From Erythrobacter donghaensis (GTDB lineage Bacteria; Pseudomonadota; Alphaproteobacteria; Sphingomonadales; Sphingomonadaceae): DNA of 64,000 nt. The stretch covers positions 62,001-126,000 of the forward strand of contig NZ_MUYG01000009.1 in NCBI RefSeq assembly GCF_002155425.1, in the 5' to 3' direction. Both the position numbers and the translations under genes were made by a program. The notes beneath the pieces are model-generated. The model saw nothing but the letters and a program-made list of their open reading frames with translations. It had not been told where the DNA came from and did not search any database. Every line of letters starts with the position of its first letter. The stretch's first letter is position 1. Below are positions 1 to 64,000 of the stretch, one piece after another.

Positions 1-741
<741 letters not shown>

Positions 742-770
742 TGAGGGGACTCCTTGCCGCGCGCCCTAGA

Positions 771-1445
771 TTACTGAAGCGCGAAGGCCAAGTTGCCGCG
801 TTTGCGGAACCAGCGATTTGTGCTCACCCACAGCGCGAGCGCGGTCAGCAGGCCGAAGGCGACGAGCGCCTGAAGATAGACCAGCAGCCCGGCGCTTTCG
901 GGATGGGGGGCGAGCCAGTTGATCGCCTGCAACAGCAGCATCACCCCCGCCAGCACCAGCGGAGGCCCCGCCGGGCCGCGGGTGCGGCGCAGATAGAAGG
1001 CAAAGGCTGCGGCGGTCAGCCCCAGCTCCAGCGGTACCGCCACCCATGGCACATTCCACAGGCCCAGACCCAGCTTGGGCGGCGTGCCGTCGATGGTGAG
1101 ATCGGGCACGTGGACCAGCCAGTCGAGCACCCAGTGCGAGATCACCACGAGGCCCGCCAGCGCCCCGGTGCGAAGACTGCGGTCGCGCAGCGCCACGATC
1201 CCGAGGAAGGCCGCCGCCCAGATCAGGGTGCCCAGCAGGCTGTGGGTGTAGGGCATGTCGTAAAGGTCGTAAGGCACCATCACGCTCGCCGCAGGGTCGA
1301 TCCGCATATGCTCCACCCCGATGGTGGCGAGCGCGAAGAACCCCCAGTCGACCAGCTGCGCCGCGACGAACATCGTCGCCAGCCGGGGCCTTTCCGGGCT
1401 CACGGCAGCGGCGACGAAGGCCGGGGCGAAGTGGCCGATGAACAT
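771..1445 (-). CDS. Multi-pass membrane protein, possibly YdjM/DUF457-like metal-dependent hydrolase
   Basis: A 224-residue hydrophobic protein with about six membrane segments. It starts MFIGHFAPAF and has His/Asp pairs at membrane edges (GHF near residue 4, a VISHWVLDWLVHVPD segment near residue 100). Inner-membrane proteins with such H...H/D pairs are often called LexA-regulated or DUF457-like metal-dependent hydrolases. The assignment here rests on general resemblance only; no activity is proven for this group. The gene lies one base after the DUF2177 gene and just ahead of purL, so co-transcription is likely. Confidence 0.6.
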   Translation of the reverse strand: MFIGHFAPAFVAAAVSPERPRLATMFVAAQLVDWGFFALATIGVEHMRIDPAASVMVPYDLYDMPYTHSLLGTLIWAAAFLGIVALRDRSLRTGALAGLVVISHWVLDWLVHVPDLTIDGTPPKLGLGLWNVPWVAVPLELGLTAAAFAFYLRRTRGPAGPPLVLAGVMLLLQAINWLAPHPESAGLLVYLQALVAFGLLTALALWVSTNRWFRKRGNLAFALQ

Positions 1446-1446
1446 T

Positions 1447-1869
1447 TCAGGCGGCAGGCGTGGCGGGCGCGAAACGGAGCACCGCCCAGCACGCCAGCGA
1501 ACTTGCCGCGCCGGTCACGAAAGCGCCCCACAGGATGTCGAGCACGCTGATCTGCGTCGACCACACTTTCATCACCGCCTGCGAGGTGAGGTCGAAGGTC
1601 GCATAGCACAGCGCGCCCAGCAGGATGCCGTTGAGCATCGCCGCCTGCACCCCGCCGCCTTCAAGGCCGGGCTTGATCGCGAACCAGCACATCCCGGCGA
1701 TATAGATGAGATAGAAGGCGATCGCCGCAGGCAGATTGAAATCCTTGGCCATGATCTCGCCGATCACCGGCTTGTAAAGATTGACCGAGGCCCAGCGCAG
1801 CCACACCGCATCCAGCATGAGAAACGACAGCGCCGCGACGCCATAGGCGATGATCCACTTCAGCAGCAT
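1447..1869 (-). CDS. DUF2177 family membrane protein
   Basis: A 140-residue protein with four predicted membrane helices. The third-helix segment LLGALCYATFDLTSQAV (about residues 84-100) is the hallmark I associate with DUF2177 proteins, whose function is unknown. Length fits the family. It is read in the same direction as the next membrane protein, with one base between stop and start. The 5' end faces xseB across about 85 bases, so the two are probably transcribed divergently. Confidence 0.75.
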   Translation of the reverse strand: MLLKWIIAYGVAALSFLMLDAVWLRWASVNLYKPVIGEIMAKDFNLPAAIAFYLIYIAGMCWFAIKPGLEGGGVQAAMLNGILLGALCYATFDLTSQAVMKVWSTQISVLDILWGAFVTGAASSLACWAVLRFAPATPAA

Positions 1870-1954
1870 GAGTGCGATTATCCTGTGTTGGTTGATCCCG
1901 CCCTATGCCGCGCAGCCTTGACCGCACCGCTGCGCCCCGTCAATGCTCGCGGGC

Positions 1955-2227
1955 ATGGACGAGGGCACTTCATCACCGGCTGCAGCCGGGCAGGACATCG
2001 CGCAGCTGAGCTTCGAACAGGCGCTCGGTCAGCTTGAGCAGATCGTGCAGCAGCTGGAACGCGGCGATGTGCCGCTCGATCAGTCGATCAGCCTCTACGA
2101 ACGCGGCGAGGCGCTGCGTGCGGCCTGCCAGCAGCGGCTCGATGCGGCACAGGCGCGGATCGAGAAGATCGTGACCGGTGCCGATGGCCGGGCGACCGGC
2201 ACCCGCCCGTTCGACGCGGAAGGCTGA
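1955..2227 (+). CDS. xseB: Exodeoxyribonuclease VII small subunit
   Basis: A 90-residue protein with the XseB signature: LSFEQALGQLEQIVQQLE near the N-terminus, then LDQSISLYERGEAL and a cysteine-containing helix. XseB partners the XseA catalytic subunit, which is not in this window, to degrade single-stranded DNA. I prefer the ATG at 1955 (MDEGTSS) over the ATG at 1943 because family members begin close to the conserved helix; both lack a clear Shine-Dalgarno. Its stop is three bases ahead of the ispA start, the usual xseB-ispA pairing. Confidence 0.93.
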   Translation: MDEGTSSPAAAGQDIAQLSFEQALGQLEQIVQQLERGDVPLDQSISLYERGEALRAACQQRLDAAQARIEKIVTGADGRATGTRPFDAEG

Positions 2228-2229
2228 GC

Positions 2230-3144
2230 GTGATGCTGGTGGAAAGCGCAAGCACGCTGCTGGGCGATGCGATCAAGAGCGTACAGGCGGACATCGATTC
2301 GCTGTTCGATGCGCTGCTCCCGGTGCCCGACGATACCAGCGCGCGCCTGATCGAGGCGATGCGCTATGCCGCGATCGGCGGCGGCAAGCGGGTGCGCCCG
2401 CTGCTGGTGTGCAGCACTGCGGGACTGTTCGGCGTGTCGCGCGATGCGGCCCTGCGTGCGGGGGCTGCGATCGAGGCGATCCACGTCTATTCGCTGATCC
2501 ACGATGACTTGCCCTGCATGGACAATGACGATCTGCGCCACGGCAAGCCGACGCTGCACAAGGTCTATGACGAGGCGACCGCGGTGCTGGCGGGCGATGC
2601 GCTCCATGCGCTCGCTTTCGAAATCCTCGCCGATGAAGCCACCAGCACCGACCCCTTCACGCGCTCCGAACTGATCCTGACGCTGGGCAAGGCCTCGGGG
2701 ATGCACGGCATGGCCGGTGGACAGATGATGGACATGGTCGCCGACGAGGAGGGCGTGACCTACGATCTCCACACCATCACCCGGCTGCAACAGCTCAAGA
2801 CCGGCGCGCTGCTGGCCGCCAGCGTCGAGATGGGCGCTATCCTCGGCAAGGTCGCGCCGCAGGGCCGGGCGCATCTGCGCGCCTATGCCCGCGATATCGG
2901 GCTCGCCTTCCAGATCGCCGACGACCTGCTCGACGTGGTGGGCGATGAGGACAAGGCCGGCAAGGCGCTGCGCAAGGACGACGAACAGGGCAAGCAGACC
3001 TTCGTCACGCTGATGGGGGTCGAAAAGGCCCGCGAACAGGCGCGTGCGCTGGTCGATCAGGCGGTGCTGCGGCTCGCGTCCTACGGGCCAGAGGCCGACA
3101 TCCTGCGCGCGCTCGCCCGCTACATCGTCGAACGCGACCGCTGA
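2230..3144 (+). CDS. ispA: Farnesyl/geranyl diphosphate synthase (polyprenyl synthetase)
   Basis: A 304-residue trans-prenyltransferase of the isoprenoid pathway that condenses IPP with DMAPP/GPP to give FPP. The first Asp-rich motif is DDLPCMDND (about residues 92-100) and the second is DDLLD (231-235). GGGKRVRP (50-57) and KTGALL (190-195) are also present. Length matches bacterial IspA. The start may be GTG 2230 or the adjacent ATG 2233; both follow a GGAAGG at 2219. It is immediately downstream of xseB. The dxs gene that often follows is absent here. Confidence 0.95.
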   Translation: MMLVESASTLLGDAIKSVQADIDSLFDALLPVPDDTSARLIEAMRYAAIGGGKRVRPLLVCSTAGLFGVSRDAALRAGAAIEAIHVYSLIHDDLPCMDNDDLRHGKPTLHKVYDEATAVLAGDALHALAFEILADEATSTDPFTRSELILTLGKASGMHGMAGGQMMDMVADEEGVTYDLHTITRLQQLKTGALLAASVEMGAILGKVAPQGRAHLRAYARDIGLAFQIADDLLDVVGDEDKAGKALRKDDEQGKQTFVTLMGVEKAREQARALVDQAVLRLASYGPEADILRALARYIVERDR

Positions 3145-3189
3145 GCACAGGCAGCTCGCCACACGCATACGAACCGCAAGGGGGATACT

Positions 3190-3954
3190 ATGGCATTCCG
3201 GCAAGTCGTTCAGGAAGAGACCTATGGCGGGGTGACGATGCGCATCCACCGCTTCGTCGAGAAGAAGATGGTGGCGCGCGGGATCCCGACCGGGATTGAG
3301 GGGCAGCTCCACTACATCGCCGAGCCGACCGACGTGCATCAGCTCGAGATTGTGCTCAACAACGCCTCGGCCCTGATCGAGCCGGGGGCGCTGCAATATT
3401 CCTACGGCAATCTCAGCGCCGAAATCGTGCGGCACGAGGCGCAGAAGGGCTTCTTCGCGCGCGCAGCGGCTTCAGCGGCGACGGGCGAATCGGCGCATGC
3501 GACGCGTTATTCGGGCAGCGGCACCATCTGGTGCGAGCCGGTGCGCAAGCATTTCATCCTCGCCACGATGGATGGCCCGCAGGATGCCCTGCTGCTCGAC
3601 GACCGCGCCTTCTATGCCTGCTCGGCCGAGATTGCGCTCTCGACGCACCTGCACAAGTCGCTGTCGGGGATGTTCTCGGGCAATGGCCTCGCACAGCCCA
3701 AGATCACCGGGGCGGGGGTGTTCGCGGTCGAAAGCCCCGTGCCCGTCACCGAGATCGACGAGATCGCGGTGATGCCTGGGCAGGAAGTCGTGGTCGATGG
3801 CGACTTCATGCTGATGTATTCGGCGAATCTCGAAGTCACGATCGGCCCGCTGGTGGCAGGCCTGCGCAACGCGATGCGATCGGGTGAGGGCTTCGTCTAC
3901 AAGCTGCGCGGGCAGGGCACGGTGTGGATCACGCCGTCATCGCGGATCGCCTAA
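3190..3954 (+). CDS. AIM24 family protein (TIGR00266-like)
   Basis: A 254-residue protein of the AIM24/DUF124 family, a double-stranded beta-helix fold named after a yeast mitochondrial protein; its bacterial role is not known. Supporting features are the glycine-rich central part (GAGVFAVESPVPVTEI), the GQEVVVDGDFMLMYS segment, and the C-terminal KLRGQGTVWITP, which is characteristic. No signal peptide or membrane helix, so it is probably cytosolic. The ATG at 3190 follows a purine-rich AAGGGGGATAC. It stands alone between ispA and coaD. Confidence 0.85.
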   Translation: MAFRQVVQEETYGGVTMRIHRFVEKKMVARGIPTGIEGQLHYIAEPTDVHQLEIVLNNASALIEPGALQYSYGNLSAEIVRHEAQKGFFARAAASAATGESAHATRYSGSGTIWCEPVRKHFILATMDGPQDALLLDDRAFYACSAEIALSTHLHKSLSGMFSGNGLAQPKITGAGVFAVESPVPVTEIDEIAVMPGQEVVVDGDFMLMYSANLEVTIGPLVAGLRNAMRSGEGFVYKLRGQGTVWITPSSRIA

Positions 3955-3985
3955 CCCGGCCCGAGCGCGAGAGAGGATACGCATC

Positions 3986-4498
3986 ATGAGCCGCCGTATC
4001 GGGATCTATCCCGGCACCTTTGACCCCATCACGCTGGGCCACGCCGACATCATTCGGCGCGGTTCCAAACTGGTCGATCACCTGATCATCGGGGTCACCA
4101 CCAACCCTTCCAAGAACCCGATGTTCTCGACCGAGGAACGCTTCCGCATGGTGGAGCGCGAGGTGGCGAACATGGGGCTCGGCAATGTCGAGGTGGTGGG
4201 CTTCAACGCGCTGCTGGTGAAGTTTGCGCAGAAGATGGGCGCCAATGTCATCATCCGCGGCCTGCGCGCGGTCGCCGACTTCGAATACGAATATCAGATG
4301 GCCGGCATGAACCAGCAGCTCGACGACAATATCGAGACCGTGTTCCTGATGGCCGACGTCTCGCTGCAGCCGATCGCATCCAAGCTGGTCAAGGAAATCG
4401 CGGTCTATGGCGGCGATATTGCCCGTTTCGTCAGCGCGCCGGTGTGCGAAGAGGTTAATGCCCGCGTGCGCAAACAGGGGCTGAAGGGCGATTACTGA
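3986..4498 (+). CDS. coaD: Phosphopantetheine adenylyltransferase
   Basis: A 170-residue nucleotidyltransferase that converts 4'-phosphopantetheine and ATP to dephospho-CoA, the fourth step of CoA synthesis. The N-terminus GIYPGTFDPITLGHADII carries the T/HxGH nucleotide-binding motif, and IRGLRAVADFEYEYQMAGMN is the substrate-binding region. Near the C-terminus the usual ISSSxVRE segment reads IASKLVKEIA, a mild variant. An in-frame upstream extension exists, but the ATG at 3986 follows a GAGAGGA ribosome site and matches family length. Confidence 0.97.
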   Translation: MSRRIGIYPGTFDPITLGHADIIRRGSKLVDHLIIGVTTNPSKNPMFSTEERFRMVEREVANMGLGNVEVVGFNALLVKFAQKMGANVIIRGLRAVADFEYEYQMAGMNQQLDDNIETVFLMADVSLQPIASKLVKEIAVYGGDIARFVSAPVCEEVNARVRKQGLKGDY

Positions 4499-4584
4499 TC
4501 GGCCCGTTCCCACGCGCGGCCCGTTCATTCATTGCAGTGTCAGATCGGCGGGGCTACAGGCTCGGTCGAAATCCGGATGGAACC

Positions 4585-5319
4585 ATGATCACAGTCAAGT
4601 TTGCCACTGCCCTCGCTGCTTTTGCTCTTTTCGCCGCGCCGCAGGCCGCCTTCGCGCAACAGCAGAAGGACGACACCCCGCCCGAGGCTTTCGGCGAGAA
4701 CGCCGAAAAGCCTGACGCGGATGAGGCTGCGATGCCCGCCGCGCCGCGCACCTATGCGCCGATCAACTATGATCCGGCGGTCGATCCCGAAAACGTCTGG
4801 GTGCTCGACCTGTCGAATGGCGAGCGGGTCAAGATCCGGCTTCAGGCCGATTGGGCGCCGAGCCATGTCGAGCGGATCAAGACGCTGACCCGCGCAGGCT
4901 TCTACAACGGGGTGGTGTTCCACCGTGTGATCGACGGCTTCATGGCGCAGGGCGGCGATCCGACCGGCACCGGGCAGGGGGGCAGCGAGCTTCCCGACCT
5001 CAAGGCCGAGTTCAACCCCATGCCCCACGTGCGCGGCACCCTGTCGATGGCCCGCGCTTCGGAAGATGACAGCGCCAACAGCCAGTTCTTCATCGTCTTC
5101 TACCCGCGTTTCAGCCTCGACAAGAAATACACCAATTTCGGCCGGGTGATCGAGAACATGGAAGCCGTGGACGCGATCAACCGGGGTGAGCCGCCGCAGA
5201 GCCCGACCTATATCGTGCAGGCCTCGCTCGGCAGCGACAACCTGCCGCCCCCACCGCCGCCGGCGCCGGCCGAGGATGCGCCGATTTCGGCCGACATGCT
5301 GAGCGCGCCGCTGCCCTAA
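4585..5319 (+). CDS. Exported cyclophilin-type peptidyl-prolyl cis-trans isomerase
   Basis: A 244-residue cyclophilin that isomerises proline peptide bonds, probably in the periplasm. The start at 4585 gives a clean Sec signal peptide (hydrophobic core, then APQAAFAQ, cleavage near residue 22). A low-complexity acidic linker follows, then the cyclophilin domain with FHRVIDGFMAQGGD (about residues 110-123), GTGQGGSE and ASEDDSANSQFFI. The end is Pro/Ala rich. The catalytic Arg of FHRV and the SQFF phenylalanine are present, so it looks active. Sphingomonads often carry several paralogues, so no symbol is given. Confidence 0.93.
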   Translation: MITVKFATALAAFALFAAPQAAFAQQQKDDTPPEAFGENAEKPDADEAAMPAAPRTYAPINYDPAVDPENVWVLDLSNGERVKIRLQADWAPSHVERIKTLTRAGFYNGVVFHRVIDGFMAQGGDPTGTGQGGSELPDLKAEFNPMPHVRGTLSMARASEDDSANSQFFIVFYPRFSLDKKYTNFGRVIENMEAVDAINRGEPPQSPTYIVQASLGSDNLPPPPPPAPAEDAPISADMLSAPLP

Positions 5320-5361
5320 GGCTCTTCCCTCACCGGGCGCGCGGCTCTATGCGCGCGGCCC

Positions 5362-6399
5362 ATGAAGGTAGACCTGTTCGATTTCGACCTGCCGCAAGAG
5401 CGGATCGCGCTGCGCCCCGTGCGCCCGCGCGATGCGGCGCGGATGCTGGTTGTGCGCGGGGGTGATGCGCCGTTCGAAGATCGCGGTGTTCGCGATCTGC
5501 CGCAATTGCTGAATCCCGGCGATGTGCTGGTCTTCAACGACACACGCGTGATCCCTGCCCAGCTCGAAGGTCGGCGCGCTGACGGCGAGGCCCGGATCGG
5601 CGCGACGCTGCACAAGCGGATCGACTTGCGCCGCTGGCAGGCTTTCCTCAGGAACGCCAAGCGGGTGAAGATCGGCGACCAGCTGGTGTTCGGCGGCGGG
5701 GTCACAGCGCGGGCGCAGGAACGCCACGCCGATGGCTCGCTGACCCTGTTCTTCGAGGGCGAGGAGCCTGTCGAAGTCCTGCTCGACCGCGCCGGCACCA
5801 TGCCGCTGCCGCCCTACATCGCCAGCAAGCGCGGGATCGATGCACAGGATCTGGAAGACTACCAGACGATGTTCGCGCGCGAGGAAGGCGCAGTCGCGGC
5901 CCCCACCGCCTCGCTGCATTTCACGCAAAGGCTGGTCGACGCGATCGACGCCGCCGGAATCGGGCGCGCGATGCTGACACTGCACGTGGGGGCGGGCACC
6001 TTTCTCCCCGTGAAGGCCGACGATACCGACGACCACCAGATGCACGCCGAGTTCGGCCGCATCTCGCAGGACACCGCCGACCAGCTCAACGCCGCGCGCG
6101 CTGCCGGAGGCCGGATCATCGCGGTCGGCACCACCTCGCTGCGGTTGCTCGAGAGCGCGGTGGACGAAAACGGCGTGATCCAGCCCTTTGCCAGCGATAC
6201 GGCGATCTTCATCACGCCGGGCTACAGGCTCAAGGCGGTCGATGGGCTGATGACCAACTTCCACCTGCCGAAGTCGACGCTGATGATGCTCGTCAGCGCA
6301 CTGATGGGGCGTGAGCGGATGATGGCGGCCTATGCTCATGCCATCGCCAAAGAATATCGCTTCTATTCCTATGGTGACTCCTCGCTGCTGCTCCCGTAA
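5362..6399 (+). CDS. queA: tRNA preQ1(34) S-adenosylmethionine ribosyltransferase-isomerase
   Basis: A 345-residue QueA, which transfers and isomerises the ribose of SAM onto preQ1-tRNA to give epoxyqueuosine. The family opening [18 protein letters not shown], the [11 protein letters not shown] segment (about residues 56-66), the [17 protein letters not shown] block and the final [19 protein letters not shown] are all present. Length is typical. Tgt, which inserts preQ1, lies 2.5 kb downstream on the same strand but is separated by an ABC exporter and a porin-like gene, so they are probably not one operon. Confidence 0.97.
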
Positions 6400-6408
6400 T
6401 CGGTAGCA

Positions 6409-7356
6409 ATGAGCGAACCCATCCTGTCGATCCGCGGTCTCACCAAGACCTATGCCAATGGCCCGCGCGCGCTCGACAATGTCGATCTTGATATCCGCAA
6501 GGGCGAGATTTTTGCGCTGCTCGGGCCGAACGGGGCGGGCAAGACCACGCTGATTGGCGCAGTGTGCGGGCTGGTGCGGCCAAGCGGCGGGACGATGCAC
6601 GCCTTCGGCCACGATCTCGCGCGCGATTGGCGGCGGGCGAGGGCGCGGATTGGGCTGGTGCCGCAGGAACTCAGCACCGACATGTTCGAAACCGTGCGCC
6701 GCGCGGTGGCCTATTCGCAAGGGCTGTTCGGCAAGCCGCACGATCCGGCGCGGATCGAGGAGATCCTGCGCAGCCTCTCGCTGTGGGACAAGCGCGATGC
6801 GCAGATCCGCGCCCTCAGCGGCGGTATGAAGCGCCGCGTGCTGATCGCCAAGGCGCTGGCGCATGATCCCGAGCTGCTGTTCCTCGACGAGCCGACCGCG
6901 GGTGTCGATGTCGAACTGCGTAAGGACATGTGGCAGCAGATCGCAGCGCTGAAGCAGCGCGGCGTCACGATCATCCTCACCACCCATTACATCGAGGAGG
7001 CCGAGGAAATGGCCGACCGCGTCGGCATCATCCAGGGCGGGCGAATTTTGATGGTCGATGAAAAAAGCGCCATGATGGAGCGGCTCGGCACCACCGAAGC
7101 GGTGATCGACCTTGCCGCACCACTCGCCGCGTTGCCGCCCGCCATCGCCGGCTTCCCGGTTGAACTGGCCGAGGGCGGCACCCGGCTCGTCTATCGCGGC
7201 GGGAACGGGCAGGGCGGGGGCCGCGCGCAGGTCGCGGATCTGACCCAGACCCTTGCGCGTGAAGGCATCGTCTACACCAGCATCGACATCCATGATTCCT
7301 CGCTTGAGGACATTTTCGTCGGGCTGCTCGGACACAATCAGGCGGAGGCGGCGTGA
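6409..7356 (+). CDS. ABC exporter ATP-binding protein (YadG-like)
   Basis: A 315-residue ATPase subunit. Walker A is GPNGAGKTT (about residues 39-47), the signature is LSGGMKRR, Walker B with its glutamate is [12 protein letters not shown], and the H-loop is [11 protein letters not shown]. The C-terminal 80 residues after the ATPase core resemble the regulatory tail of ABC-2 exporters of the DrrA/NodI/YadG type. The permease gene overlaps its stop codon, so the two form one transporter. The substrate is unknown; related pairs export lipids, drugs or polysaccharide precursors. Confidence 0.9.
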
Positions 7357-8123
7357 TGCATTTCAATGTGCGCAGCGCACTTGCGATCTACCAGCGCGAG
7401 ATGGCCCGGGCGTTCCGCACCGCCTTCCAGTCGATTCTGTCGCCGGTGCTCACCACCTCGCTCTATTTCGTGGTGTTCGGCAGCGTCATCGGCGCGCGGA
7501 TGGAGCCGATCGGAGGGGTGCCTTATGGCGCTTTCATCATCCCCGGCCTGCTGATGCTCACCCTGCTGGGCGAGACCACCAGCAACGCCAGCTTCGGCAT
7601 CTACATGCCGCGCTTCACCGGCACGATCTACGAACTGCTCTCGGCCCCCGTCGGCGTCGCCGAGACGCTCGCCGGGTTCGTCGGCGCGGCGATGACCAAG
7701 GGGCTGATCCTCGCCGCGATCATCCTCGCCACGGCGACCTTCTTCGTCGATTACGAGATCAAATACCCCCTGTTCGCCGCATTCTACATCATGCTGGTGG
7801 CGGCGAGCTTCGCGCTGTTCGGCTTCATCCTCGGCATTTGGGCCGATTCCTTCGAGAAGCTCGGGATCATTCCGCTGCTGATCCTCACCCCGCTGACCTT
7901 CCTAGGCGGCACCTTCTATTCGATTCGCGACCTGCCCGGCCCTTGGGACGCCATCGCGCTGGCCAACCCGATCGCCTTTTTGGTGAGCGGCTTGCGCTTT
8001 TCGTTCTATGGTGTGGCAGATGTGCCGATCGCCCTGTCGCTCGGCCTGACGATCGGGTTTCTGGCGGTCTGCACCACCGTAATCGCGGTGATTTTCCGCA
8101 CCGGATGGCGCCTGCGCGAGTAA
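7356..8123 (+). CDS. ABC-2 type permease (YadH-like)
   Basis: A 255-residue inner-membrane protein with six predicted helices. It shares length and key patterns with E. coli YadH: the LSPVLTTSLYFVVFGSVIG helix, the FIIPGLLML segment, and the ABC-2 signature region LTPLTFLGGTFYSI near residue 185. The ATG at 7356 overlaps the ATPase stop by one base (TGATG); the GTG at 7353 is an alternative. It forms the channel for the ATPase encoded just upstream. Substrate unknown. Confidence 0.9.
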   Translation: MHFNVRSALAIYQREMARAFRTAFQSILSPVLTTSLYFVVFGSVIGARMEPIGGVPYGAFIIPGLLMLTLLGETTSNASFGIYMPRFTGTIYELLSAPVGVAETLAGFVGAAMTKGLILAAIILATATFFVDYEIKYPLFAAFYIMLVAASFALFGFILGIWADSFEKLGIIPLLILTPLTFLGGTFYSIRDLPGPWDAIALANPIAFLVSGLRFSFYGVADVPIALSLGLTIGFLAVCTTVIAVIFRTGWRLRE

Positions 8124-8243
8124 GCGACCGGGGTCTGCGAAAGGCTTCAGTCGGACTGGAGGCACCCTTGATCGGACATTAACGAAAAGCTGATTGTTCA
8201 TTCATTGCGGAGAAAGCCGACCGTTCCTAGTTGGCGTGTTCCG

Positions 8244-8262
8244 TGCCGCATCCCCTGCGGCA
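8244..8262 (+). promoter_or_regulatory. Leader hairpin ahead of the outer-membrane protein gene
   Basis: TGCCGCA (8244-8250) and TGCGGCA (8256-8262) form a perfect 7-bp stem around a TCCCC loop, 22 bases before the start codon at 8285. Such leader stems can stabilise porin mRNAs or be targeted by small RNAs. The structure is seen; the role is inference. Confidence 0.35.
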
Positions 8263-8284
8263 GGATCGCACAAAGGATAAGAGA

Positions 8285-8839
8285 ATGAAAAAGATCGCTT
8301 TCACCACGCTCGCAGCGATGGGCGCGATTGCCCTGCCGGCCGCCGCCCAGGCGCAGGATGCCCAGCCCGAAGTGACCATCGGCGCATCGGTCGGTCTGCA
8401 CGACCTCGGCGTCGATGTTGACGATGCTGACCTCGATGGCTTCAGCATCGACGACAGCGGCGAAATCTACGGCGGCTTCGCGGCTGTCGACTTCCCGCTC
8501 GGCACCAACCTCTTCGCCGGTGTGGAAGGCAACGCCCACTTCGGCAGCGGCCCGATCGACGCCGAATACGGCCTGTCGGCCCGTCTCGGCCTGCGCACCG
8601 AAGGCGGCGCGAAGATCTATGCCCGCGGCGGCTACCAGTGGGTTGACCTCGACGCCGGTGAACTGATCGGCGTGCCGGAATTCGACGAAGACGATTTCAA
8701 CCTCGATACCACCGCTGGTGACTACCTCGTCGGCGTCGGTGCCGAATTCCCGGTCGGCAGCGTCGTGCTGCGCGCCAATGTCGACACCATCGCGTTCGAC
8801 ACCCTGCGCGGCACCGTGGGCGTCGGCCTGAAGTTTTGA
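8285..8839 (+). CDS. Outer-membrane beta-barrel (opacity-like) protein
   Basis: A 184-residue protein with a Sec signal peptide (MKKIAFTTLAAMGAIALPAAAQA, cleavage after AQAQ). Alternating short amphipathic strands follow, and it ends in an aromatic residue (TVGVGLKF), the C-terminal phenylalanine recognised by the BAM machinery. An acidic stretch (DVDDADLDGF) may be an external loop. It resembles small 8-stranded opacity/OmpA-like barrels common in sphingomonads, with no evident enzymatic motif. The ATG at 8285 follows AAGGATAAGAG. A strong terminator follows, so it is probably monocistronic. Confidence 0.8.
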   Translation: MKKIAFTTLAAMGAIALPAAAQAQDAQPEVTIGASVGLHDLGVDVDDADLDGFSIDDSGEIYGGFAAVDFPLGTNLFAGVEGNAHFGSGPIDAEYGLSARLGLRTEGGAKIYARGGYQWVDLDAGELIGVPEFDEDDFNLDTTAGDYLVGVGAEFPVGSVVLRANVDTIAFDTLRGTVGVGLKF

Positions 8840-8847
8840 TCGCCTGA

Positions 8848-10082
<1,235 letters not shown>

Positions 10083-10083
<1 letters not shown>

Positions 10084-10385
10084 TGCCCAAACTGCCTGAA
10101 GACTGCCAGACCATGGCCGAAGTGCGCGAGGGCGTCGACGCGCTCGACCGCGAGCTTGTGGCGCTGCTGGCGAAGCGCTTCGGCTACATGCGCGCCGCCG
10201 CCCGGATCAAGCCGACCCGCGATGCCGTGCGCGATGAAGCGCGCAAGGCCAGCGTAATCGCCGCCGCCGTCGCCGAGGCCGAGGCGCAAGGAATTCCGGG
10301 CGATGTCGTCGGTGATATCTGGGAGCGCCTGGTCGAAGGCTCCATCGCCTACGAATTCGGCGAATGGGACCGCGTGCGGGCCTGA
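10083..10385 (+). CDS. Chorismate mutase (AroQ class)
   Basis: A 100-residue all-helical protein with the AroQ-type pattern VREGVDALDRELVALLAKR, a central KPTRDAVRDEARK and a C-terminal WERLVEGSIAYEF. It converts chorismate to prephenate for Phe/Tyr, or may be an isochorismate-pyruvate lyase of the PchB type, since the two are hard to tell apart by eye. No signal peptide. It overlaps the tgt stop (TGATG), so it is translationally coupled, and a bidirectional terminator follows. Confidence 0.85.
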
Positions 10386-10410
10386 GAATCGCGCTTCGCA
10401 AGCCACAACG

Positions 10411-10442
10411 AAAAAGGGCGGCCCCGCAAGGCCGCCCTTTTT
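10411..10442. terminator. Bidirectional terminator between the chorismate mutase gene and rpsD
   Basis: AAAAAGGGCGGCC, a short CCGCAA loop and GGCCGCCCTTTTT form a near-perfect stem with A-run and T-run on opposite sides. It can therefore terminate the plus-strand tgt operon and the minus-strand rpsD transcript. Confidence 0.92.
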
Positions 10443-10464
10443 GTGTGTCATGCTGCCCGAGGGA

Positions 10465-11079
10465 TCAGCGCGAGTAGAATTCGACCACCAGGTTCGGTTC
10501 CATCGTCACCGGGTAGGGCACCTCGTCGAGCTTCGGCACGCGGGTGAAGGTGATCTTGTCGGTGCCATCGGGCATGACGTAATCGGGAATGTCACGCTCG
10601 GCGAGGCTCTGCGCTTCGATCACCAGCGCCATTTCCTTGGCCTTGCTGCCGAGGCTGACGACATCACCGATGTTCACGCGGCGCGACGCGATGTTGCACT
10701 TGACGCCGTTCACATAGATGTGACCGTGGCTGACAATCTGGCGCGCCGAGAAGATGGTCGGCGCGAACTTGGCGCGGTAGACCACCATGTCCAGACGCTG
10801 TTCGAGCAGGCCGATCAGGTTCTGGCTGGTGTCGCCCTTCATGCGCGAAGCTTCAGCATAGGTGCGCTTGAACTGCTTTTCAGTGACGTCGCCATAGTAG
10901 CCCTTGAGCTTCTGCTTGGCGCGCAGCTGCAGGCCATAGTCGCTCATCTTGCCCTTGCGGCGCTGACCGTGCTGGCCGGGGCCGTAGGAACGCTTGTTCA
11001 CCGGGGAATTCGGGCGACCCCAGATGTTTTCGCCCATCCGGCGGTCAAGCTTGTACTTGGCGCTCTTGCGCTTCGACAT
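10465..11079 (-). CDS. rpsD: 30S ribosomal protein S4
   Basis: A 204-residue S4, a primary 16S rRNA-binding protein that nucleates small-subunit assembly. The N-terminus [21 protein letters not shown] is the alphaproteobacterial form, which lacks the zinc-binding cysteines. The S4 RNA-binding domain ([31 protein letters not shown]) spans about residues 92-125. It is monocistronic here rather than in an rpoA operon. A 140-nt leader holds a stable hairpin, which could be an S4 autoregulatory site. Confidence 0.98.
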
Positions 11080-11100
11080 AAGTCTTCCTTCAATGTGCTG

Positions 11101-11119
11101 GGCGGCCCCATTGGCCGCC
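11101..11119 (-). promoter_or_regulatory. Hairpin in the rpsD 5' leader
   Basis: GGCGGCC (11101-11107) and GGCCGCC (11113-11119) make a perfect stem with a five-base loop, ending 21 nt before the rpsD start codon. Ribosomal proteins often bind their own leaders; this is a candidate S4 binding site or a translation-modulating stem. The stem is seen; the function is inferred. Confidence 0.4.
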
Positions 11120-11207
11120 GTTCAACCCGGCATCGCTCCATCCCGGCCCAAGGGGCGGGATGCGGCCACTGCTTCACCGGGGTGCAGGGCCCATTTGCGA
11201 AGGCGCG

Positions 11208-11235
11208 CGCATAGCAGGATTGGCCTTCACGTCAA
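11208..11235 (-). promoter_or_regulatory. Probable sigma-70 promoter of rpsD
   Basis: On the minus strand, TTGACG (11230-11235), a 16-base spacer and TATGCG (11208-11213) match the strong housekeeping promoter pattern of sphingomonads. A leader of about 120 nt to the rpsD start results. Confidence 0.65.
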
Positions 11236-11285
11236 GCGCAGACCGCCTTTTACGGGATCGGCACTGTCAGCGTGGCGCGGCCAGT

Positions 11286-11543
11286 TTAGCGGGGATTGTT
11301 GAGCTCACGCCACTCTTCGACCGTGCGGCAGACCTTGGTCTTGCGGCGGCTCGATGTGTCGAGCTTGACATAGCGGCAAATGCGCTTGTCCTCTTCCGCT
11401 TCGGCTTCTGGCTTGGGAGCCTCGGCCTGCGGGGCGGCGGTTTCTTCGGGCTGAACGGTATCGCTGGGCTGCGCGGCCGCGCCGAGGGGTGCAAGCAGCA
11501 AAGCGCCGGCAAGGGCCAGCGTGGAGCGACGCGGGAAGTTCAT
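11286..11543 (-). CDS. Small secreted hypothetical protein
   Basis: An 85-residue protein starting MNFPRRSTLALAGALLL, with a Sec signal peptide cleaved near AAAQ (residue 24). A Pro/Glu/Ala-rich spacer follows, then a compact C-terminal motif ICRYVKLDTSSRRKTKVCRTVEEW containing two cysteines that could form a disulphide. Proteins with this tail occur in sphingomonads as uncharacterised exported proteins. An upstream in-frame extension exists, but the ATG at 11543 is the one that yields a signal peptide. Function unknown. Confidence 0.75.
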   Translation of the reverse strand: MNFPRRSTLALAGALLLAPLGAAAQPSDTVQPEETAAPQAEAPKPEAEAEEDKRICRYVKLDTSSRRKTKVCRTVEEWRELNNPR

Positions 11544-11628
11544 CAGCAATCTCACTTGGTTGGGGGAGAGGGAGCGAATAGTGCTAACCCGCCTTTTGCC
11601 CCTGTCCAACACCAATCGACGAACAACT

Positions 11629-12375
11629 TCAGTCGCGTATGGGGCGTTCCAGCGTGCTGAGGATGCCGCGCAGGGTGCGCACTTCGAGATGGTTCCAGCC
11701 CGGCTTGGTTAGCAGGGTGCGCAAGGTGCGGCGGCTTGCCTCGGCGCGGGAGTGGGGGAAGAAATAGTCGCGCGGGGCCAGAAGCTGCTCGAAATGGGCG
11801 ATCATCGCTTCGAGCTCGTCTTGCGGCGCAGGGGGCAGAGCGTCTTCGGCGGTGGGCTGCACCAGCGATTTGCCCGCCGCGCCGAGCTCCCGCCCGATGC
11901 GCGACCATTCATAGGCGACGAGGATCACCGCCTGCGCCAGGTTCAGCGACCCGAATTCGGGGTTGATCGGGATCGTCAGGATGTTGCGCGCCAGAGCCAC
12001 GTCCTCGGTTTCCAGCCCCGAGCGTTCGGGCCCGAAGATGATCGCGTGGCGGCCGGCCTCGGTATGGACCAGCCGCCCGGCCTCGTCCGCGCCGATCACC
12101 GGCTTGGTGACGCCCCGCTTCCTCACTGTTGTCGCATGGACATGGGCGCAATCGGCGACCGCCTCGGCGGTGGACGCAAAGACCTGCGCCTGTTCGAGCA
12201 CGATGTCAGCCCCGGCCGCCGCCGGGCCTGCCGAGGGGTTGGGCCAGCCATCGCGCGGGCTCACCAGCCGCATCTCGGTCAGCCCGAAATTGAGCATCGC
12301 GCGCGCCGCTTTGCCGATATTCTCGCCCAATTGCGGGCGCACGAGCACGATCACGGGCTTGTTGAGTTCGGCCAT
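11629..12375 (-). CDS. trmJ: tRNA/rRNA (cytidine/uridine-2'-O-)-methyltransferase, TrmJ-like SPOUT enzyme
   Basis: A 248-residue SPOUT-fold methyltransferase. The motifs IVLVRPQLGENIGKAARAM (motif 1), the HAIIFGPERSGLETED segment (motif 2) and IPINPEFGSLNLAQAV (motif 3, SAM knot) match TrmJ, which 2'-O-methylates position 32 of several tRNAs. The C-terminal helical extension (FEQLLAPRDYFFPH) is also TrmJ-like. It starts six bases after the nrdR stop, forming the tail of the rpiB-glyA-nrdR run. Confidence 0.9.
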   Translation of the reverse strand: MAELNKPVIVLVRPQLGENIGKAARAMLNFGLTEMRLVSPRDGWPNPSAGPAAAGADIVLEQAQVFASTAEAVADCAHVHATTVRKRGVTKPVIGADEAGRLVHTEAGRHAIIFGPERSGLETEDVALARNILTIPINPEFGSLNLAQAVILVAYEWSRIGRELGAAGKSLVQPTAEDALPPAPQDELEAMIAHFEQLLAPRDYFFPHSRAEASRRTLRTLLTKPGWNHLEVRTLRGILSTLERPIRD

Positions 12376-12381
12376 TTGTTC

Positions 12382-12843
12382 TTATTCCTTGGCCGCTTGC
12401 TGGACGGTGCTGGCAAATTCCTCGAAGTCGCGCGCTTCGGAGAAGTCGCGGTAGACGCTGGCGAAGCGGATATAGGCGACCGAATCGATCTGCCGCAGCC
12501 CCTCCATCACCAGCTCGCCGATGCGGGCCGAGGGCACTTCGGCCTCGCCCGAGGTTTCGACCTGACGCTGGATGCCGCTGATGAGTTGATCCAGCCGCTC
12601 CTGATCGATCCCGCGCTTGCGTGAGGCAAGCGCGATGGATTGTTCGAGCTTAGAGCGATCGAAGGGCTCGCGCCGGTCGCCGCTCTTCACCACCACAACC
12701 TCGCGCAATTGCACACGCTCGAAGGTGGTAAAGCGTGCCCCACAGGACGAGCACTGGCGACGGCGCCGGATCGAGGCATTGTCCTCGGTCGGGCGGCTGT
12801 CCTTTACCTGGGTATCGTCATGGGCGCAAAAGGGGCAGCGCAT
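12382..12843 (-). CDS. nrdR: Ribonucleotide reductase transcriptional repressor NrdR
   Basis: A 153-residue NrdR. The N-terminal zinc ribbon has CPFC and CSSCG pairs (residues 3-6 and about 31-35). It is followed by an ATP-cone domain ([22 protein letters not shown]) that senses ATP/dATP and controls nrd genes. Length and pattern are full family matches. It sits between a small membrane protein and trmJ downstream of glyA, a common alphaproteobacterial arrangement. Confidence 0.97.
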
Positions 12844-12851
12844 TCAGCGGG

Positions 12852-13064
12852 TTACTTCTTGATCCGCTGATAGAGTGCGAAGCCGACCCCGGCAGCGAGG
12901 CCCAAGGGCCAGGAAACGATGGGAAGCAGCGCCCCGGCCACCGCGCCCACGGCAGCGCCGGTCAGCACCGGCGCGGTTGAGGGGTGGTTGAGCCCCTCCT
13001 TGGCCATGCCTGTGACTTCGGTCTTCACATCTTCGACCCAGTCCTGGGTGGGGCGCTTGTCCAT
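12852..13064 (-). CDS. Small membrane protein between glyA and nrdR
   Basis: A 70-residue protein. The first 30 residues are polar (DWVEDVKTEVTGMAKEGLNHPSTAPVLTG), followed by a glycine/alanine-rich hydrophobic region (residues 31-62) that can form two tight helices, and a basic tail (YQRIKK). It is in-frame, spaced eight bases from nrdR and 12 from glyA, and codon use looks coding. Similar small proteins occur beside glyA in sphingomonads. No function known. Confidence 0.7.
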   Translation of the reverse strand: MDKRPTQDWVEDVKTEVTGMAKEGLNHPSTAPVLTGAAVGAVAGALLPIVSWPLGLAAGVGFALYQRIKK

Positions 13065-13076
13065 CGAGAGAGCTCC

Positions 13077-14410
<1,334 letters not shown>

Positions 14411-14414
<4 letters not shown>

Positions 14415-14890
14415 TGATGGGTCTCGATATGATCGGGCTGGAACGGGGGCTTGCCGAGCTTGCCGACGCGGCGCTGATGGCGCCCGGCCGGATCGCCGGC
14501 ATCGGCGAATTCGGTATCAAGGAAAGTGGCGATGCAGGATTTGGCCATCTCAATCCCTACGAGCCGCGCGCCCATTGCGATGCAATTGGCATCATTATGT
14601 TCGCGGGCGAGGGCAGCCGAGAGCGGTTCGCTGACGAGCGCGCAGCGCACCTGCGGGTGGCGGTTGACGCTGATCGAAATGCCGATCCCGCTGCCGCACA
14701 GCGCGATGCCGAATTCGACCGTGCCTTCCGCGATAATCTCGGCAAGGCGGTAGCCGTAATCGGGATAATCGACGCTCTGCCCGGGTTCCGGCCCGAGGTC
14801 GGCGACCTCGTGACCTTCCTCGACCAGCCATTCGGCAAGTTCGGCTTTGAGCTCCACGGCGGCGTGGTCGGAGGCGATAGCAATGCGCAT
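14411..14890 (-). CDS. rpiB: Ribose-5-phosphate isomerase B
   Basis: A 159-residue RpiB, converting ribose-5-P to ribulose-5-P. The opening [17 protein letters not shown], the catalytic-cysteine block [16 protein letters not shown] (about residues 65-80), and [10 protein letters not shown] match the LacA/RpiB family. The ATG at 14890 aligns with the family start; the longer frame adds 12 non-conserved residues. It heads the rpiB-glyA-nrdR-trmJ run. Confidence 0.96.
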
Positions 14891-14965
14891 GTGGGGCCTA
14901 TAGGCGCTGGAGCGGAGATTCTCCACCCCTCGGGCGAAGCTTTTCGACCGGCGGGATCAGCTCTT

Positions 14966-15865
14966 TCAGGCTGCAGACAGTCCTGCGTACTTGGGGCAGT
15001 CGGCCCGGCACACGCCGTCATGCGACCATTCGGGCGGACGCCACAGATAGGCGAGCTTGTCCTGCCAGCGGGTCGCGGTGTCCATCCGGTCCTTGAGCTG
15101 CCTGAACCCGACGAGTTGTGCCGTCAGCGGATTGTAATCATAGGTCGGTTTGACAAGCCCCGGGTTGGGCTCCTCATCGATATGCGCGATGCTGCCGAAC
15201 AGCCGGTCGAACAGCAGTGTGACCTGGCTGTAGTTCCTGTCGATGTATTGCGGTTGGTTGGCGTGATGCACCTTGTGCATTTTGGGAGTCATCAGCACCC
15301 GGTCGAGCCAGCCAAGGCGTGGCACCCAGCTCGCATGGTTCCAGATGCCATAGGCATTGCCGAGTACCTGCACCGCGACGAACACGACCGGATCGATGCC
15401 GATCAGGGCCGCTGGCACGGTGAACAGCACTTTGACCTTCGGGTCGATGATGAAGCCGCGCGCAGCGGTGGTATGGTTGAATTCGTTGGAGGAGTGGTGG
15501 ATCGCGTGGATCGCCCACAGCAGTCCGACGCGGTGGGCAAGCCTGTGGTCCCAGTAGTAGGCAAACTCGTTGATCAGGAACGCGAGCGGGATCGCCAAAG
15601 CCAGCGGCAACGGATCGACGAAGCGATAATTGTCGAACACCAGCACATAGAGCACCAGCGGGATCAGGAACCCGATCACAAGATTGAAGGTGTTGCCGAT
15701 CAGGTTGAGCCCGATCGAGCAGAGCGCATCCTTGTTGTTGTAATCGGGGTTGTGCCGCAGCGCCCACAGGCGCTCGAGGATCACGCTTCCGAAATAGACA
15801 CTTGCAAGAATCCAGATGGCAGCGGGGCCACCCACGAAGTCGATCGCTTGTTCGAGGCTTTCCAT
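14966..15865 (-). CDS. Sterol desaturase / fatty acid hydroxylase superfamily membrane protein
   Basis: A 299-residue integral membrane di-iron protein. The three histidine clusters are HRLAH (about residues 108-112), HAIHH (119-123) and HKVHH (197-201), spaced as in the FA_hydroxylase family. Several helices flank them. Substrates in this superfamily include sterols, carotenoids (CrtR/CrtZ-like) and fatty acids, and the sequence alone does not decide which. It stands alone between rpiB and rpoD. Confidence 0.88.
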   Translation of the reverse strand: MESLEQAIDFVGGPAAIWILASVYFGSVILERLWALRHNPDYNNKDALCSIGLNLIGNTFNLVIGFLIPLVLYVLVFDNYRFVDPLPLALAIPLAFLINEFAYYWDHRLAHRVGLLWAIHAIHHSSNEFNHTTAARGFIIDPKVKVLFTVPAALIGIDPVVFVAVQVLGNAYGIWNHASWVPRLGWLDRVLMTPKMHKVHHANQPQYIDRNYSQVTLLFDRLFGSIAHIDEEPNPGLVKPTYDYNPLTAQLVGFRQLKDRMDTATRWQDKLAYLWRPPEWSHDGVCRADCPKYAGLSAA

Positions 15866-15913
15866 GCCCGCAAACTTACCGAAACAAGCCCCGTTGGGAA
15901 GCCCCTGTTGCGT

Positions 15914-17944
<2,031 letters not shown>

Positions 17945-18023
17945 ATATCGTCACATTTTCCGTTCTGGGGTGTGTCAGGCCTTACGCGATGCGCCCGCCA
18001 CCCGTTAATCCCATGTCCGCCGG

Positions 18024-19910
18024 TCAGGCGGCATCATCACTCGTGCCGGTCTCGAGGGCTTCTGGTGGTGCCGCCTTGCGGCGGCCAAAAGCCTTGAGAC
18101 GTTCTTCGACTGCCAGGAGCTGTGCGCGCAAACGCGTCTGTTCGGCAAACGATCCTTCCGGATCGCTGTCGAAACGCGCAATCGTGGCCGCAAGCGCAGC
18201 CTCAAGCGCCGGTCTTTCGACCAGCAGCGACACAGCTTCAGCCAGTTCCTCGCACGCAGCGCCGGGATCGTTGCCTTCATTGAGGAAGGCGTAGCGGATA
18301 TCTGCCGGCGGGGCAGGTTGGCTTCCGGTGCTGCATATGGCGACAGGGGCGCGCGAATCAAGCGTTTCTGCAAGTTCGAACAGCGATTCGATTCCCGGCG
18401 CGGCAGAAGGGTCGTGCCGGGCGAGGGTGGAAAGCGCCTCGGCATGGCGTGCGATCTCTTGCGGAAACCGCGTGAGACCGGCGAGCACGGCGACAAGCAG
18501 ACCCTGCCGCTGGCCGCCCGCCATCATCCCCGTCAGCTGCTCGCGCGCGCCGGCGCTGAGGCCCTGCGGCAGCGCGGGTCCGGGCCGCCAGCCACCACGC
18601 TGGCCGGGCTGGAAGGCCGGGCGACCGGGCGCACGCGGCGCGCGGGGCGGGTAGGCGAAGGCCGAAAAGCGCTCGGACAATTCGCGCCGGTAGAGGCTCT
18701 TGATCTCGGGATCGGCAATGGTCTCGACATGGGCCATCAGCCGCGCCTTCAATCCCGCCTTGGCCTCGGGCGTGGCGAGGGGCTGGGCGTCCCGCTCGAA
18801 TTCCCACAGGGTGTCGATCAGGCTGCTCGGGCTGGCGAGCAGCTTTTCCATCGCTTGGCGACCCCGCGCCTTGATCAGATCGTCGGGATCGAGCCCGGCG
18901 GGCAGGCGCACGATGCTGAGCGAGCGCATCGGGGCAAGCAGCGGCAGCGCGCGCGCAATCGCCCGCATCGCGGCACGTTGCCCTGCCGCGTCGCCATCGA
19001 AGCACAGCACCGGCACCTCGACCATGCGCCACAGCAGTTCGAGCTGCATTTCGGTCAGCGCGGTGCCCAGCGGGGCGACGGCATCGGCGATCCCGGCATT
19101 GGCGAGCGCGATCACATCCATATAGCCTTCGACCACCACCACACGGCCCGACTGGCGCGCGGCGGGGGCGGCGCGGTGGAGGTTGTAGAGCGTGCGGCCC
19201 TTGTCGAAGAGATCGGTGTCAGGCGAGTTCAGATACTTGGCGACGCCATCCCGCTTGTCGAGGATGCGCCCACCGAATGCGATTACCCGCCCGCGCGCAT
19301 CCTGAATTGGGAGCATGACGCGGCCCCGGAAGCGGTCGTAGCGTTCGCCCTGCTCGTTGGCGGCGCGCATCCCTGCTTCCTCGAGCATGTCCTCGCCGAA
19401 AGCGGGCAGGGCGCGGGGAAGCGCTTGCCGATCCTCGGGTGCCCAGCCGAAGCCGAATTCGCGCATGATCGCGGGGCTGAAGCCACGCCGCTGGAGATAA
19501 TCGCGCGCCGCTTTACCGCCCGGCTCGGCGAGGCTCTGAACGAAAAACTTCTGCGCCGCCTCGGTGACGTCGATCAGGCTCGCGCGCTGCTCCGCGCGTT
19601 TGGCCATCTGCGGGTCGGGGGCAGGGACCTCCATCCCGGCCATCGTCGCCAGCTCCTTGACCGCGTCCATGAATTGCAGCCCGGCGTGATCGACCATCCA
19701 GCCGATCGCATCGCCATGCGCACCGCAGCCGAAGCAGTGATAGAACTGCTTCTGGTCGTTGACGTAGAAGCTCGGCGTCTTTTCCTCGTGGAACGGGCAG
19801 CACCCCCTCCACTCCCGCCCCGCGCGGGTGAGCTTCACCGAGCGCTGGACGAGCGTCGACAGCGTGATCCGCGCACGCAGCTCGTCCTTCCATTGCGGGG
19901 TGATGGCCAT
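18024..19910 (-). CDS. dnaG: DNA primase
   Basis: A 628-residue primase that synthesises RNA primers at the replication fork. The N-terminal CHC2 zinc finger reads CPFHEEKTPSF...FHC-type with HCFGCGAHGDAIGW (about residues 38-65). The RNA polymerase/TOPRIM core contains FRGRVMLPIQDARG, VVVVEGYMDVI and LCFDGDAAGQRAA (the acidic metal-binding residues). A Pro/Arg/Gly-rich linker precedes the C-terminal DnaB-binding domain. I chose the ATG at 19910 (MAITPQWKDELR) because the longer frame translates the REP-like repeat upstream. Confidence 0.97.
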   Translation of the reverse strand: MAITPQWKDELRARITLSTLVQRSVKLTRAGREWRGCCPFHEEKTPSFYVNDQKQFYHCFGCGAHGDAIGWMVDHAGLQFMDAVKELATMAGMEVPAPDPQMAKRAEQRASLIDVTEAAQKFFVQSLAEPGGKAARDYLQRRGFSPAIMREFGFGWAPEDRQALPRALPAFGEDMLEEAGMRAANEQGERYDRFRGRVMLPIQDARGRVIAFGGRILDKRDGVAKYLNSPDTDLFDKGRTLYNLHRAAPAARQSGRVVVVEGYMDVIALANAGIADAVAPLGTALTEMQLELLWRMVEVPVLCFDGDAAGQRAAMRAIARALPLLAPMRSLSIVRLPAGLDPDDLIKARGRQAMEKLLASPSSLIDTLWEFERDAQPLATPEAKAGLKARLMAHVETIADPEIKSLYRRELSERFSAFAYPPRAPRAPGRPAFQPGQRGGWRPGPALPQGLSAGAREQLTGMMAGGQRQGLLVAVLAGLTRFPQEIARHAEALSTLARHDPSAAPGIESLFELAETLDSRAPVAICSTGSQPAPPADIRYAFLNEGNDPGAACEELAEAVSLLVERPALEAALAATIARFDSDPEGSFAEQTRLRAQLLAVEERLKAFGRRKAAPPEALETGTSDDAA

Positions 19911-19964
19911 GCGGGTTAGGTGCGCCGGATTGGGCCCGGGTTCAAGCGCCTGCCCATAAATATC

Positions 19965-20061
19965 CGTTCGCCCTGAGCTTGTCGAAGGGCCGCACTTTTC
20001 TTCGGGTGAAGCGCATGACCCCAAGACCAAGAACGGTGCTTCGACAAGCTCAGCACGAACG
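19965..20061. repeat. REP-like inverted repeat pair between yqeY and dnaG
   Basis: Two 26-bp arms, 19965-19990 (CGTTCGCCCTGAGCTTGTCG...) and 20036-20061 (...CGACAAGCTCAGCACGAACG), are inverted copies separated by 45 bases. Each arm can also fold on itself: GCCCT/AGGGC in the first and GTGCT/AGCAC in the second, so the outer stem pairs covary. From memory, this GAGCTTGTCGAA core is widespread in intergenic regions of sphingomonads and other proteobacteria. No other copy was noticed in this window. Confidence 0.8.
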
Positions 20062-20069
20062 GGATTGAG

Positions 20070-20525
20070 TTACGATAGCGCCGCCTTCACCAGCCCGCTC
20101 GCCAGCTTGCCGTCGAGCACCGCGCCGTGGCGGGCCTTCAGCTCGGCCATCACGGTGCCCATGTCCTTCATGCTCGACGCGCCGGTCTCCGCCTTGATCG
20201 CCTCGATCGCGGCGCGGGTGGCAGCCTCGTCCATCATCTGCGGCAGGAATTCCTCGATCACGGCGAGTTCCGCGCGCTCGACCGCCGCGAGCTCGGTGCG
20301 GCCGCCCGCGTCGTACATCTCGATCGATTCGCGGCGCTGCTTGGCCATCTTCTGCAGCACGCTCGTCACCAGCACATCGTCGTCGGTGACAGGCGTGGCG
20401 GCGGTGCGTTCCTCGATGTCGCGGTCCTTGATCTTGGCGCTGATCTGGCGGAGCGCGGCGGTGCGGTCCTTCTCGCCCGCCTTCATCGCAGCGATGGTGG
20501 CGGCCTTGATATCGTCACGGATCAT
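20070..20525 (-). CDS. GatB/YqeY domain-containing protein
   Basis: A 151-residue YqeY-type protein, related to the tail domain of the GatB amidotransferase subunit. Motifs: KAATIAAMKAGEKDRTAALRQI at the N-terminus, EIxxYxxAGR-like SIEMYDAGGRTEL, ELAVIEEFLPQMM and the C-terminal KDMGTVMAELKARHG. Its biochemical role is uncertain; it is often encoded with dnaG and rpoD, as here. It is divergent from carA. Confidence 0.93.
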   Translation of the reverse strand: MIRDDIKAATIAAMKAGEKDRTAALRQISAKIKDRDIEERTAATPVTDDDVLVTSVLQKMAKQRRESIEMYDAGGRTELAAVERAELAVIEEFLPQMMDEAATRAAIEAIKAETGASSMKDMGTVMAELKARHGAVLDGKLASGLVKAALS

Positions 20526-20590
20526 TACGTGTTTCCTGTGGATGGAGCTTTCGCGCGCGCCTCTAACGCAAATATCGGGCCTCGCCTAGG

Positions 20591-20619
20591 TTGACGCGGG
20601 GGGCCACCACGCCTAGCGG
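20591..20619 (+). promoter_or_regulatory. Probable carA promoter
   Basis: TTGACG (20591-20596), a 17-base spacer and TAGCGG (20614-20619) lie about 49 bases before the carA start. The -35 is a strong match; the -10 is weak but of the TA-G-C type seen at other genes here. Confidence 0.5.
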
Positions 20620-20667
20620 ACGAAACTTAGCAACATCGCTGGCATAACCCTGCAAACGGAGCGCCCC

Positions 20668-21849
20668 ATGGCCGACCCCGCATCTTTCCGCGCGCAACCT
20701 TCAGGGGCGACGGGAGTCCTCGTTCTCGCGGATGGCACGGTGGTGTGGGGCCGCGGTTTCGGCGCGGTCGGGGCGAGCGTGGGCGAGGTGTGCTTCAATA
20801 CCGCCATGACCGGCTATCAGGAGGTGATGACCGACCCCTCCTACGCCGCGCAGATCGTCACCTTTACCTTCCCGCACATCGGCAATGTCGGCGCCAATGG
20901 CGAGGACGTCGAGAGCAAGGTCGAAGGCGCGGTCGGCTGCGTGGTGCGCGAGGACGTGACCGAGCCGAGCAACTTCCGCTCGGTCGAACGCTTCGCCGAG
21001 TGGATGGTGAGGAACGGCAAGATCGGCCTTGCAGGCATCGACACCCGCGCGCTCACCCGCCGCATCCGCCAGACCGGCGCGCCCAACGCGGTGATCGCCC
21101 ATGCGCCGGACGGCAAGTTCGATATTCCCGCACTGGTGAAGCGCGCGCAGGAGTGGCCGGGGCTTGAGGGCATGGACCTCGCGATCCGCGTGACCCGCGA
21201 CAAGAGCGAGGGCTGGGAGGGCGGCTACTGGACGCTCGGCAAGGGCTATGGCCGCGCGGCGCGGGATGCCAAGCCGCACGTGGTGGCGATCGACTATGGT
21301 TCGAAGGACAACATCTTCCGCAATCTGGTGAAGGCCGGGGCGCGGGTGACGGTGGTGCCGGCCAAGACCTCGTTTGACGAAGTGATGGCATTGCACCCTG
21401 ACGGCGTATTCCTCTCCAACGGCCCGGGCGATCCGGCGGCGACGGGGGAATATGCCGTACCGGTGATCAAGGCGCTTCTGGACGCGGATGTGCCGTTGTT
21501 CGGCATCTGCCTCGGCCACCAGATGCTCGCGCTCGCGGCGGGCGCGAAGACGATCAAGATGCACCAGGGCCACCGCGGCGCGAACCACCCGGTGCAGCGC
21601 GTGGGCGAGGGCTGGGGCGAGACCACGGGCCTCGTCGAGATCACCTCGATGAACCACGGCTTCGCGGTCGATGTGGATACCCTGCCGGAGAATGTCGAAC
21701 AGACCCATGTGAGCCTGTTCGACGGGACGAATTGCGGGATCGCGATCAAGGGCAAGCGGGCCTTCGCGGTGCAGTATCACCCCGAGGCCTCGCCGGGGCC
21801 GCAAGATAGCTTCTATCTGTTTGAGAAGTTCATCGGGGGGCTGGGGTGA
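20668..21849 (+). CDS. carA: Carbamoyl-phosphate synthase small (glutaminase) subunit
   Basis: A 393-residue CarA that hydrolyses glutamine to supply ammonia for carbamoyl phosphate, the precursor of arginine and pyrimidines. The N-terminal dimerisation domain contains [16 protein letters not shown]-type sequence (here [15 protein letters not shown]) and [12 protein letters not shown]. The class I amidotransferase domain has the nucleophile in [12 protein letters not shown] (about residue 279) and the His/Glu pair in [10 protein letters not shown]. Its stop overlaps a small lipoprotein gene rather than carB itself. Confidence 0.98.
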
Positions 21850-22178
21850 AAAGGTTCCGCAGATCGGCACTCTTGCTTATCGCTCCACTTGGCGTGATCG
21901 CATGCAAACCGGCGTCAACAACGGTTGGAAGCGATCTTCCGATCAAGATCGATTTCTCCGACGGTTTCCAACAGTCGGATGCCTACGCGATCCTTCACAA
22001 GTGCAATGCTAAAAACATCGAACTGACGGTGATGCCGAGCGGCGAGCTCAAATTCGAGCCGAGCCCGAATTCGGATTACGACGCATCCGTCTGTGTGCTG
22101 GAATACATCAAAAAGTCAGGTGCCCCGATCGGACTTGTCGGAAACGCTAAGTACGTGACGCCGGAAGAAGGCCAGTAA
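21846..22178 (+). CDS. Small putative lipoprotein inserted between carA and carB
   Basis: A 110-residue protein with a GTG start at 21846 that overlaps the carA stop (GTGA). The N-terminus [15 protein letters not shown] carries a lipobox (VIAC), so Cys20 would be lipidated after signal peptidase II cleavage. The mature part (about 90 residues) has two further cysteines and a short [21 protein letters not shown] region; I do not recognise the domain. Base use is noticeably less GC-rich than carA and carB. The stop precedes the carB ATG directly, so all three genes should be co-transcribed. Confidence 0.75.
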
Positions 22179-25100
22179 ATGCCCAAAAGAACCGACATCT
22201 CCTCGATCCTCGTCATTGGCGCCGGCCCGATCATCATCGGCCAGGCGTGCGAGTTCGATTACTCCGGCACGCAGGCGATCAAGGCGTTGAAGGAGGAGGG
22301 CTACCGCGTCATCCTCGTCAACTCCAACCCCGCGACGATCATGACCGATCCGGAGTTTGCCGATGCGACCTATATCGAGCCGATCACGCCCGAAATCGTC
22401 GCCAAGATCATCGCCAAGGAGCGGCCCGATGCGCTGCTCCCCACGATGGGCGGGCAGACCGCGCTGAACTGCGCGCTGAAGCTCGACGAGATGGGTGTGC
22501 TGGCCGAATTTGGCGTCGAGATGATCGGGGCCAAGGCCGATGCGATCGACAAGGCCGAGAACCGCCAGCGGTTCCGCGATGCGATGGACAAGATCGGGCT
22601 GGAAAGCGCGCGCAGCGGCGTCGCCAACACGCTGGAGCAGGCGCGCGAAATCCTCGAGCGCACGGGGCTGCCCTCGATCATCCGCCCCTCCTTCACCCTC
22701 GGCGGCACGGGCGGCGGGATTGCCTATAACAAGGCCGAATTCGACCAGATCGTAAAGGAAGGCCTCGACGCCTCGCCCACCACCGAAGTCCTGATCGAGG
22801 AATCGCTCCTCGGGTGGAAGGAGTTCGAAATGGAGGTGGTGCGCGACCGCAAGGACAACGCGATCATCGTCTGCTCGATCGAGAACGTTGACCCGATGGG
22901 CGTCCATACCGGGGACAGCATCACCGTCGCCCCGGCGCTGACGCTGACCGACAAGGAATACCAGATCATGCGCAACGCGAGCATCGCGTGCCTGCGCGAG
23001 ATTGGGGTGGAGACGGGCGGTTCCAACGTGCAGTTCGCGGTCAATCCCAAGGATGGCCGCCTGATCGTCATCGAGATGAACCCGCGCGTCAGCCGCTCCT
23101 CGGCGTTGGCATCGAAGGCCACCGGGTTCCCGATCGCCCGCGTCGCGGCCAAGCTGGCGGTCGGCTATACGCTCGACGAGCTGACCAACGAGATCACCGG
23201 CGCGACTCCGGCGAGTTTCGAGCCGACCATCGATTATGTCGTCACCAAGATCCCGCGTTTCGCCTTCGAAAAGTTCAAGGGCGCGGCCACCGACCTGTCG
23301 ACCGCGATGAAATCGGTCGGCGAGGTCATGGCGATCGGGCGCAATTTTCAGGAATCGATGCAGAAGGCGTTGCGCGGTCTCGAAACCGGGCTCGACGGGT
23401 TCAACCGCGTGGTCGAGCTGGAAGGCCAGCCGCGCGACGTGATCACCGCCGCCCTGTCGCGCCGCACGCCCGACCGGCTGCTCAAGGTCGCGCAGGCCTT
23501 CCGCGAGGGACTGTCGGTCGAGGATGTCGCCGCGGTCACCTTCTACGACCCGTGGTTCCTGCGCCAGATCGAGGCGATCATCGCCGCCGAGGCCGAAGTA
23601 CAGAAGGACGGCTTGCCGCGCGATGCCGCCGGGTTGCGCCGACTCAAGGCGATGGGCTTTTCGGACAAGCGCCTCGCGACGCTGGCGGTGCGTTCGGTCG
23701 GCGTGGCGGGCGGTCTGGGTGAGACTCAGGCCAAGCGTTCGGGCCTGCTCCACGATGCGCTCGTCGCCATGGCCGGGGCCACCAGCGCCAGCGAAGTGCG
23801 TGCCCTGCGCCACAAGCTCGGCGTCCTGCCGGTGTTCAAGCGCATCGACAGCTGCGCCGCCGAGTTCGAGGCGATCACGCCTTACATGTATTCGACCTAC
23901 GAAGCACCGACCTTCGGCGATCCCGAATGCGAGGCCTTGCCGAGCGACCGACGCAAGATCGTGATCCTCGGCGGCGGGCCGAACCGGATAGGGCAGGGGA
24001 TCGAGTTCGACTATTGCTGCGTCCACGCCTGCTTTGCGCTGGCCGAGCAGGGCTTCGAGACGATCATGGTCAACTGCAACCCGGAGACGGTCTCGACCGA
24101 TTACGATACCTCCGACCGCCTCTATTTCGAGCCGCTGACCGACGAGGACGTGCTGGAGATCCTGCGGGTGGAACAGCAGGCGGGCGAGCTGGTCGGCGTG
24201 ATCGTGCAGTTCGGCGGGCAGACCCCGCTCAAGCTCGCGCAGGCGCTCGAGGATGCGGGTATCCCGATCCTCGGCACCTCGCCCGACGCGATCGACCTCG
24301 CCGAAGACCGCGAGCGCTTCGCCAAGCTGGTCAGCAAGCTGAAGCTGAAGCAGCCCGACAACGGCATCGCCCGCAGCCGTGACGAGGCCGCCGCGGTCGC
24401 CGCCCGCATCGGCTACCCGGTGCTGCTGCGCCCGTCCTACGTGCTTGGGGGCAGGGCGATGGAGATCGTCGATAGCGAAGCGCAGCTCGACAATTACATC
24501 GCCACCGCGGTCAATGTCTCCGGCGACAGCCCGGTGCTGATCGACCAGTATTTGCGCGATGCGATCGAATGCGATGTCGATGCGCTGTGCGATGGCATCG
24601 AAGTGCGCATCGCCGGCGTGATGCAGCATATCGAGGAGGCCGGCGTCCACTCGGGCGATTCGGCCTGCACGCTGCCGCCCTATTCGCTGCCCGCCGAAGT
24701 GATCGCCGAAATGGAACGCCAGGCAGAGGCGCTGGCGCATGCGCTGAGCGTCGTCGGGCTGATGAACATCCAGTTCGCGGTGAAAGATGGCGAGGTCTAT
24801 CTCATCGAGGTCAACCCGCGCGCCAGCCGGACCGTGCCCTTCGTCGCCAAGGCAATCGGCCAGCCGGTGGCCAAGATCGCCGCGCGGGTGATGGCGGGCG
24901 AGAAGCTTGCCGACTTCCCCCCGTTCAAGCGCGATCTGCCCTATATGGCGGTGAAGGAAGCGGTGTTCCCCTTCGCGCGCTTCCCCGGGGCGGACCCGGT
25001 GCTCAGCCCGGAGATGAAGTCCACGGGCGAAGTGATGGGGATCGATGCGAGTTTCGAAGCCGCCTTCCTCAAGTCGCAGCTGGGCGCAGGGATGGTGCCG

Positions 25101-25505
25101 CCGCAATCGGGGACGGTGTTCGTCAGCGTCAAGAACACCGACAAGGCGACTATCGTTCCGGCAGTCAAGCGCCTGATCGACCACGGTTTCCGCGTAATCG
25201 CGACCGGCGGGACGCAGAGCTACCTTGCCGAACAGGGTCTGGGTGTTGAGCGGGTGAACAAGGTGGCCGAGGGCCAGCCGCATATCGTCGACAAGATCAT
25301 CGACGGCGATATCGCGCTGATCTTCAACACCACCGAGGGCTGGCAGTCGCTGATGGACAGTAAATCGATCCGTCAGGCGGCGCTCGCGGGCAAGGTGCCC
25401 TACTACACCACCGCCGCCGGTTCGCTGGCTGTCGCCATGGCGATTTCGGCGATCCGGCCCGAGTCGCTTGAAGTCCGCAGCTTGCAGGACTATTATAGCA
25501 CCTGA
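22179..25505 (+). CDS. carB: Carbamoyl-phosphate synthase large subunit
   Basis: A 1108-residue CarB with two homologous ATP-grasp halves. The first carries [17 protein letters not shown] and the second [17 protein letters not shown] (about residue 600), each with an ATP-binding loop such as [15 protein letters not shown] and [13 protein letters not shown]. The C-terminal MGS-like allosteric domain ([14 protein letters not shown]) binds UMP/ornithine regulators. It makes carbamoyl phosphate with CarA. The ATG immediately follows the lipoprotein stop. Confidence 0.98.
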
Positions 25506-25621
25506 CTGACACTTCCCCCACAGTTCGAAAGTCACGGGCGCCGCAAGGATTTTACGGCGCGGTGGGCTTTCTTTCCCGGTTCGGGGAGGTGGCGGGGGCA
25601 ATAGACAGAAAGACACGGATA

Positions 25622-26098
25622 ATGGCGACGATGGAAAAGGTCCCGATGCTGGCCGAGGGTTACGAGCGGCTGACCGCCGACCTCAAGGTGCTGCGCGAGG
25701 AACGCCCGAAGATCGTCGAAGCGATCGAGGAAGCCCGCGCGCACGGCGATCTTTCGGAAAACGCCGAATATCATGCCGCCAAGGAGCGTCAGGGCCAGGT
25801 CGAAGCCATGATTGGCGAGATCGAGAACATGGTCAGCCGCGCGCAGATCATCGATCCGACCACGCTGTCGGGCGACAGGATCATCTTCGGCGCGACTGTC
25901 ACCCTGCTCGACGAAAACGACAAGCCGGTGCGCTATCAGATCGTTGGCCAGACCGAGGCGGACGCGAACAAGGGCCGCATCAGCTATTCCTCGCCGCTCG
26001 CGCGCGCGCTGATCGGCAAGCAGGTCGGTGACGAGATCGAGGTGACGGTGCCTTCGGGCGAGAAGTTCTACCTCGTCGACAAGATCGAATTCATCTGA
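25622..26098 (+). CDS. greA: Transcription elongation factor GreA
   Basis: A 158-residue GreA that enters the RNA polymerase secondary channel and stimulates transcript cleavage at stalled complexes. The coiled-coil N-terminal domain has [17 protein letters not shown] with the tip acidic residues. The C-terminal FKBP-like domain includes [26 protein letters not shown]. The ATG at 25622 gives the family-length protein; the upstream frame is an unsupported extension. carB-greA proximity is common in alphaproteobacteria. Confidence 0.97.
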
Positions 26099-26113
26099 GG
26101 CTTTGAAAGCGGC

Positions 26114-26401
26114 ATGGCGCTCCCGCCTGTCCGACCTCTGGCCGAGCGCAGGGTCGCCGCGGATTTCCTCGCGGCGGGAGCTGTCAGCATGGCCGATGCG
26201 ATCCCCTATGCGCCCGCACGCCCGAGCCGCCGTCGCGCTTTCGAGCGGTTGAAGGGCGCGGATGTCCTGCGCACCGACGGGCAGGGCCGCTACTGGCTTG
26301 ACGAGGAGCGCTGGCACGGCCGCCGTTCGGATCGCCGAACGAAGGCGATTGTCGCGCTGCTCGCCGTGGGTGTGGCCGCTGCTGTGGCGGCGCTGCGCTG
26401 A
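26114..26401 (+). CDS. Small hypothetical protein with C-terminal membrane helix
   Basis: A 95-residue protein 15 bases after greA. The basic, arginine-rich front (RPLAERRVAADFLAAGAVSMADAI) and the RGRYWLDEERW-like centre (GQGRYWLDEERWHGRR) look like a small DNA/RNA-associated or membrane-peripheral region. One hydrophobic helix ends the protein (KAIVALLAVGVAAAVAAL). GC3-rich codons support coding. No family recognised. Confidence 0.6.
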   Translation: MALPPVRPLAERRVAADFLAAGAVSMADAIPYAPARPSRRRAFERLKGADVLRTDGQGRYWLDEERWHGRRSDRRTKAIVALLAVGVAAAVAALR

Positions 26402-26427
26402 CACGACAGCGCAAAGCTCGCGCCCAG

Positions 26428-26658
26428 TTAGTCCTCGGGGGTGAGCAGCTTGTGGATATGGACCACCACATATTTCATCTCGGCATCGTCGACGGTGCGC
26501 TGCGCCTGCGCACGCCATGCGTCGACCGCCGCGTCGTAAGAGCTGTAGACGCCGACGACGTGGATGCTTTCCGGGTCCTGGAATTCGATCCCGCGCGGAT
26601 CCTTGACGCGGCCGCCCATCACGAGGTGGAGGCGCTGGGTGGGGGTGGTTTCTGCCAT
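26428..26658 (-). CDS. DUF4170 family protein
   Basis: A 76-residue protein. The run LHLVMGGRVKDPRGIEFQD, then VGVYSSYDAAVDAWRAQAQRTVDDA and YVVVHIHKLL, is typical of the DUF4170 family found in alphaproteobacteria. The length matches. It is soluble, without signal or membrane helices. Role unknown. It is convergent with the greA-linked gene and downstream of the YqjD/YqjE-like cluster. Confidence 0.85.
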   Translation of the reverse strand: MAETTPTQRLHLVMGGRVKDPRGIEFQDPESIHVVGVYSSYDAAVDAWRAQAQRTVDDAEMKYVVVHIHKLLTPED

Positions 26659-26743
26659 GTGACTTGCCCTTGGGGAGGAAGGATGCGCGCGCCTTTAACG
26701 GCCCCAGCGCCAAGGGCAAGTCTCTAGCGGCTTTGCAAAGCCC

Positions 26744-27313
26744 TCAGACCTTTGCCTTGTTGCGCAGGTCGCGCACTGCGCCGGCTGCGGCGCTGCTTGC
26801 CTTGCGGGCCAGCGCGCGGGTGCTGTCGGCGGCCGAGCCTGCTGCTTCGGCGGCATTGTTGCCGAGCTTCTTCGCCTGCGTTCCCGCTGCGTCGCCCAGC
26901 GCCTCGGCGCGGTCCTGCGCGGCGCGCGCGCCTTCGACCGCTTCGTCGAGCAGGTTCATCACAAAGGCCATCGCCGTATCGCCGATCAGGTCGCTGAAGC
27001 GCGAATTGCCGCGCGAGGTGATTCCGCGCGCCCGGCGCGACACACTCGACGTCGCATCGGAAATCGCATCGCTCGCATTGTGGAAGGCCTTGCCCGCCAT
27101 CCGCCGTCCGGGGCGGGTCAGCAGGCCGATCACCACGCCGGCAACGAGCGCGCCGCCGATCACGGTCAGCGGGTTGGCGCGGGTGTAGTCGATCGCGGCA
27201 TCGGCGGCCGCGCGCGCCTGATCGGCGAGGGTGCGGTCGGCATTGCGGCGTTCCGCGGCTTCGATCCGGGCGCGCAGGGCATCGCGCTTGTCGATGGGGG
27301 TAAGTTCGGTCAT
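26744..27313 (-). CDS. Coiled, YqjD/ElaB-like membrane-associated protein
   Basis: A 189-residue, Ala-rich helical protein. A short membrane segment with GGALVAGVVIGLLTRPGRR (about residues 53-71) is followed by long amphipathic helices with Ala/Glu/Lys repeats. This recalls DUF883 proteins such as E. coli YqjD/ElaB, inner-membrane stress proteins that bind ribosomes, although the order of parts differs. It overlaps the gene before it by four bases. Confidence 0.6.
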   Translation of the reverse strand: MTELTPIDKRDALRARIEAAERRNADRTLADQARAAADAAIDYTRANPLTVIGGALVAGVVIGLLTRPGRRMAGKAFHNASDAISDATSSVSRRARGITSRGNSRFSDLIGDTAMAFVMNLLDEAVEGARAAQDRAEALGDAAGTQAKKLGNNAAEAAGSAADSTRALARKASSAAAGAVRDLRNKAKV

Positions 27314-27687
27314 GCGGGGTCTCCTTCAGGCGCCGGCGCGGGGGGAGCGTCGGTATCTTCGTCGTCGTCAACTGGTTCGGAATCGTCGAGCAACTCTTCG
27401 ATCCGTTCGAAAATCGGCCCACGCGCCAGGAACAGCAGGAACAGGCCGACCAGAAGCGCGATCAGGCCCTTGCGTTCGCCGGCCTGCTCGCGGATTTCGG
27501 ACATTACATCGCGCGCGCCGTCGCGGAACCGTGCCGAGAGCGTGGTGGTCACGCCAGAGGACACGCGGCTTGCGATGCCCTCCTGCGAAAGACTGTCGCG
27601 CAGCCGCTCGACATCCTCGGTCAGCACGGCGCGCGCCGCATCGCGGATCGCGCGGTCTTCAATGAAGCGGGGCGGCAGAAGCGTCAT
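27310..27687 (-). CDS. Small single-pass membrane protein in the YqjD/E-like cluster
   Basis: A 125-residue protein: an N-terminal polar helix (RFIEDRAIRDAARAVLTEDVERLRDSL), one membrane segment (GLIALLVGLFLLFLARGPIF, about residues 73-92), and an acidic Asp/Glu/Pro tail. It overlaps both neighbours by four bases (27310-27313 and 27684-27687), so the cluster is translationally coupled. No named family. Confidence 0.65.
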   Translation of the reverse strand: MTLLPPRFIEDRAIRDAARAVLTEDVERLRDSLSQEGIASRVSSGVTTTLSARFRDGARDVMSEIREQAGERKGLIALLVGLFLLFLARGPIFERIEELLDDSEPVDDDEDTDAPPAPAPEGDPA

Positions 27688-28115
27688 CCCGCGTCTCCAT
27701 CGTCGAACATTGCGCCTACCACCTTGCCGTCGCGCAGTGCCAACCGCAGCAGGATCGCGACGCCGAGCAGCATCACGCCGACCACGATCGCGATCGCGCC
27801 CCAGATCGTCACATAGGGTGCCAATGCAATCACCGCGCCCACCGCCAAGGCGATCAGCGCGATATGCAAAAGCACCAGCGCGAGTCCGAAAAAGCCGAGC
27901 GCGCGGGCGCTGTGCTTGCCCGCCAGCGTGGCGCGGGTCTTCTGGTAGGCGAGTTCCGCCTCCACATAGGTCCGCGCATCATCCACCAGCGCGCCGACAT
28001 CATCGCGCAGCGCGGTGAAGCTGTTGCCATCATCTTCGGCAGGGGGCGCCGGGGTGTCGCTCGGAGGCGCAGAAGCCTCGGGCGGCACCGCAAGGCCGGG
28101 GTCGGTGTCATCCAT
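27684..28115 (-). CDS. Phage-holin-like membrane protein (YqjE/DUF1469 type)
   Basis: A 143-residue protein with a Pro/Ala/Asp-rich N-terminus and an amphipathic helix (DDVGALVDDARTYVEAELAYQKTRA). Two membrane helices follow (LGFFGLALVLLHIALIALAVGAVIAL and WGAIAIVVGVMLLGVAIL). This matches the YqjE/DUF1469 (putative actinobacterial holin-X) pattern. In enterobacteria yqjE sits next to yqjD, and an equivalent pairing is seen here. Function is unproven; 'holin' is only a family label. Confidence 0.75.
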   Translation of the reverse strand: MDDTDPGLAVPPEASAPPSDTPAPPAEDDGNSFTALRDDVGALVDDARTYVEAELAYQKTRATLAGKHSARALGFFGLALVLLHIALIALAVGAVIALAPYVTIWGAIAIVVGVMLLGVAILLRLALRDGKVVGAMFDDGDAG

Positions 28116-28136
28116 GAGACAGGGGTTCTACCAACC

Positions 28137-30741
<2,605 letters not shown>

Positions 30742-30801
30742 TCCTGCGTCCCCGGGATCGCCGCAAGGCATTTCTTTGAGGCGTCTCCCTAGCAGAACCC
30801 A

Positions 30802-30817
30802 TAGGCCGGTTGGCCTA
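30802..30817. promoter_or_regulatory. Palindrome upstream of the MarR-like gene, candidate operator
   Basis: TAGGCC-GGTT-GGCCTA is a perfect 6-bp inverted repeat with a four-base centre, 61 bases before the 30741 start. MarR-family proteins bind 16-20-bp palindromes near their own promoters; that this one is the target is inference. Confidence 0.4.
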
Positions 30818-30887
30818 CGCTGGCTTTACGGGTTAATACGCAGGGCTTTCTTTTAATTGGGGAAAATCAGTCGATAGGCCCGCCCGC

Positions 30888-31097
30888 TTAGCGCTTGCTC
30901 AGATCGCGGCGCAGTTGCTGGATGGCCGCATCGACATGGGCCGCCGCGATATGTGCACCCATCCGATCCAGCGCGGCCAACTGCGCCTCAAGCGCGGCCA
31001 GAATGGTGTGCGCGCCGCTGTCACATGGCAGGGCAGGAGAAAGAGTGTTCAAGGCCAGATCCCAACATCGCGTCATCAACATTGCTAGCCGCCACAC
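30888..31097 (-). CDS. Small hypothetical helical protein
   Basis: A 69-residue frame; its second half (HTILAALEAQLAALDRMGAHIAAAHVDAAIQQLRRDL) is a convincing amphipathic helical hairpin with coding-like codon use. The first 10-15 residues are less convincing, so the true start may be the ATG encoding residue 8 (31076). It lies alone between the regulator and ribH. No family recognised; it could be a small sphingomonad-specific protein. Confidence 0.5.
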   Translation of the reverse strand: MWRLAMLMTRCWDLALNTLSPALPCDSGAHTILAALEAQLAALDRMGAHIAAAHVDAAIQQLRRDLSKR

Positions 31098-31171
31098 ACC
31101 GTGCGGGACAGCAGAAGCTGGTCGGATATCGCGTTAATGGCTTATGGAAATCTACAGAGGGAAACTACGTA

Positions 31172-31209
31172 GGCGCGGGGCCGCCCCAGATCGGCACGGC
31201 CCCTGCGCC
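31172..31209 (-). terminator. Probable terminator of the ribBX-ribH transcript
   Basis: On the minus strand, GGCGCAGGGGCCG and CGGCCCCGCGCC form a 12-bp stem with one bulge a few bases after the ribH stop, followed by TACGTAGTTTCC. The poor U-run lowers confidence. Confidence 0.5.
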
Positions 31210-31214
31210 AATCG

Positions 31215-31634
31215 TCAACCGAACCTGTCTTGCAGCGCCAGCAGCGCCAGCGCCGCCTTGGCCGCCTCGCCGCCCTTGTCCTTCTGCGCGGGGTCGGCGC
31301 GGACCAGCGCCTGAGCCTCGTTCTCGACCGTGAGGATGCCATTGCCGATGGCGATGCCGTCCATCGTCAAGGCCATGATCGCACGCGCACTTTCGCCTGC
31401 GACGATCTCAAAATGATAGGTCTCGCCGCGGATCACCATGCCGATGGCGACGAAGGCGTCGTAGCGATCGGCCTCGGCCGCCAGCGAAATCGCGCCGGGG
31501 ATTTCAAGCGCACCGGGAACGGTCAGCACCTCGACTGTGTGGCCTTCCGCTTCCAGCGCGGCGCGCGCGCCAGCGATCAGCATGTCGTTGAGGTGGCCGT
31601 AGAAGCGCGCTTCGACGATGAGGATGTCGGCCAT
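31215..31634 (-). CDS. ribH: 6,7-dimethyl-8-ribityllumazine synthase
   Basis: A 139-residue lumazine synthase, joining 5-amino-6-ribitylaminouracil with 3,4-dihydroxy-2-butanone-4-P in riboflavin synthesis. Features: [16 protein letters not shown] with the substrate-binding aromatic, the [12 protein letters not shown] loop, [16 protein letters not shown] with the catalytic His in the TYHFE segment, and [14 protein letters not shown]. The gene starts four bases after the ribBX stop, so they form an operon. Confidence 0.97.
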
Positions 31635-31638
31635 GGGT

Positions 31639-32886
31639 TTACTCCGGAATGGGGTGGAAATCGGTGATGGTCAGGCCATAGCCTTCAAGCGCGACGAGAT
31701 CGGGACGGCTGTTGGACAGCAGCACCATAGTGCTGACCCCCAAATCGACAAGGATCTGCGAGCCGATACCGATATTGCGCAGTTCCTCGTCAGGGCGCCA
31801 TTCGCCGGTGCCGACGCGGCCCGTGAGGATCACGATCACGCCCGATCCATGCTCGCCGATCGCCTGCATCGCGCGCTGGAGCGTGCGCTTGCGCGGCCCC
31901 GGAGCCCCCAGCACATCGTCGAACACCGAAATCGGATGAACGCGGGCGAGGGTGGGTTCGCCGGGGACGACATGGCCCTTCTGCAGCACATAGGCCTCGT
32001 TGCCCTCGATCCGGTTGCGGTAGGTGATCATCCGCCACTGCCCGCCATAATCCGAGGTGAAGGCGCGTTCCGACAGGCGCTCGACCAGATGATCGTTGCG
32101 CATCCGGTAGGCGATCAGATCGCGGATCGTGCCGATCTTGAGATCGTGCTTGCGCGCGAAAGTGATGAGATCGTCGAGCCGGGCCATGGTCCCGTCCTCG
32201 TTCATGATTTCGCAGATTACGCCCGAGGGATTGAGGCCGGCGAGCCGCGAGATGTCGACCGCCGCCTCGGTGTGCCCGGCGCGCACCAGCGTGCCGCCAT
32301 CGCGCGCCATCAGCGGGAAGACGTGGCCCGGCGTGACCAGGTCGTCCGCCCCCTTGGCCGCATCGATCGCGACCGAGATGGTGCGCGCGCGGTCCGCCGC
32401 GGAAATGCCGGTGGTGACGCCCTCCTTCGCCTCGATCGAGATCGTGAAGGCGGTCTGCATCGATTCCTTGTTGTTGCGGCTCATCGGGGTGAGGCCGAGG
32501 TGATCGACCCGCTCCTTGGTGAGCGCAAGGCAGATCAGGCCCCGCCCATGCATCGCCATGAAGTTGATCGCCTGCGGGGTCGCCATCTGAGCCGGGATGA
32601 TGAGATCGCCCTCGTTCTCCCGGTCCTCATCGTCGACGAGGATATACATCCGCCCGTTGCGTGCCTCATCGATAATCTCCTCAATCGTGGCGAGCACCGG
32701 CCTGTCGGCATTGGCGTCGAGAAAGGTCTCGAGCTTGGCGAGGGTTTCGGCGGTGGGGTTCCAGCTGTCCTCGGTGCAGTCACGCAAGGTGTTGGCGTGC
32801 AAACCGGCGGCGCGGGCGAGCCCGGCCTTGGTCATGGTGCCCGATGTGACGAGATCGCGAACGCGTGTGATGAGCGATGTGTTCAT
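31639..32886 (-). CDS. ribB: HTH-RibBX fusion: 3,4-dihydroxy-2-butanone-4-phosphate synthase with degenerate GTP cyclohydrolase II domain
   Basis: A 415-residue, three-part protein. Residues 1-58 resemble a helix-turn-helix domain ([18 protein letters not shown] then [15 protein letters not shown]). Residues about 62-270 are RibB, which makes dihydroxybutanone phosphate from ribulose-5-[38 protein letters not shown] and the HTEAAVD region. The rest aligns with RibA but lacks the zinc cysteines (CLTGD and RCDCG) and the RQEGRGIGL segment, so it should not be an active cyclohydrolase; this matches the RibBX variant known in Proteobacteria. An active RibA must lie elsewhere. Confidence 0.92.
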
Positions 32887-32892
32887 ATGGGC

Positions 32893-32920
32893 GCACTATC
32901 ACATCAAGGTGTGATTGCAA
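32893..32920 (-). promoter_or_regulatory. ribBX promoter with palindromic operator in the spacer; leaderless start
   Basis: Read on the minus strand: TTGCAA (-35, 32915-32920), 16-base spacer, TAGTGC (-10, 32893-32898). The spacer is occupied by the inverted repeat ATCACA-N6-TGTGAT (32898-32915), placed to compete with RNA polymerase. The ATG at 32886 is about seven bases past the -10 and has no Shine-Dalgarno, so the mRNA would be leaderless. Motifs are seen; binding is inferred. Confidence 0.55.
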
Positions 32921-33002
32921 GCTGGCCACGTAAGATGAATCTGACAGGAAAGCGCAGGCAAGCGCGCCACCCAACCGGTCGATGTCATCGCTAAAGGAGG
33001 GA

Positions 33003-33078
<76 letters not shown>

Positions 33079-33213
33079 ATTCCGCCAAATACCCCCGAAA
33101 GGATCCGCCGGAAGCGCGGTCCGGAGCGCCGAAGCTGCATCCCGATTCGCGTGAGGCGCTGCATTTAGCGCGTCGGCCCTCGATGGCAAGGGCCTTTTCG
33201 CATCTGCGGCAGA

Positions 33214-34350
33214 TTAGACCGACAGGCCGCGGCGCGGGGCCTCGCGGTTCCAGCGGTTGACCATCATCAGGAGGCCGATGCAGATCATGTTGGTCATCAT
33301 CGAAGAGCCGCCATGGCTCATCCACGGCAAGGGGATACCCTTGGCGGGCGCCATGCCCATCACCATCAGCAGGTTGATGGCGATGTAGAAGAAGATCGTC
33401 GCGGTCGCCCCGGCGGCGAGCAGCGCGCAAAAGCGGTCCTGCGATTCGCTCGCGACCTTCCAGCCCCAGCGCAGGATCAGCGTGTACATCGTCAGCACGA
33501 ACAGCCCGCCCATGAGGCCCCATTCCTCGGCCATGGTGGCGAAGACGAAGTCGGTGTGCGGCTCGGGCAGGTAGTTGAGGTGGCTCTGGGTGCCGGCGTT
33601 GAATCCCTTGCCGAACAATCCGCCCGATCCGATCGCGATCTTGGACTGGGCGATGTGGTAGCCCGCGCCCAGCGGGTCGCTCTCGGGATCGAGGAAGGTT
33701 GTCACGCGGGCGCGCTGGTAATCGTGCAGGGCGAAGAAATAGACCAGCGGCATCGCCGCCACGCCCGCGCCGCCCGCCAGCAGGAACCACCACAGCGGCA
33801 ACCCGGCAAGGAACATCACCACCACGCCCCCGAAGGCAATCGCCACCGATGTGCCGAGGTCGGGTTGCAGCAGCACCAGCGCGATCGGCAGCACGATCAG
33901 CATCCCTGAAGGCACCACCGAGCGCCATGACCCGATCATCCCTGCGGGAAGCTTGGAATAGAACCGCGCCATCGCCAGCACCACTGCGGGCTTCATCAGT
34001 TCGGAGGGCTGGATGCGGATCGGCCCGGCCTCCAGCCAACGCTGGCTCCCGCCGCCGACCTGGCCGACGATCTCCACCGCCAGCAGCAGCAGCAGCACCG
34101 CGAGATAGGAAGGGTAGGTGAGCAGGTTCACCAGCTCGCGCGGGAGCGAAGCGATGATCCCGGTCATCACCGCGAACACGGCAAAGCGGATGAAATGCGA
34201 CTTGGCAAAGGGCTCCATCGCCCCGCCGCCGGCTGAGTAGAGCACCAGTCCGCCGAATGCGGTGAGCAGCAGCAGCGGGATCAGCATTTCCCAAGGCTGG
34301 CGGGCGATCGGCTCGGGCACGATCCCGCTGCGGGCGGCAAGCGTGTTCAT
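33214..34350 (-). CDS. rodA: Rod-shape determining peptidoglycan polymerase RodA (SEDS)
   Basis: A 378-residue, ten-helix membrane glycosyltransferase of the SEDS family, which polymerises lipid II during elongation together with PBP2. Conserved segments: GGGSQRWLEAGPIRIQPSELMK, LLQPDLGTSVAI (catalytic Asp region), GAGYHIAQSKIAIGSGGLFGKGF, LPEPHTDFVFATMAEEWG and the C-terminal PWMSHGGSSM. Its ATG overlaps the mrdA stop by four bases. It is the last gene of the mreB-mreC-mreD-mrdA-rodA operon. Confidence 0.97.
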   Translation of the reverse strand: MNTLAARSGIVPEPIARQPWEMLIPLLLLTAFGGLVLYSAGGGAMEPFAKSHFIRFAVFAVMTGIIASLPRELVNLLTYPSYLAVLLLLLAVEIVGQVGGGSQRWLEAGPIRIQPSELMKPAVVLAMARFYSKLPAGMIGSWRSVVPSGMLIVLPIALVLLQPDLGTSVAIAFGGVVVMFLAGLPLWWFLLAGGAGVAAMPLVYFFALHDYQRARVTTFLDPESDPLGAGYHIAQSKIAIGSGGLFGKGFNAGTQSHLNYLPEPHTDFVFATMAEEWGLMGGLFVLTMYTLILRWGWKVASESQDRFCALLAAGATATIFFYIAINLLMVMGMAPAKGIPLPWMSHGGSSMMTNMICIGLLMMVNRWNREAPRRGLSV

Positions 34351-36485
34351 CGGCCGGTCTCAGCAGGCGAGAGGGGAAGGGGTGTGGGCGTCGGCACCGG
34401 CGCGGGCGGCGCGGCGCTGCCTGCCGGAACGCCCGAGGGGTTGGCCTCGGGCCGGGGGGCGATCACTTCATCGGCAATCGCCTCAGTCTGGGCAGCGGCG
34501 ACCCGCGCCTCGGCCTCGACCCGGTCGAAGATCTCCTCCTCGCGGCGCGGCGGACGGCTGACGGTCGCGCCGCGCTCGGCGGCATAGGCGGCGTAGCGCC
34601 GTTCGAGCCGCTGCTGCGCGGTGCCGCCCCAGCCTGCCTCGAGCGCGGTCAGCGCCTCCATGCCCTTGGCCGGATCAAACAGGAAGGTCATCACGTCGCG
34701 CGCGATCGGATAGGCCGCGCCCGAACCGCCGCCGTGCTCGATCACCACCGCCCCGGCGTAGCGCGGGTTGTCATAGGGGGCGAAGAAGATGAACAGCCCG
34801 TGGTCGCGGTATTTCCACGGGCCGGACTTGCCGTTCGAGATCGAGAGCGAGACAACCTGCGCGGTGCCGGTCTTGCCCGCGATCAACACATCCGGGATCG
34901 GCAGCCGCGCGCGCCCGGCGGTGCCGGGGCCGTTGACCACATCGCTCATCGCCTTGCGGACATAGGTGACCTGCTCGGTCGAGAAATCGGCCTTGTCGAA
35001 GCCCTGCGGCTTGGTGTCGAGCGTCAGGCGCGGCATCACATGCTTGCCGGTGGCGAGGCGCGAGGCCATCACGGCGAGCTGCAAGGGGCTGGCGAGCATG
35101 TAGCCTTGACCAATCGTGGCGTTGACCGTGTCGAAGGTCTGCCATTCGCGGCCCCACTTCTTCATTTTCCATGCGGGGTCAGGGACAGTGCCGTAGAACT
35201 GGCTGGTGACGGGGAGGGGGAATTCCTGCCCCATCCCGCACAGCCGCGCCATGTCGGCGATCGGCTGCATCCCGACACGCTGGGCCATCGAATAGAAATA
35301 GACGTCACAGCTTTGGTAGATACCCTTGGCCATATTGGTCGCGCCGTGGCCGCGGCGGTTCCAGCAGCCGAACACGCGGTTGCCCACGCGCAGGCCGCCG
35401 CCGCAGAACACGGTTTCCTCGGGGTCGACACCGGCCTGCATCAGCGCCATCGACACCATCGGCTTGACGGTCGATCCGGGCGGGTAGAGTCCCTTGAGCA
35501 CCTTGTTGCGCAGCGGCACGCGCTCGTCCTCGCGCAGCATCGCATATTCGACGCCGCCGATCCCGTCGGAGAAGGAATTGGGGTCGAAGCTCGGCATCGA
35601 GGCCATGCACAGGAGATCGCCGGTGCGGCAGTCCATCACCACCACCGAGCCGCTTTCAAGCCCGATGCGGCGCGCGGCATAGTCCTGCAAAGGGCCGTCG
35701 ATGGTGAGGCGCACGGGATTGCCCTGCACATCCTCGCGGGTTTCGAGATCGCGCACGATCCGGCCCGATGCGGTCACTTCAACGCGCCGGGCGCCGGGCA
35801 CCCCGCGCAGTTCCTTCTCGAACTGCTTTTCGAGGCCGTCCTTGCCGATCTTGTAACCCGGCGTGATCAACAGCGGGTTGGGGTCTTTCTCGTATTCCTC
35901 GGCCGAGGCAGGCCCGACATAGCCGATCAGGTGGCCGACGCTCGACGCGGTCGGATACAGCCGCGAAAAGCCGCGTTGCGGCACTACGCCGGGCAGGTCC
36001 GGCAGGCGCACGCTGAGCGCGGCGAATTGTTCATAGCCAAGCCCGCTCGCGACCTCGACCGGAGCGAAGCCGCGCGAAGTGGAGACCTTGTCCTTGATAT
36101 CGGCGATCCGTGCCGGCCCGAGCGACAGAAGCTCGCCCAGACGGTCGATGGTCTTGTCGGCATCGACCAGCCGCTCGGGGATCAGGTCGACGCGGAAATC
36201 GGCGCGGTTGGACGCCAGCGCTGCGCCGTTGCGATCAAGGATCCAGCCCCGGCGCGGCGGGATCAGCGTGAGATTGACCCGGTTGCTTTCGGATTCCAAC
36301 CGGTATTTCTCGTTCTCGGCGACCGAGAGATAGCCAAGGCGCAGCGCCAGCAGCACCCCGATTCCGCCCTGCACCGCGCCGATCACCACCGCGCGGCGAT
36401 CAAAGGTGGCACGCAGGATCGAGGCATTGAGGAGCTTGTTCGGGCGGTCGGAAACGCCATTTCGGAACGGGAACTTGAACTTCAT
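34347..36485 (-). CDS. mrdA: Penicillin-binding protein 2 (elongation transpeptidase)
   Basis: A 712-residue class B PBP that crosslinks peptidoglycan in the elongasome. One N-terminal membrane helix (residues about 27-50), a PBP dimer domain, then the transpeptidase with STVK (in YPPGSTVKPM), SxN-type SCD/YF region and KTGTAQVV. The C-terminus carries an unusual extra 90-120 residues: charged EEEIFDRVEAEARVAA followed by a Pro/Ala tail, longer than in E. coli. The ATG at 36485 overlaps mreD by one base; longer upstream frame discarded. Confidence 0.96.
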   Translation of the reverse strand: MKFKFPFRNGVSDRPNKLLNASILRATFDRRAVVIGAVQGGIGVLLALRLGYLSVAENEKYRLESESNRVNLTLIPPRRGWILDRNGAALASNRADFRVDLIPERLVDADKTIDRLGELLSLGPARIADIKDKVSTSRGFAPVEVASGLGYEQFAALSVRLPDLPGVVPQRGFSRLYPTASSVGHLIGYVGPASAEEYEKDPNPLLITPGYKIGKDGLEKQFEKELRGVPGARRVEVTASGRIVRDLETREDVQGNPVRLTIDGPLQDYAARRIGLESGSVVVMDCRTGDLLCMASMPSFDPNSFSDGIGGVEYAMLREDERVPLRNKVLKGLYPPGSTVKPMVSMALMQAGVDPEETVFCGGGLRVGNRVFGCWNRRGHGATNMAKGIYQSCDVYFYSMAQRVGMQPIADMARLCGMGQEFPLPVTSQFYGTVPDPAWKMKKWGREWQTFDTVNATIGQGYMLASPLQLAVMASRLATGKHVMPRLTLDTKPQGFDKADFSTEQVTYVRKAMSDVVNGPGTAGRARLPIPDVLIAGKTGTAQVVSLSISNGKSGPWKYRDHGLFIFFAPYDNPRYAGAVVIEHGGGSGAAYPIARDVMTFLFDPAKGMEALTALEAGWGGTAQQRLERRYAAYAAERGATVSRPPRREEEIFDRVEAEARVAAAQTEAIADEVIAPRPEANPSGVPAGSAAPPAPVPTPTPLPLSPAETGR

Positions 36486-37039
36486 CAGTCGATCGTCCGC
36501 GCACGCGAGAGCCGGAACCGGTCGAGCCAGGCGACCAGCCGCGCGATCATCGGATAAAGCAGCACCGCCAGCGCCGCCTGCGGGGCGGCAACCGCGAACA
36601 TTTCCGGCGTCAAGGGCGCGCCCGAGATCACCAGCGCCGCGCTCCAATAGGTCAGCGCCAGCAGGCTGGCGGCGAACCAGTCATGCCAGAAATCGCGCCA
36701 GGGAAAGCGGGTCTCGATCAGCTCGATCGCAATCATCGCCAGCGACCATAGCAGAATTGCGCTGCCGAAGGGCTGTCCGCTGAACAGATCGTCGAACGCG
36801 CCGAGCGGGGCTCCGGCCCACAGCGGCAGCACGCCGGGTCGCACCATGCGCCAGCCCAGCAGCATCAGAAAGCCGAGCGAGGGCAGCAGCGGCATCAGAT
36901 CGGCCATCAGCAGCACCGGCAGCACCGATCCCAGCATGATCGAGGCATAGGGCACCGAACGCCTACGCAACGGCGAGGACGTGCGGTTGATCCGGCGGCC
37001 ATAGATGTCCGAACGTGCGCGCGGGTCTAACTGCTCCAT
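36485..37039 (-). CDS. mreD: Rod shape-determining protein MreD
   Basis: A 184-residue hydrophobic protein with about five membrane helices. The MreD-like motif GAPLGAFDDLFSGQPFGSAILLWSL (about residues 76-100) supports the call, as does its place between mreC and mrdA. It links the cytoplasmic MreB filament to the cell-wall synthases. The ATG at 37039 overlaps the mreC stop by one base; an upstream GTG at 37042 is possible. Confidence 0.92.
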   Translation of the reverse strand: MEQLDPRARSDIYGRRINRTSSPLRRRSVPYASIMLGSVLPVLLMADLMPLLPSLGFLMLLGWRMVRPGVLPLWAGAPLGAFDDLFSGQPFGSAILLWSLAMIAIELIETRFPWRDFWHDWFAASLLALTYWSAALVISGAPLTPEMFAVAAPQAALAVLLYPMIARLVAWLDRFRLSRARTID

Positions 37040-37989
37040 CACTCCTCCCCAGCTCCGGCGCGGGGCGAGGCGGTGGCGGCAGGGGAGGAGGAGGCGCTCG
37101 GGCCGGGGGCCGGGGCGGCGGACGGATCGGTCAGCTCGGCCACGGCGGCAGGCTGGGCAACGGGCTCGACCGCGACGAAATTGGTCGAGGCCGGTTCCGC
37201 CACCAGCTGCGCGATGCCGCCATCAGGCGTGATCTTTGCGATCACTGCCACAGCGACGCCGGGGCGGTAATATCCGCCTGCGCCGCTCGTCACCATCATG
37301 TCGCCGACCTTGAGCGGATTGACCCCAAGGTTGACGAGGCGGATGCGCAGCAGTCCGTCGCCGCGCCCTTCGGCAAAGGCAATGACATTGTCGGCAGCGC
37401 GGCGCACCGGCAGCACGCTTTCGCTGTCAGTCAGCAGCAGCACCCGCGCCGATCCGCGCCCGGCTTCGAGCACGCGGCCGACGACGCCGCGTTCGGACAC
37501 CACCGGCATTCCCGGTCGCACGCCATCATTCCACCCAGCGCTGATATAGGCATGGCGCCGCCCGCTAGTGGCGGTAGAGCCGACCAGCCGCGCCATCGCC
37601 ACCGGCCTGATCTCGCCTTCGGTCAGTCCAAGCAGGCCCTTCAGTCGCGCATTCTCAGCCTTGAGCGCGTTAGCCTCGCCCACGCGGATACGAGCGATCT
37701 CAAGCTCGCGGCGAAGTTCGGCGTTTTGCGATCCGGCCTGGAAATAGCCCGCGATGCCGGCGATCATCCCCTGCGATCCCGCGCGGGTTACGGCGCCCGC
37801 CTCACCCGCCGGGGCGACGACATCGCTCGCCACACCGCGCAGGGGGGCGAAGGCCGCCGGCTGCCACAGCGACAGCATCAGCAGCACAAGGCCCAACGCA
37901 GCACCCGCGCCCGCCAGCAGGTAGCCGGTGAACAGCGAATACTGCGCCTTCTTCGAAAAGCCCGAGCGGCGCGAAGAGGGGGGCGCCAT
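37039..37989 (-). CDS. mreC: Rod shape-determining protein MreC
   Basis: A 316-residue periplasmic scaffold of the elongasome. A single N-terminal membrane helix (residues about 18-40), a coiled coil (NAELRRELEIARIRVGEANALKAENARLKGLL, about residues 95-127), then beta-barrel subdomains containing NDGVRPGMPVVSERGVVGRV and GDMMVTSGAGG. The last 50 residues are Pro/Ala/Ser-rich and probably disordered. It follows mreB by about 35 bases. Confidence 0.95.
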   Translation of the reverse strand: MAPPSSRRSGFSKKAQYSLFTGYLLAGAGAALGLVLLMLSLWQPAAFAPLRGVASDVVAPAGEAGAVTRAGSQGMIAGIAGYFQAGSQNAELRRELEIARIRVGEANALKAENARLKGLLGLTEGEIRPVAMARLVGSTATSGRRHAYISAGWNDGVRPGMPVVSERGVVGRVLEAGRGSARVLLLTDSESVLPVRRAADNVIAFAEGRGDGLLRIRLVNLGVNPLKVGDMMVTSGAGGYYRPGVAVAVIAKITPDGGIAQLVAEPASTNFVAVEPVAQPAAVAELTDPSAAPAPGPSASSSPAATASPRAGAGEE

Positions 37990-38024
37990 GGCTTAGGATC
38001 CCTTCTGACTTAGGCGCAGCGCAC

Positions 38025-39146
<1,122 letters not shown>

Positions 39147-39199
39147 TTATGACATGACAGGCCGCGCCTAGCGAATCCGCAGGCAAAAGGCCAAAATAT

Positions 39200-39227
39200 T
39201 TGTCCACTGTGACGGCGATTTTATGCC
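39200..39227 (+). promoter_or_regulatory. Probable mutL promoter
   Basis: TTGTCC (39200-39205), 16-base spacer, TATGCC (39222-39227), 44 bases before the mutL start. A weaker TTGGCC/TAGGCG pair with an 18-base spacer on the opposite strand could serve mreB. Confidence 0.45.
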
Positions 39228-39271
39228 GCCCACCCTCGAAATTGCGACGGCCCATCGCTAGCGTGCGACAA

Positions 39272-41125
39272 ATGCCCGAAATCCGCCGCCTGCCTTCGTC
39301 ACTTGTGAACCGTATTGCTGCGGGAGAGGTGGTCGAACGCCCTGCTGCAGCGCTCAAGGAGCTGGTCGAGAACGCGATTGATGCGGGTGCGCAGCGAATC
39401 GGTGTGGTGCTGGGCGAGGGCGGTCTTGCGCGCATCGAAGTGGTCGATGACGGGTGCGGCATGGGGCCCGATGGCATGGCGCTGGCGCTCGAACGCCATG
39501 CCACCTCCAAGCTCCCGGATTCGCTGATCGGCGCCGACGGCGCGATCGAGCTGGTGACGACGCTGGGCTTTCGCGGCGAGGCGCTGCCAAGCATCGCCAG
39601 TGTCGCGCGGCTCACCATCGAGAGCCGCGAGGCGGGCTCTGCGGAAGGCTGGCGCCGGGTGGTTGATCACGGCGCGCTGCTGGCGGACGAGCCTGCCGCA
39701 TTGCCACCGGGCACGCGCGTGCGCGTCGAAGATCTGTTCGACAAGGTGCCCGCGCGCCGCAAGTTCCTGCGCACCGCACGCAGCGAATATGCCGCCTGCC
39801 TCGACGTTGTCCGCCGCCTCGCGATGGCGCGGCCCGATATTGCCTTCACGCTGGAGACGGCGAGCGATGGGGCGAAGCGCACCGTCCTCAACCTGCAAGC
39901 CGGTGAGGAGCTGGCGACCCGCGTCGCGCGGATCATCGCGCATGAGCTGAAGGACAACTCGGTCGCCATCGCCATGGACCGCGACACGCCGCACGGGGTG
40001 ATGCGGCTGACGGGGCTTGCGGGCCTGCCGACCTACAACCGGGGCGTGGCCGATCACCAATACCTCTTCGTCAACGGCCGCCCGGTGAAGGACCGGCTGC
40101 TGGTGGGCGCGGTGCGCGGTGCCTATGCCGACATGCTCGCGCGGGATCGCCACGCGGTGCTGGCGCTGTTTCTCGAGCTGCCGCCGCAGGATGTCGATGT
40201 GAATGTCCATCCGGCCAAGACCGAGGTGCGTTTCCGCGACAGCGCCGGAGTGCGCGGATTCATTGTCAGCGGGCTAAGGCAGGCGCTCGCGACAGGGGAT
40301 CGCCGCTCGGCGCAGGGGCCGGACCGCGCCGCCATGGGCAGGTGGGTGAGCGAGCCTGCCGCAGCGGTCGAAACACAGTCACCGGCACTTGCCAGCATCT
40401 TCTCGGGCCGCGACTGGACGGCGGCGCAACCGCGGCTCGGCGAGGCGCGTCAGGATTGGAGCGCACCGCTCCCCGCGCCGCAGGGCCGGGCCGAGGAAGC
40501 CGCACCCGTTCCCGAGGAAGCGCGCCAATACCCCCTCGGCATCGCGCGGGGGCAGGTCGCCAACACCTATATCGTCGCCGAGGCCGCCGATGGCCTGGTG
40601 CTGGTCGATCAGCACGCCGCGCACGAACGCCTCGTGCTCGAACGCCTGCGCGCCGCGGGGGCAGGGGAGGCCAACCGCCGCTCGCAGGCGCTGCTGGTGC
40701 CCGACGTGGTCGAAATGGACGAGGTCGATTGCGACCGTCTGGAGGATGCAGCGGAGGGACTTGCGCGTTTCGGCCTCGTGATCGAACGCTTCGGGCCCGC
40801 CGCGATGCTGGTCCGCGCGCTCCCCGCTGCGCTGCCCAAGGCCGACAGCGCCCGCCTGCTGCGCGACCTCGCCGACGATATCGCCAAGCACGGCAAGCAG
40901 GAGGACAGCGGCGCGCTGCTGCTCGCCGAACGGCTCGAACTGGTGTTGGCGACAATGGCCTGCCACGGATCGGTGCGCGCAGGCCGCACGCTCAGCGTCG
41001 CAGAGATGAACGCGCTGCTGCGCGAAATGGAGGCGACGCCAAGGTCAGGCCAGTGCAATCACGGGCGACCGACCTGGGTGAAGCTCAGCATGGAAGATGT
41101 CGAAAAGCTGTTTGGACGGCACTGA
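39272..41125 (+). CDS. mutL: DNA mismatch repair endonuclease MutL
   Basis: A 617-residue MutL. The GHKL ATPase has LVENAIDAGA, VDDGCGM and FRGEALPSIASV. The C-terminal domain contains DQHAAHERLVLE, a clear DQHA(X)2E(X)4E endonuclease motif, plus ACHGSVRAG and the CNHGRPTW zinc-site motif. So this MutL nicks DNA itself, as expected in organisms without MutH/Dam strand discrimination. The ATG at 39272 (MPEIRRLPSSLVNRIAAGEVV) matches family starts. Confidence 0.97.
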   Translation: MPEIRRLPSSLVNRIAAGEVVERPAAALKELVENAIDAGAQRIGVVLGEGGLARIEVVDDGCGMGPDGMALALERHATSKLPDSLIGADGAIELVTTLGFRGEALPSIASVARLTIESREAGSAEGWRRVVDHGALLADEPAALPPGTRVRVEDLFDKVPARRKFLRTARSEYAACLDVVRRLAMARPDIAFTLETASDGAKRTVLNLQAGEELATRVARIIAHELKDNSVAIAMDRDTPHGVMRLTGLAGLPTYNRGVADHQYLFVNGRPVKDRLLVGAVRGAYADMLARDRHAVLALFLELPPQDVDVNVHPAKTEVRFRDSAGVRGFIVSGLRQALATGDRRSAQGPDRAAMGRWVSEPAAAVETQSPALASIFSGRDWTAAQPRLGEARQDWSAPLPAPQGRAEEAAPVPEEARQYPLGIARGQVANTYIVAEAADGLVLVDQHAAHERLVLERLRAAGAGEANRRSQALLVPDVVEMDEVDCDRLEDAAEGLARFGLVIERFGPAAMLVRALPAALPKADSARLLRDLADDIAKHGKQEDSGALLLAERLELVLATMACHGSVRAGRTLSVAEMNALLREMEATPRSGQCNHGRPTWVKLSMEDVEKLFGRH

Positions 41126-41145
41126 ACCGCCCTCCGCACCGCGCG

Positions 41146-41934
41146 CTAGGCGCGGCGGGCGTGCTCGTCGATGTCGGGAATGATGCGATAGCGCGCCAGC
41201 ACGAGGCTGAAGACCCCGAACATCACCATGCCGATCGCGACGAGGGTGAACAGCCATCCCGTCCCGGCGAGCGATTCGACCGCCTCGCCGAGCGTCTTCA
41301 CGTTCGACGATCCCTTGGCCATAAAACCGGTCTCAATCAGCGACCAGCCGATCACCGCAAAGGTCACCGCGCGCGCGGCGTAACCGATCCTCCCGACCAG
41401 CTTGGTCTGATCAGGCGCGCTCGGGGAAATATTGTGCATGAACTTGGCGGTCGCGGCCTTCAGGCCCTGCGCCACCGCGGCGAGGAAGAAGGTAACGCCG
41501 AGAATGCCGATCACCGCCCCGCCGAGCGGGAAGGACAACATGCCCTGCGCCGCCTCGGACGCGCCTCCGCCCGCTCCCGCTGCTGCGCCGGTGGCGAACT
41601 TGTAGGCCGTCCACGCCAGCGCGAGGTGTCCGATCCCGCTTCCGGCATGGCCGATCCGCTGGGCCCAGCCCTTGGCGTCAGAACCCTTGTGCTCGATATC
41701 GAAAGCGGGCGAGGCGAAGCGGAACAGCGCATATGCCAGAAGACCGACCACCAGCACCCATAGCAGGACCGTACCGCCGGGGATGGAATCAACCGTCGCG
41801 AAGATGCCCGTGGTGCCCTCGCTGATCTGTCCGATCGCGCCAAGCGCGATAAAGCCCAGCACCGTATAGAGCACCGCGCGGGCGAAAAAGCCGACCCGCA
41901 CCAGCATCTCTAGCTTACCCGTCCCGTTGTTCAC
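41146..41934 (-). CDS. DUF1206 membrane protein
   Basis: A 262-residue protein with six membrane helices arranged as three repeats of about 75 residues: LVRVGFFARAVLYTVLGFIALG, QRIGHAGSGIGHLALAWTAYKF and VGRIGYAARAVTFAVIGWSLIE. Such a triple Gly/Ala-Arg repeat is the DUF1206 hallmark; function unknown. I favour the GTG at 41934 because AGAGGAA lies eight bases upstream; ATG 41907 or a longer start are alternatives. Convergent with mutL. Confidence 0.85.
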   Translation of the reverse strand: MNNGTGKLEMLVRVGFFARAVLYTVLGFIALGAIGQISEGTTGIFATVDSIPGGTVLLWVLVVGLLAYALFRFASPAFDIEHKGSDAKGWAQRIGHAGSGIGHLALAWTAYKFATGAAAGAGGGASEAAQGMLSFPLGGAVIGILGVTFFLAAVAQGLKAATAKFMHNISPSAPDQTKLVGRIGYAARAVTFAVIGWSLIETGFMAKGSSNVKTLGEAVESLAGTGWLFTLVAIGMVMFGVFSLVLARYRIIPDIDEHARRA

Positions 41935-42032
41935 TTGCGCGTTCCTCTTGCCTTGCCATGTGCAAGCAAGAGCCGTGTTCACGGAGACTTGTTCCTTCCG
42001 CGCTGGAAATCGTCGCGCAGGAGGGGCGGCGG

Positions 42033-43238
42033 TCAGCGGCGCAGCGCGCTTTCGATGTCGGCGAGCTTGCCGTCCGCCGAAGCATCCTCCGGCAACCCGA
42101 GCACAGCCCGCAGCAGGGCGGCGACCGCGACATTGTCGAACACCGGAACCCTCGCACCGCGCGCGAAGGCCGGGCCGCTGGCGATGAACACCGCGAGCAT
42201 GTCCGGGTCGGCATTGTCATAGCCATGCGCCCCGCCGCTCACGGGGTAGGCGGGGGCACCAGACAGGATCGTCCAGCCATTCTCGGCGATGCAGATGATC
42301 GCCGCGACGCGCGGGTTGGTGCCGTATTTGAGGCGCGCGGGCAGGTCCTCCTTGCGCTGGCAGGTCATGTGCTCGTGCGGCACCAGCAGCGCCTCGGCGA
42401 CGCGGTTGTCGGTGCCGGCGGCAGGCTCGATCGCGGCATAGGGGCCGGTCTCGACCGCGATGTAGCTCGCCCGGTCAAGCAAATCGTCGAGCTGGATCAC
42501 GCGGGCCTCGTCCACCTGCCGCATCCCGTGGTCGGCGACGATGACCCAGTTGACCGCCACGCCCAGCGCCTTCGCGCCTGCAACGAGCTCGCCGATCCGC
42601 GCGTCGACCTCGGCGATGGCGGCGTTCACCTCGGCGCTGTCGGGACCGAAGCGGTGGCCTGCGGTGTCGACCGTGTCGAAATAGATCGTGGCAAAGGCAG
42701 GGCGGAGGCTCGCGGGGCGACGCAGCCAGTCGATCAGCGTGGTGACGCGCTGCACATTGGTGACGTTCTGATCGAAGCGCAGCCAGTCGCGCGGGCGCAT
42801 CTCGCCGATCGCGACCTCGCTGCCCGGCCAGAACATCGTCGCGGTGCGCAGCCCTGCGCGCTCGGCGGCGATCCAGACCGGCTCGGCCTCGTCCCACCAG
42901 AAGGGGTCGAGCGCCTGACGCGCATTGCCGAGGCTGAACATCTCGCCCGGACGGCGCGGATCGATCATCGAATTGCCGACGATGCCGTTGCGGTCGGGCA
43001 CCTTGCCGGTGACGAGCGCATAATGATTGGGGAAGGTCTTGGTCGGAAAGCTCGGACGCATCGACCCGCTGGCGCCTGCCTTGGCGAGCGCAGACAGGTT
43101 CGGAGTGATCCCGCGATCCAGATAATCGGGGCGGAAGCCGTCGATGCCGACGAGCACGGTGACAGGGCGCTGTGGCTCCTTTGCCGAAGCGGCAAAGGGA
43201 GCAAGGACGAGGGCGGCAATCAGCAGGATCAGGCGCAT
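42033..43238 (-). CDS. Exported nucleotide pyrophosphatase/phosphodiesterase (alkaline phosphatase superfamily)
   Basis: A 401-residue secreted enzyme of the NPP type. A Sec signal (MRLILLIAALVLAPFAASA) precedes the domain. Metal/nucleophile sites: GIDGFRPDYL (Asp), PSFPTKTFPNHYALVTG (Thr nucleophile), GNSM (Asn), DTVDTAGHRFGP (Asp and His), VADHGM (Asp, His) and GAHGYDN (His). These are the full two-zinc set, so it should hydrolyse nucleotide or phospholipid phosphodiesters; substrate unknown. Start at 43238 chosen for the signal peptide. Confidence 0.92.
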   Translation of the reverse strand: MRLILLIAALVLAPFAASAKEPQRPVTVLVGIDGFRPDYLDRGITPNLSALAKAGASGSMRPSFPTKTFPNHYALVTGKVPDRNGIVGNSMIDPRRPGEMFSLGNARQALDPFWWDEAEPVWIAAERAGLRTATMFWPGSEVAIGEMRPRDWLRFDQNVTNVQRVTTLIDWLRRPASLRPAFATIYFDTVDTAGHRFGPDSAEVNAAIAEVDARIGELVAGAKALGVAVNWVIVADHGMRQVDEARVIQLDDLLDRASYIAVETGPYAAIEPAAGTDNRVAEALLVPHEHMTCQRKEDLPARLKYGTNPRVAAIICIAENGWTILSGAPAYPVSGGAHGYDNADPDMLAVFIASGPAFARGARVPVFDNVAVAALLRAVLGLPEDASADGKLADIESALRR

Positions 43239-43286
43239 GGTTCGCCCCCTATGCACGCGGGATGTCAGAACGGCGACGGCGCGCAA

Positions 43287-44387
43287 TCAAACGTTGAACT
43301 TGAACAGCAGCACGTCGCCGTCCTGGACGACATATTCCTTGCCTTCCTGGCGCAGCTTGCCCGCTTCCTTCGCGCCCGCTTCGCCGCCGAGCGTGACGTA
43401 ATCGTCATAGGCGATGGTTTCGGCCCGGATGAAGCCGCGTTCGAAATCCGAGTGGATCTCGCCGGCTGCCTGCGGGGCCTTGGCGCCATCGGGGAAGGTC
43501 CAGGCGCGGGCTTCCTTGGGACCGGCGGTGAAGAAGGTCTTGAGGCCGAGCAGCTTGTATCCTGCGCGGATCACGCGGGCGAGGCCGCTTTCGGTGAGGC
43601 CCAGCGCCTCCAGAAATTCGCCCCGGTCTTCCACCGGCATGGCGACCAGCTCGGCCTCGATCGCGGCGGAGACGACCACCGCTTCTGCACCCTCGGCCGC
43701 AGCCTTGGCGAAGACCTTGGCGGACAACTCGTTGCCCTCGGCGGCGTCCTCCTCGGCGACGTTGCAGACATACAGCACCGGCTTGGCGGTGAGCAGCTGG
43801 GCCTGTTTGAACAGGCGCGCTTCCTCCTCGTCCTTGGGCTCGGTGAGGCGCGCAGGCTTGCCGTCGCGCAGCAGGTCGAGCGCCTGCCCGAGCACGCTCG
43901 CCATGGCCTTGGCTTCCTTGTCGCCCGCCGCGCCGCGCTTGGCAGCGGCGGGGACGCGTTTTTCGAGGCTTTCAAGGTCGGAGAGCATCAACTCGGTATC
44001 GACCACTTCGGCATCGGCGATGGGATCGACCTTGTTGGCGACGTGCTGGATGTCGTCATCCTCGAAGCAGCGCAGCACGTGGACGATCGCGTCCACCTCA
44101 CGGATATTGCCGAGGAACTGGTTACCGAGACCTTCGCCCTTGCTGGCGCCCTTCACCAGACCCGCGATGTCGACGAAGCCGAGCTGGGTCTCGATGATCT
44201 TGGCGCTCTTGGCGATGGCGGCGATCTTCTGGAGGCGGTCATCGGGCACCGCGACCTGGCCGACATTGGGCTCGATGGTGCAGAAGGGATAATTGGCCGC
44301 CTGCGCCGCCTGCGTCTCGGTCAGCGCATTGAACAGAGTGGACTTGCCCACGTTGGGCAGGCCGACGATCCCGCAACGGAAACCCAT
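43287..44387 (-). CDS. ychF: Redox-regulated ATPase YchF (OLA1 family)
   Basis: A 366-residue Obg-related protein that prefers ATP and associates with ribosomes. G1 is GLPNVGKST (residues about 7-15), G3 is DIAGLVKGAS, the NxxE-type G4 region sits near YVCNVAEED, and the C-terminal TGS domain includes TFFTAGPKEARAWTF and GEIHSDFERGFIRAETI. Full length for the family. It is read in the same direction as the NPP gene but 48 bases away. Confidence 0.97.
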   Translation of the reverse strand: MGFRCGIVGLPNVGKSTLFNALTETQAAQAANYPFCTIEPNVGQVAVPDDRLQKIAAIAKSAKIIETQLGFVDIAGLVKGASKGEGLGNQFLGNIREVDAIVHVLRCFEDDDIQHVANKVDPIADAEVVDTELMLSDLESLEKRVPAAAKRGAAGDKEAKAMASVLGQALDLLRDGKPARLTEPKDEEEARLFKQAQLLTAKPVLYVCNVAEEDAAEGNELSAKVFAKAAAEGAEAVVVSAAIEAELVAMPVEDRGEFLEALGLTESGLARVIRAGYKLLGLKTFFTAGPKEARAWTFPDGAKAPQAAGEIHSDFERGFIRAETIAYDDYVTLGGEAGAKEAGKLRQEGKEYVVQDGDVLLFKFNV

Positions 44388-44453
44388 GATAAATTGCCTT
44401 GGCTATCAGGAAAGCGCCGCCCTTAGCCGCGTGGCCCGCGAATGGCTAGAGCC

Positions 44454-45446
44454 TCACCGCTGGTGAACCGCGCGCACCAACGGCCCGGCGCGCGAATTGC
44501 CGAGCCAGTCGGTCTGCACCTGCGCGGTGACCGTGTTGATCGGCGTTTGCGGAACCGCGCCGCCGCTGACCGGCAGGCGCAAGGGCCGCGTGCCGGGGGG
44601 CTGGGCGATCAGCCCCGCGATGGCGCGGGCGACGTCCATCGGATCGTTGCTGCGGCCCGACCCGTCCTCTGCCCCCATCGCGGCGACCTGATCGGGGTAG
44701 CCCTTGTTGTGGATCGCCATCGAGCGTGCCTTGAGTGCTGCTGAGTAGATATTGCGATTGACCCAAACCTTGGTGGGATAGCCGCCGGGCTCGATGATGG
44801 TCACGTCGATCTGGTGCGGCACCAGCTCGTAGGCAAGCTGCTCGCTCATCGCCTCCAGCGCGAACTTGGTGGCTGAGTAGTGCCCGGAATAAGGCGCGAT
44901 GACACGGCCCAGCTGGCTCGAAATCTGGATGATCTGCCCGCCGCCCTTGCCGCGCATCCCCGGCAGCACCGCGCGCGCCATGCGGTGCGGGCCGAAGACG
45001 TTGGTGTCGAAGATCAGGCGGGTGGCCTCCATGTCCTGCACCTCGACCGGGGAGGTGATGCCGATCCCGGCGTTGTTGACCAGCACGTCGAGCGGCCCGC
45101 CATTGATCCGCTCGGCCTCCTTCACCCCGGCGTTGACCTGCTTCAAGTCGGTCACGTCGATCCCGATGACGTGCAGGTCGAGGCTCTCGGCACTCGCCAG
45201 CGCGGTCAGTTCGTCCGCCTCGGGGCGGGGGAGGTTGCGCATCGTCGCGAATACCCGCGCGCCCTGCCGTGCCAGCACTTCCGCCGTCAGCCGCCCGAAG
45301 CCCGAGGAGCAGCCGGTGATCAGCACGCTCTTGCCCGCGAAGGAAAGTTGGGGTGTGTAAACCGGCTCGGCGGAACGGGCGCGCTGGGCGGTGAGTGCGG
45401 CGGTGGCGGCAGCTCCGGCGAGCAGGGCGCGGCGGTCGAGGCTCAT
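44454..45446 (-). CDS. Short-chain dehydrogenase/reductase with Tat-like signal
   Basis: A 330-residue SDR. Unusually, a twin-arginine-like leader (LDRRALLAGAAATAALTA, residues 3-20) precedes the Rossmann domain, suggesting a folded, cofactor-bearing periplasmic enzyme. SDR motifs: TGCSSGFGR (NAD(P)-binding), NNAG, a Ser (QISSQLGR) and YSATK with the catalytic Tyr/Lys. Substrate unknown; the C-terminal 80 residues after the core are variable. ychF lies downstream. Confidence 0.85.
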   Translation of the reverse strand: MSLDRRALLAGAAATAALTAQRARSAEPVYTPQLSFAGKSVLITGCSSGFGRLTAEVLARQGARVFATMRNLPRPEADELTALASAESLDLHVIGIDVTDLKQVNAGVKEAERINGGPLDVLVNNAGIGITSPVEVQDMEATRLIFDTNVFGPHRMARAVLPGMRGKGGGQIIQISSQLGRVIAPYSGHYSATKFALEAMSEQLAYELVPHQIDVTIIEPGGYPTKVWVNRNIYSAALKARSMAIHNKGYPDQVAAMGAEDGSGRSNDPMDVARAIAGLIAQPPGTRPLRLPVSGGAVPQTPINTVTAQVQTDWLGNSRAGPLVRAVHQR

Positions 45447-45473
45447 GGGGCAAGTCCTTGGCTGAGGCGGGCG

Positions 45474-45980
45474 TCAGTCCAGACTATTGGCTCTGCGCCA
45501 TTGTGCAAGCGCGTCCGGGGTGCGCAGGCGGATCAGTGTGCCGGAGTAGCCCGCCAGCTTCGCCTCGGTGCGCGGGCCGGGGCCGCTGTTCCAGTTCATC
45601 ACATACCAGAAGAACGCCGCATCGAAGCGTTCGGGGCAACCTTCGGGCATATCGGGGCGCGAGCGGCCACGGTGGCTCACGATCCGCTTCGCCAGCCGCC
45701 ACAGGCACAGGCGGATCGGGAAATCGAGGTAGATCACGGTGTCCGCCCGCGCGAGCCGGGGCGCGAGGGTGCTGCCGTAGTTGCCCTCGATCAGCCATTC
45801 GTCCTGCGCCACCACCTCGGCGAGGCGGGCGTGCAATTCGGCCTTTTCGGTCTCGACCCAGCCCGCCTGCCAGCCGAGTTGATCCATGTGGACGAGCGGG
45901 AGGCCCATGCGCGGCGCGAGTTCGCGGGCAAGGGTGCTCTTGCCCGATCCGCAGGGGCCGATGATGAGGACGCGGCGCAT
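45474..45980 (-). CDS. P-loop kinase-like NTPase (topology-modulation/FlaR-like)
   Basis: A 168-residue protein of the adenylate-kinase-like P-loop group. Walker A is GPCGSGKST (residues 8-16) near the start, with MDQLGW and EGNYG segments, then DTVIYLDFPIRLCLWRLAKR. These 'DNA topology modulation' (FlaR) type proteins have no firmly known substrate; nucleoside or small-molecule kinase activity is inferred. Its ATG overlaps the previous stop (TAATG) by one base. Confidence 0.82.
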   Translation of the reverse strand: MRRVLIIGPCGSGKSTLARELAPRMGLPLVHMDQLGWQAGWVETEKAELHARLAEVVAQDEWLIEGNYGSTLAPRLARADTVIYLDFPIRLCLWRLAKRIVSHRGRSRPDMPEGCPERFDAAFFWYVMNWNSGPGPRTEAKLAGYSGTLIRLRTPDALAQWRRANSLD

Positions 45981-46495
45981 TATTCCGCCACCGATTGCTG
46001 TCGCTTGAGCGCCTCGCGCCGCTTGCGTTTGAGATAGTCTGTCAGTTCGCCAGCGCCCTTCTCCATACCGGAGGGGATCTGGTAGCGGGCCCACCACAGG
46101 TTGCTCCAATGCCGGCGAGGCAGGCGCGATCCGTCGACTTCGATTGCGACGTGATAGCCGGGTGCGCGGTAATTGTGCCGCTTCTCGATCCGCGTGATCT
46201 CCTGCCAGGTTATGCGGTGGCTCCAGAAATTGCCGGCCAGACGCAGGCCATGCGGATAGATCTCGAGCCGGAAGGCGAAGAGGTGGTTGAGCTGGAGAAC
46301 CACGATGAGCAACATCAACCCGGCGCCACCAAGGATTATGAGACCCCGCCACCAGCCACCGGGTTTGGCGAACAGTGCGAAACCGGACGACGCCATCGCC
46401 GCTGCCAATATGCCGAAGATCGGCAGACACAGCAGCACAGCCAGATGCCCCCACCAGCGCTGGCGGATAATGATCGGCCCCCGCGCCACGATCAC
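45980..46495 (-). CDS. Membrane protein with PH-like cytoplasmic domain
   Basis: A 171-residue protein: two membrane helices (GHLAVLLCLPIFGILAAAMA and GLIILGGAGLMLLIVVLQL), then a soluble domain with RLEIYPHGLRLAGNFWSHRITWQEITRIEKRH. This pattern resembles bacterial PH-domain (YcxB/DUF-type) proteins. The GTG at 46495 overlaps the pth stop by four bases (GTGA), so it is coupled to pth; an adjacent GTG at 46498 is equally possible. Function unknown. Confidence 0.65.
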   Translation of the reverse strand: MIVARGPIIIRQRWWGHLAVLLCLPIFGILAAAMASSGFALFAKPGGWWRGLIILGGAGLMLLIVVLQLNHLFAFRLEIYPHGLRLAGNFWSHRITWQEITRIEKRHNYRAPGYHVAIEVDGSRLPRRHWSNLWWARYQIPSGMEKGAGELTDYLKRKRREALKRQQSVAE

Positions 46496-47073
46496 CACTG
46501 CATCCGCAGCGCCACATCATTCATGAAGCGCACGTCATCGCCTTTTGCCAGCCACGCCGCCTCTGCGCTCACCGCGCCAAGCATGGCGGCGAGATCGTCC
46601 TCCTCGGTCTTGGCGAAGTTGCCGAGAACATGGCCAGTCACCCGGTCCTTGTGCCCGGGATGGCCGATCCCGAGCCGGATACGGCGATAATCGGGCGCGC
46701 CGAGGCTGGCGCAGTGCTGGTCGATCGAGCGCAAGCCGTTGTGCCCCGCATGCCCGCCGCCCTGCTTCACCTTGACCTTGAAGGGGGCAAGGTCGAGCTC
46801 GTCATGGAACACGGTCAGCGCTTCGGTGCCCAGCTTGTAGAACCGCAGCGCCTCGCCCACTGCGCGGCCGCTTTCGTTCATGAAAGTCGCGGGCTTCAGC
46901 AGCAGGACCTTGTGGTTGCCGATCCGCCCTTCCTGCGCCCATCCGCTGAACTTCTTCTGCACCGGCGCGAAGTCATGCATGTCGGCGATGACGTCTGCCG
47001 CCATGAAGCCGACATTGTGCCGGTGGAGCGCATAGCGCGGTCCGGGATTTCCGAGGCCGACCCAGATCTGCAT
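46492..47073 (-). CDS. pth: Peptidyl-tRNA hydrolase
   Basis: A 193-residue Pth that frees tRNA from drop-off peptides. Motifs: VGLGNPGPRYALHRHNVGFMAAD (catalytic His), KPATFMNESGRAV (Asn), VFHDELDLAPFKVKVKQGGGHAGHNGLRSID (catalytic Asp). Length typical. It follows rplY, a pairing found throughout Proteobacteria, with a terminator-like hairpin between them. Confidence 0.98.
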   Translation of the reverse strand: MQIWVGLGNPGPRYALHRHNVGFMAADVIADMHDFAPVQKKFSGWAQEGRIGNHKVLLLKPATFMNESGRAVGEALRFYKLGTEALTVFHDELDLAPFKVKVKQGGGHAGHNGLRSIDQHCASLGAPDYRRIRLGIGHPGHKDRVTGHVLGNFAKTEEDDLAAMLGAVSAEAAWLAKGDDVRFMNDVALRMQW

Positions 47074-47105
47074 GATGTTTCCCTAGCGATGCTGCCCACA
47101 AAACG

Positions 47106-47141
47106 AAACGCCGGACTTCCCGCAAAGGAAGCCCGGCGTTT
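47106..47141 (-). terminator. Hairpin/terminator between rplY and pth
   Basis: AAACGCCGG.CTTCC at 47106-47120 pairs with GGAAG.CCGGCGTTT at 47126-47141 (15 bp, one mismatch). On the minus strand the final CGTTTCGTTTTG makes a plausible attenuating terminator downstream of rplY and ahead of pth. Confidence 0.75.
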
Positions 47142-47165
47142 GCGAAGCCGTTACCGGCCGATCGC

Positions 47166-47798
47166 TTATTCGGCGTCGGCGTCTGCGTCGGCGACGTCGG
47201 CAGTGGTGGTGTCACCTTCGCTGCTCTTGAGCGCCGAGGGGGCGACGAGCGTGGCGATGGTGAAATCGCGATCGGTGATCGCGCTGGTGACGCCCTTGGG
47301 CAGGGTCACTTCGCTGATGTGGATCGCATCACCCACGTCCTTGCCGCCGACATCGATCTGGATCTCGTCGGGGATGGAATCGCTGGCGCAAACCAGTTCG
47401 AGTTCGTGGCGCACGACGTTCAGCACGCCGCCCTTCTTGAGGCCGGGCGACTTTTCTTCGTTGATGAACACCACCGGCACCGCAACTTCGACCTTCGAAT
47501 CCGCCGAAAGGCGCAGGAAGTCGACGTGGGTCGGGCGGTCAGTCACCGGGTGAAAGGCGACATCCTTCGGGAGCGTGCGGACGGACTTGCCACCGATCTC
47601 GATGTTGACGATCGAGTTCATGAAGTGGCCGGTCATCAGCTGACGAACCAGTTCCTTCTGCTCGACGTGGATCATGGTGGGTTCTTCCTTGCCGCCATAG
47701 ATGACAGCAGGGGTCCGACCTTCGCGGCGAAGTGCTCGGGAGGCTCCCTTGCCAGCCCGTTCGCGCGCTTCGGCCGGCAGGGTAAGAGTCTCGCTCAT
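47166..47798 (-). CDS. rplY: 50S ribosomal protein L25/Ctc
   Basis: A 210-residue long-form L25 (Ctc type). The N-terminal 5S rRNA-binding domain contains [24 protein letters not shown]. The C-terminal TL5-like domain contains [25 protein letters not shown] and [14 protein letters not shown], followed by an acidic Ala/Asp-rich tail ([11 protein letters not shown]). It stabilises the 5S rRNA region and responds to stress in some bacteria. Confidence 0.97.
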
Positions 47799-47917
47799 AC
47801 GGATGCCTTTCGAATGCGTGTTTGATTGCAGTTGTCACCGGTGCGACCGCCTCCAGGGATGACCGGAAGCACCGAAGCGCGGGCCCTTAGAGAGAGATGG
47901 CCGGTTTGGCAACCGCT

Positions 47918-48835
47918 TTAGGGGAGGCGGCGCACGCGGTAGCCCTGCGCTTCGAGCAGCGCGACCAGCCCCTCGGGTCCGACAAGGTGCGCGGTGCCTA
48001 CCGCGATCAGCGGGCGGGGCTGCTGGCCAAGCAGCGGGACGAGCGCATTGGCCCAGCGCTGGTTGCGGCCCGTGAGCAGCGGCTCGCGCAGTGCGGGGTC
48101 GGCGAGGAAGCCTTCGCGGGTGGCCTGTTCGATCGTGTCCGCATCGCCCGCCAGCCAGGCGCGCTGGAGCCGTTCGGGATCGGCGCGCGTCTTGTCGCTC
48201 TCGCGTACCACGGCGGCGAGCATCGCGCGCTGCTGCGTTTCGGGGAGACGGTCGAACAGTGAAAGCTGACCGCGCGCGCCCTCCAGCTCGCGCACGGGGC
48301 GGCCCGCGAAATCGCGCAGCACCGCGCGGTCGACGCCATTGGCGGGATCGCCCGTCGCATCGACCTGCGCGAGCGCGATGGCTGCCGCCCAGGTCTCGGT
48401 CGCGCCGAAGCGGGCCGGATCGAGATCGCCGCGCGCCATCAGCTTCGCGAGCGGGTCGGCCAGATCGGACGGAACGCGCGCGGCCAGCGGCGGCAGGCCG
48501 GGGGTCGCGGAAAGCTCGGCGTAGGTGCGCGAAAGCGCCGCGCTGTCATCCAGCGCGGCGATCTCGACCACCAGCAGATCGGCCTCGGAGACGGCCTGCG
48601 TTATGGCGGGCGTGCGCCAGCGGGTGCCTTCCGGAAGGGCGTGGATCGTGCCAAGCATCCAGCCCTCTACAGTGCCATCGGCCGAGGCGATTTCGTAGAG
48701 CAGCGGGTTCGGCGGGTCGTCGGGCGGAGGCTCTCGGCACCCGGCCAGCAGGGCGAGGAGCAGCGCGGCGAGCAGCAGCAGCGTGACCTGCACGCCGCTG
48801 CGCTGCGTCTGCGCCGTTCCTTCCCGTACCGACAT
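47918..48835 (-). CDS. TraB/GumN family lipoprotein (paralogue 1)
   Basis: A 305-residue putative metalloprotease. The N-terminus has a lipoprotein signal (LLLLAALLLALLAGC, lipobox LAGC). TraB/GumN motifs: LGTIHALPEGTRWRTP (GTxH motif), VVEIAALDD, GVDRAVLRDFAG, RNQRWANAL and a C-terminal VGTAHLVGPEGLV. The family includes Tiki and PrgY; catalytic His/Glu residues are retained. The ATG at 48835 follows GAGG; the frame could start at GTG 48844. It is 24 bases from the next gumN gene in the same operon. Confidence 0.87.
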   Translation of the reverse strand: MSVREGTAQTQRSGVQVTLLLLAALLLALLAGCREPPPDDPPNPLLYEIASADGTVEGWMLGTIHALPEGTRWRTPAITQAVSEADLLVVEIAALDDSAALSRTYAELSATPGLPPLAARVPSDLADPLAKLMARGDLDPARFGATETWAAAIALAQVDATGDPANGVDRAVLRDFAGRPVRELEGARGQLSLFDRLPETQQRAMLAAVVRESDKTRADPERLQRAWLAGDADTIEQATREGFLADPALREPLLTGRNQRWANALVPLLGQQPRPLIAVGTAHLVGPEGLVALLEAQGYRVRRLP

Positions 48836-48859
48836 GATCCTCACCCGCCGCGTGCCAGC

Positions 48860-49786
48860 TTACTGGACGCGGGTGACGGTGATGCCCTTTTGCGCGAGGA
48901 AATCCTGCACGCTCTTTGGCCCGCCCAGGTGGCCTGCGCCCACCGCGATGAACACCGTGCCGGGCTGATCCATCCGCGCGCCGATCCACTCGGCCCAGGC
49001 AGCGTTGCGATCAAACAGGATCAGATCGCTGATATTCGCCTCGCTCATGTCATCATTGAGCAGCGCGGCGAGTTCATCGACCTTGCCCATCCGCCAGTTT
49101 TCGACCATCGCGGGCAGGGCGGTTTCGATCTCGTCCAGACCCTCGACGGTGGTCATCAGCAGCCTGACCTGATCCTCGTTGGACAGCGAGGCGAAAAAGC
49201 CGAACTGCTGGTCGAGCGTTTCCAGCCCGATCCGCTCCTTGTCCTTGGTGCGTTCGGTGATCACGCTTTCGACCCCGCTCTCGGCGCCAAAGCCCATCTG
49301 GCCAAACTTGGCGACGGTGAGGTTGATGAACACGAACCACGGACGCAGCCGATCGAGCACCGCGGGCGACATGCCATTGGCGGCAAGCTGCGGTTCAAGC
49401 TCGGCCACCACCTCGGCAAGCTTGGCGTTCTGCTCGGGCGTCAGCAGGCCGGAAAGCGACTGATCGGGGGCAAGCAGGCCATGCTTGACCACCGCGGCCT
49501 GAATGTTGGCGATGTCTTCGGATTCGGGGCCCAGTTCCTTCACCACCAGATCGGCCGAATCCATCGCCTCGGCCACCGGCGGGGTCAGCCACTCGACGTC
49601 CTTGGGCAGGAAGTGGAAGGTGCCGAACAGGTAGATCGTGGTATCCTCGTCTGCGACCTTCCACAGGCCCGGCGTGGCGGGCGTGGTCGTGGCGACAGGC
49701 TCGGCATGATGGTCGGCCAGCGCCGGGGTGGCGGCCAGCAGCGCGAGCGGGGCGGCGGCGAGGGCAAGCAGCGAGGCAAGTTTCAT
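48860..49786 (-). CDS. TraB/GumN family exported protein (paralogue 2)
   Basis: A 308-residue protein with a Sec signal peptide (LASLLALAAAPLALLAATPALA). GumN/TraB motifs: LFGTFHFLPKDVEWLTP, VVKELGPE, ESGVESVI, RNAAWAEWIGARM and VGAGHLGGPKSVQDFL. It parallels the other two paralogues closely at the GTxH and GxxHL positions. It lies 53 bases after the membrane-protein block, likely in the same transcript. Confidence 0.9.
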   Translation of the reverse strand: MKLASLLALAAAPLALLAATPALADHHAEPVATTTPATPGLWKVADEDTTIYLFGTFHFLPKDVEWLTPPVAEAMDSADLVVKELGPESEDIANIQAAVVKHGLLAPDQSLSGLLTPEQNAKLAEVVAELEPQLAANGMSPAVLDRLRPWFVFINLTVAKFGQMGFGAESGVESVITERTKDKERIGLETLDQQFGFFASLSNEDQVRLLMTTVEGLDEIETALPAMVENWRMGKVDELAALLNDDMSEANISDLILFDRNAAWAEWIGARMDQPGTVFIAVGAGHLGGPKSVQDFLAQKGITVTRVQ

Positions 49787-49839
49787 CGAATGGTCCTTTC
49801 GGAGGAGTGGGTAGGGGGGCATTGAAACAAGGCCACCGG

Positions 49840-50295
49840 TCAGATTTTCCAGCGGGCATAGAGGAACGAGGCCAGCATCGCGACATAGGCGATGGCAAAG
49901 ACCCCGAAGGCGTGGGGCGGCGGCACGAACCCTCCGGCATAAAGCGCCGCCCAGACCGGAAAGCCCGCGGTCACGGCGAAGAAGCCACCGGTGAACGCGA
50001 CCAGCGAAACCTCGCGCTGGTAATCGTCGGCCTTCCTCATGTTCTGGATCGGCACGATCAGGAAGACGGTTATCGAGAGAGCGGCGATCAGCACGGCCAG
50101 CGCAGGCGACAGCTTCAACTTGTTCCAATCGCCCAGGAGCAGGTTGCCATCGCCCTGGTCGAAATAGCCGGTCAGGAACCCGATTCCTCCCGCCAACGCG
50201 GCTGCGGCAAACATGGTGATGACCTGAACGCGCTGACGTTGGCGGAGACGGGCCTCGCCGGGGCCGGGGTCAGAGCCGAGGTTCGGGTCGGTCAT
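49840..50295 (-). CDS. Small four-helix membrane protein (member 5 of a paralogous set)
   Basis: A 151-residue protein. A cytosolic Pro/Gly/Asp front (NLGSDPGPGEARL) precedes four membrane helices. After the second helix comes the motif RKADDYQREVSLVAFTGG, with an acidic pair, an aromatic residue and an amphipathic helix. The same helix-helix-D(E/D)Y-helix-helix layout recurs in the neighbouring proteins. Its ATG overlaps the previous stop by four bases. Function unknown; paralogous relation is inferred. Confidence 0.7.
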   Translation of the reverse strand: MTDPNLGSDPGPGEARLRQRQRVQVITMFAAAALAGGIGFLTGYFDQGDGNLLLGDWNKLKLSPALAVLIAALSITVFLIVPIQNMRKADDYQREVSLVAFTGGFFAVTAGFPVWAALYAGGFVPPPHAFGVFAIAYVAMLASFLYARWKI

Positions 50296-50957
50296 GTCAG
50301 CCTCCGGGCCATGTTGGCGATGAAGGATGCGATCAGCACCCCGACGAACAGGATCATCACATCGGGCTGGGGCAGCACGCCGCCGCGATAGCCGAGCCAC
50401 CATGCGGGGGCGACCGTGGTGAAGAAGCGGAAACCGGCGCTCTCGCCGAAAATCAGCAAGTCACGCTCGACCTCGTCCATATTGCGGCGCGTGATGGCGG
50501 CAAGCAGCGGCATGCTGACCAGCCACAGCAGCGCTGCGCCCACAGCAAGATCGGTCGGCAGCGGGCCGTTGGAATAGAGATCGTTCGCGAGACCTCCGCC
50601 CGAGGGCCGGGCGAAGACCAGCGTGATCAGCATGGAAAAGGCAATCAGCGCGACCATTGCCCAGCCATAGCGCCGGGTGCGCGGGGTGACGGGGTCGCCC
50701 TGCGTGAGGGTGGGCCACTTGCGGAAGGTCGCGACCACGATTGCGCCGCCGATGAGTCCTACGATCATCGCACCCGCCACATCGATTGATGCGATATTGT
50801 CCTTGGCCACCTGTATCGCGCCCCACGCCATGCCGCTCAGCAGCAGCGTCAGGCCTGCCGCGAACGACAGCACCGGGACAGCAAACCGGCGAAACCGCGC
50901 GCCAAGGCTGTTGTCATCGTCTTCGGCCATGCCGGGGATATCGTCAGAGTTCGTCAT
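50292..50957 (-). CDS. Six-helix membrane protein (member 4 of a paralogous set)
   Basis: A 221-residue protein with about six membrane helices, larger than its neighbours. The motif RRNMDEVERDLLIFGES (about residues 158-174) follows the fourth helix, then VAPAWWLGYRGG and a final helix, matching the set's layout. Its start overlaps the XRE gene by 14 bases; an internal ATG (MAEDDD, 50930) would remove the overlap. No known family recognised. Confidence 0.7.
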   Translation of the reverse strand: MTNSDDIPGMAEDDDNSLGARFRRFAVPVLSFAAGLTLLLSGMAWGAIQVAKDNIASIDVAGAMIVGLIGGAIVVATFRKWPTLTQGDPVTPRTRRYGWAMVALIAFSMLITLVFARPSGGGLANDLYSNGPLPTDLAVGAALLWLVSMPLLAAITRRNMDEVERDLLIFGESAGFRFFTTVAPAWWLGYRGGVLPQPDVMILFVGVLIASFIANMARRLT

Positions 50958-51138
50958 CGAAAATCTCCTCGATACGCATGTCGAACAGGCGCGCGATGCG
51001 GAAGGCGAGCGGGAGCGAGGGGTCGTGCTTGCCGGTCTCGATGGCGTTCACCGCCTGACGCGACACGTCGAGCCGCCCGGCCAGCTCAGCCTGGCTCCAG
51101 TCGCGTTCGGCGCGCAGGACTTTGAGGCGGTTTTTCAT
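50944..51138 (-). CDS. Small XRE-family HTH regulator
   Basis: A 64-residue single-domain repressor-like protein: LRAERDWSQAELAGRLDVSRQAVNAIETGKHDPSLPLAFRI is a canonical XRE/Cro helix-turn-helix (residues about 8-48), ending IEEIFDDEL. Such tiny regulators are frequently encoded with small DxxE-type membrane proteins of unknown function. The ATG overlaps the stop of membrane protein 3 by four bases (ATGA). Autoregulation of the operon is a reasonable inference. Confidence 0.92.
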   Translation of the reverse strand: MKNRLKVLRAERDWSQAELAGRLDVSRQAVNAIETGKHDPSLPLAFRIARLFDMRIEEIFDDEL

Positions 51139-51599
51139 TCGTCTTCGCTCGCGTCCCAGCGATCGCGCAGCCATTGGAAGGCGAAACCGGCGTAAAAGGC
51201 GAGGGTGAGCGCGATGGCGACCGTCAGGCCGTTCATGGCGAGCGCCTCGATCCCGACTGCCTCGCGCTGTGCGCCGCCGCCGCCAAAGGCATAACCAAGC
51301 TCGTTGGCTACGTCTCCGGACGCAAGGATGAACAGCGCGACGAGATAGACACCCAGCACCGCGCTCATCCAGCGCAACCCGGTCTTCAGAAGGCTTTGGA
51401 GGTATTCGTCCGCGTGGGTGCCGAAGGCGACGCTCAAGGGGCCGCCAGCCATCGATCCGAAAGCCACTGCGCTCAGCATGTTGTCCATGCCGATGAACAG
51501 ATTGGCAAAGCTGAACACGGCACCGCCCACGCTGAACCAGAGCACCACGAACTGGTTGCTGCGCTCACGCTCGCCGACTGTATTGGGCTTGTAGGGCAT
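51135..51599 (-). CDS. Small four-helix membrane protein (member 3 of a paralogous set)
   Basis: A 154-residue protein with four membrane helices. A HADEYLQSLLKTGLRW motif (about residues 62-77) follows helix 2, matching the DEY motif of its neighbours. The C-terminus ends in charged DRWDASEDE. The ATG overlaps the previous stop (TAATG) by one base. The role is unknown; membrane sensor or regulator partner of the XRE protein is a hypothesis. Confidence 0.72.
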   Translation of the reverse strand: MPYKPNTVGERERSNQFVVLWFSVGGAVFSFANLFIGMDNMLSAVAFGSMAGGPLSVAFGTHADEYLQSLLKTGLRWMSAVLGVYLVALFILASGDVANELGYAFGGGGAQREAVGIEALAMNGLTVAIALTLAFYAGFAFQWLRDRWDASEDE

Positions 51600-51976
51600 T
51601 ACATGTCCCCCAGCAGGCGCTTGACGAACAGGCCGATGTAGAAGGCGGCGATCGCCAGTATGGGCACCACGGTAGCGGGAATGTTATGGCCGTCTTCGGT
51701 GCCGGTCACGCCGTCGAAAAAGCCTTCGGCAGCGGGCAGGCCGAGGAAGGTCAGCAACATGGTCCCGAAGGCGACGCTTGCCCCGGCATTCCACAGCCCC
51801 TCGGTGTATTCGTCCGCGCGGCGAGTCGCGAGCATGACGTAACTGCTGCCGATCACGAGCAGAAGCAGGGGCACGGCAACCACCAGCGGCGCGTCCGCAA
51901 CCGCAGCGACGGCGGTGAGAATGAGCGCACCAAGCCCGGTCCAGCTGGCGGCCATGAAGATGCTGGCCTTGTTCAC
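51599..51976 (-). CDS. Small four-helix membrane protein (member 2 of a paralogous set)
   Basis: A 125-residue protein from the GTG at 51976, which overlaps the upstream stop as GTGA. Four hydrophobic helices with RRADEYTEGLWNAGAS after helix 2 (about residues 52-67). The longer in-frame extension to 52096 would overlap the previous gene by over 100 bases and is rejected. No family recognised beyond similarity to its neighbours. Confidence 0.72.
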   Translation of the reverse strand: MNKASIFMAASWTGLGALILTAVAAVADAPLVVAVPLLLLVIGSSYVMLATRRADEYTEGLWNAGASVAFGTMLLTFLGLPAAEGFFDGVTGTEDGHNIPATVVPILAIAAFYIGLFVKRLLGDM

Positions 51977-52470
51977 CGCGAATCTCTCCAGCGAAGGAAT
52001 TGGAAGATCACCACGAAGGCCATCATGTAGCCGATCCACACGACAATAAGGGCATCGCCCCATTGAACCTTGTCGGACAGCCAGCGCAGAGACCAATGCA
52101 CTTGCTCAGCCTTCGTGTCGCCGGTCGCGAAATACCAGACCCAAGCGAGAATAAAGATTATGAGGGGCAATGCAGCGGTGGCGTAGGCCAAAACCACCGA
52201 CGTTCGGCGCCACAATTGCTCAGCATATTCGTCGCGCATAAACTTCGCGCAAATCAGAAACATCGGCACGAAGAACATCAGCACCACCAATGGCGTGTAG
52301 TAAATCACCGTGACCAGGGGCGACATGTGGTCCTGAGGATCGAACCCCGTCAGACGGTCGACGAGCAATTCCAGCAGGCTGTAGACCAATGCCGCAAGCG
52401 AGGCATTCATCAGCACGAAATAGGCGCGGTAGCGCCGCTGCTTGTCTGGCTTGCCGTCGGAAATGGTCAT
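51973..52470 (-). CDS. Small four-helix membrane protein (member 1 of a paralogous set)
   Basis: A 165-residue protein, first gene of the operon. Four membrane helices. MRDEYAEQLWRRTSVV (about residues 78-93) follows helix 2, the clearest form of the motif shared by five proteins here. Between helices 3 and 4 lies a polar loop with DTKAEQVHWSLRWLSDK. Codon use is less GC-rich than in surrounding housekeeping genes. A TTATAAAGG block 20 bases upstream could be its -10. Confidence 0.72.
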   Translation of the reverse strand: MTISDGKPDKQRRYRAYFVLMNASLAALVYSLLELLVDRLTGFDPQDHMSPLVTVIYYTPLVVLMFFVPMFLICAKFMRDEYAEQLWRRTSVVLAYATAALPLIIFILAWVWYFATGDTKAEQVHWSLRWLSDKVQWGDALIVVWIGYMMAFVVIFQFLRWRDSR

Positions 52471-52503
52471 TCAGGCGCTCTCGTTGCCACCTTTATAAGG
52501 GGG

Positions 52504-52536
52504 CCGGCGGAGGGGCGGGGCTAACCCCTCCGCCGG
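52504..52536 (-). terminator. Hairpin after urcA
   Basis: CCGGCGGAGGGG (52504-52515) and CCCCTCCGCCGG (52525-52536) form a perfect 12-bp stem with a nine-base loop, immediately downstream of the urcA stop. No clear U-run follows, so it may act as a terminator or an mRNA 3' stabiliser; it also lies just ahead of the membrane-protein operon. Confidence 0.6.
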
Positions 52537-52542
52537 GTTGCA

Positions 52543-52920
52543 TCACGCGCCCGGAGTGGCGGCGGGCGATGCGGGGGTGTTTTCGGCGAAGCGCATCCGG
52601 TCGGCCCGCGCATTGGCGATGGCGACGCGGATCTCCGGCGCGGCGGCTGCCAGCGCGCTCTCGCGGCATTCGCGTTCGAGCCGCAGCGAGGCGCTGTCGC
52701 GGCCTCCGTTGGCGCACATCTGGCGCGCCTTGGTGCGCACGCGCTCATCGAGCCGGGCGACACCATCGCGGGTGGTGAGGTCGAGATCGTCATGGGCGAC
52801 GGGGGCCTCGAATTCGGTCGCGTTGACAGGGGCGGCGTTGACGCTGGCGGGGGCTGCCATCAGGGCGATGGCGACAGCAAGGGGGGCACCGAACGAAGCA
52901 AGCGGGGTACGGAAGGACAT
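52543..52920 (-). CDS. UrcA family exported protein
   Basis: A 125-residue protein with a Sec signal (LAVAIALMAAPASVNA). The mature part has the UrcA pattern: VAHDDLDLTTRDGVARLDERVRTKARQMC, then a second cysteine in ERECRESAL. UrcA proteins are small, exported, sphingomonad/caulobacter-type proteins of unknown role, first noted for uracil-responsive expression in Caulobacter, I believe. A long palindrome-rich promoter lies directly upstream. Confidence 0.85.
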   Translation of the reverse strand: MSFRTPLASFGAPLAVAIALMAAPASVNAAPVNATEFEAPVAHDDLDLTTRDGVARLDERVRTKARQMCANGGRDSASLRLERECRESALAAAAPEIRVAIANARADRMRFAENTPASPAATPGA

Positions 52921-52973
52921 GGCGGATCTCCTGGGGAGGAAGAGTTGGTTGTGTCAGTGCAACCTTCCGGAAT

Positions 52974-53040
52974 GTCAGGTTGCCCTGACTTTATGTCGTG
53001 ATTCGCTGACGATGTCAAGATAACCTGACTTGAAGTCAGG
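52974..53040 (-). promoter_or_regulatory. urcA promoter flanked by two GTCAGG palindromes
   Basis: On the minus strand: CCTGACTT-C-AAGTCAGG (53024-53040), then TTGACA (-35, 53013-53018), a 17-base spacer, CATAAA (-10, 52990-52995), then GTCAGG-GCAA-CCTGAC (52974-52989). Both palindromes contain the same GTCAGG/CCTGAC half-sites, one just upstream of the -35 and one over the start site. Looks like a two-operator repression system; the regulator is not known. Confidence 0.65.
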
Positions 53041-53065
53041 CCGATGCGACAAATACGCGCCTTTC

Positions 53066-54133
53066 CTATTGAATTCGCTCGACGATAAACCCCTTCTCTC
53101 GCAGCATCAGAATCACCGAATCGGGCCCCTCCATATGCCCGGCCCCGACCGCCAGCAGCAGGTTGCCGGGCCGCGCCATCCGATTCTCCAGCCACTCGGT
53201 CCAGGCGCGGTTGCGGTCGACCAGCAGCACTTCGTAGAAGGCACGCCCAAAGGGGTCTTCGAGCATTTCGGTCACCGCCGCGTCACCCAACTTGCCCTGC
53301 GCCCAGTTGTGCTCGGTCTCCCAATCATTGGCGCCCGGTTCGACCAGAGCGCAGCCGTCCCACCCGTCAAACCCCTCGTCGATCATCCCGATCAGCTGCG
53401 CCTCGTCGATCCCGAATAGGTTTTCGAGCACCTGGATCGGATCCTCGATCGCCGAAATGGGCCGGCCGCTGGCCTTGAACTCGGCTTCGATCACGGTCTC
53501 CACCCCGAAATCGCGCAGCGATCCCTCGGCCGTGGCGGTGGCTTCGGCGATGGCGAACATCGCGATCATCGGCGGGGCATATTCGATCTGATCGGCGGAA
53601 AGACCCGCCAGCTGCAGCATCCGCTTGAGCTTGGGCCGGTTGCGCTCGGACAGGCGCGCGGACAGCGGCTCGGCCGGGCGGTAGCGCATCATCAGGGTCA
53701 TGAATCGCAGCGCCTCGGGGGTCAGTTCGGCCTCGGCCTCACCCTCTGCCTTGTCGTCGCGGGATTCGAACACGACCTCCTGCGCCTCGCCCATCACCCG
53801 GTCGAACAGCGGGGTGCGCCAGCGGAAGCCTTCGGGCAAGACGTGGAAGGTGCCGAAGATGGTGATCGTGGTGTCGTCGTCGGCAAGGCGCCACATCGCC
53901 GGGGCGGGCTCGTAGTCCTGCCGCGGCGCAGCGCGCGCCGGCCGTGCGGGCAGAACCGCGCCGCCCCCGTGGCGGAACCCGTGCCGCCCGGTGCAGCGCA
54001 GCGGGACCGGCTCGGCGGGCAGGGCCGGCTCAGCCGCTACCTCTTCCGCCACCGAGGGCTCCTGCGCGGCGAGCGGCGCCAGTGCCAGCACGAAAGCCAG
54101 AGCAAGGCCTGTGGAATGACGAAAACGCTTCAT
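53066..54133 (-). CDS. TraB/GumN family exported protein (paralogue 3)
   Basis: A 355-residue protein. A Sec signal (STGLALAFVLALAPLAAQ) is followed by a Pro/Ala/Glu linker and an Arg/Gly stretch (about residues 36-75). The GumN/TraB domain then has FGTFHVLPEGFRWRTP, VVFESRDD, DFGVETVIEAEF, LLVDRNRAWTEWL and AVGAGHMEGPDSVI. A Cys in DGWDGCALVEPG is extra compared with paralogue 2. It is separated from the gumN-membrane operon by urcA. Confidence 0.9.
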   Translation of the reverse strand: MKRFRHSTGLALAFVLALAPLAAQEPSVAEEVAAEPALPAEPVPLRCTGRHGFRHGGGAVLPARPARAAPRQDYEPAPAMWRLADDDTTITIFGTFHVLPEGFRWRTPLFDRVMGEAQEVVFESRDDKAEGEAEAELTPEALRFMTLMMRYRPAEPLSARLSERNRPKLKRMLQLAGLSADQIEYAPPMIAMFAIAEATATAEGSLRDFGVETVIEAEFKASGRPISAIEDPIQVLENLFGIDEAQLIGMIDEGFDGWDGCALVEPGANDWETEHNWAQGKLGDAAVTEMLEDPFGRAFYEVLLVDRNRAWTEWLENRMARPGNLLLAVGAGHMEGPDSVILMLREKGFIVERIQ

Positions 54134-54249
54134 GAATCAGGGCCTCGCGGCAATATTGATGTTGACCGGCAAGCTGCCGCAGGTCGCGCGCATGTCAAGC
54201 GCTTGCGAGCGGGCGGAGGCGCTTTGCCCCATCGTGCTGCGCTGCGGCA

Positions 54250-54278
54250 TTGACGCTCGGGGGGCGTTCGGCCATGGC
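54250..54278 (+). promoter_or_regulatory. Possible glyQ promoter
   Basis: TTGACG (54250-54255), 17-base spacer, CATGGC (54273-54278), eight bases before the glyQ ATG. If used, the mRNA would start at or next to the start codon (leaderless). On the other strand, TTGACA (54193-54198) lies upstream of gumN paralogue 3. Confidence 0.35.
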
Positions 54279-54286
54279 GAGCCGCC

Positions 54287-55219
54287 ATGAGTGCTGCGCC
54301 CCTCTTTACCCCGCCTGCGCGCGATCCGTCGCGCTCGTTTCAGGACATGATCCTGACGCTCCACGACTTCTGGAGCGCCCATGCCGGATGCGTGATCCTC
54401 CAGCCTTACGACATGCGCATGGGCGCGGGCACCTTCCACACCGCGACCACCCTGCGCGCGCTGGGGCCGGAGCCGTGGAACGCCGCTTTCGTCCAGCCCT
54501 GCCGCCGCCCGACCGACGGGCGCTATGGCGAAAACCCCAACCGGCTGCAGCACTATTATCAGTATCAGGTGATCCTGAAGCCCTCGCCATCGGACATTCA
54601 GGAGCTCTATCTCAAAAGCCTCGCCGCGATCGGGATCGATCCGCTGGCGCACGACATCCGCTTTGTCGAGGACGACTGGGAAAGCCCCACACTCGGCGCA
54701 TGGGGGCTGGGCTGGGAAGTGTGGTGCGACGGGATGGAAGTCACCCAGTTCACCTATTTCCAGCAGATGGGCGGCTTCGATTGCAAGCCGGTCGCGGGCG
54801 AGCTCACCTACGGGCTGGAGCGCTTGGCGATGTACATTCAGGGCGTCGACAACGTCTATGACCTCGCGTTCAACTCTGCGGGCGTGACGTATGGCGAGGT
54901 GTTCTTGGAGAACGAGCGCCAGATGTCGAAATGGAACTTCGAGGTCGCCAACACCGACGCGCTGTTCGATCTCTTCGCCAAGGCGGAAGCCGAGTGCCGC
55001 AATGCGCTGGCCGCAGGCGTGCCCATCGCCGCCTATGAACAGGCGGTCGAGGCGAGCCATGTTTTCAACCTGTTGCAGGCGCGCGGCGTGATCTCGGTGC
55101 AGGAACGCGCCAGCTACATGGGCCGCGTGCGCGACTTGGCGCGTTCGTCGTGCGAGGCCTATGCGGAGAAGATGACGCCCGAATGGCAGGCCAAGTATCC
55201 CGGATGGAGCCTCGTCTGA
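54287..55219 (+). CDS. glyQ: Glycyl-tRNA synthetase alpha subunit
   Basis: A 310-residue class II aaRS catalytic subunit of the bacterial alpha2beta2 GlyRS. Motifs: [43 protein letters not shown] (motif 1-2 region), [29 protein letters not shown], and motif 3-like [13 protein letters not shown]. Full family length. The glyS ATG overlaps its stop (TGATG), so both subunits are made in coupled fashion. Confidence 0.98.
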
Positions 55220-57570
55220 TGGCCGACTTCCTGCTCGAACTGCGCTGCGAGGAAATCCCTGCCCGAATGCAGGCTGGGGCGCGCGTGGAACTGGAAAAAC
55301 TGTTCCGGAAACAATTGGACGCTGACGGGATAAGCGCAGAGGATTTGACAATCTGGTCAACCCCCCGTCGTTTGGCATTGATCGCTCGGGGTCTTCCGTT
55401 GGAAACCGAGGCAACCTCAGTCGAGGTGAAGGGGCCTCGGGTTGGCGCGCCTGACCAAGCCATAAATGGATTCTTGGGGCGCTACCTCGCCAAACAAGAA
55501 GAGCTCGTAGAGCGTAACGGCATCTATTTTTTGGAGCGCTTGGCTGCTGGACGCCCAATCTCTCGTGTTCTTCAAGAGGCTGTGGAAACGCTTGTTCGCG
55601 ACTTCAGCTGGCCCAAGTCGATGCGCTGGGGCGAGGCGTCGGTCAGCACCGACAGCTTGCGATGGGTACGCCCGCTGTCTGGCATTGTCGCACTGCTCGA
55701 TGGCGATGTGCTCGAATGTGATGTGCCCGGCGTTCCAGTAGGCCGCGAGACCTATGGCCACCGCTTCCATTCGAGCGGACCGATTGTTCTGCATCACGCA
55801 GATAAGGCGCATTACCTCTCACTGCTGGCAGCAGAGAAGGTAATCGTCGATCACGATTCGCGCGCCGCCATCATCCGCGAAGGCGCGGCCAAGGTTGCCG
55901 CTGACGCAGGCCTCATGCTGGTTGCCGACGAGGGGCTGGTGATCGAGAACGCTGGCCTGACCGAATGGCCCGTCCCGCTGCTCGGCCGCTTCGACGAGGG
56001 TTTCCTCGACGTGCCGCCCGAGGTGATCCAGCTCACCGCGCGGGTGAACCAGAAATATTTCGTGTGCGAGGACGCGCAGGGCAAACTCGCCAACGCCTTC
56101 GTCTGCACCGCCAACATCGCGCCTATTGACGCAGCCGTGGTGGTTGACGGTAACCGCAAGGTTCTGGCCGCGCGGCTCTCCGACGCGCGCTTCTTCTGGG
56201 AGCAGGACCAGAAGACCCCGCTCGCCGAACACGCGAAGAAGCTGGCGCGCATCACCTTCCATGAGAAGCTGGGCACCGTCGCCGACAAGGTCGAGCGGGT
56301 GGCGCTTATGGCGCGGGGGCTTTGCGAGGAGGGCGTTGTCGCAGGCGATCCCGACCTCGCGGAGCAGGCCGCTCGGCTTGCGAAGGCCGATCTTGTCACC
56401 GAGATGGTCGGCGAATTCCCCGAATTGCAGGGACTTATGGGCGGATATTACGCCGCCAAGGAAGGGCTGCCGCAGGAAGTCGCAGAGGCGATCCGCGATC
56501 ACTACAAGCCGGTCGGGCAGGGCGATGATGTGCCCACGGCGCCGCTTTCGGTCGCGGTCAGTCTGGCGGACAAGCTCGATACGATTGCCTGCTTCTTCGC
56601 GATCGACGAAGCGCCGACCGGTTCGAAAGACCCGTTTGCCCTGCGGCGCGCGGCGCTTGGCGTCATTCGTCTGATTGTCGAAAACGATCTACGCGTATCG
56701 CTGAAGGGCCTGATCACTTGCGCCTGGTCTTATGCCGCCTTCGTGGACATGGTGAACGAGATCCGGCGGCTGCAGTCCGGCACCACCGGGCCGCTTTTGC
56801 TTTCGCATGTGGGGCGTTTGCAACCGCATCTCGGCTTTGCCGCGAAGAGCGACCTTGTCAGCTACCGACAAGTGGACGGCAAGGTCGACAACTGGTCCTT
56901 CAGCGCCATGCCATGGCACCAGATCGCCAACAGCATTGCGCCGACCATCGATCCGGCACCCGTGATCGGCTTTTTCCTCGACCGCCTCAAAGTCCAGCAG
57001 CGCGAAGCGGGCGTCCGCCATGACCTGATCGACGCTGTCTTCGCGCTTGGCGGGGAGCACAACCTCGTCCGCCTTCTCGCCCGTGTCCACGCCCTGCAAG
57101 CCTTCGTCACCACCGAGGACGGCGCGAACCTGCTCGCGGGCTACAAGCGCGCGGCGAACATCCTCAAGAAGGAAGACTGGCGCGGGATCGAAGGCGAGAT
57201 TTCGCTGACCGGCGAGGAAGATCCGCTGTCGGGGGTCGACGATCCCGATCTCGCGCCGGTGATCGCTGCCAAGATGGCCGAGCGCCACGCCGCGGCGGAG
57301 CATCTTTCCTACACGCCCGAACCGGCCGAAAAGGCGCTGATCGACGCGCTCGACGCTGCTGCCCCGCGCGCTGCCGAGGCGGTCGCAGCGGAACGGTTCT
57401 CCGATGCGATGGCCGCGCTCGCCACCTTGCGCGCGCCCATCGACAGGTTCTTTGAAGAGGTGACTGTCAACGCCGAGGAGGCCAACAAGCGCGCAGCACG
57501 CCTTACCCTGCTGGCGCGCTTCCGTGATGCGGTCCACCGTGTCGCCGATTTCAGCCGGATCGAGGGGTGA
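55219..57570 (+). CDS. glyS: Glycyl-tRNA synthetase beta subunit
   Basis: A 783-residue beta subunit. Opening [18 protein letters not shown], the internal HD-like region with AEAIRDHYKP, and the C-terminal anticodon-binding ALBD domain with FFEEVTVNAEEANKRAARLTLLARFRDAVHRVADFSRIEG. The first ~400 bases after 55290 use noticeably different, AT-richer codons (TTG, CTT, GTT, AAA) than the rest, though the reading frame is intact. A patch of allelic exchange is possible. Confidence 0.97.
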   Translation: MADFLLELRCEEIPARMQAGARVELEKLFRKQLDADGISAEDLTIWSTPRRLALIARGLPLETEATSVEVKGPRVGAPDQAINGFLGRYLAKQEELVERNGIYFLERLAAGRPISRVLQEAVETLVRDFSWPKSMRWGEASVSTDSLRWVRPLSGIVALLDGDVLECDVPGVPVGRETYGHRFHSSGPIVLHHADKAHYLSLLAAEKVIVDHDSRAAIIREGAAKVAADAGLMLVADEGLVIENAGLTEWPVPLLGRFDEGFLDVPPEVIQLTARVNQKYFVCEDAQGKLANAFVCTANIAPIDAAVVVDGNRKVLAARLSDARFFWEQDQKTPLAEHAKKLARITFHEKLGTVADKVERVALMARGLCEEGVVAGDPDLAEQAARLAKADLVTEMVGEFPELQGLMGGYYAAKEGLPQEVAEAIRDHYKPVGQGDDVPTAPLSVAVSLADKLDTIACFFAIDEAPTGSKDPFALRRAALGVIRLIVENDLRVSLKGLITCAWSYAAFVDMVNEIRRLQSGTTGPLLLSHVGRLQPHLGFAAKSDLVSYRQVDGKVDNWSFSAMPWHQIANSIAPTIDPAPVIGFFLDRLKVQQREAGVRHDLIDAVFALGGEHNLVRLLARVHALQAFVTTEDGANLLAGYKRAANILKKEDWRGIEGEISLTGEEDPLSGVDDPDLAPVIAAKMAERHAAAEHLSYTPEPAEKALIDALDAAAPRAAEAVAAERFSDAMAALATLRAPIDRFFEEVTVNAEEANKRAARLTLLARFRDAVHRVADFSRIEG

Positions 57571-57590
57571 TTTCTCTCGCATATCTTTTC

Positions 57591-57668
57591 GTGTCACCTT
57601 GAGCAAAGGTGTATAATTTCAAGGCCATGACCCCTGTATGGAAAGTGACACGCTGTAACCTTTGTCAC
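57591..57668 (+). promoter_or_regulatory. ppdK upstream region with repeated GTGTCAC/GTGACAC elements
   Basis: GTGTCAC (57591-57597), GTGACAC (57645-57651) and TGTCAC (57663-57668) recur in the 124-base gap. A good -10, TATAAT (57612-57617), lies between the first two, with a weak -35. The middle element belongs to GTGACA-CGC-TGTAAC. The arrangement suggests regulator binding around the ppdK promoter. Confidence 0.45.
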
Positions 57669-57694
57669 GTTCCCAACACAGCGTAGGAAGCAAT

Positions 57695-60367
57695 ATGACA
57701 CTGAAGACGGTCTATGTATTCGGTGGCGACGCCGACCACTCCGATCCGCGCCAGAAGGACAAGACCGTCACCGGGGGCAAGGGCGCGAACCTGGCCGAGA
57801 TGGCGAGCATCGGCCTGCCGGTGCCGCCGGGCTTCACGATCACCGCTGAAGAATGCGTTGCCTATCTGAGGGATGGTGCGGATTTCTCCGACGGCTTGCG
57901 AAGTGCGGTGAGCACGGCGCTGGCCCATGTCGAGGCGACGGTGGGCAAGAAATTCGGCGATGCGGGCGATCCGCTGCTGGTCTCGGTCCGCTCGGGCGCG
58001 CGGGTCTCGATGCCGGGCATGATGGACACGGTGCTCAACCTCGGCCTCAACGATGCGACGGTTGCGGGGCTTGCGGCATCGAGCGGGGACGCGCGTTTCG
58101 CTTGGGATTCCTACCGCCGTTTCATTCAGATGTATTCGGACGTGGTGCTCGGGATCGATCACGGCCTGTTCGAGGAAGCGCTCGAGATCGCCAAGGAAGA
58201 CAAGGGCTTCTACAACGATACCGAGATGTCGTCCGAAGACTGGCAGGCGCTGGTGAGCGAGTACAAGGGGATCGTCACAGAGGAACTGGGCAAGCCGTTC
58301 CCGCAGGATGTGCACGAACAGCTGTGGGGCGCGATCCGCGCCGTGTTCGACAGCTGGGATTCTGACCGTGCCAAGGTCTACCGCCGGCTGAACGACATCC
58401 CCGCCGACTGGGGCACGGCGGTCAATGTTCAGGCGATGGTGTTCGGCAATATGGGCGAAACCAGCGCCACCGGGGTCGCCTTCACCCGCGATCCGGCAAC
58501 CGGCAACCGCGCCTATTATGGCGAGTACCTGATCAACGCGCAGGGCGAGGACGTCGTCGCGGGCATCCGCACGCCGCAATATCTTACCAAGGCCGCGCGT
58601 GATGCGGCGGGAGCCAAGCCGCTCTCGATGGAAGAGGCGCTGCCGCAAGCATACGCCGAACTCGCCCGCGTGTTCGACCTGCTGGAACTTCACTACAAGG
58701 ACATGCAGGACATTGAATTTACAGTGGAACGTGGCAAGCTGTGGATGCTGCAAACGCGCTCGGGCAAGCGCACCGCCAAGGCCGCGCTCAAGATGGCGGT
58801 CGACATGGTGGCCGAGGACCTGATCGACGAGCGCGAGGCCGTGCGGCGGGTCGATCCGATGGCTTTGGACCAGCTGCTCCACCCGACGCTCGACCCCAAG
58901 GCCGAGCGCAACGTGCTGACCACCGGGCTTCCGGCCTCACCGGGCGCGGCGGCGGGCAAGATCGTGCTCGACGCCGACACCGCCGAGCAATGGGCCGGCC
59001 GCGGCGAAAAGGTGATCCTGGTGCGGGTCGAGACCTCGCCGGAGGATATTCACGGCATGCACGCGGCGCAGGGTATCCTCACCGCGCGCGGCGGCATGAC
59101 CAGCCACGCGGCGGTTGTCGCGCGCGGGATGGGTCGGCCCTGCGTCTCCGGGGCGGGTCAGGTTTCAATCGACCGCAACACCCGCACCCTCAGGATTGGC
59201 GCCACCGAGCTGAAGGAGGGTGATGCGATCACCCTCGACGGGGCGACCGGGCAGGTGATGCTCGGCATCGTCCCGACCGTCGAGCCCGAGCTCGCGGGCG
59301 ATTTTGGCGTCCTGATGGTGTGGGCGGACAAGCTCAGGCGCATGAAGGTGCGCACCAATGCCGAAACGCCCGAGGATTGCCGCATGGCGCGCCAGTTCGG
59401 GGCCGAGGGCATCGGGCTCTGCCGCACCGAACACATGTTCTTCGAAGCCTCGCGTATCTCGCTGGTTCGCCAGATGATTCTTGCCGAGGACGAGGCCGGA
59501 CGGCGCCGTGCGCTGGAGAAGCTGCTGCCCGAACAGCGCGCCGATTTCACCGCGATCTTCGAGGTGATGGCCGGGCTTCCCTGCACGATCCGCCTGCTCG
59601 ATCCGCCGCTCCATGAATTCCTGCCACATGCGGATGAGGACTTCGCCGAGCTTGCCGATGCGACGGGGCTGGGGGTCGATCACCTCAAGCGCCGCGCGGG
59701 GGAGTTGCACGAATTCAACCCGATGCTCGGCCATCGCGGGTGCCGCCTCGGGATCACCTATCCCGAGATCTACGAAATGCAGACCCGCGCGATCTTCGAA
59801 GCGGTTTGCGCAGTGAAGCAATCGACGGGCGAAGCGCCGCTGCCCGAAATCATGATCCCGCTGGTGGCGACCCGGCGCGAACTCGCGATCCTCAAGGCGC
59901 TGGTCGACAAGACGGCCGAGGCAGTGTTCGCCGAGGTCGGCACGCGGGTCGAATACCTCGTCGGCACCATGATCGAACTGCCGCGCGCGGCGCTGATGGC
60001 GGGCGAGATTGCCGAGGAGGGCGCGTTCTTCTCGTTCGGCACCAACGATTTGACCCAGACGACGCTGGGCGTCAGCCGCGACGATGCGGCGCGTTTCCTC
60101 AGCGTCTATGTCGACAAGGGCATCTTCCCGCGCGATCCCTTCGTCAGCCTCGATATCGAAGGCGTCGGTCAGCTGGTCGAACTGGCGGCAGAGCGGGGCA
60201 GGGCGACCCGGCCCGACATCAAGCTCGGCATCTGCGGCGAGCATGGCGGCGATCCGGCGAGCATTGCCTTCTGCGAAAGCGTGGGCCTCGATTACGTCAG
60301 CGCCTCGCCCTACCGCGTGCCGATCGCGCGGCTTGCGGCAGCGCAAGCGGCGCTGAAGAAGGGCTAG
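57695..60367 (+). CDS. ppdK: Pyruvate, phosphate dikinase
   Basis: An 890-residue PPDK that interconverts pyruvate, ATP and Pi with PEP, AMP and PPi. The N-terminal ATP-grasp domain has GGKGANLAEMASIGLPVPPGF. The phosphohistidine domain carries the catalytic His in GGMTSHAAVVARGMGRPC (about residue 470). The C-terminal TIM barrel has GLCRTEHMFF and the Cys of CGEHGGDP. The ATG at 57695 fits the family; it probably serves gluconeogenesis or anaplerosis. Its stop overlaps the convergent methyltransferase stop. Confidence 0.98.
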   Translation: MTLKTVYVFGGDADHSDPRQKDKTVTGGKGANLAEMASIGLPVPPGFTITAEECVAYLRDGADFSDGLRSAVSTALAHVEATVGKKFGDAGDPLLVSVRSGARVSMPGMMDTVLNLGLNDATVAGLAASSGDARFAWDSYRRFIQMYSDVVLGIDHGLFEEALEIAKEDKGFYNDTEMSSEDWQALVSEYKGIVTEELGKPFPQDVHEQLWGAIRAVFDSWDSDRAKVYRRLNDIPADWGTAVNVQAMVFGNMGETSATGVAFTRDPATGNRAYYGEYLINAQGEDVVAGIRTPQYLTKAARDAAGAKPLSMEEALPQAYAELARVFDLLELHYKDMQDIEFTVERGKLWMLQTRSGKRTAKAALKMAVDMVAEDLIDEREAVRRVDPMALDQLLHPTLDPKAERNVLTTGLPASPGAAAGKIVLDADTAEQWAGRGEKVILVRVETSPEDIHGMHAAQGILTARGGMTSHAAVVARGMGRPCVSGAGQVSIDRNTRTLRIGATELKEGDAITLDGATGQVMLGIVPTVEPELAGDFGVLMVWADKLRRMKVRTNAETPEDCRMARQFGAEGIGLCRTEHMFFEASRISLVRQMILAEDEAGRRRALEKLLPEQRADFTAIFEVMAGLPCTIRLLDPPLHEFLPHADEDFAELADATGLGVDHLKRRAGELHEFNPMLGHRGCRLGITYPEIYEMQTRAIFEAVCAVKQSTGEAPLPEIMIPLVATRRELAILKALVDKTAEAVFAEVGTRVEYLVGTMIELPRAALMAGEIAEEGAFFSFGTNDLTQTTLGVSRDDAARFLSVYVDKGIFPRDPFVSLDIEGVGQLVELAAERGRATRPDIKLGICGEHGGDPASIAFCESVGLDYVSASPYRVPIARLAAAQAALKKG

Positions 60368-61128
60368 GTTCCGGCAAGCGATCGCCGCCCGGTGAGGGTG
60401 ACGATCTCGAAGGTCTCGGGCGTCTTGCCGTCTGCGTCGGCGCGCGCGGCAAAGGCGGCGCGGGCGCGGGCAAGGGCGGCTTTGCCAAGCGGCGCGGCGG
60501 GCTTCGCCAGCGCATTGCCGAGGCCGGAGTCGCGCAGGTCGCTCACCAAACGGTCGAGCGATGAGTAGCGCACGGTAAGCAGGTGGGTATCAACAACCGG
60601 GTCTTTCCAACCGGCGCGCTGCATCAGCCCCGGCGCAGCGCGCGGATCGACCAGCGGGTGGATGCGGCCCGCGGGCCGCTCGGGCTCGGCAGCCAGCATG
60701 GCGGCGCGCAGGGCAGCGAGGCTCTGGCCGCCGATGAAGTGCGAGATCACCAGCCCACCGGGCGCGAGCGCGTTGCGCAGGTGAATCAGTGCGCCGGGCA
60801 GGTCGTTGACCGCATCGAGCACACCTACCACCACGATTAGATCGAAGCCGCCAGCTGGGAAGGGCGCTTCCAGATCGAGGGTTTCGGGATCATCGACCTC
60901 GGCACCGCCCGCCCGCAAATGCTGCGCCAACGTGCCCGTCCACTCGCCGAGCACAAGCGCGCGCGCCGGGGTATGGCGGAGGAAGGCGAGTCGCTCGAGC
61001 GTGTCCTCGATCATGTCCTCGGCCAGAAACCGCGCAGCATCCGGCGCAGCGGCGCGGCGGCGGGCGCGGGCGAGGCGGGCGTCGCGGCGGCGGGGGCTGA
61101 AGATCGTGGGGATCGCAGGGGCAGTCAT
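60364..61128 (-). CDS. SAM-dependent methyltransferase (BioC/NDUFAF5-like)
   Basis: A 254-residue class I methyltransferase. Motif I is degenerate (ALVLGEWTGTLAQHL), followed by GGFDLIVVVGVLDAVNDLPGALIHLRNALAPGGLVI, as in NDUFAF5/BioC-like enzymes that sit near comF in many alphaproteobacteria. The front has an Arg/Ala-rich SPRRRDARLARARR segment. Role could be hydroxylation/methylation in complex I assembly or malonyl-ACP methylation, not decidable. It ends in the same CTAG as ppdK. Confidence 0.8.
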   Translation of the reverse strand: MTAPAIPTIFSPRRRDARLARARRRAAAPDAARFLAEDMIEDTLERLAFLRHTPARALVLGEWTGTLAQHLRAGGAEVDDPETLDLEAPFPAGGFDLIVVVGVLDAVNDLPGALIHLRNALAPGGLVISHFIGGQSLAALRAAMLAAEPERPAGRIHPLVDPRAAPGLMQRAGWKDPVVDTHLLTVRYSSLDRLVSDLRDSGLGNALAKPAAPLGKAALARARAAFAARADADGKTPETFEIVTLTGRRSLAGT

Positions 61129-61184
61129 CGCCGCTCGCCCTGCCGCGCTTGCCAGCGGAGCGCAAGCCGTGCGACACTCCTGAA

Positions 61185-61904
61185 ATGGCAGTGGTCGCTC
61201 AACTTGCCCGCCATGTCGCCCCCGTGATCGACATGGTCTACCCCCCGCGCTGCCCTCTGTGCGGAGCGGCGATTGCGGGGCAGGAGGGGCTGTGCCTCGA
61301 TTGCTGGAGCACGCTGGAGGTGCCCGCTCAGCCTGAGGCGCATGGCAGTGCGGTGCCGGTTTACGCGGCGACTTATTACACCGAGACCTCGCGCAGGCTG
61401 GTGCTGGCCTACAAGCATGGCGGGCGGATTGCGCTGGCGCGGCTGCTGGCGCGGTTAATGGCGGCGCGCCTGCCCGAGGTCACGCCCGGCCGAGCGCCGC
61501 CGGTGCTGGTGCCGGTGCCGCTGCATCGCTGGCGACTGTGGAGCCGCGGGTTCAATCAGGCGGCCTTGCTGGCGCGCGAGCTGGCGCGGATGGGCAAGGG
61601 CGAGGCCGAAGTTGCCGGGCTGATTCGCCACCGCCGCACGCCAAACCTCGGCGGTCTTGGGCGCGAGGCGCGCGAGCAGGCGCTGGCCGGTGCGATCAGG
61701 CTCAACCCGCGGCGGATCGCGCAACTGGCGGGGCGCGATGTCATACTGGTGGATGATGTGCTGACCAGCGGTGCGACCAGTAGAGCCTGCATCGCCGCGC
61801 TGGCGCAGGCGCGGCCCGCCTCGATCGCGATGGCCTGTTTTGCGCGGGTGGAGGAAGGGCACCATCTGGCGCATCCGGCGCATCAGAGTAGCCCACAAAC
61901 ATAA
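61185..61904 (+). CDS. comF: ComF family phosphoribosyltransferase-like protein
   Basis: A 239-residue ComF. An N-terminal zinc ribbon CPLC...CLDC (residues about 23-43) is followed by a PRTase domain with VLVPVPLHRWRLWSRGFNQAALLA and the PRPP loop VILVDDVLTSGATSRAC (about residues 188-204). In some bacteria ComF takes part in DNA uptake or recycling; its enzymatic substrate is unknown. The ATG at 61185 gives the family start. Divergent from the methyltransferase gene. Confidence 0.93.
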   Translation: MAVVAQLARHVAPVIDMVYPPRCPLCGAAIAGQEGLCLDCWSTLEVPAQPEAHGSAVPVYAATYYTETSRRLVLAYKHGGRIALARLLARLMAARLPEVTPGRAPPVLVPVPLHRWRLWSRGFNQAALLARELARMGKGEAEVAGLIRHRRTPNLGGLGREAREQALAGAIRLNPRRIAQLAGRDVILVDDVLTSGATSRACIAALAQARPASIAMACFARVEEGHHLAHPAHQSSPQT

Positions 61905-61930
61905 CGCCCGAGGCCTTTCGACCCCGGGCG
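61905..61930. terminator. Hairpin directly after comF
   Basis: CGCCCGAGGCC-TTTC-GACCCCGGGCG, an 11-bp stem with two wobble pairs, starting at the base after the comF stop. It lacks a U-run on the plus strand; on the minus strand TTATGTTTG follows. It could end comF or an antisense transcript. Confidence 0.5.
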
Positions 61931-61949
61931 CCACGTGACGAAACGGTGA

Positions 61950-62187
61950 GGATCCACCCTTGCGGGCAGTGGCAGCGACCCCCTAACTTCGCTGCCGGGA
62001 TCCAGTCCCTATCGTTCAACCGGTCGCGCTGACACCCCGCTGCCAGTCTTGCGGTCCGGTCACCCCCTGAACCCGGCACCGGGCGGTGCCATTGTTCGGT
62101 GGAGAACCCCTTGCGAGAGCTCCGAATGGGCTTGTTCCACGCCGCGGCCCGATACGAAAGCCGTTAGCTGCCGGCTTTGTCTTTTTT
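61950..62187 (+). ncRNA. Candidate structured small RNA between comF and hisI
   Basis: This 360-base gap (61905-62267) has no credible ORF but dense pairing potential. GGATCC (61950-61955) can pair with GGATCC (61998-62003), enclosing CCC-TTGC-GGG and the perfect stem GGCAGCGA/TCGCTGCC (61971-61978/61989-61996) with loop CCCCCTAACT. Further along are GGCACC-GGGC-GGTGCC (62075-62090) and TTCGG/CCGAA (62095-62126). It ends in a good intrinsic terminator (62157-62187). Repeated C-rich loops could target ribosome-binding sites. I do not match it to tmRNA, SRP, 6S or RNase P RNA. Orientation rests on the terminator; the 5' end is a guess. Confidence 0.5.
62157..62187 (+). terminator. Rho-independent terminator of the candidate small RNA
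   Basis: AAAGCCG (62157-62163), loop TTAGCTGC, CGGCTTT (62172-62178), then GTCTTTTTT. A 7-bp stem and six-T run, well placed to end a plus-strand transcript 80 bases before hisI. Confidence 0.82.
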
Positions 62188-62267
62188 GCCGCGCCCTGTT
62201 GTTTGCGTGCAACAATCGTCGCATGAGCGCCACCATAGAGATATGATCTGTCCAAGACCCGGCCTCA

Positions 62268-62675
62268 ATGGAGTTTCCCGTGACCGACACCCCCCTGACC
62301 ACCGCCGAGCGCGAAAGCGGCGCGGTGTTTGCACCCCGCTTTGATTCGCAGGGCTTGCTGACTGCCGTGGTGGTCGACGATGCCTCGGGCGAGGTGCTGG
62401 TCGTCGCGCACATGAACGCCGAGGCGCTCGATGCGACGCTGGCGAGCGGCAAGGTACATTTCTGGTCGCGCTCGCGCGGCACGCTGTGGATGAAAGGCGA
62501 GACCTCGGGCAACGTGCTGGCGGTGCGGCAGATCCGGGTCGATTGCGATCAGGATGCGCTAGTGATCCGCGCGGTGCCCGCCGGGCCGACCTGCCACACC
62601 GGCGCGCGTAGCTGTTTCTACCGGGTGCTCGAAACGGGCAAGGGGGAGCCGCGCTTGCGTCGCGACGAAATTTGA
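62268..62675 (+). CDS. hisI: Phosphoribosyl-AMP cyclohydrolase
   Basis: A 135-residue HisI, the third enzyme of histidine synthesis, opening the adenine ring of PR-AMP. Family motifs: [36 protein letters not shown], and the metal-binding DCDQDALVI plus [16 protein letters not shown] with conserved cysteines. The start may be ATG 62268 or GTG 62280 ([10 protein letters not shown]); both are close. It stands apart from other his genes. Its stop overlaps the first MerR-operator-like repeat. Confidence 0.95.
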
Positions 62676-62727
62676 CGTTCACGTAAGCGTGAGCACACTT
62701 GACGCTCACGTAAACGTAAGGTAGATC
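62672..62727 (+). promoter_or_regulatory. Two near-identical operator repeats and promoter ahead of the MerR-type regulator gene
   Basis: TTGACGTTCACGTAAGCGTGA (one base over 20; 62672-62692) and a second copy at 62699-62719, 27 bases apart, are partly palindromic around ACGT. They resemble the TTACGTAAACGTAA-type sites I associate with LiuR/PsrA-like MerR regulators. The second also provides a -35 (TTGACG) with -10 TAGATC (62722-62727, 17-base spacer), so transcription would start at about the ATG at 62734. Confidence 0.7.
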
Positions 62728-62733
62728 GGGCGG

Positions 62734-63192
62734 ATGGCTACCGCACCCGCACATTCCGCCGCCGATCCTGCCGGTGAAACGCGTCGCAACGGCGCGCATC
62801 TCGACCGTCCGGACGTGCACGCCCGCGAACAGTTCACCATTTCCGACCTTACTTCGGAATTTGGCTGCACCGCCCGCGCCTTGCGCTTTTACGAGGATGA
62901 GGGGCTGATCAATCCGGCCCGCGTCGGTCTTACCCGCGTCTATTCCAAGCGCGACCGCGCGCGGCTTGCCTGGATCATGCGCGCCAAGAACGTTGGCTTC
63001 TCGCTCACCGAAATTCGCGAGATGATCGACCTCTACGATCTTGACGATGGCCGCGTCGAACAGCGCCGCGTCACGATCGAGAAGTGCCGCACGCACATCG
63101 CCAAATTGAAGGCACAGCGCGACGACATCGACTCCTCGATCAAGGAGCTCACCGATTTCGTCGCCGAGATCGAAAAGCTCGACCTCGGCTGA
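62734..63192 (+). CDS. MerR-family transcriptional regulator (LiuR/fatty-acid degradation type)
   Basis: A 152-residue regulator. A disordered front of about 30 residues is followed by the MerR HTH: FTISDLTSEFGCTARALRFYEDEGLINPARVGLTRVYSKRDRARL (about residues 34-78). A long dimerising coiled coil with IEKCRTHIAKLKAQRDDIDSSIKEL follows. There are no metal-binding cysteines, as in LiuR/PsrA-like repressors of acyl-CoA catabolism. It directly precedes an acyl-CoA dehydrogenase gene, consistent with that role, and has two matching repeats at its own promoter. Confidence 0.9.
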   Translation: MATAPAHSAADPAGETRRNGAHLDRPDVHAREQFTISDLTSEFGCTARALRFYEDEGLINPARVGLTRVYSKRDRARLAWIMRAKNVGFSLTEIREMIDLYDLDDGRVEQRRVTIEKCRTHIAKLKAQRDDIDSSIKELTDFVAEIEKLDLG

Positions 63193-63237
63193 GCCGCCCT
63201 CCGACTTTCCAGCACCGCACACCCAAGGGAACACGTG

Positions 63238-64000
63238 ATGCCGACTTATACCGCCCCCACCCGCGACACGCGCTTCGTCGTCAACGAAGTGCTCGACCTT
63301 GCCAGCTACGGCAACCTGCCCGGCTTTGAGAATGCCACGCCCGACATGATCGACACGGTCATCAACGAGGCCGGCAAGTTCTGCGCCGAGGTGCTCGCGC
63401 CGGTCAATCAGGCGGGCGACGAATATGGCTGCACCCGCCACGAAGACGGCTCTGTCACCACGCCTCCGGGCTTCAAGGAGGCCTATCAGGCCTATGTCGA
63501 AAGCGGTTGGGGCACGCTGGCCCAGCCAGAGGAATTCGGCGGGCAGGGCCTGCCCCACGTGCTCGGCTTCGTGCTCGAGGAATATACCGGCACCGCCAAT
63601 CAGGCCTTCGCAATGTATCCCGGCCTTACCGCCGGGGCGATCTCGGCGATTATCGCCAAGGGATCGGAAGAGCAGAAGGCCGCCTTCCTTCCCAAGATGA
63701 TCTCGGGCGAATGGTCGGGCACCATGAACCTGACCGAGCCGCATTGCGGCACCGATCTCGGCATGATCCGCACCAAGGCCGTGCCGAACGGCGATGGTTC
63801 TTATGCGATCACCGGCACCAAGATCTTCATCTCGGCCGGCGAGCATGATCTCACCAGCAACATCATCCACCTGGTGCTGGCCAAGACCCCGGGCGCGCCC
63901 GACAGCACCAAGGGCATCTCGCTCTTCATCGTGCCCAAGTTCCTGCTCGACGCCGATGGCAATCCCGGGGAGCGCAACGGCGTCACCTGCGGGTCGATCG
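63238..64000 (+). CDS. Acyl-CoA dehydrogenase, N-terminal part (runs off the right edge)
   Basis: About 254 residues of a FAD-dependent acyl-CoA dehydrogenase. The N-terminal helical domain is followed by GGQGLPHVLGFVLEEY and the substrate/FAD region MNLTEPHCGTDLGMIRTKA (TEPxxGTDL-type motif, about residues 163-180), then ITGTKIFISAGEHDL. The catalytic base lies beyond the edge, so chain-length preference is open. The N-terminus with a preceding disordered-free DTRFVVNEVL is the long (about 590-residue) FadE5/AcdA-like type. Neighbouring MerR regulator suggests fatty acid or branched-chain catabolism. Confidence 0.93.
   Translation, partial: MPTYTAPTRDTRFVVNEVLDLASYGNLPGFENATPDMIDTVINEAGKFCAEVLAPVNQAGDEYGCTRHEDGSVTTPPGFKEAYQAYVESGWGTLAQPEEFGGQGLPHVLGFVLEEYTGTANQAFAMYPGLTAGAISAIIAKGSEEQKAAFLPKMISGEWSGTMNLTEPHCGTDLGMIRTKAVPNGDGSYAITGTKIFISAGEHDLTSNIIHLVLAKTPGAPDSTKGISLFIVPKFLLDADGNPGERNGVTCGSI

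Follow-up and report, generated by a model that had tools for sequence, protein, structure and literature searches.

A CylR2-like regulator encoded with several small membrane proteins and TraB family proteins: a putative membrane-signalling switch of Sphingomonadales

In Bacillus subtilis, the multi-spanning protein SdpI is believed to retain its partner at the membrane, the small autorepressor SdpR, which belongs to another repressor family than the regulator described here. In the peptide-signalling locus of pCF10, the helix-turn-helix (HTH) regulator PrgX is encoded together with the TraB-family protein PrgY; PrgX has a peptide-binding domain, whereas the XRE regulator of the present locus consists of an HTH domain alone (64 aa). 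To our knowledge, the role of TraB/GumN proteins in bacteria is unclear. The closest described arrangement is that of CylR1/CylR2 of Enterococcus faecalis, in which CylR2, a 66-aa XRE protein, is a repressor and CylR1, the suspected multi-spanning partner encoded alongside, is needed for induction (PMC3709268). In the LytTR systems (HdrRM, BrsRM), a regulator and a membrane inhibitor are likewise encoded in one autoregulated operon, with direct repeats upstream of the -35 box and positive feedback (PMC6193735); the regulator there is of the LytTR type and here of the HTH_3 type, and the repeats here are inverted and lie over -35- and -10-like boxes. No paper treating the present operon was found in the open-licence literature, judged by title or opening of the abstract.

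The window analysed here is a 64,000-nucleotide stretch of the Erythrobacter donghaensis genome, and the features of interest are listed in Table 1. The XRE regulator was found to be homologous to CylR2 over residues 3-61 (E 4.5e-12; 1utx, 2xiu), and it also matches 9k3w, annotated as 'PbsX family' (E 8.9e-26). The homology described here concerns XRE and CylR2, and the membrane proteins (M) are likened to CylR1 by gene arrangement. CylR1 is encoded by one gene and has three predicted transmembrane (TM) helices, whereas the present locus and its relatives carry one to eight M genes, the core of whose products has four helices, as well as inverted repeats in tandem, a link to TraB genes and often a UrcA gene, and the block has no lantibiotic genes.

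Table 1. Features of the block and of the region upstream, in window coordinates
Feature	Position	Strand	Description
T0, third TraB family gene	54133-53066	-	PF01963 E 1.7e-45, 156.4 bits
Operator/promoter-like element	53030-52973	-	Inverted repeats O1-O3 overlapping a promoter-like pair
O1	53030-53013	-	Inverted repeat
-35-like TTGACA	53018-53013	-	Inside O1
O2	53011-52994	-	Inverted repeat, weaker
-10-like CATAAA	52995-52990	-	Touching O2 and O3
O3	52990-52973	-	Inverted repeat
UrcA family protein	52920-52543	-	TIGR04433 E 7.3e-19; between repeat element and M1
M1	52470-51973	-	165 aa DE-loop membrane protein, motif RDEYAEQLW
M2	51976-51599	-	125 aa DE-loop membrane protein, motif ADEYTEGLW; GTG start
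M3	51599-51135	-	154 aa DE-loop membrane protein, motif ADEYLQSLL
XRE regulator	51138-50944	-	64 aa; HTH_3 E 8.6e-15; CylR2 homologue
M4	50957-50292	-	221 aa; extra N-terminal helices and DE-loop core, motif MDEVERDLL
M5	50295-49840	-	151 aa DE-loop membrane protein, motif ADDYQREVS
T1, TraB/PrgY/GumN family	49786-48860	-	PF01963 E 8.8e-65, 219.6 bits
T2, TraB/PrgY/GumN family	48844-47918	-	PF01963 E 1.6e-50, 172.8 bits; start 48844 GTG or 48835 ATG

The genes from M1 through XRE to M5 overlap by 4, 1, 4, 14 and 4 nt, exactly as given in the initial annotation, and the five DE/DD motifs quoted there are all present. T1 starts 53 nt past the end of M5, and T2 starts 15 nt past the end of T1. 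Overlaps of 4, 1 and 14 nt were seen again in relatives, a recurrence that is only suggestive because start codons were picked partly by their nearness to the preceding stop. The eight genes of the block as first described are thus in place, but its extent was probably drawn too short: as read from the sequence, the transcription unit most likely starts at UrcA, behind the conserved element, and the operon would therefore comprise at least nine genes. UrcA was not found at this position in many relatives. T0 lies directly upstream of the repeat element and is also found in some relatives. All three TraB family proteins score above the curated PF01963 cut-off of 26.8 bits, and T1 and T2 are probably exported; the T1 sequence has an N-terminal hydrophobic stretch.

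The repeat of the element has the form (A/T)GTCA-N8-TGAC(A/T), with the middle copy weaker, and the promoter-like pair TTGACA-N17-CATAAA overlaps the repeats. A degenerate fourth repeat was read by eye at about 53050-53035. The element has one match in the window, and a two-repeat pattern occurs only once without mismatch in the whole genome of the organism, so the regulator looks local. By pattern search the element is kept in the window and in the loci of 15 of 17 relatives; the two loci missed by the pattern are L019 and L032, the latter having an opposite-strand match and no block there. TTGACA is present in 16 of 16 rows, as is CATAAA, CATATA or CATATG at a spacing of 17, CAT itself belonging to the pattern by which these rows were selected. 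A promoter scan called none in the element region, where the -10 box is only CATAAA.

The same repeat was then counted in its strict form in 80 named loci, which are the best 80 of 579 relatives obtained with XRE as bait. In 75 of these 80 loci it was matched in the 2.7 kb preceding XRE, 128 times in all, and there was no match in the remainder of the 850,624 bases; 23 scrambled half-sites used as a control gave 0 to 3 upstream matches each. Neighbouring repeat pairs in these best 80 loci (n=53) are spaced at 40 bp (46 pairs) or 21 bp (7 pairs). The strict repeat was found neither at the three paralogous XRE-membrane pairs that E. donghaensis carries elsewhere in its genome, one of which (L038) has a repeat one base off, nor at an XRE-membrane pair on a Labrenzia plasmid, and it is present at 4 of 20 XRE loci outside the family. 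The repeats accompany XRE away from its usual site in Sphingomonas sp. 37zxx (L155, XRE-M-TraB) and S. colocasiae (L128), and on two plasmids, one from Qipengyuania citrea (L171; XRE 83%) and one from Deinococcus gobiensis (L172; XRE 74%); four plasmid records were examined out of 281 with an XRE match.

The block is conserved in relatives, as had been anticipated, and in most of the best 80 of 579 it sits between glyQS and rplY-pth (glyQ upstream in 72, L25 downstream in 69); L084 and L166 have no syntenic block. Its core consists of XRE, one membrane protein and TraB; further membrane genes have been added to either side. M genes number from 1 to 8 per locus, with 5 here and 8 in Erythrobacter sp. 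NAP1, and none lies upstream of XRE in 54 of the best 80 loci, which supports the proposed expansion from a smaller unit. The companion proposal that TraB genes were gained here is not supported, since XRE is followed by one or more TraB genes in 76 of the best 80 loci and in 6 of the 18 located loci outside the family. M open reading frames of the 80-locus set were accepted by homology (117) or by TM count and motif (12), and the M count is low, since at least L104, L105, L111 and L127 have a further M-like frame after XRE. TM counts were made with a simple hydropathy window, genes in fetched loci came from a home-made caller, and counts from the sets L016-L032, L070-L089 and L090-L169 are not independent because their genomes overlap.

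XRE is nearly invariant, being 89-98% identical in 16 relatives (mean 93% to the window copy), and in the same relatives M1-M4 average 29-47% identity and M5 54%. When M3 was the sole bait for related loci, no relative was found, and XRE proved the better bait. Searches with M3 and M2 matched 12 and 15 of 100 genomes, of one genus throughout; a genus-only family was ruled out, as the XRE search points instead to fast divergence of M. Outside the family, 20 loci were fetched and XRE was located in all except L214 and L217; a multi-TM protein containing D[DE] adjoins it in 18 of the 18 located loci, a weak test in that D[DE] anywhere in a neighbour of under 260 aa with at least three TM stretches was counted, and the match in L209 may not be the loop. 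In L128, in L173 and in 12 of these 18 loci, an M gene lies beside XRE even though no TraB is nearby.

The kinship of the five membrane proteins, asserted for all in the initial annotation, stands for several pairs and in iterated searches and fails for others. Six of the ten possible pairs among profiles A1-A5, built for M1-M5, were compared; A2-A3, A4-A5, A1-A2 and A2-A4 match, and A1-A3 (3%) and A2-A5 (5%) do not. In profile comparison, M5 aligns with the C-terminal region of M4. In iterated searches run with decoys, M1, M2 or M3 as seed brings in all five proteins, and M4 or M5 as seed leaves M3 out; without decoys and filters all five are joined from any seed. The real membrane decoys were drawn from 73 outside ORFs, of which 23 were first removed as M-like and 44 remained after deduplication; none of these 44 joined. 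M sequences shuffled in 10-residue windows did join, with E down to 1e-21, so the E-values of the iterated search overstate kinship.

Asp followed by Asp or Glu is present in 55 of 55 aligned, homology-selected M proteins. These are the rows of A1-A5, taken from 57 M proteins with L021 M2 and L025 M2 omitted for uncertain starts (both have the motif), and scoring was confined to them because the 12 frames mentioned above had been accepted partly by motif. Two wider profiles, A7 (39 of 40 upstream proteins) and A8 (49 of 89 downstream proteins), each also hold the window proteins. The distribution of K/R in A7 places the DE loop inside, and the loop is thus probably cytoplasmic; the motif might be structural. 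The model of M2 is a confident four-helix bundle (pLDDT 95), in which the amphipathic helix said always to follow the motif proves to be the start of a long third helix, residues 56-91. Foldseek matched neither AlphaFold model, of M2 or of M4, to a PDB entry at E <= 0.001, so the structures offer no clue to function; the best VIA match of M2 (Z 7.2) is a designed helical bundle. Sequence comparison with the PDB gave no credible relative (best values 0.0049 and 0.015), and M1-M5 match no family in Pfam, NCBIfam, PADLOC or PHROG.

The suggested likeness to DUF2178 (PF09946) does not go beyond that of small membrane proteins: no match was obtained with 42 A7 and 51 A8 members (E <= 0.01) or with M1-M5 (E <= 1), and the domain turned up in none of 31 relatives, against 2 of 14 control genomes. 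DUF5671 (3 of 51 A8 members, best E 4.4e-4) and DUF3169 (2 of 51, best 0.005) were rejected as weak. Individual M proteins give isolated matches to unrelated families, with E values down to about 1e-4.

The reading we favour, at about even confidence, is an autorepressor switch gated from the membrane, of the same type as CylR1/CylR2, with one repressor and several possible receptors. XRE, probably as dimers, would bind the inverted repeats over the -35 box, the -10 box and the expected start and so keep the operon low. The M proteins would expose their acidic DE loop to the cytoplasm, and on an envelope change or a ligand the loop would contact or release XRE, turning the operon on. More membrane proteins and exported TraB proteins would follow, the latter acting in the periplasm on the signal or on damage, and with the extra membrane proteins a single repressor would be able to respond to several inputs. 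We infer repression rather than activation because the repeats lie over the -35 box, the spacer, the -10 box and the expected start, a position that suits a repressor. XRE could instead be an activator, held inactive by M as in the LytTR operons and entering positive feedback once the membrane inhibitor is lost; the LytTR precedent combines regulator, membrane inhibitor and autoregulation, but there the regulator's sites are direct repeats placed ahead of the -35 box, and we regard an activator as improbable.

A more serious competitor, though one we hold only tentatively, is that XRE is a plain homeostatic autoregulator and that M has an envelope function of its own (immunity, transport or partnership with TraB), never touching XRE. 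In their fast evolution and variable number, the M proteins resemble effector or immunity arrays, and TraB follows XRE almost throughout the best 80 loci; against this, M stays beside XRE where no TraB is near, and one acidic loop, probably cytoplasmic, is common to all aligned M proteins. We give very little credence to a toxin-antitoxin module of XRE antitoxin and membrane toxins: a small XRE gene preceded by its likely binding sites, together with the small overlapping genes, would fit, but the site is fixed between glyQ and L25, a single XRE goes with up to 8 M genes, and M1-M5 match no known family. An anti-phage or envelope defence module, which the initial annotation had also considered, appears just as unlikely. 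Variable gene number and membrane proteins of no known family would suit it, but M1-M5, T1 and T2 have no PADLOC or PHROG match, and the synteny is with housekeeping genes, not with a defence island. In the PADLOC-DB 2.0.0 scan, which covered XRE, M1-M5, T1 and T2, only XRE had matches, to HTH models.

Overall, the locus has the look of a membrane-signalling switch of Sphingomonadales that has so far gone unstudied. It is possible, though we would not yet lean towards it, that it typifies a class of 'one repressor, many receptors' systems, with a near-invariant CylR2-like repressor, a tandem operator array, locally expanding four-helix receptors that share an acidic cytoplasmic loop, and periplasmic TraB-type enzymes; the minimal pair, made up of a CylR2-like XRE and a DE-loop membrane protein, would then be a transmembrane signalling unit widespread in bacteria and largely unrecognised. 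If the autorepressor switch is real, it would provide many Sphingomonadales with transmembrane signalling without a kinase, encoded at a fixed site beside glyQS and rplY, and its predicted operator would be open to immediate testing. It would also give TraB/GumN proteins a regulatory context and would suggest a reason why XRE proteins of 64-66 aa adjoin small unknown membrane proteins.

The block runs on the minus strand in the order TraB T0, UrcA, M1, M2, M3, XRE, M4, M5, TraB T1 and TraB T2, where M1 to M5 are small membrane proteins with a DE loop and XRE is a 64-residue helix-turn-helix regulator. Family profile scans assigned XRE to HTH_3, the three TraB genes to PF01963 and the gene preceding M1 to UrcA, all known families, while M1 to M5 reached no family cut-off in the Pfam and NCBIfam profiles. 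The gene overlaps of 4, 1, 4, 14 and 4 nt from M1 to M5 reported in the initial annotation were borne out. A terminator-like hairpin lies directly 3' of the ribosomal protein L25 gene, and the terminator scan of the window gave 5 in total versus 5.2 in shuffles, no excess.

Features with coordinates in the window and in other loci
Feature	Sequence	Position	Strand or orientation
Operator-like element	window	53030-52973	-
glyQS, one boundary of the block	window	from about 54287	divergent
L25 gene, other boundary of the block	window	47798-47166	
Terminator-like hairpin, 16 pairs	window	47141-47106	-
Largest array	Erythrobacter sp. NAP1, NZ_CH672390.1 (L100)	3392-7668	
231-aa M4/M5-like protein	L088	8182-8877	
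231-aa M4/M5-like proteins	L090 and L091	5682-6374	
XRE locus	Qipengyuania citrea plasmid (L171)	2441-5934	
XRE locus	Deinococcus gobiensis plasmid P3 (L172)	225-2701	

The same annotation held the five membrane proteins to be related, and this was sustained in part. Six of the ten pairs of homologue alignments (A1 to A5, for M1 to M5) were compared as profiles, and four matched: A2-A3 (97%, E 1.8e-11), A4-A5 (96%, E 1.5e-9), A1-A2 (92%, E 5.4e-7) and A2-A4 (79%, E 1.6e-5); A1-A3 and A2-A5 gave no match. Iterated searches seeded with M1, M2 or M3 found all five proteins, and those seeded with M4 or M5 found all except M3. Of 134 candidates, 118-132 were recruited, and none of 44 real membrane decoys joined; locally shuffled M copies were recruited as well. 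D followed by D or E occurs after the second core helix in 55/55 sequences of A1 to A5, which were selected by homology. Among 42 M proteins encoded upstream of XRE (A7), K/R per residue was 0.18 in the N-terminus, 0.14 in the DE loop and 0.29 in the C-terminus, against 0.03 and 0.06 in the remaining two loops, and this enrichment probably places the DE motif in the cytoplasm. The AlphaFold2 model of M2 (pLDDT 95, pTM 0.86) has four helices, with the DE pair predicted to cap helix 3; that of M4 is less certain (pLDDT 78.8, pTM 0.65). Neither model had a PDB match by Foldseek at E <= 0.001.

Conservation of the block across relatives was supported. Searches with M3 and M2 matched 12 and 15 of 100 related genomes, all of one genus, and 16 of 17 fetched loci (L016-L031) kept the order divergent glyQS, [T0], [UrcA], variable M genes, XRE, [M4 or M5 type], T1, T2, L25 and pth (bracketed genes not always present); the order was absent from the seventeenth, L032. 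The XRE profile A6 had matches at E <= 1e-28 in 216 of the 397 family genomes, paralogues accounting for part of them, and a downstream TraB followed XRE in 19 of 20 regions sampled from these genomes (18 genera; sole exception L084). A scan of named genomes with XRE kept 80 loci (best 80 of 579 relatives), labelled as 79 Sphingomonadales, including Erythrobacter, Porphyrobacter, Sphingomonas, Blastomonas, Qipengyuania, Altererythrobacter and others, and one Opitutia MAG. In these best 80 of 579, glyQ lies upstream in 72, L25 downstream in 69 and at least one TraB after XRE in 76; several of these loci are truncated at contig boundaries. The Opitutia-labelled contig (L166, NEUZ01000025.1) carries an 87% identical XRE with the remainder of the block absent, through either transfer or a binning error. 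The entire block, together with glyS, glyQ and the gene for L25, is found on plasmid unnamed7 (197 kb) of Sphingomonas parapaucimobilis YK209 (L170), an unusual location for housekeeping genes.

Among the same best 80 of 579 loci, M genes upstream of XRE numbered none in 54, one in 18, two in 5, and three, four and five in one locus each; downstream, 63 loci carry a single M gene, 10 carry two, 2 carry three and 5 lack one, a count too low by one M-like ORF in at least four loci. Operator-XRE-M-TraB is thus the most frequent arrangement. In the window three M genes precede XRE and two follow it (3 + 2), and the largest array seen, in NAP1, has 5 + 3; the strict repeat described below was searched for at that locus and none was found. 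M5 matches the C-terminal part of M4 (profile comparison, 96%, E 1.5e-9), and relatives encode 231-aa proteins with an M4-like start and an M5-like end.

A conserved element lies upstream of UrcA or, where UrcA is absent, upstream of the first M gene or XRE. Its consensus over 16 rows (15 of 17 loci plus the window) is roughly AGTCAGGT....TTGACAT.GTCAGCGAATC.CGACATA.AGTCAGG...CCTGACA, consisting of inverted repeats with GTCA/TGAC half-sites, the outer pair 40 bp apart and a weaker copy in the middle. TTGACA occurs in 16/16 rows, followed at a spacing of 17 by CATAAA (8), CATATA (7) or CATATG (1), the rows having been selected with a pattern containing the letters CAT. The strict repeat, (A/T)GTCA-N8-TGAC(A/T), gave 128 matches in the 2.7 kb preceding XRE, spread over 75 of the 80 named loci (best 80 of 579), and was absent from the remainder of their 850,624 bases; 23 scrambled half-sites gave 0-3 upstream matches. 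The two-repeat pattern has one perfect match in the window's genome, and one more with two mismatches, so the regulator looks local.

The repeat accompanies XRE away from the usual place in S. colocasiae (L128) and in Sphingomonas sp. 37zxx (L155), where XRE-M-TraB stands apart from glyQS and L25 with two repeats 40 bp apart. It also lies upstream of XRE on the Q. citrea (83% identity) and D. gobiensis (74%) plasmids. On the former, a 193-aa DE-motif membrane protein gene accompanies XRE, followed by YjgN-family and M48-peptidase genes; on the latter, the first gene belongs to the erythromycin esterase family, and a 144-aa membrane protein is encoded with XRE. The window's genome has three further XRE genes, with identities of 75, 61 and 53%. 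At their loci (L036, L037 and L038) each stands beside a D[DE]-bearing multi-TM protein and lacks the strict repeat; L038 has a repeat one base off, and L037 three upstream inverted repeats of a different, CAAGAG/CTCTTG type. The strict repeat was absent from a Labrenzia plasmid XRE-membrane pair and present in 4 of 20 loci outside the family (L209, L213, L214 and L215). Since it travels with XRE to some places and is missing at paralogues and most far loci, the site is apparently linked to this subtype of XRE, which would bind it.

Outside the family, a neighbour with at least three TM stretches and D[DE] anywhere in the protein stood beside XRE in 18/18 located loci (20 fetched), so the XRE-membrane pair recurs in the phylum. 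The membrane gene is mostly directly upstream, overlapping XRE by 4 nt in 8 of the 16 far loci where XRE was also called as a gene. TraB lies downstream in 6/18, all from the window's class; the TraB link thus extends to at least two other families of that class.

Averaged over the relatives possessing each gene (16 loci at most), identity to the window copy was XRE 93, Pth 86, L25 81, UrcA 64, T2 60, M5 54, T0 53, M2 47, T1 45, M1 42, M3 33 and M4 29. Of 62 positions in XRE, 43 show conservation of 95% or more (79 sequences from the best 80 of 579 loci), and at 32 of the 43 no codon reaches 80%; with residues kept while codons vary, selection acts on the protein. The family libraries and literature searched gave no description of the membrane family, its link to the operator-like element, or the array. 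Solved homologues of XRE are 9k3w and CylR2. According to PMC3709268, CylR2 acts as a repressor bound at the cytolysin promoter, and a suspected three-TM protein, CylR1, is required for induction in a way that is not understood. The direct evidence is sequence, from which we infer XRE binding, repression, M-XRE contact, a signal and TraB activity. The membrane proteins and XRE may work like CylR1/CylR2, and by that analogy the operon would be a membrane-gated autorepressor whose membrane proteins serve as several alternative receptors.
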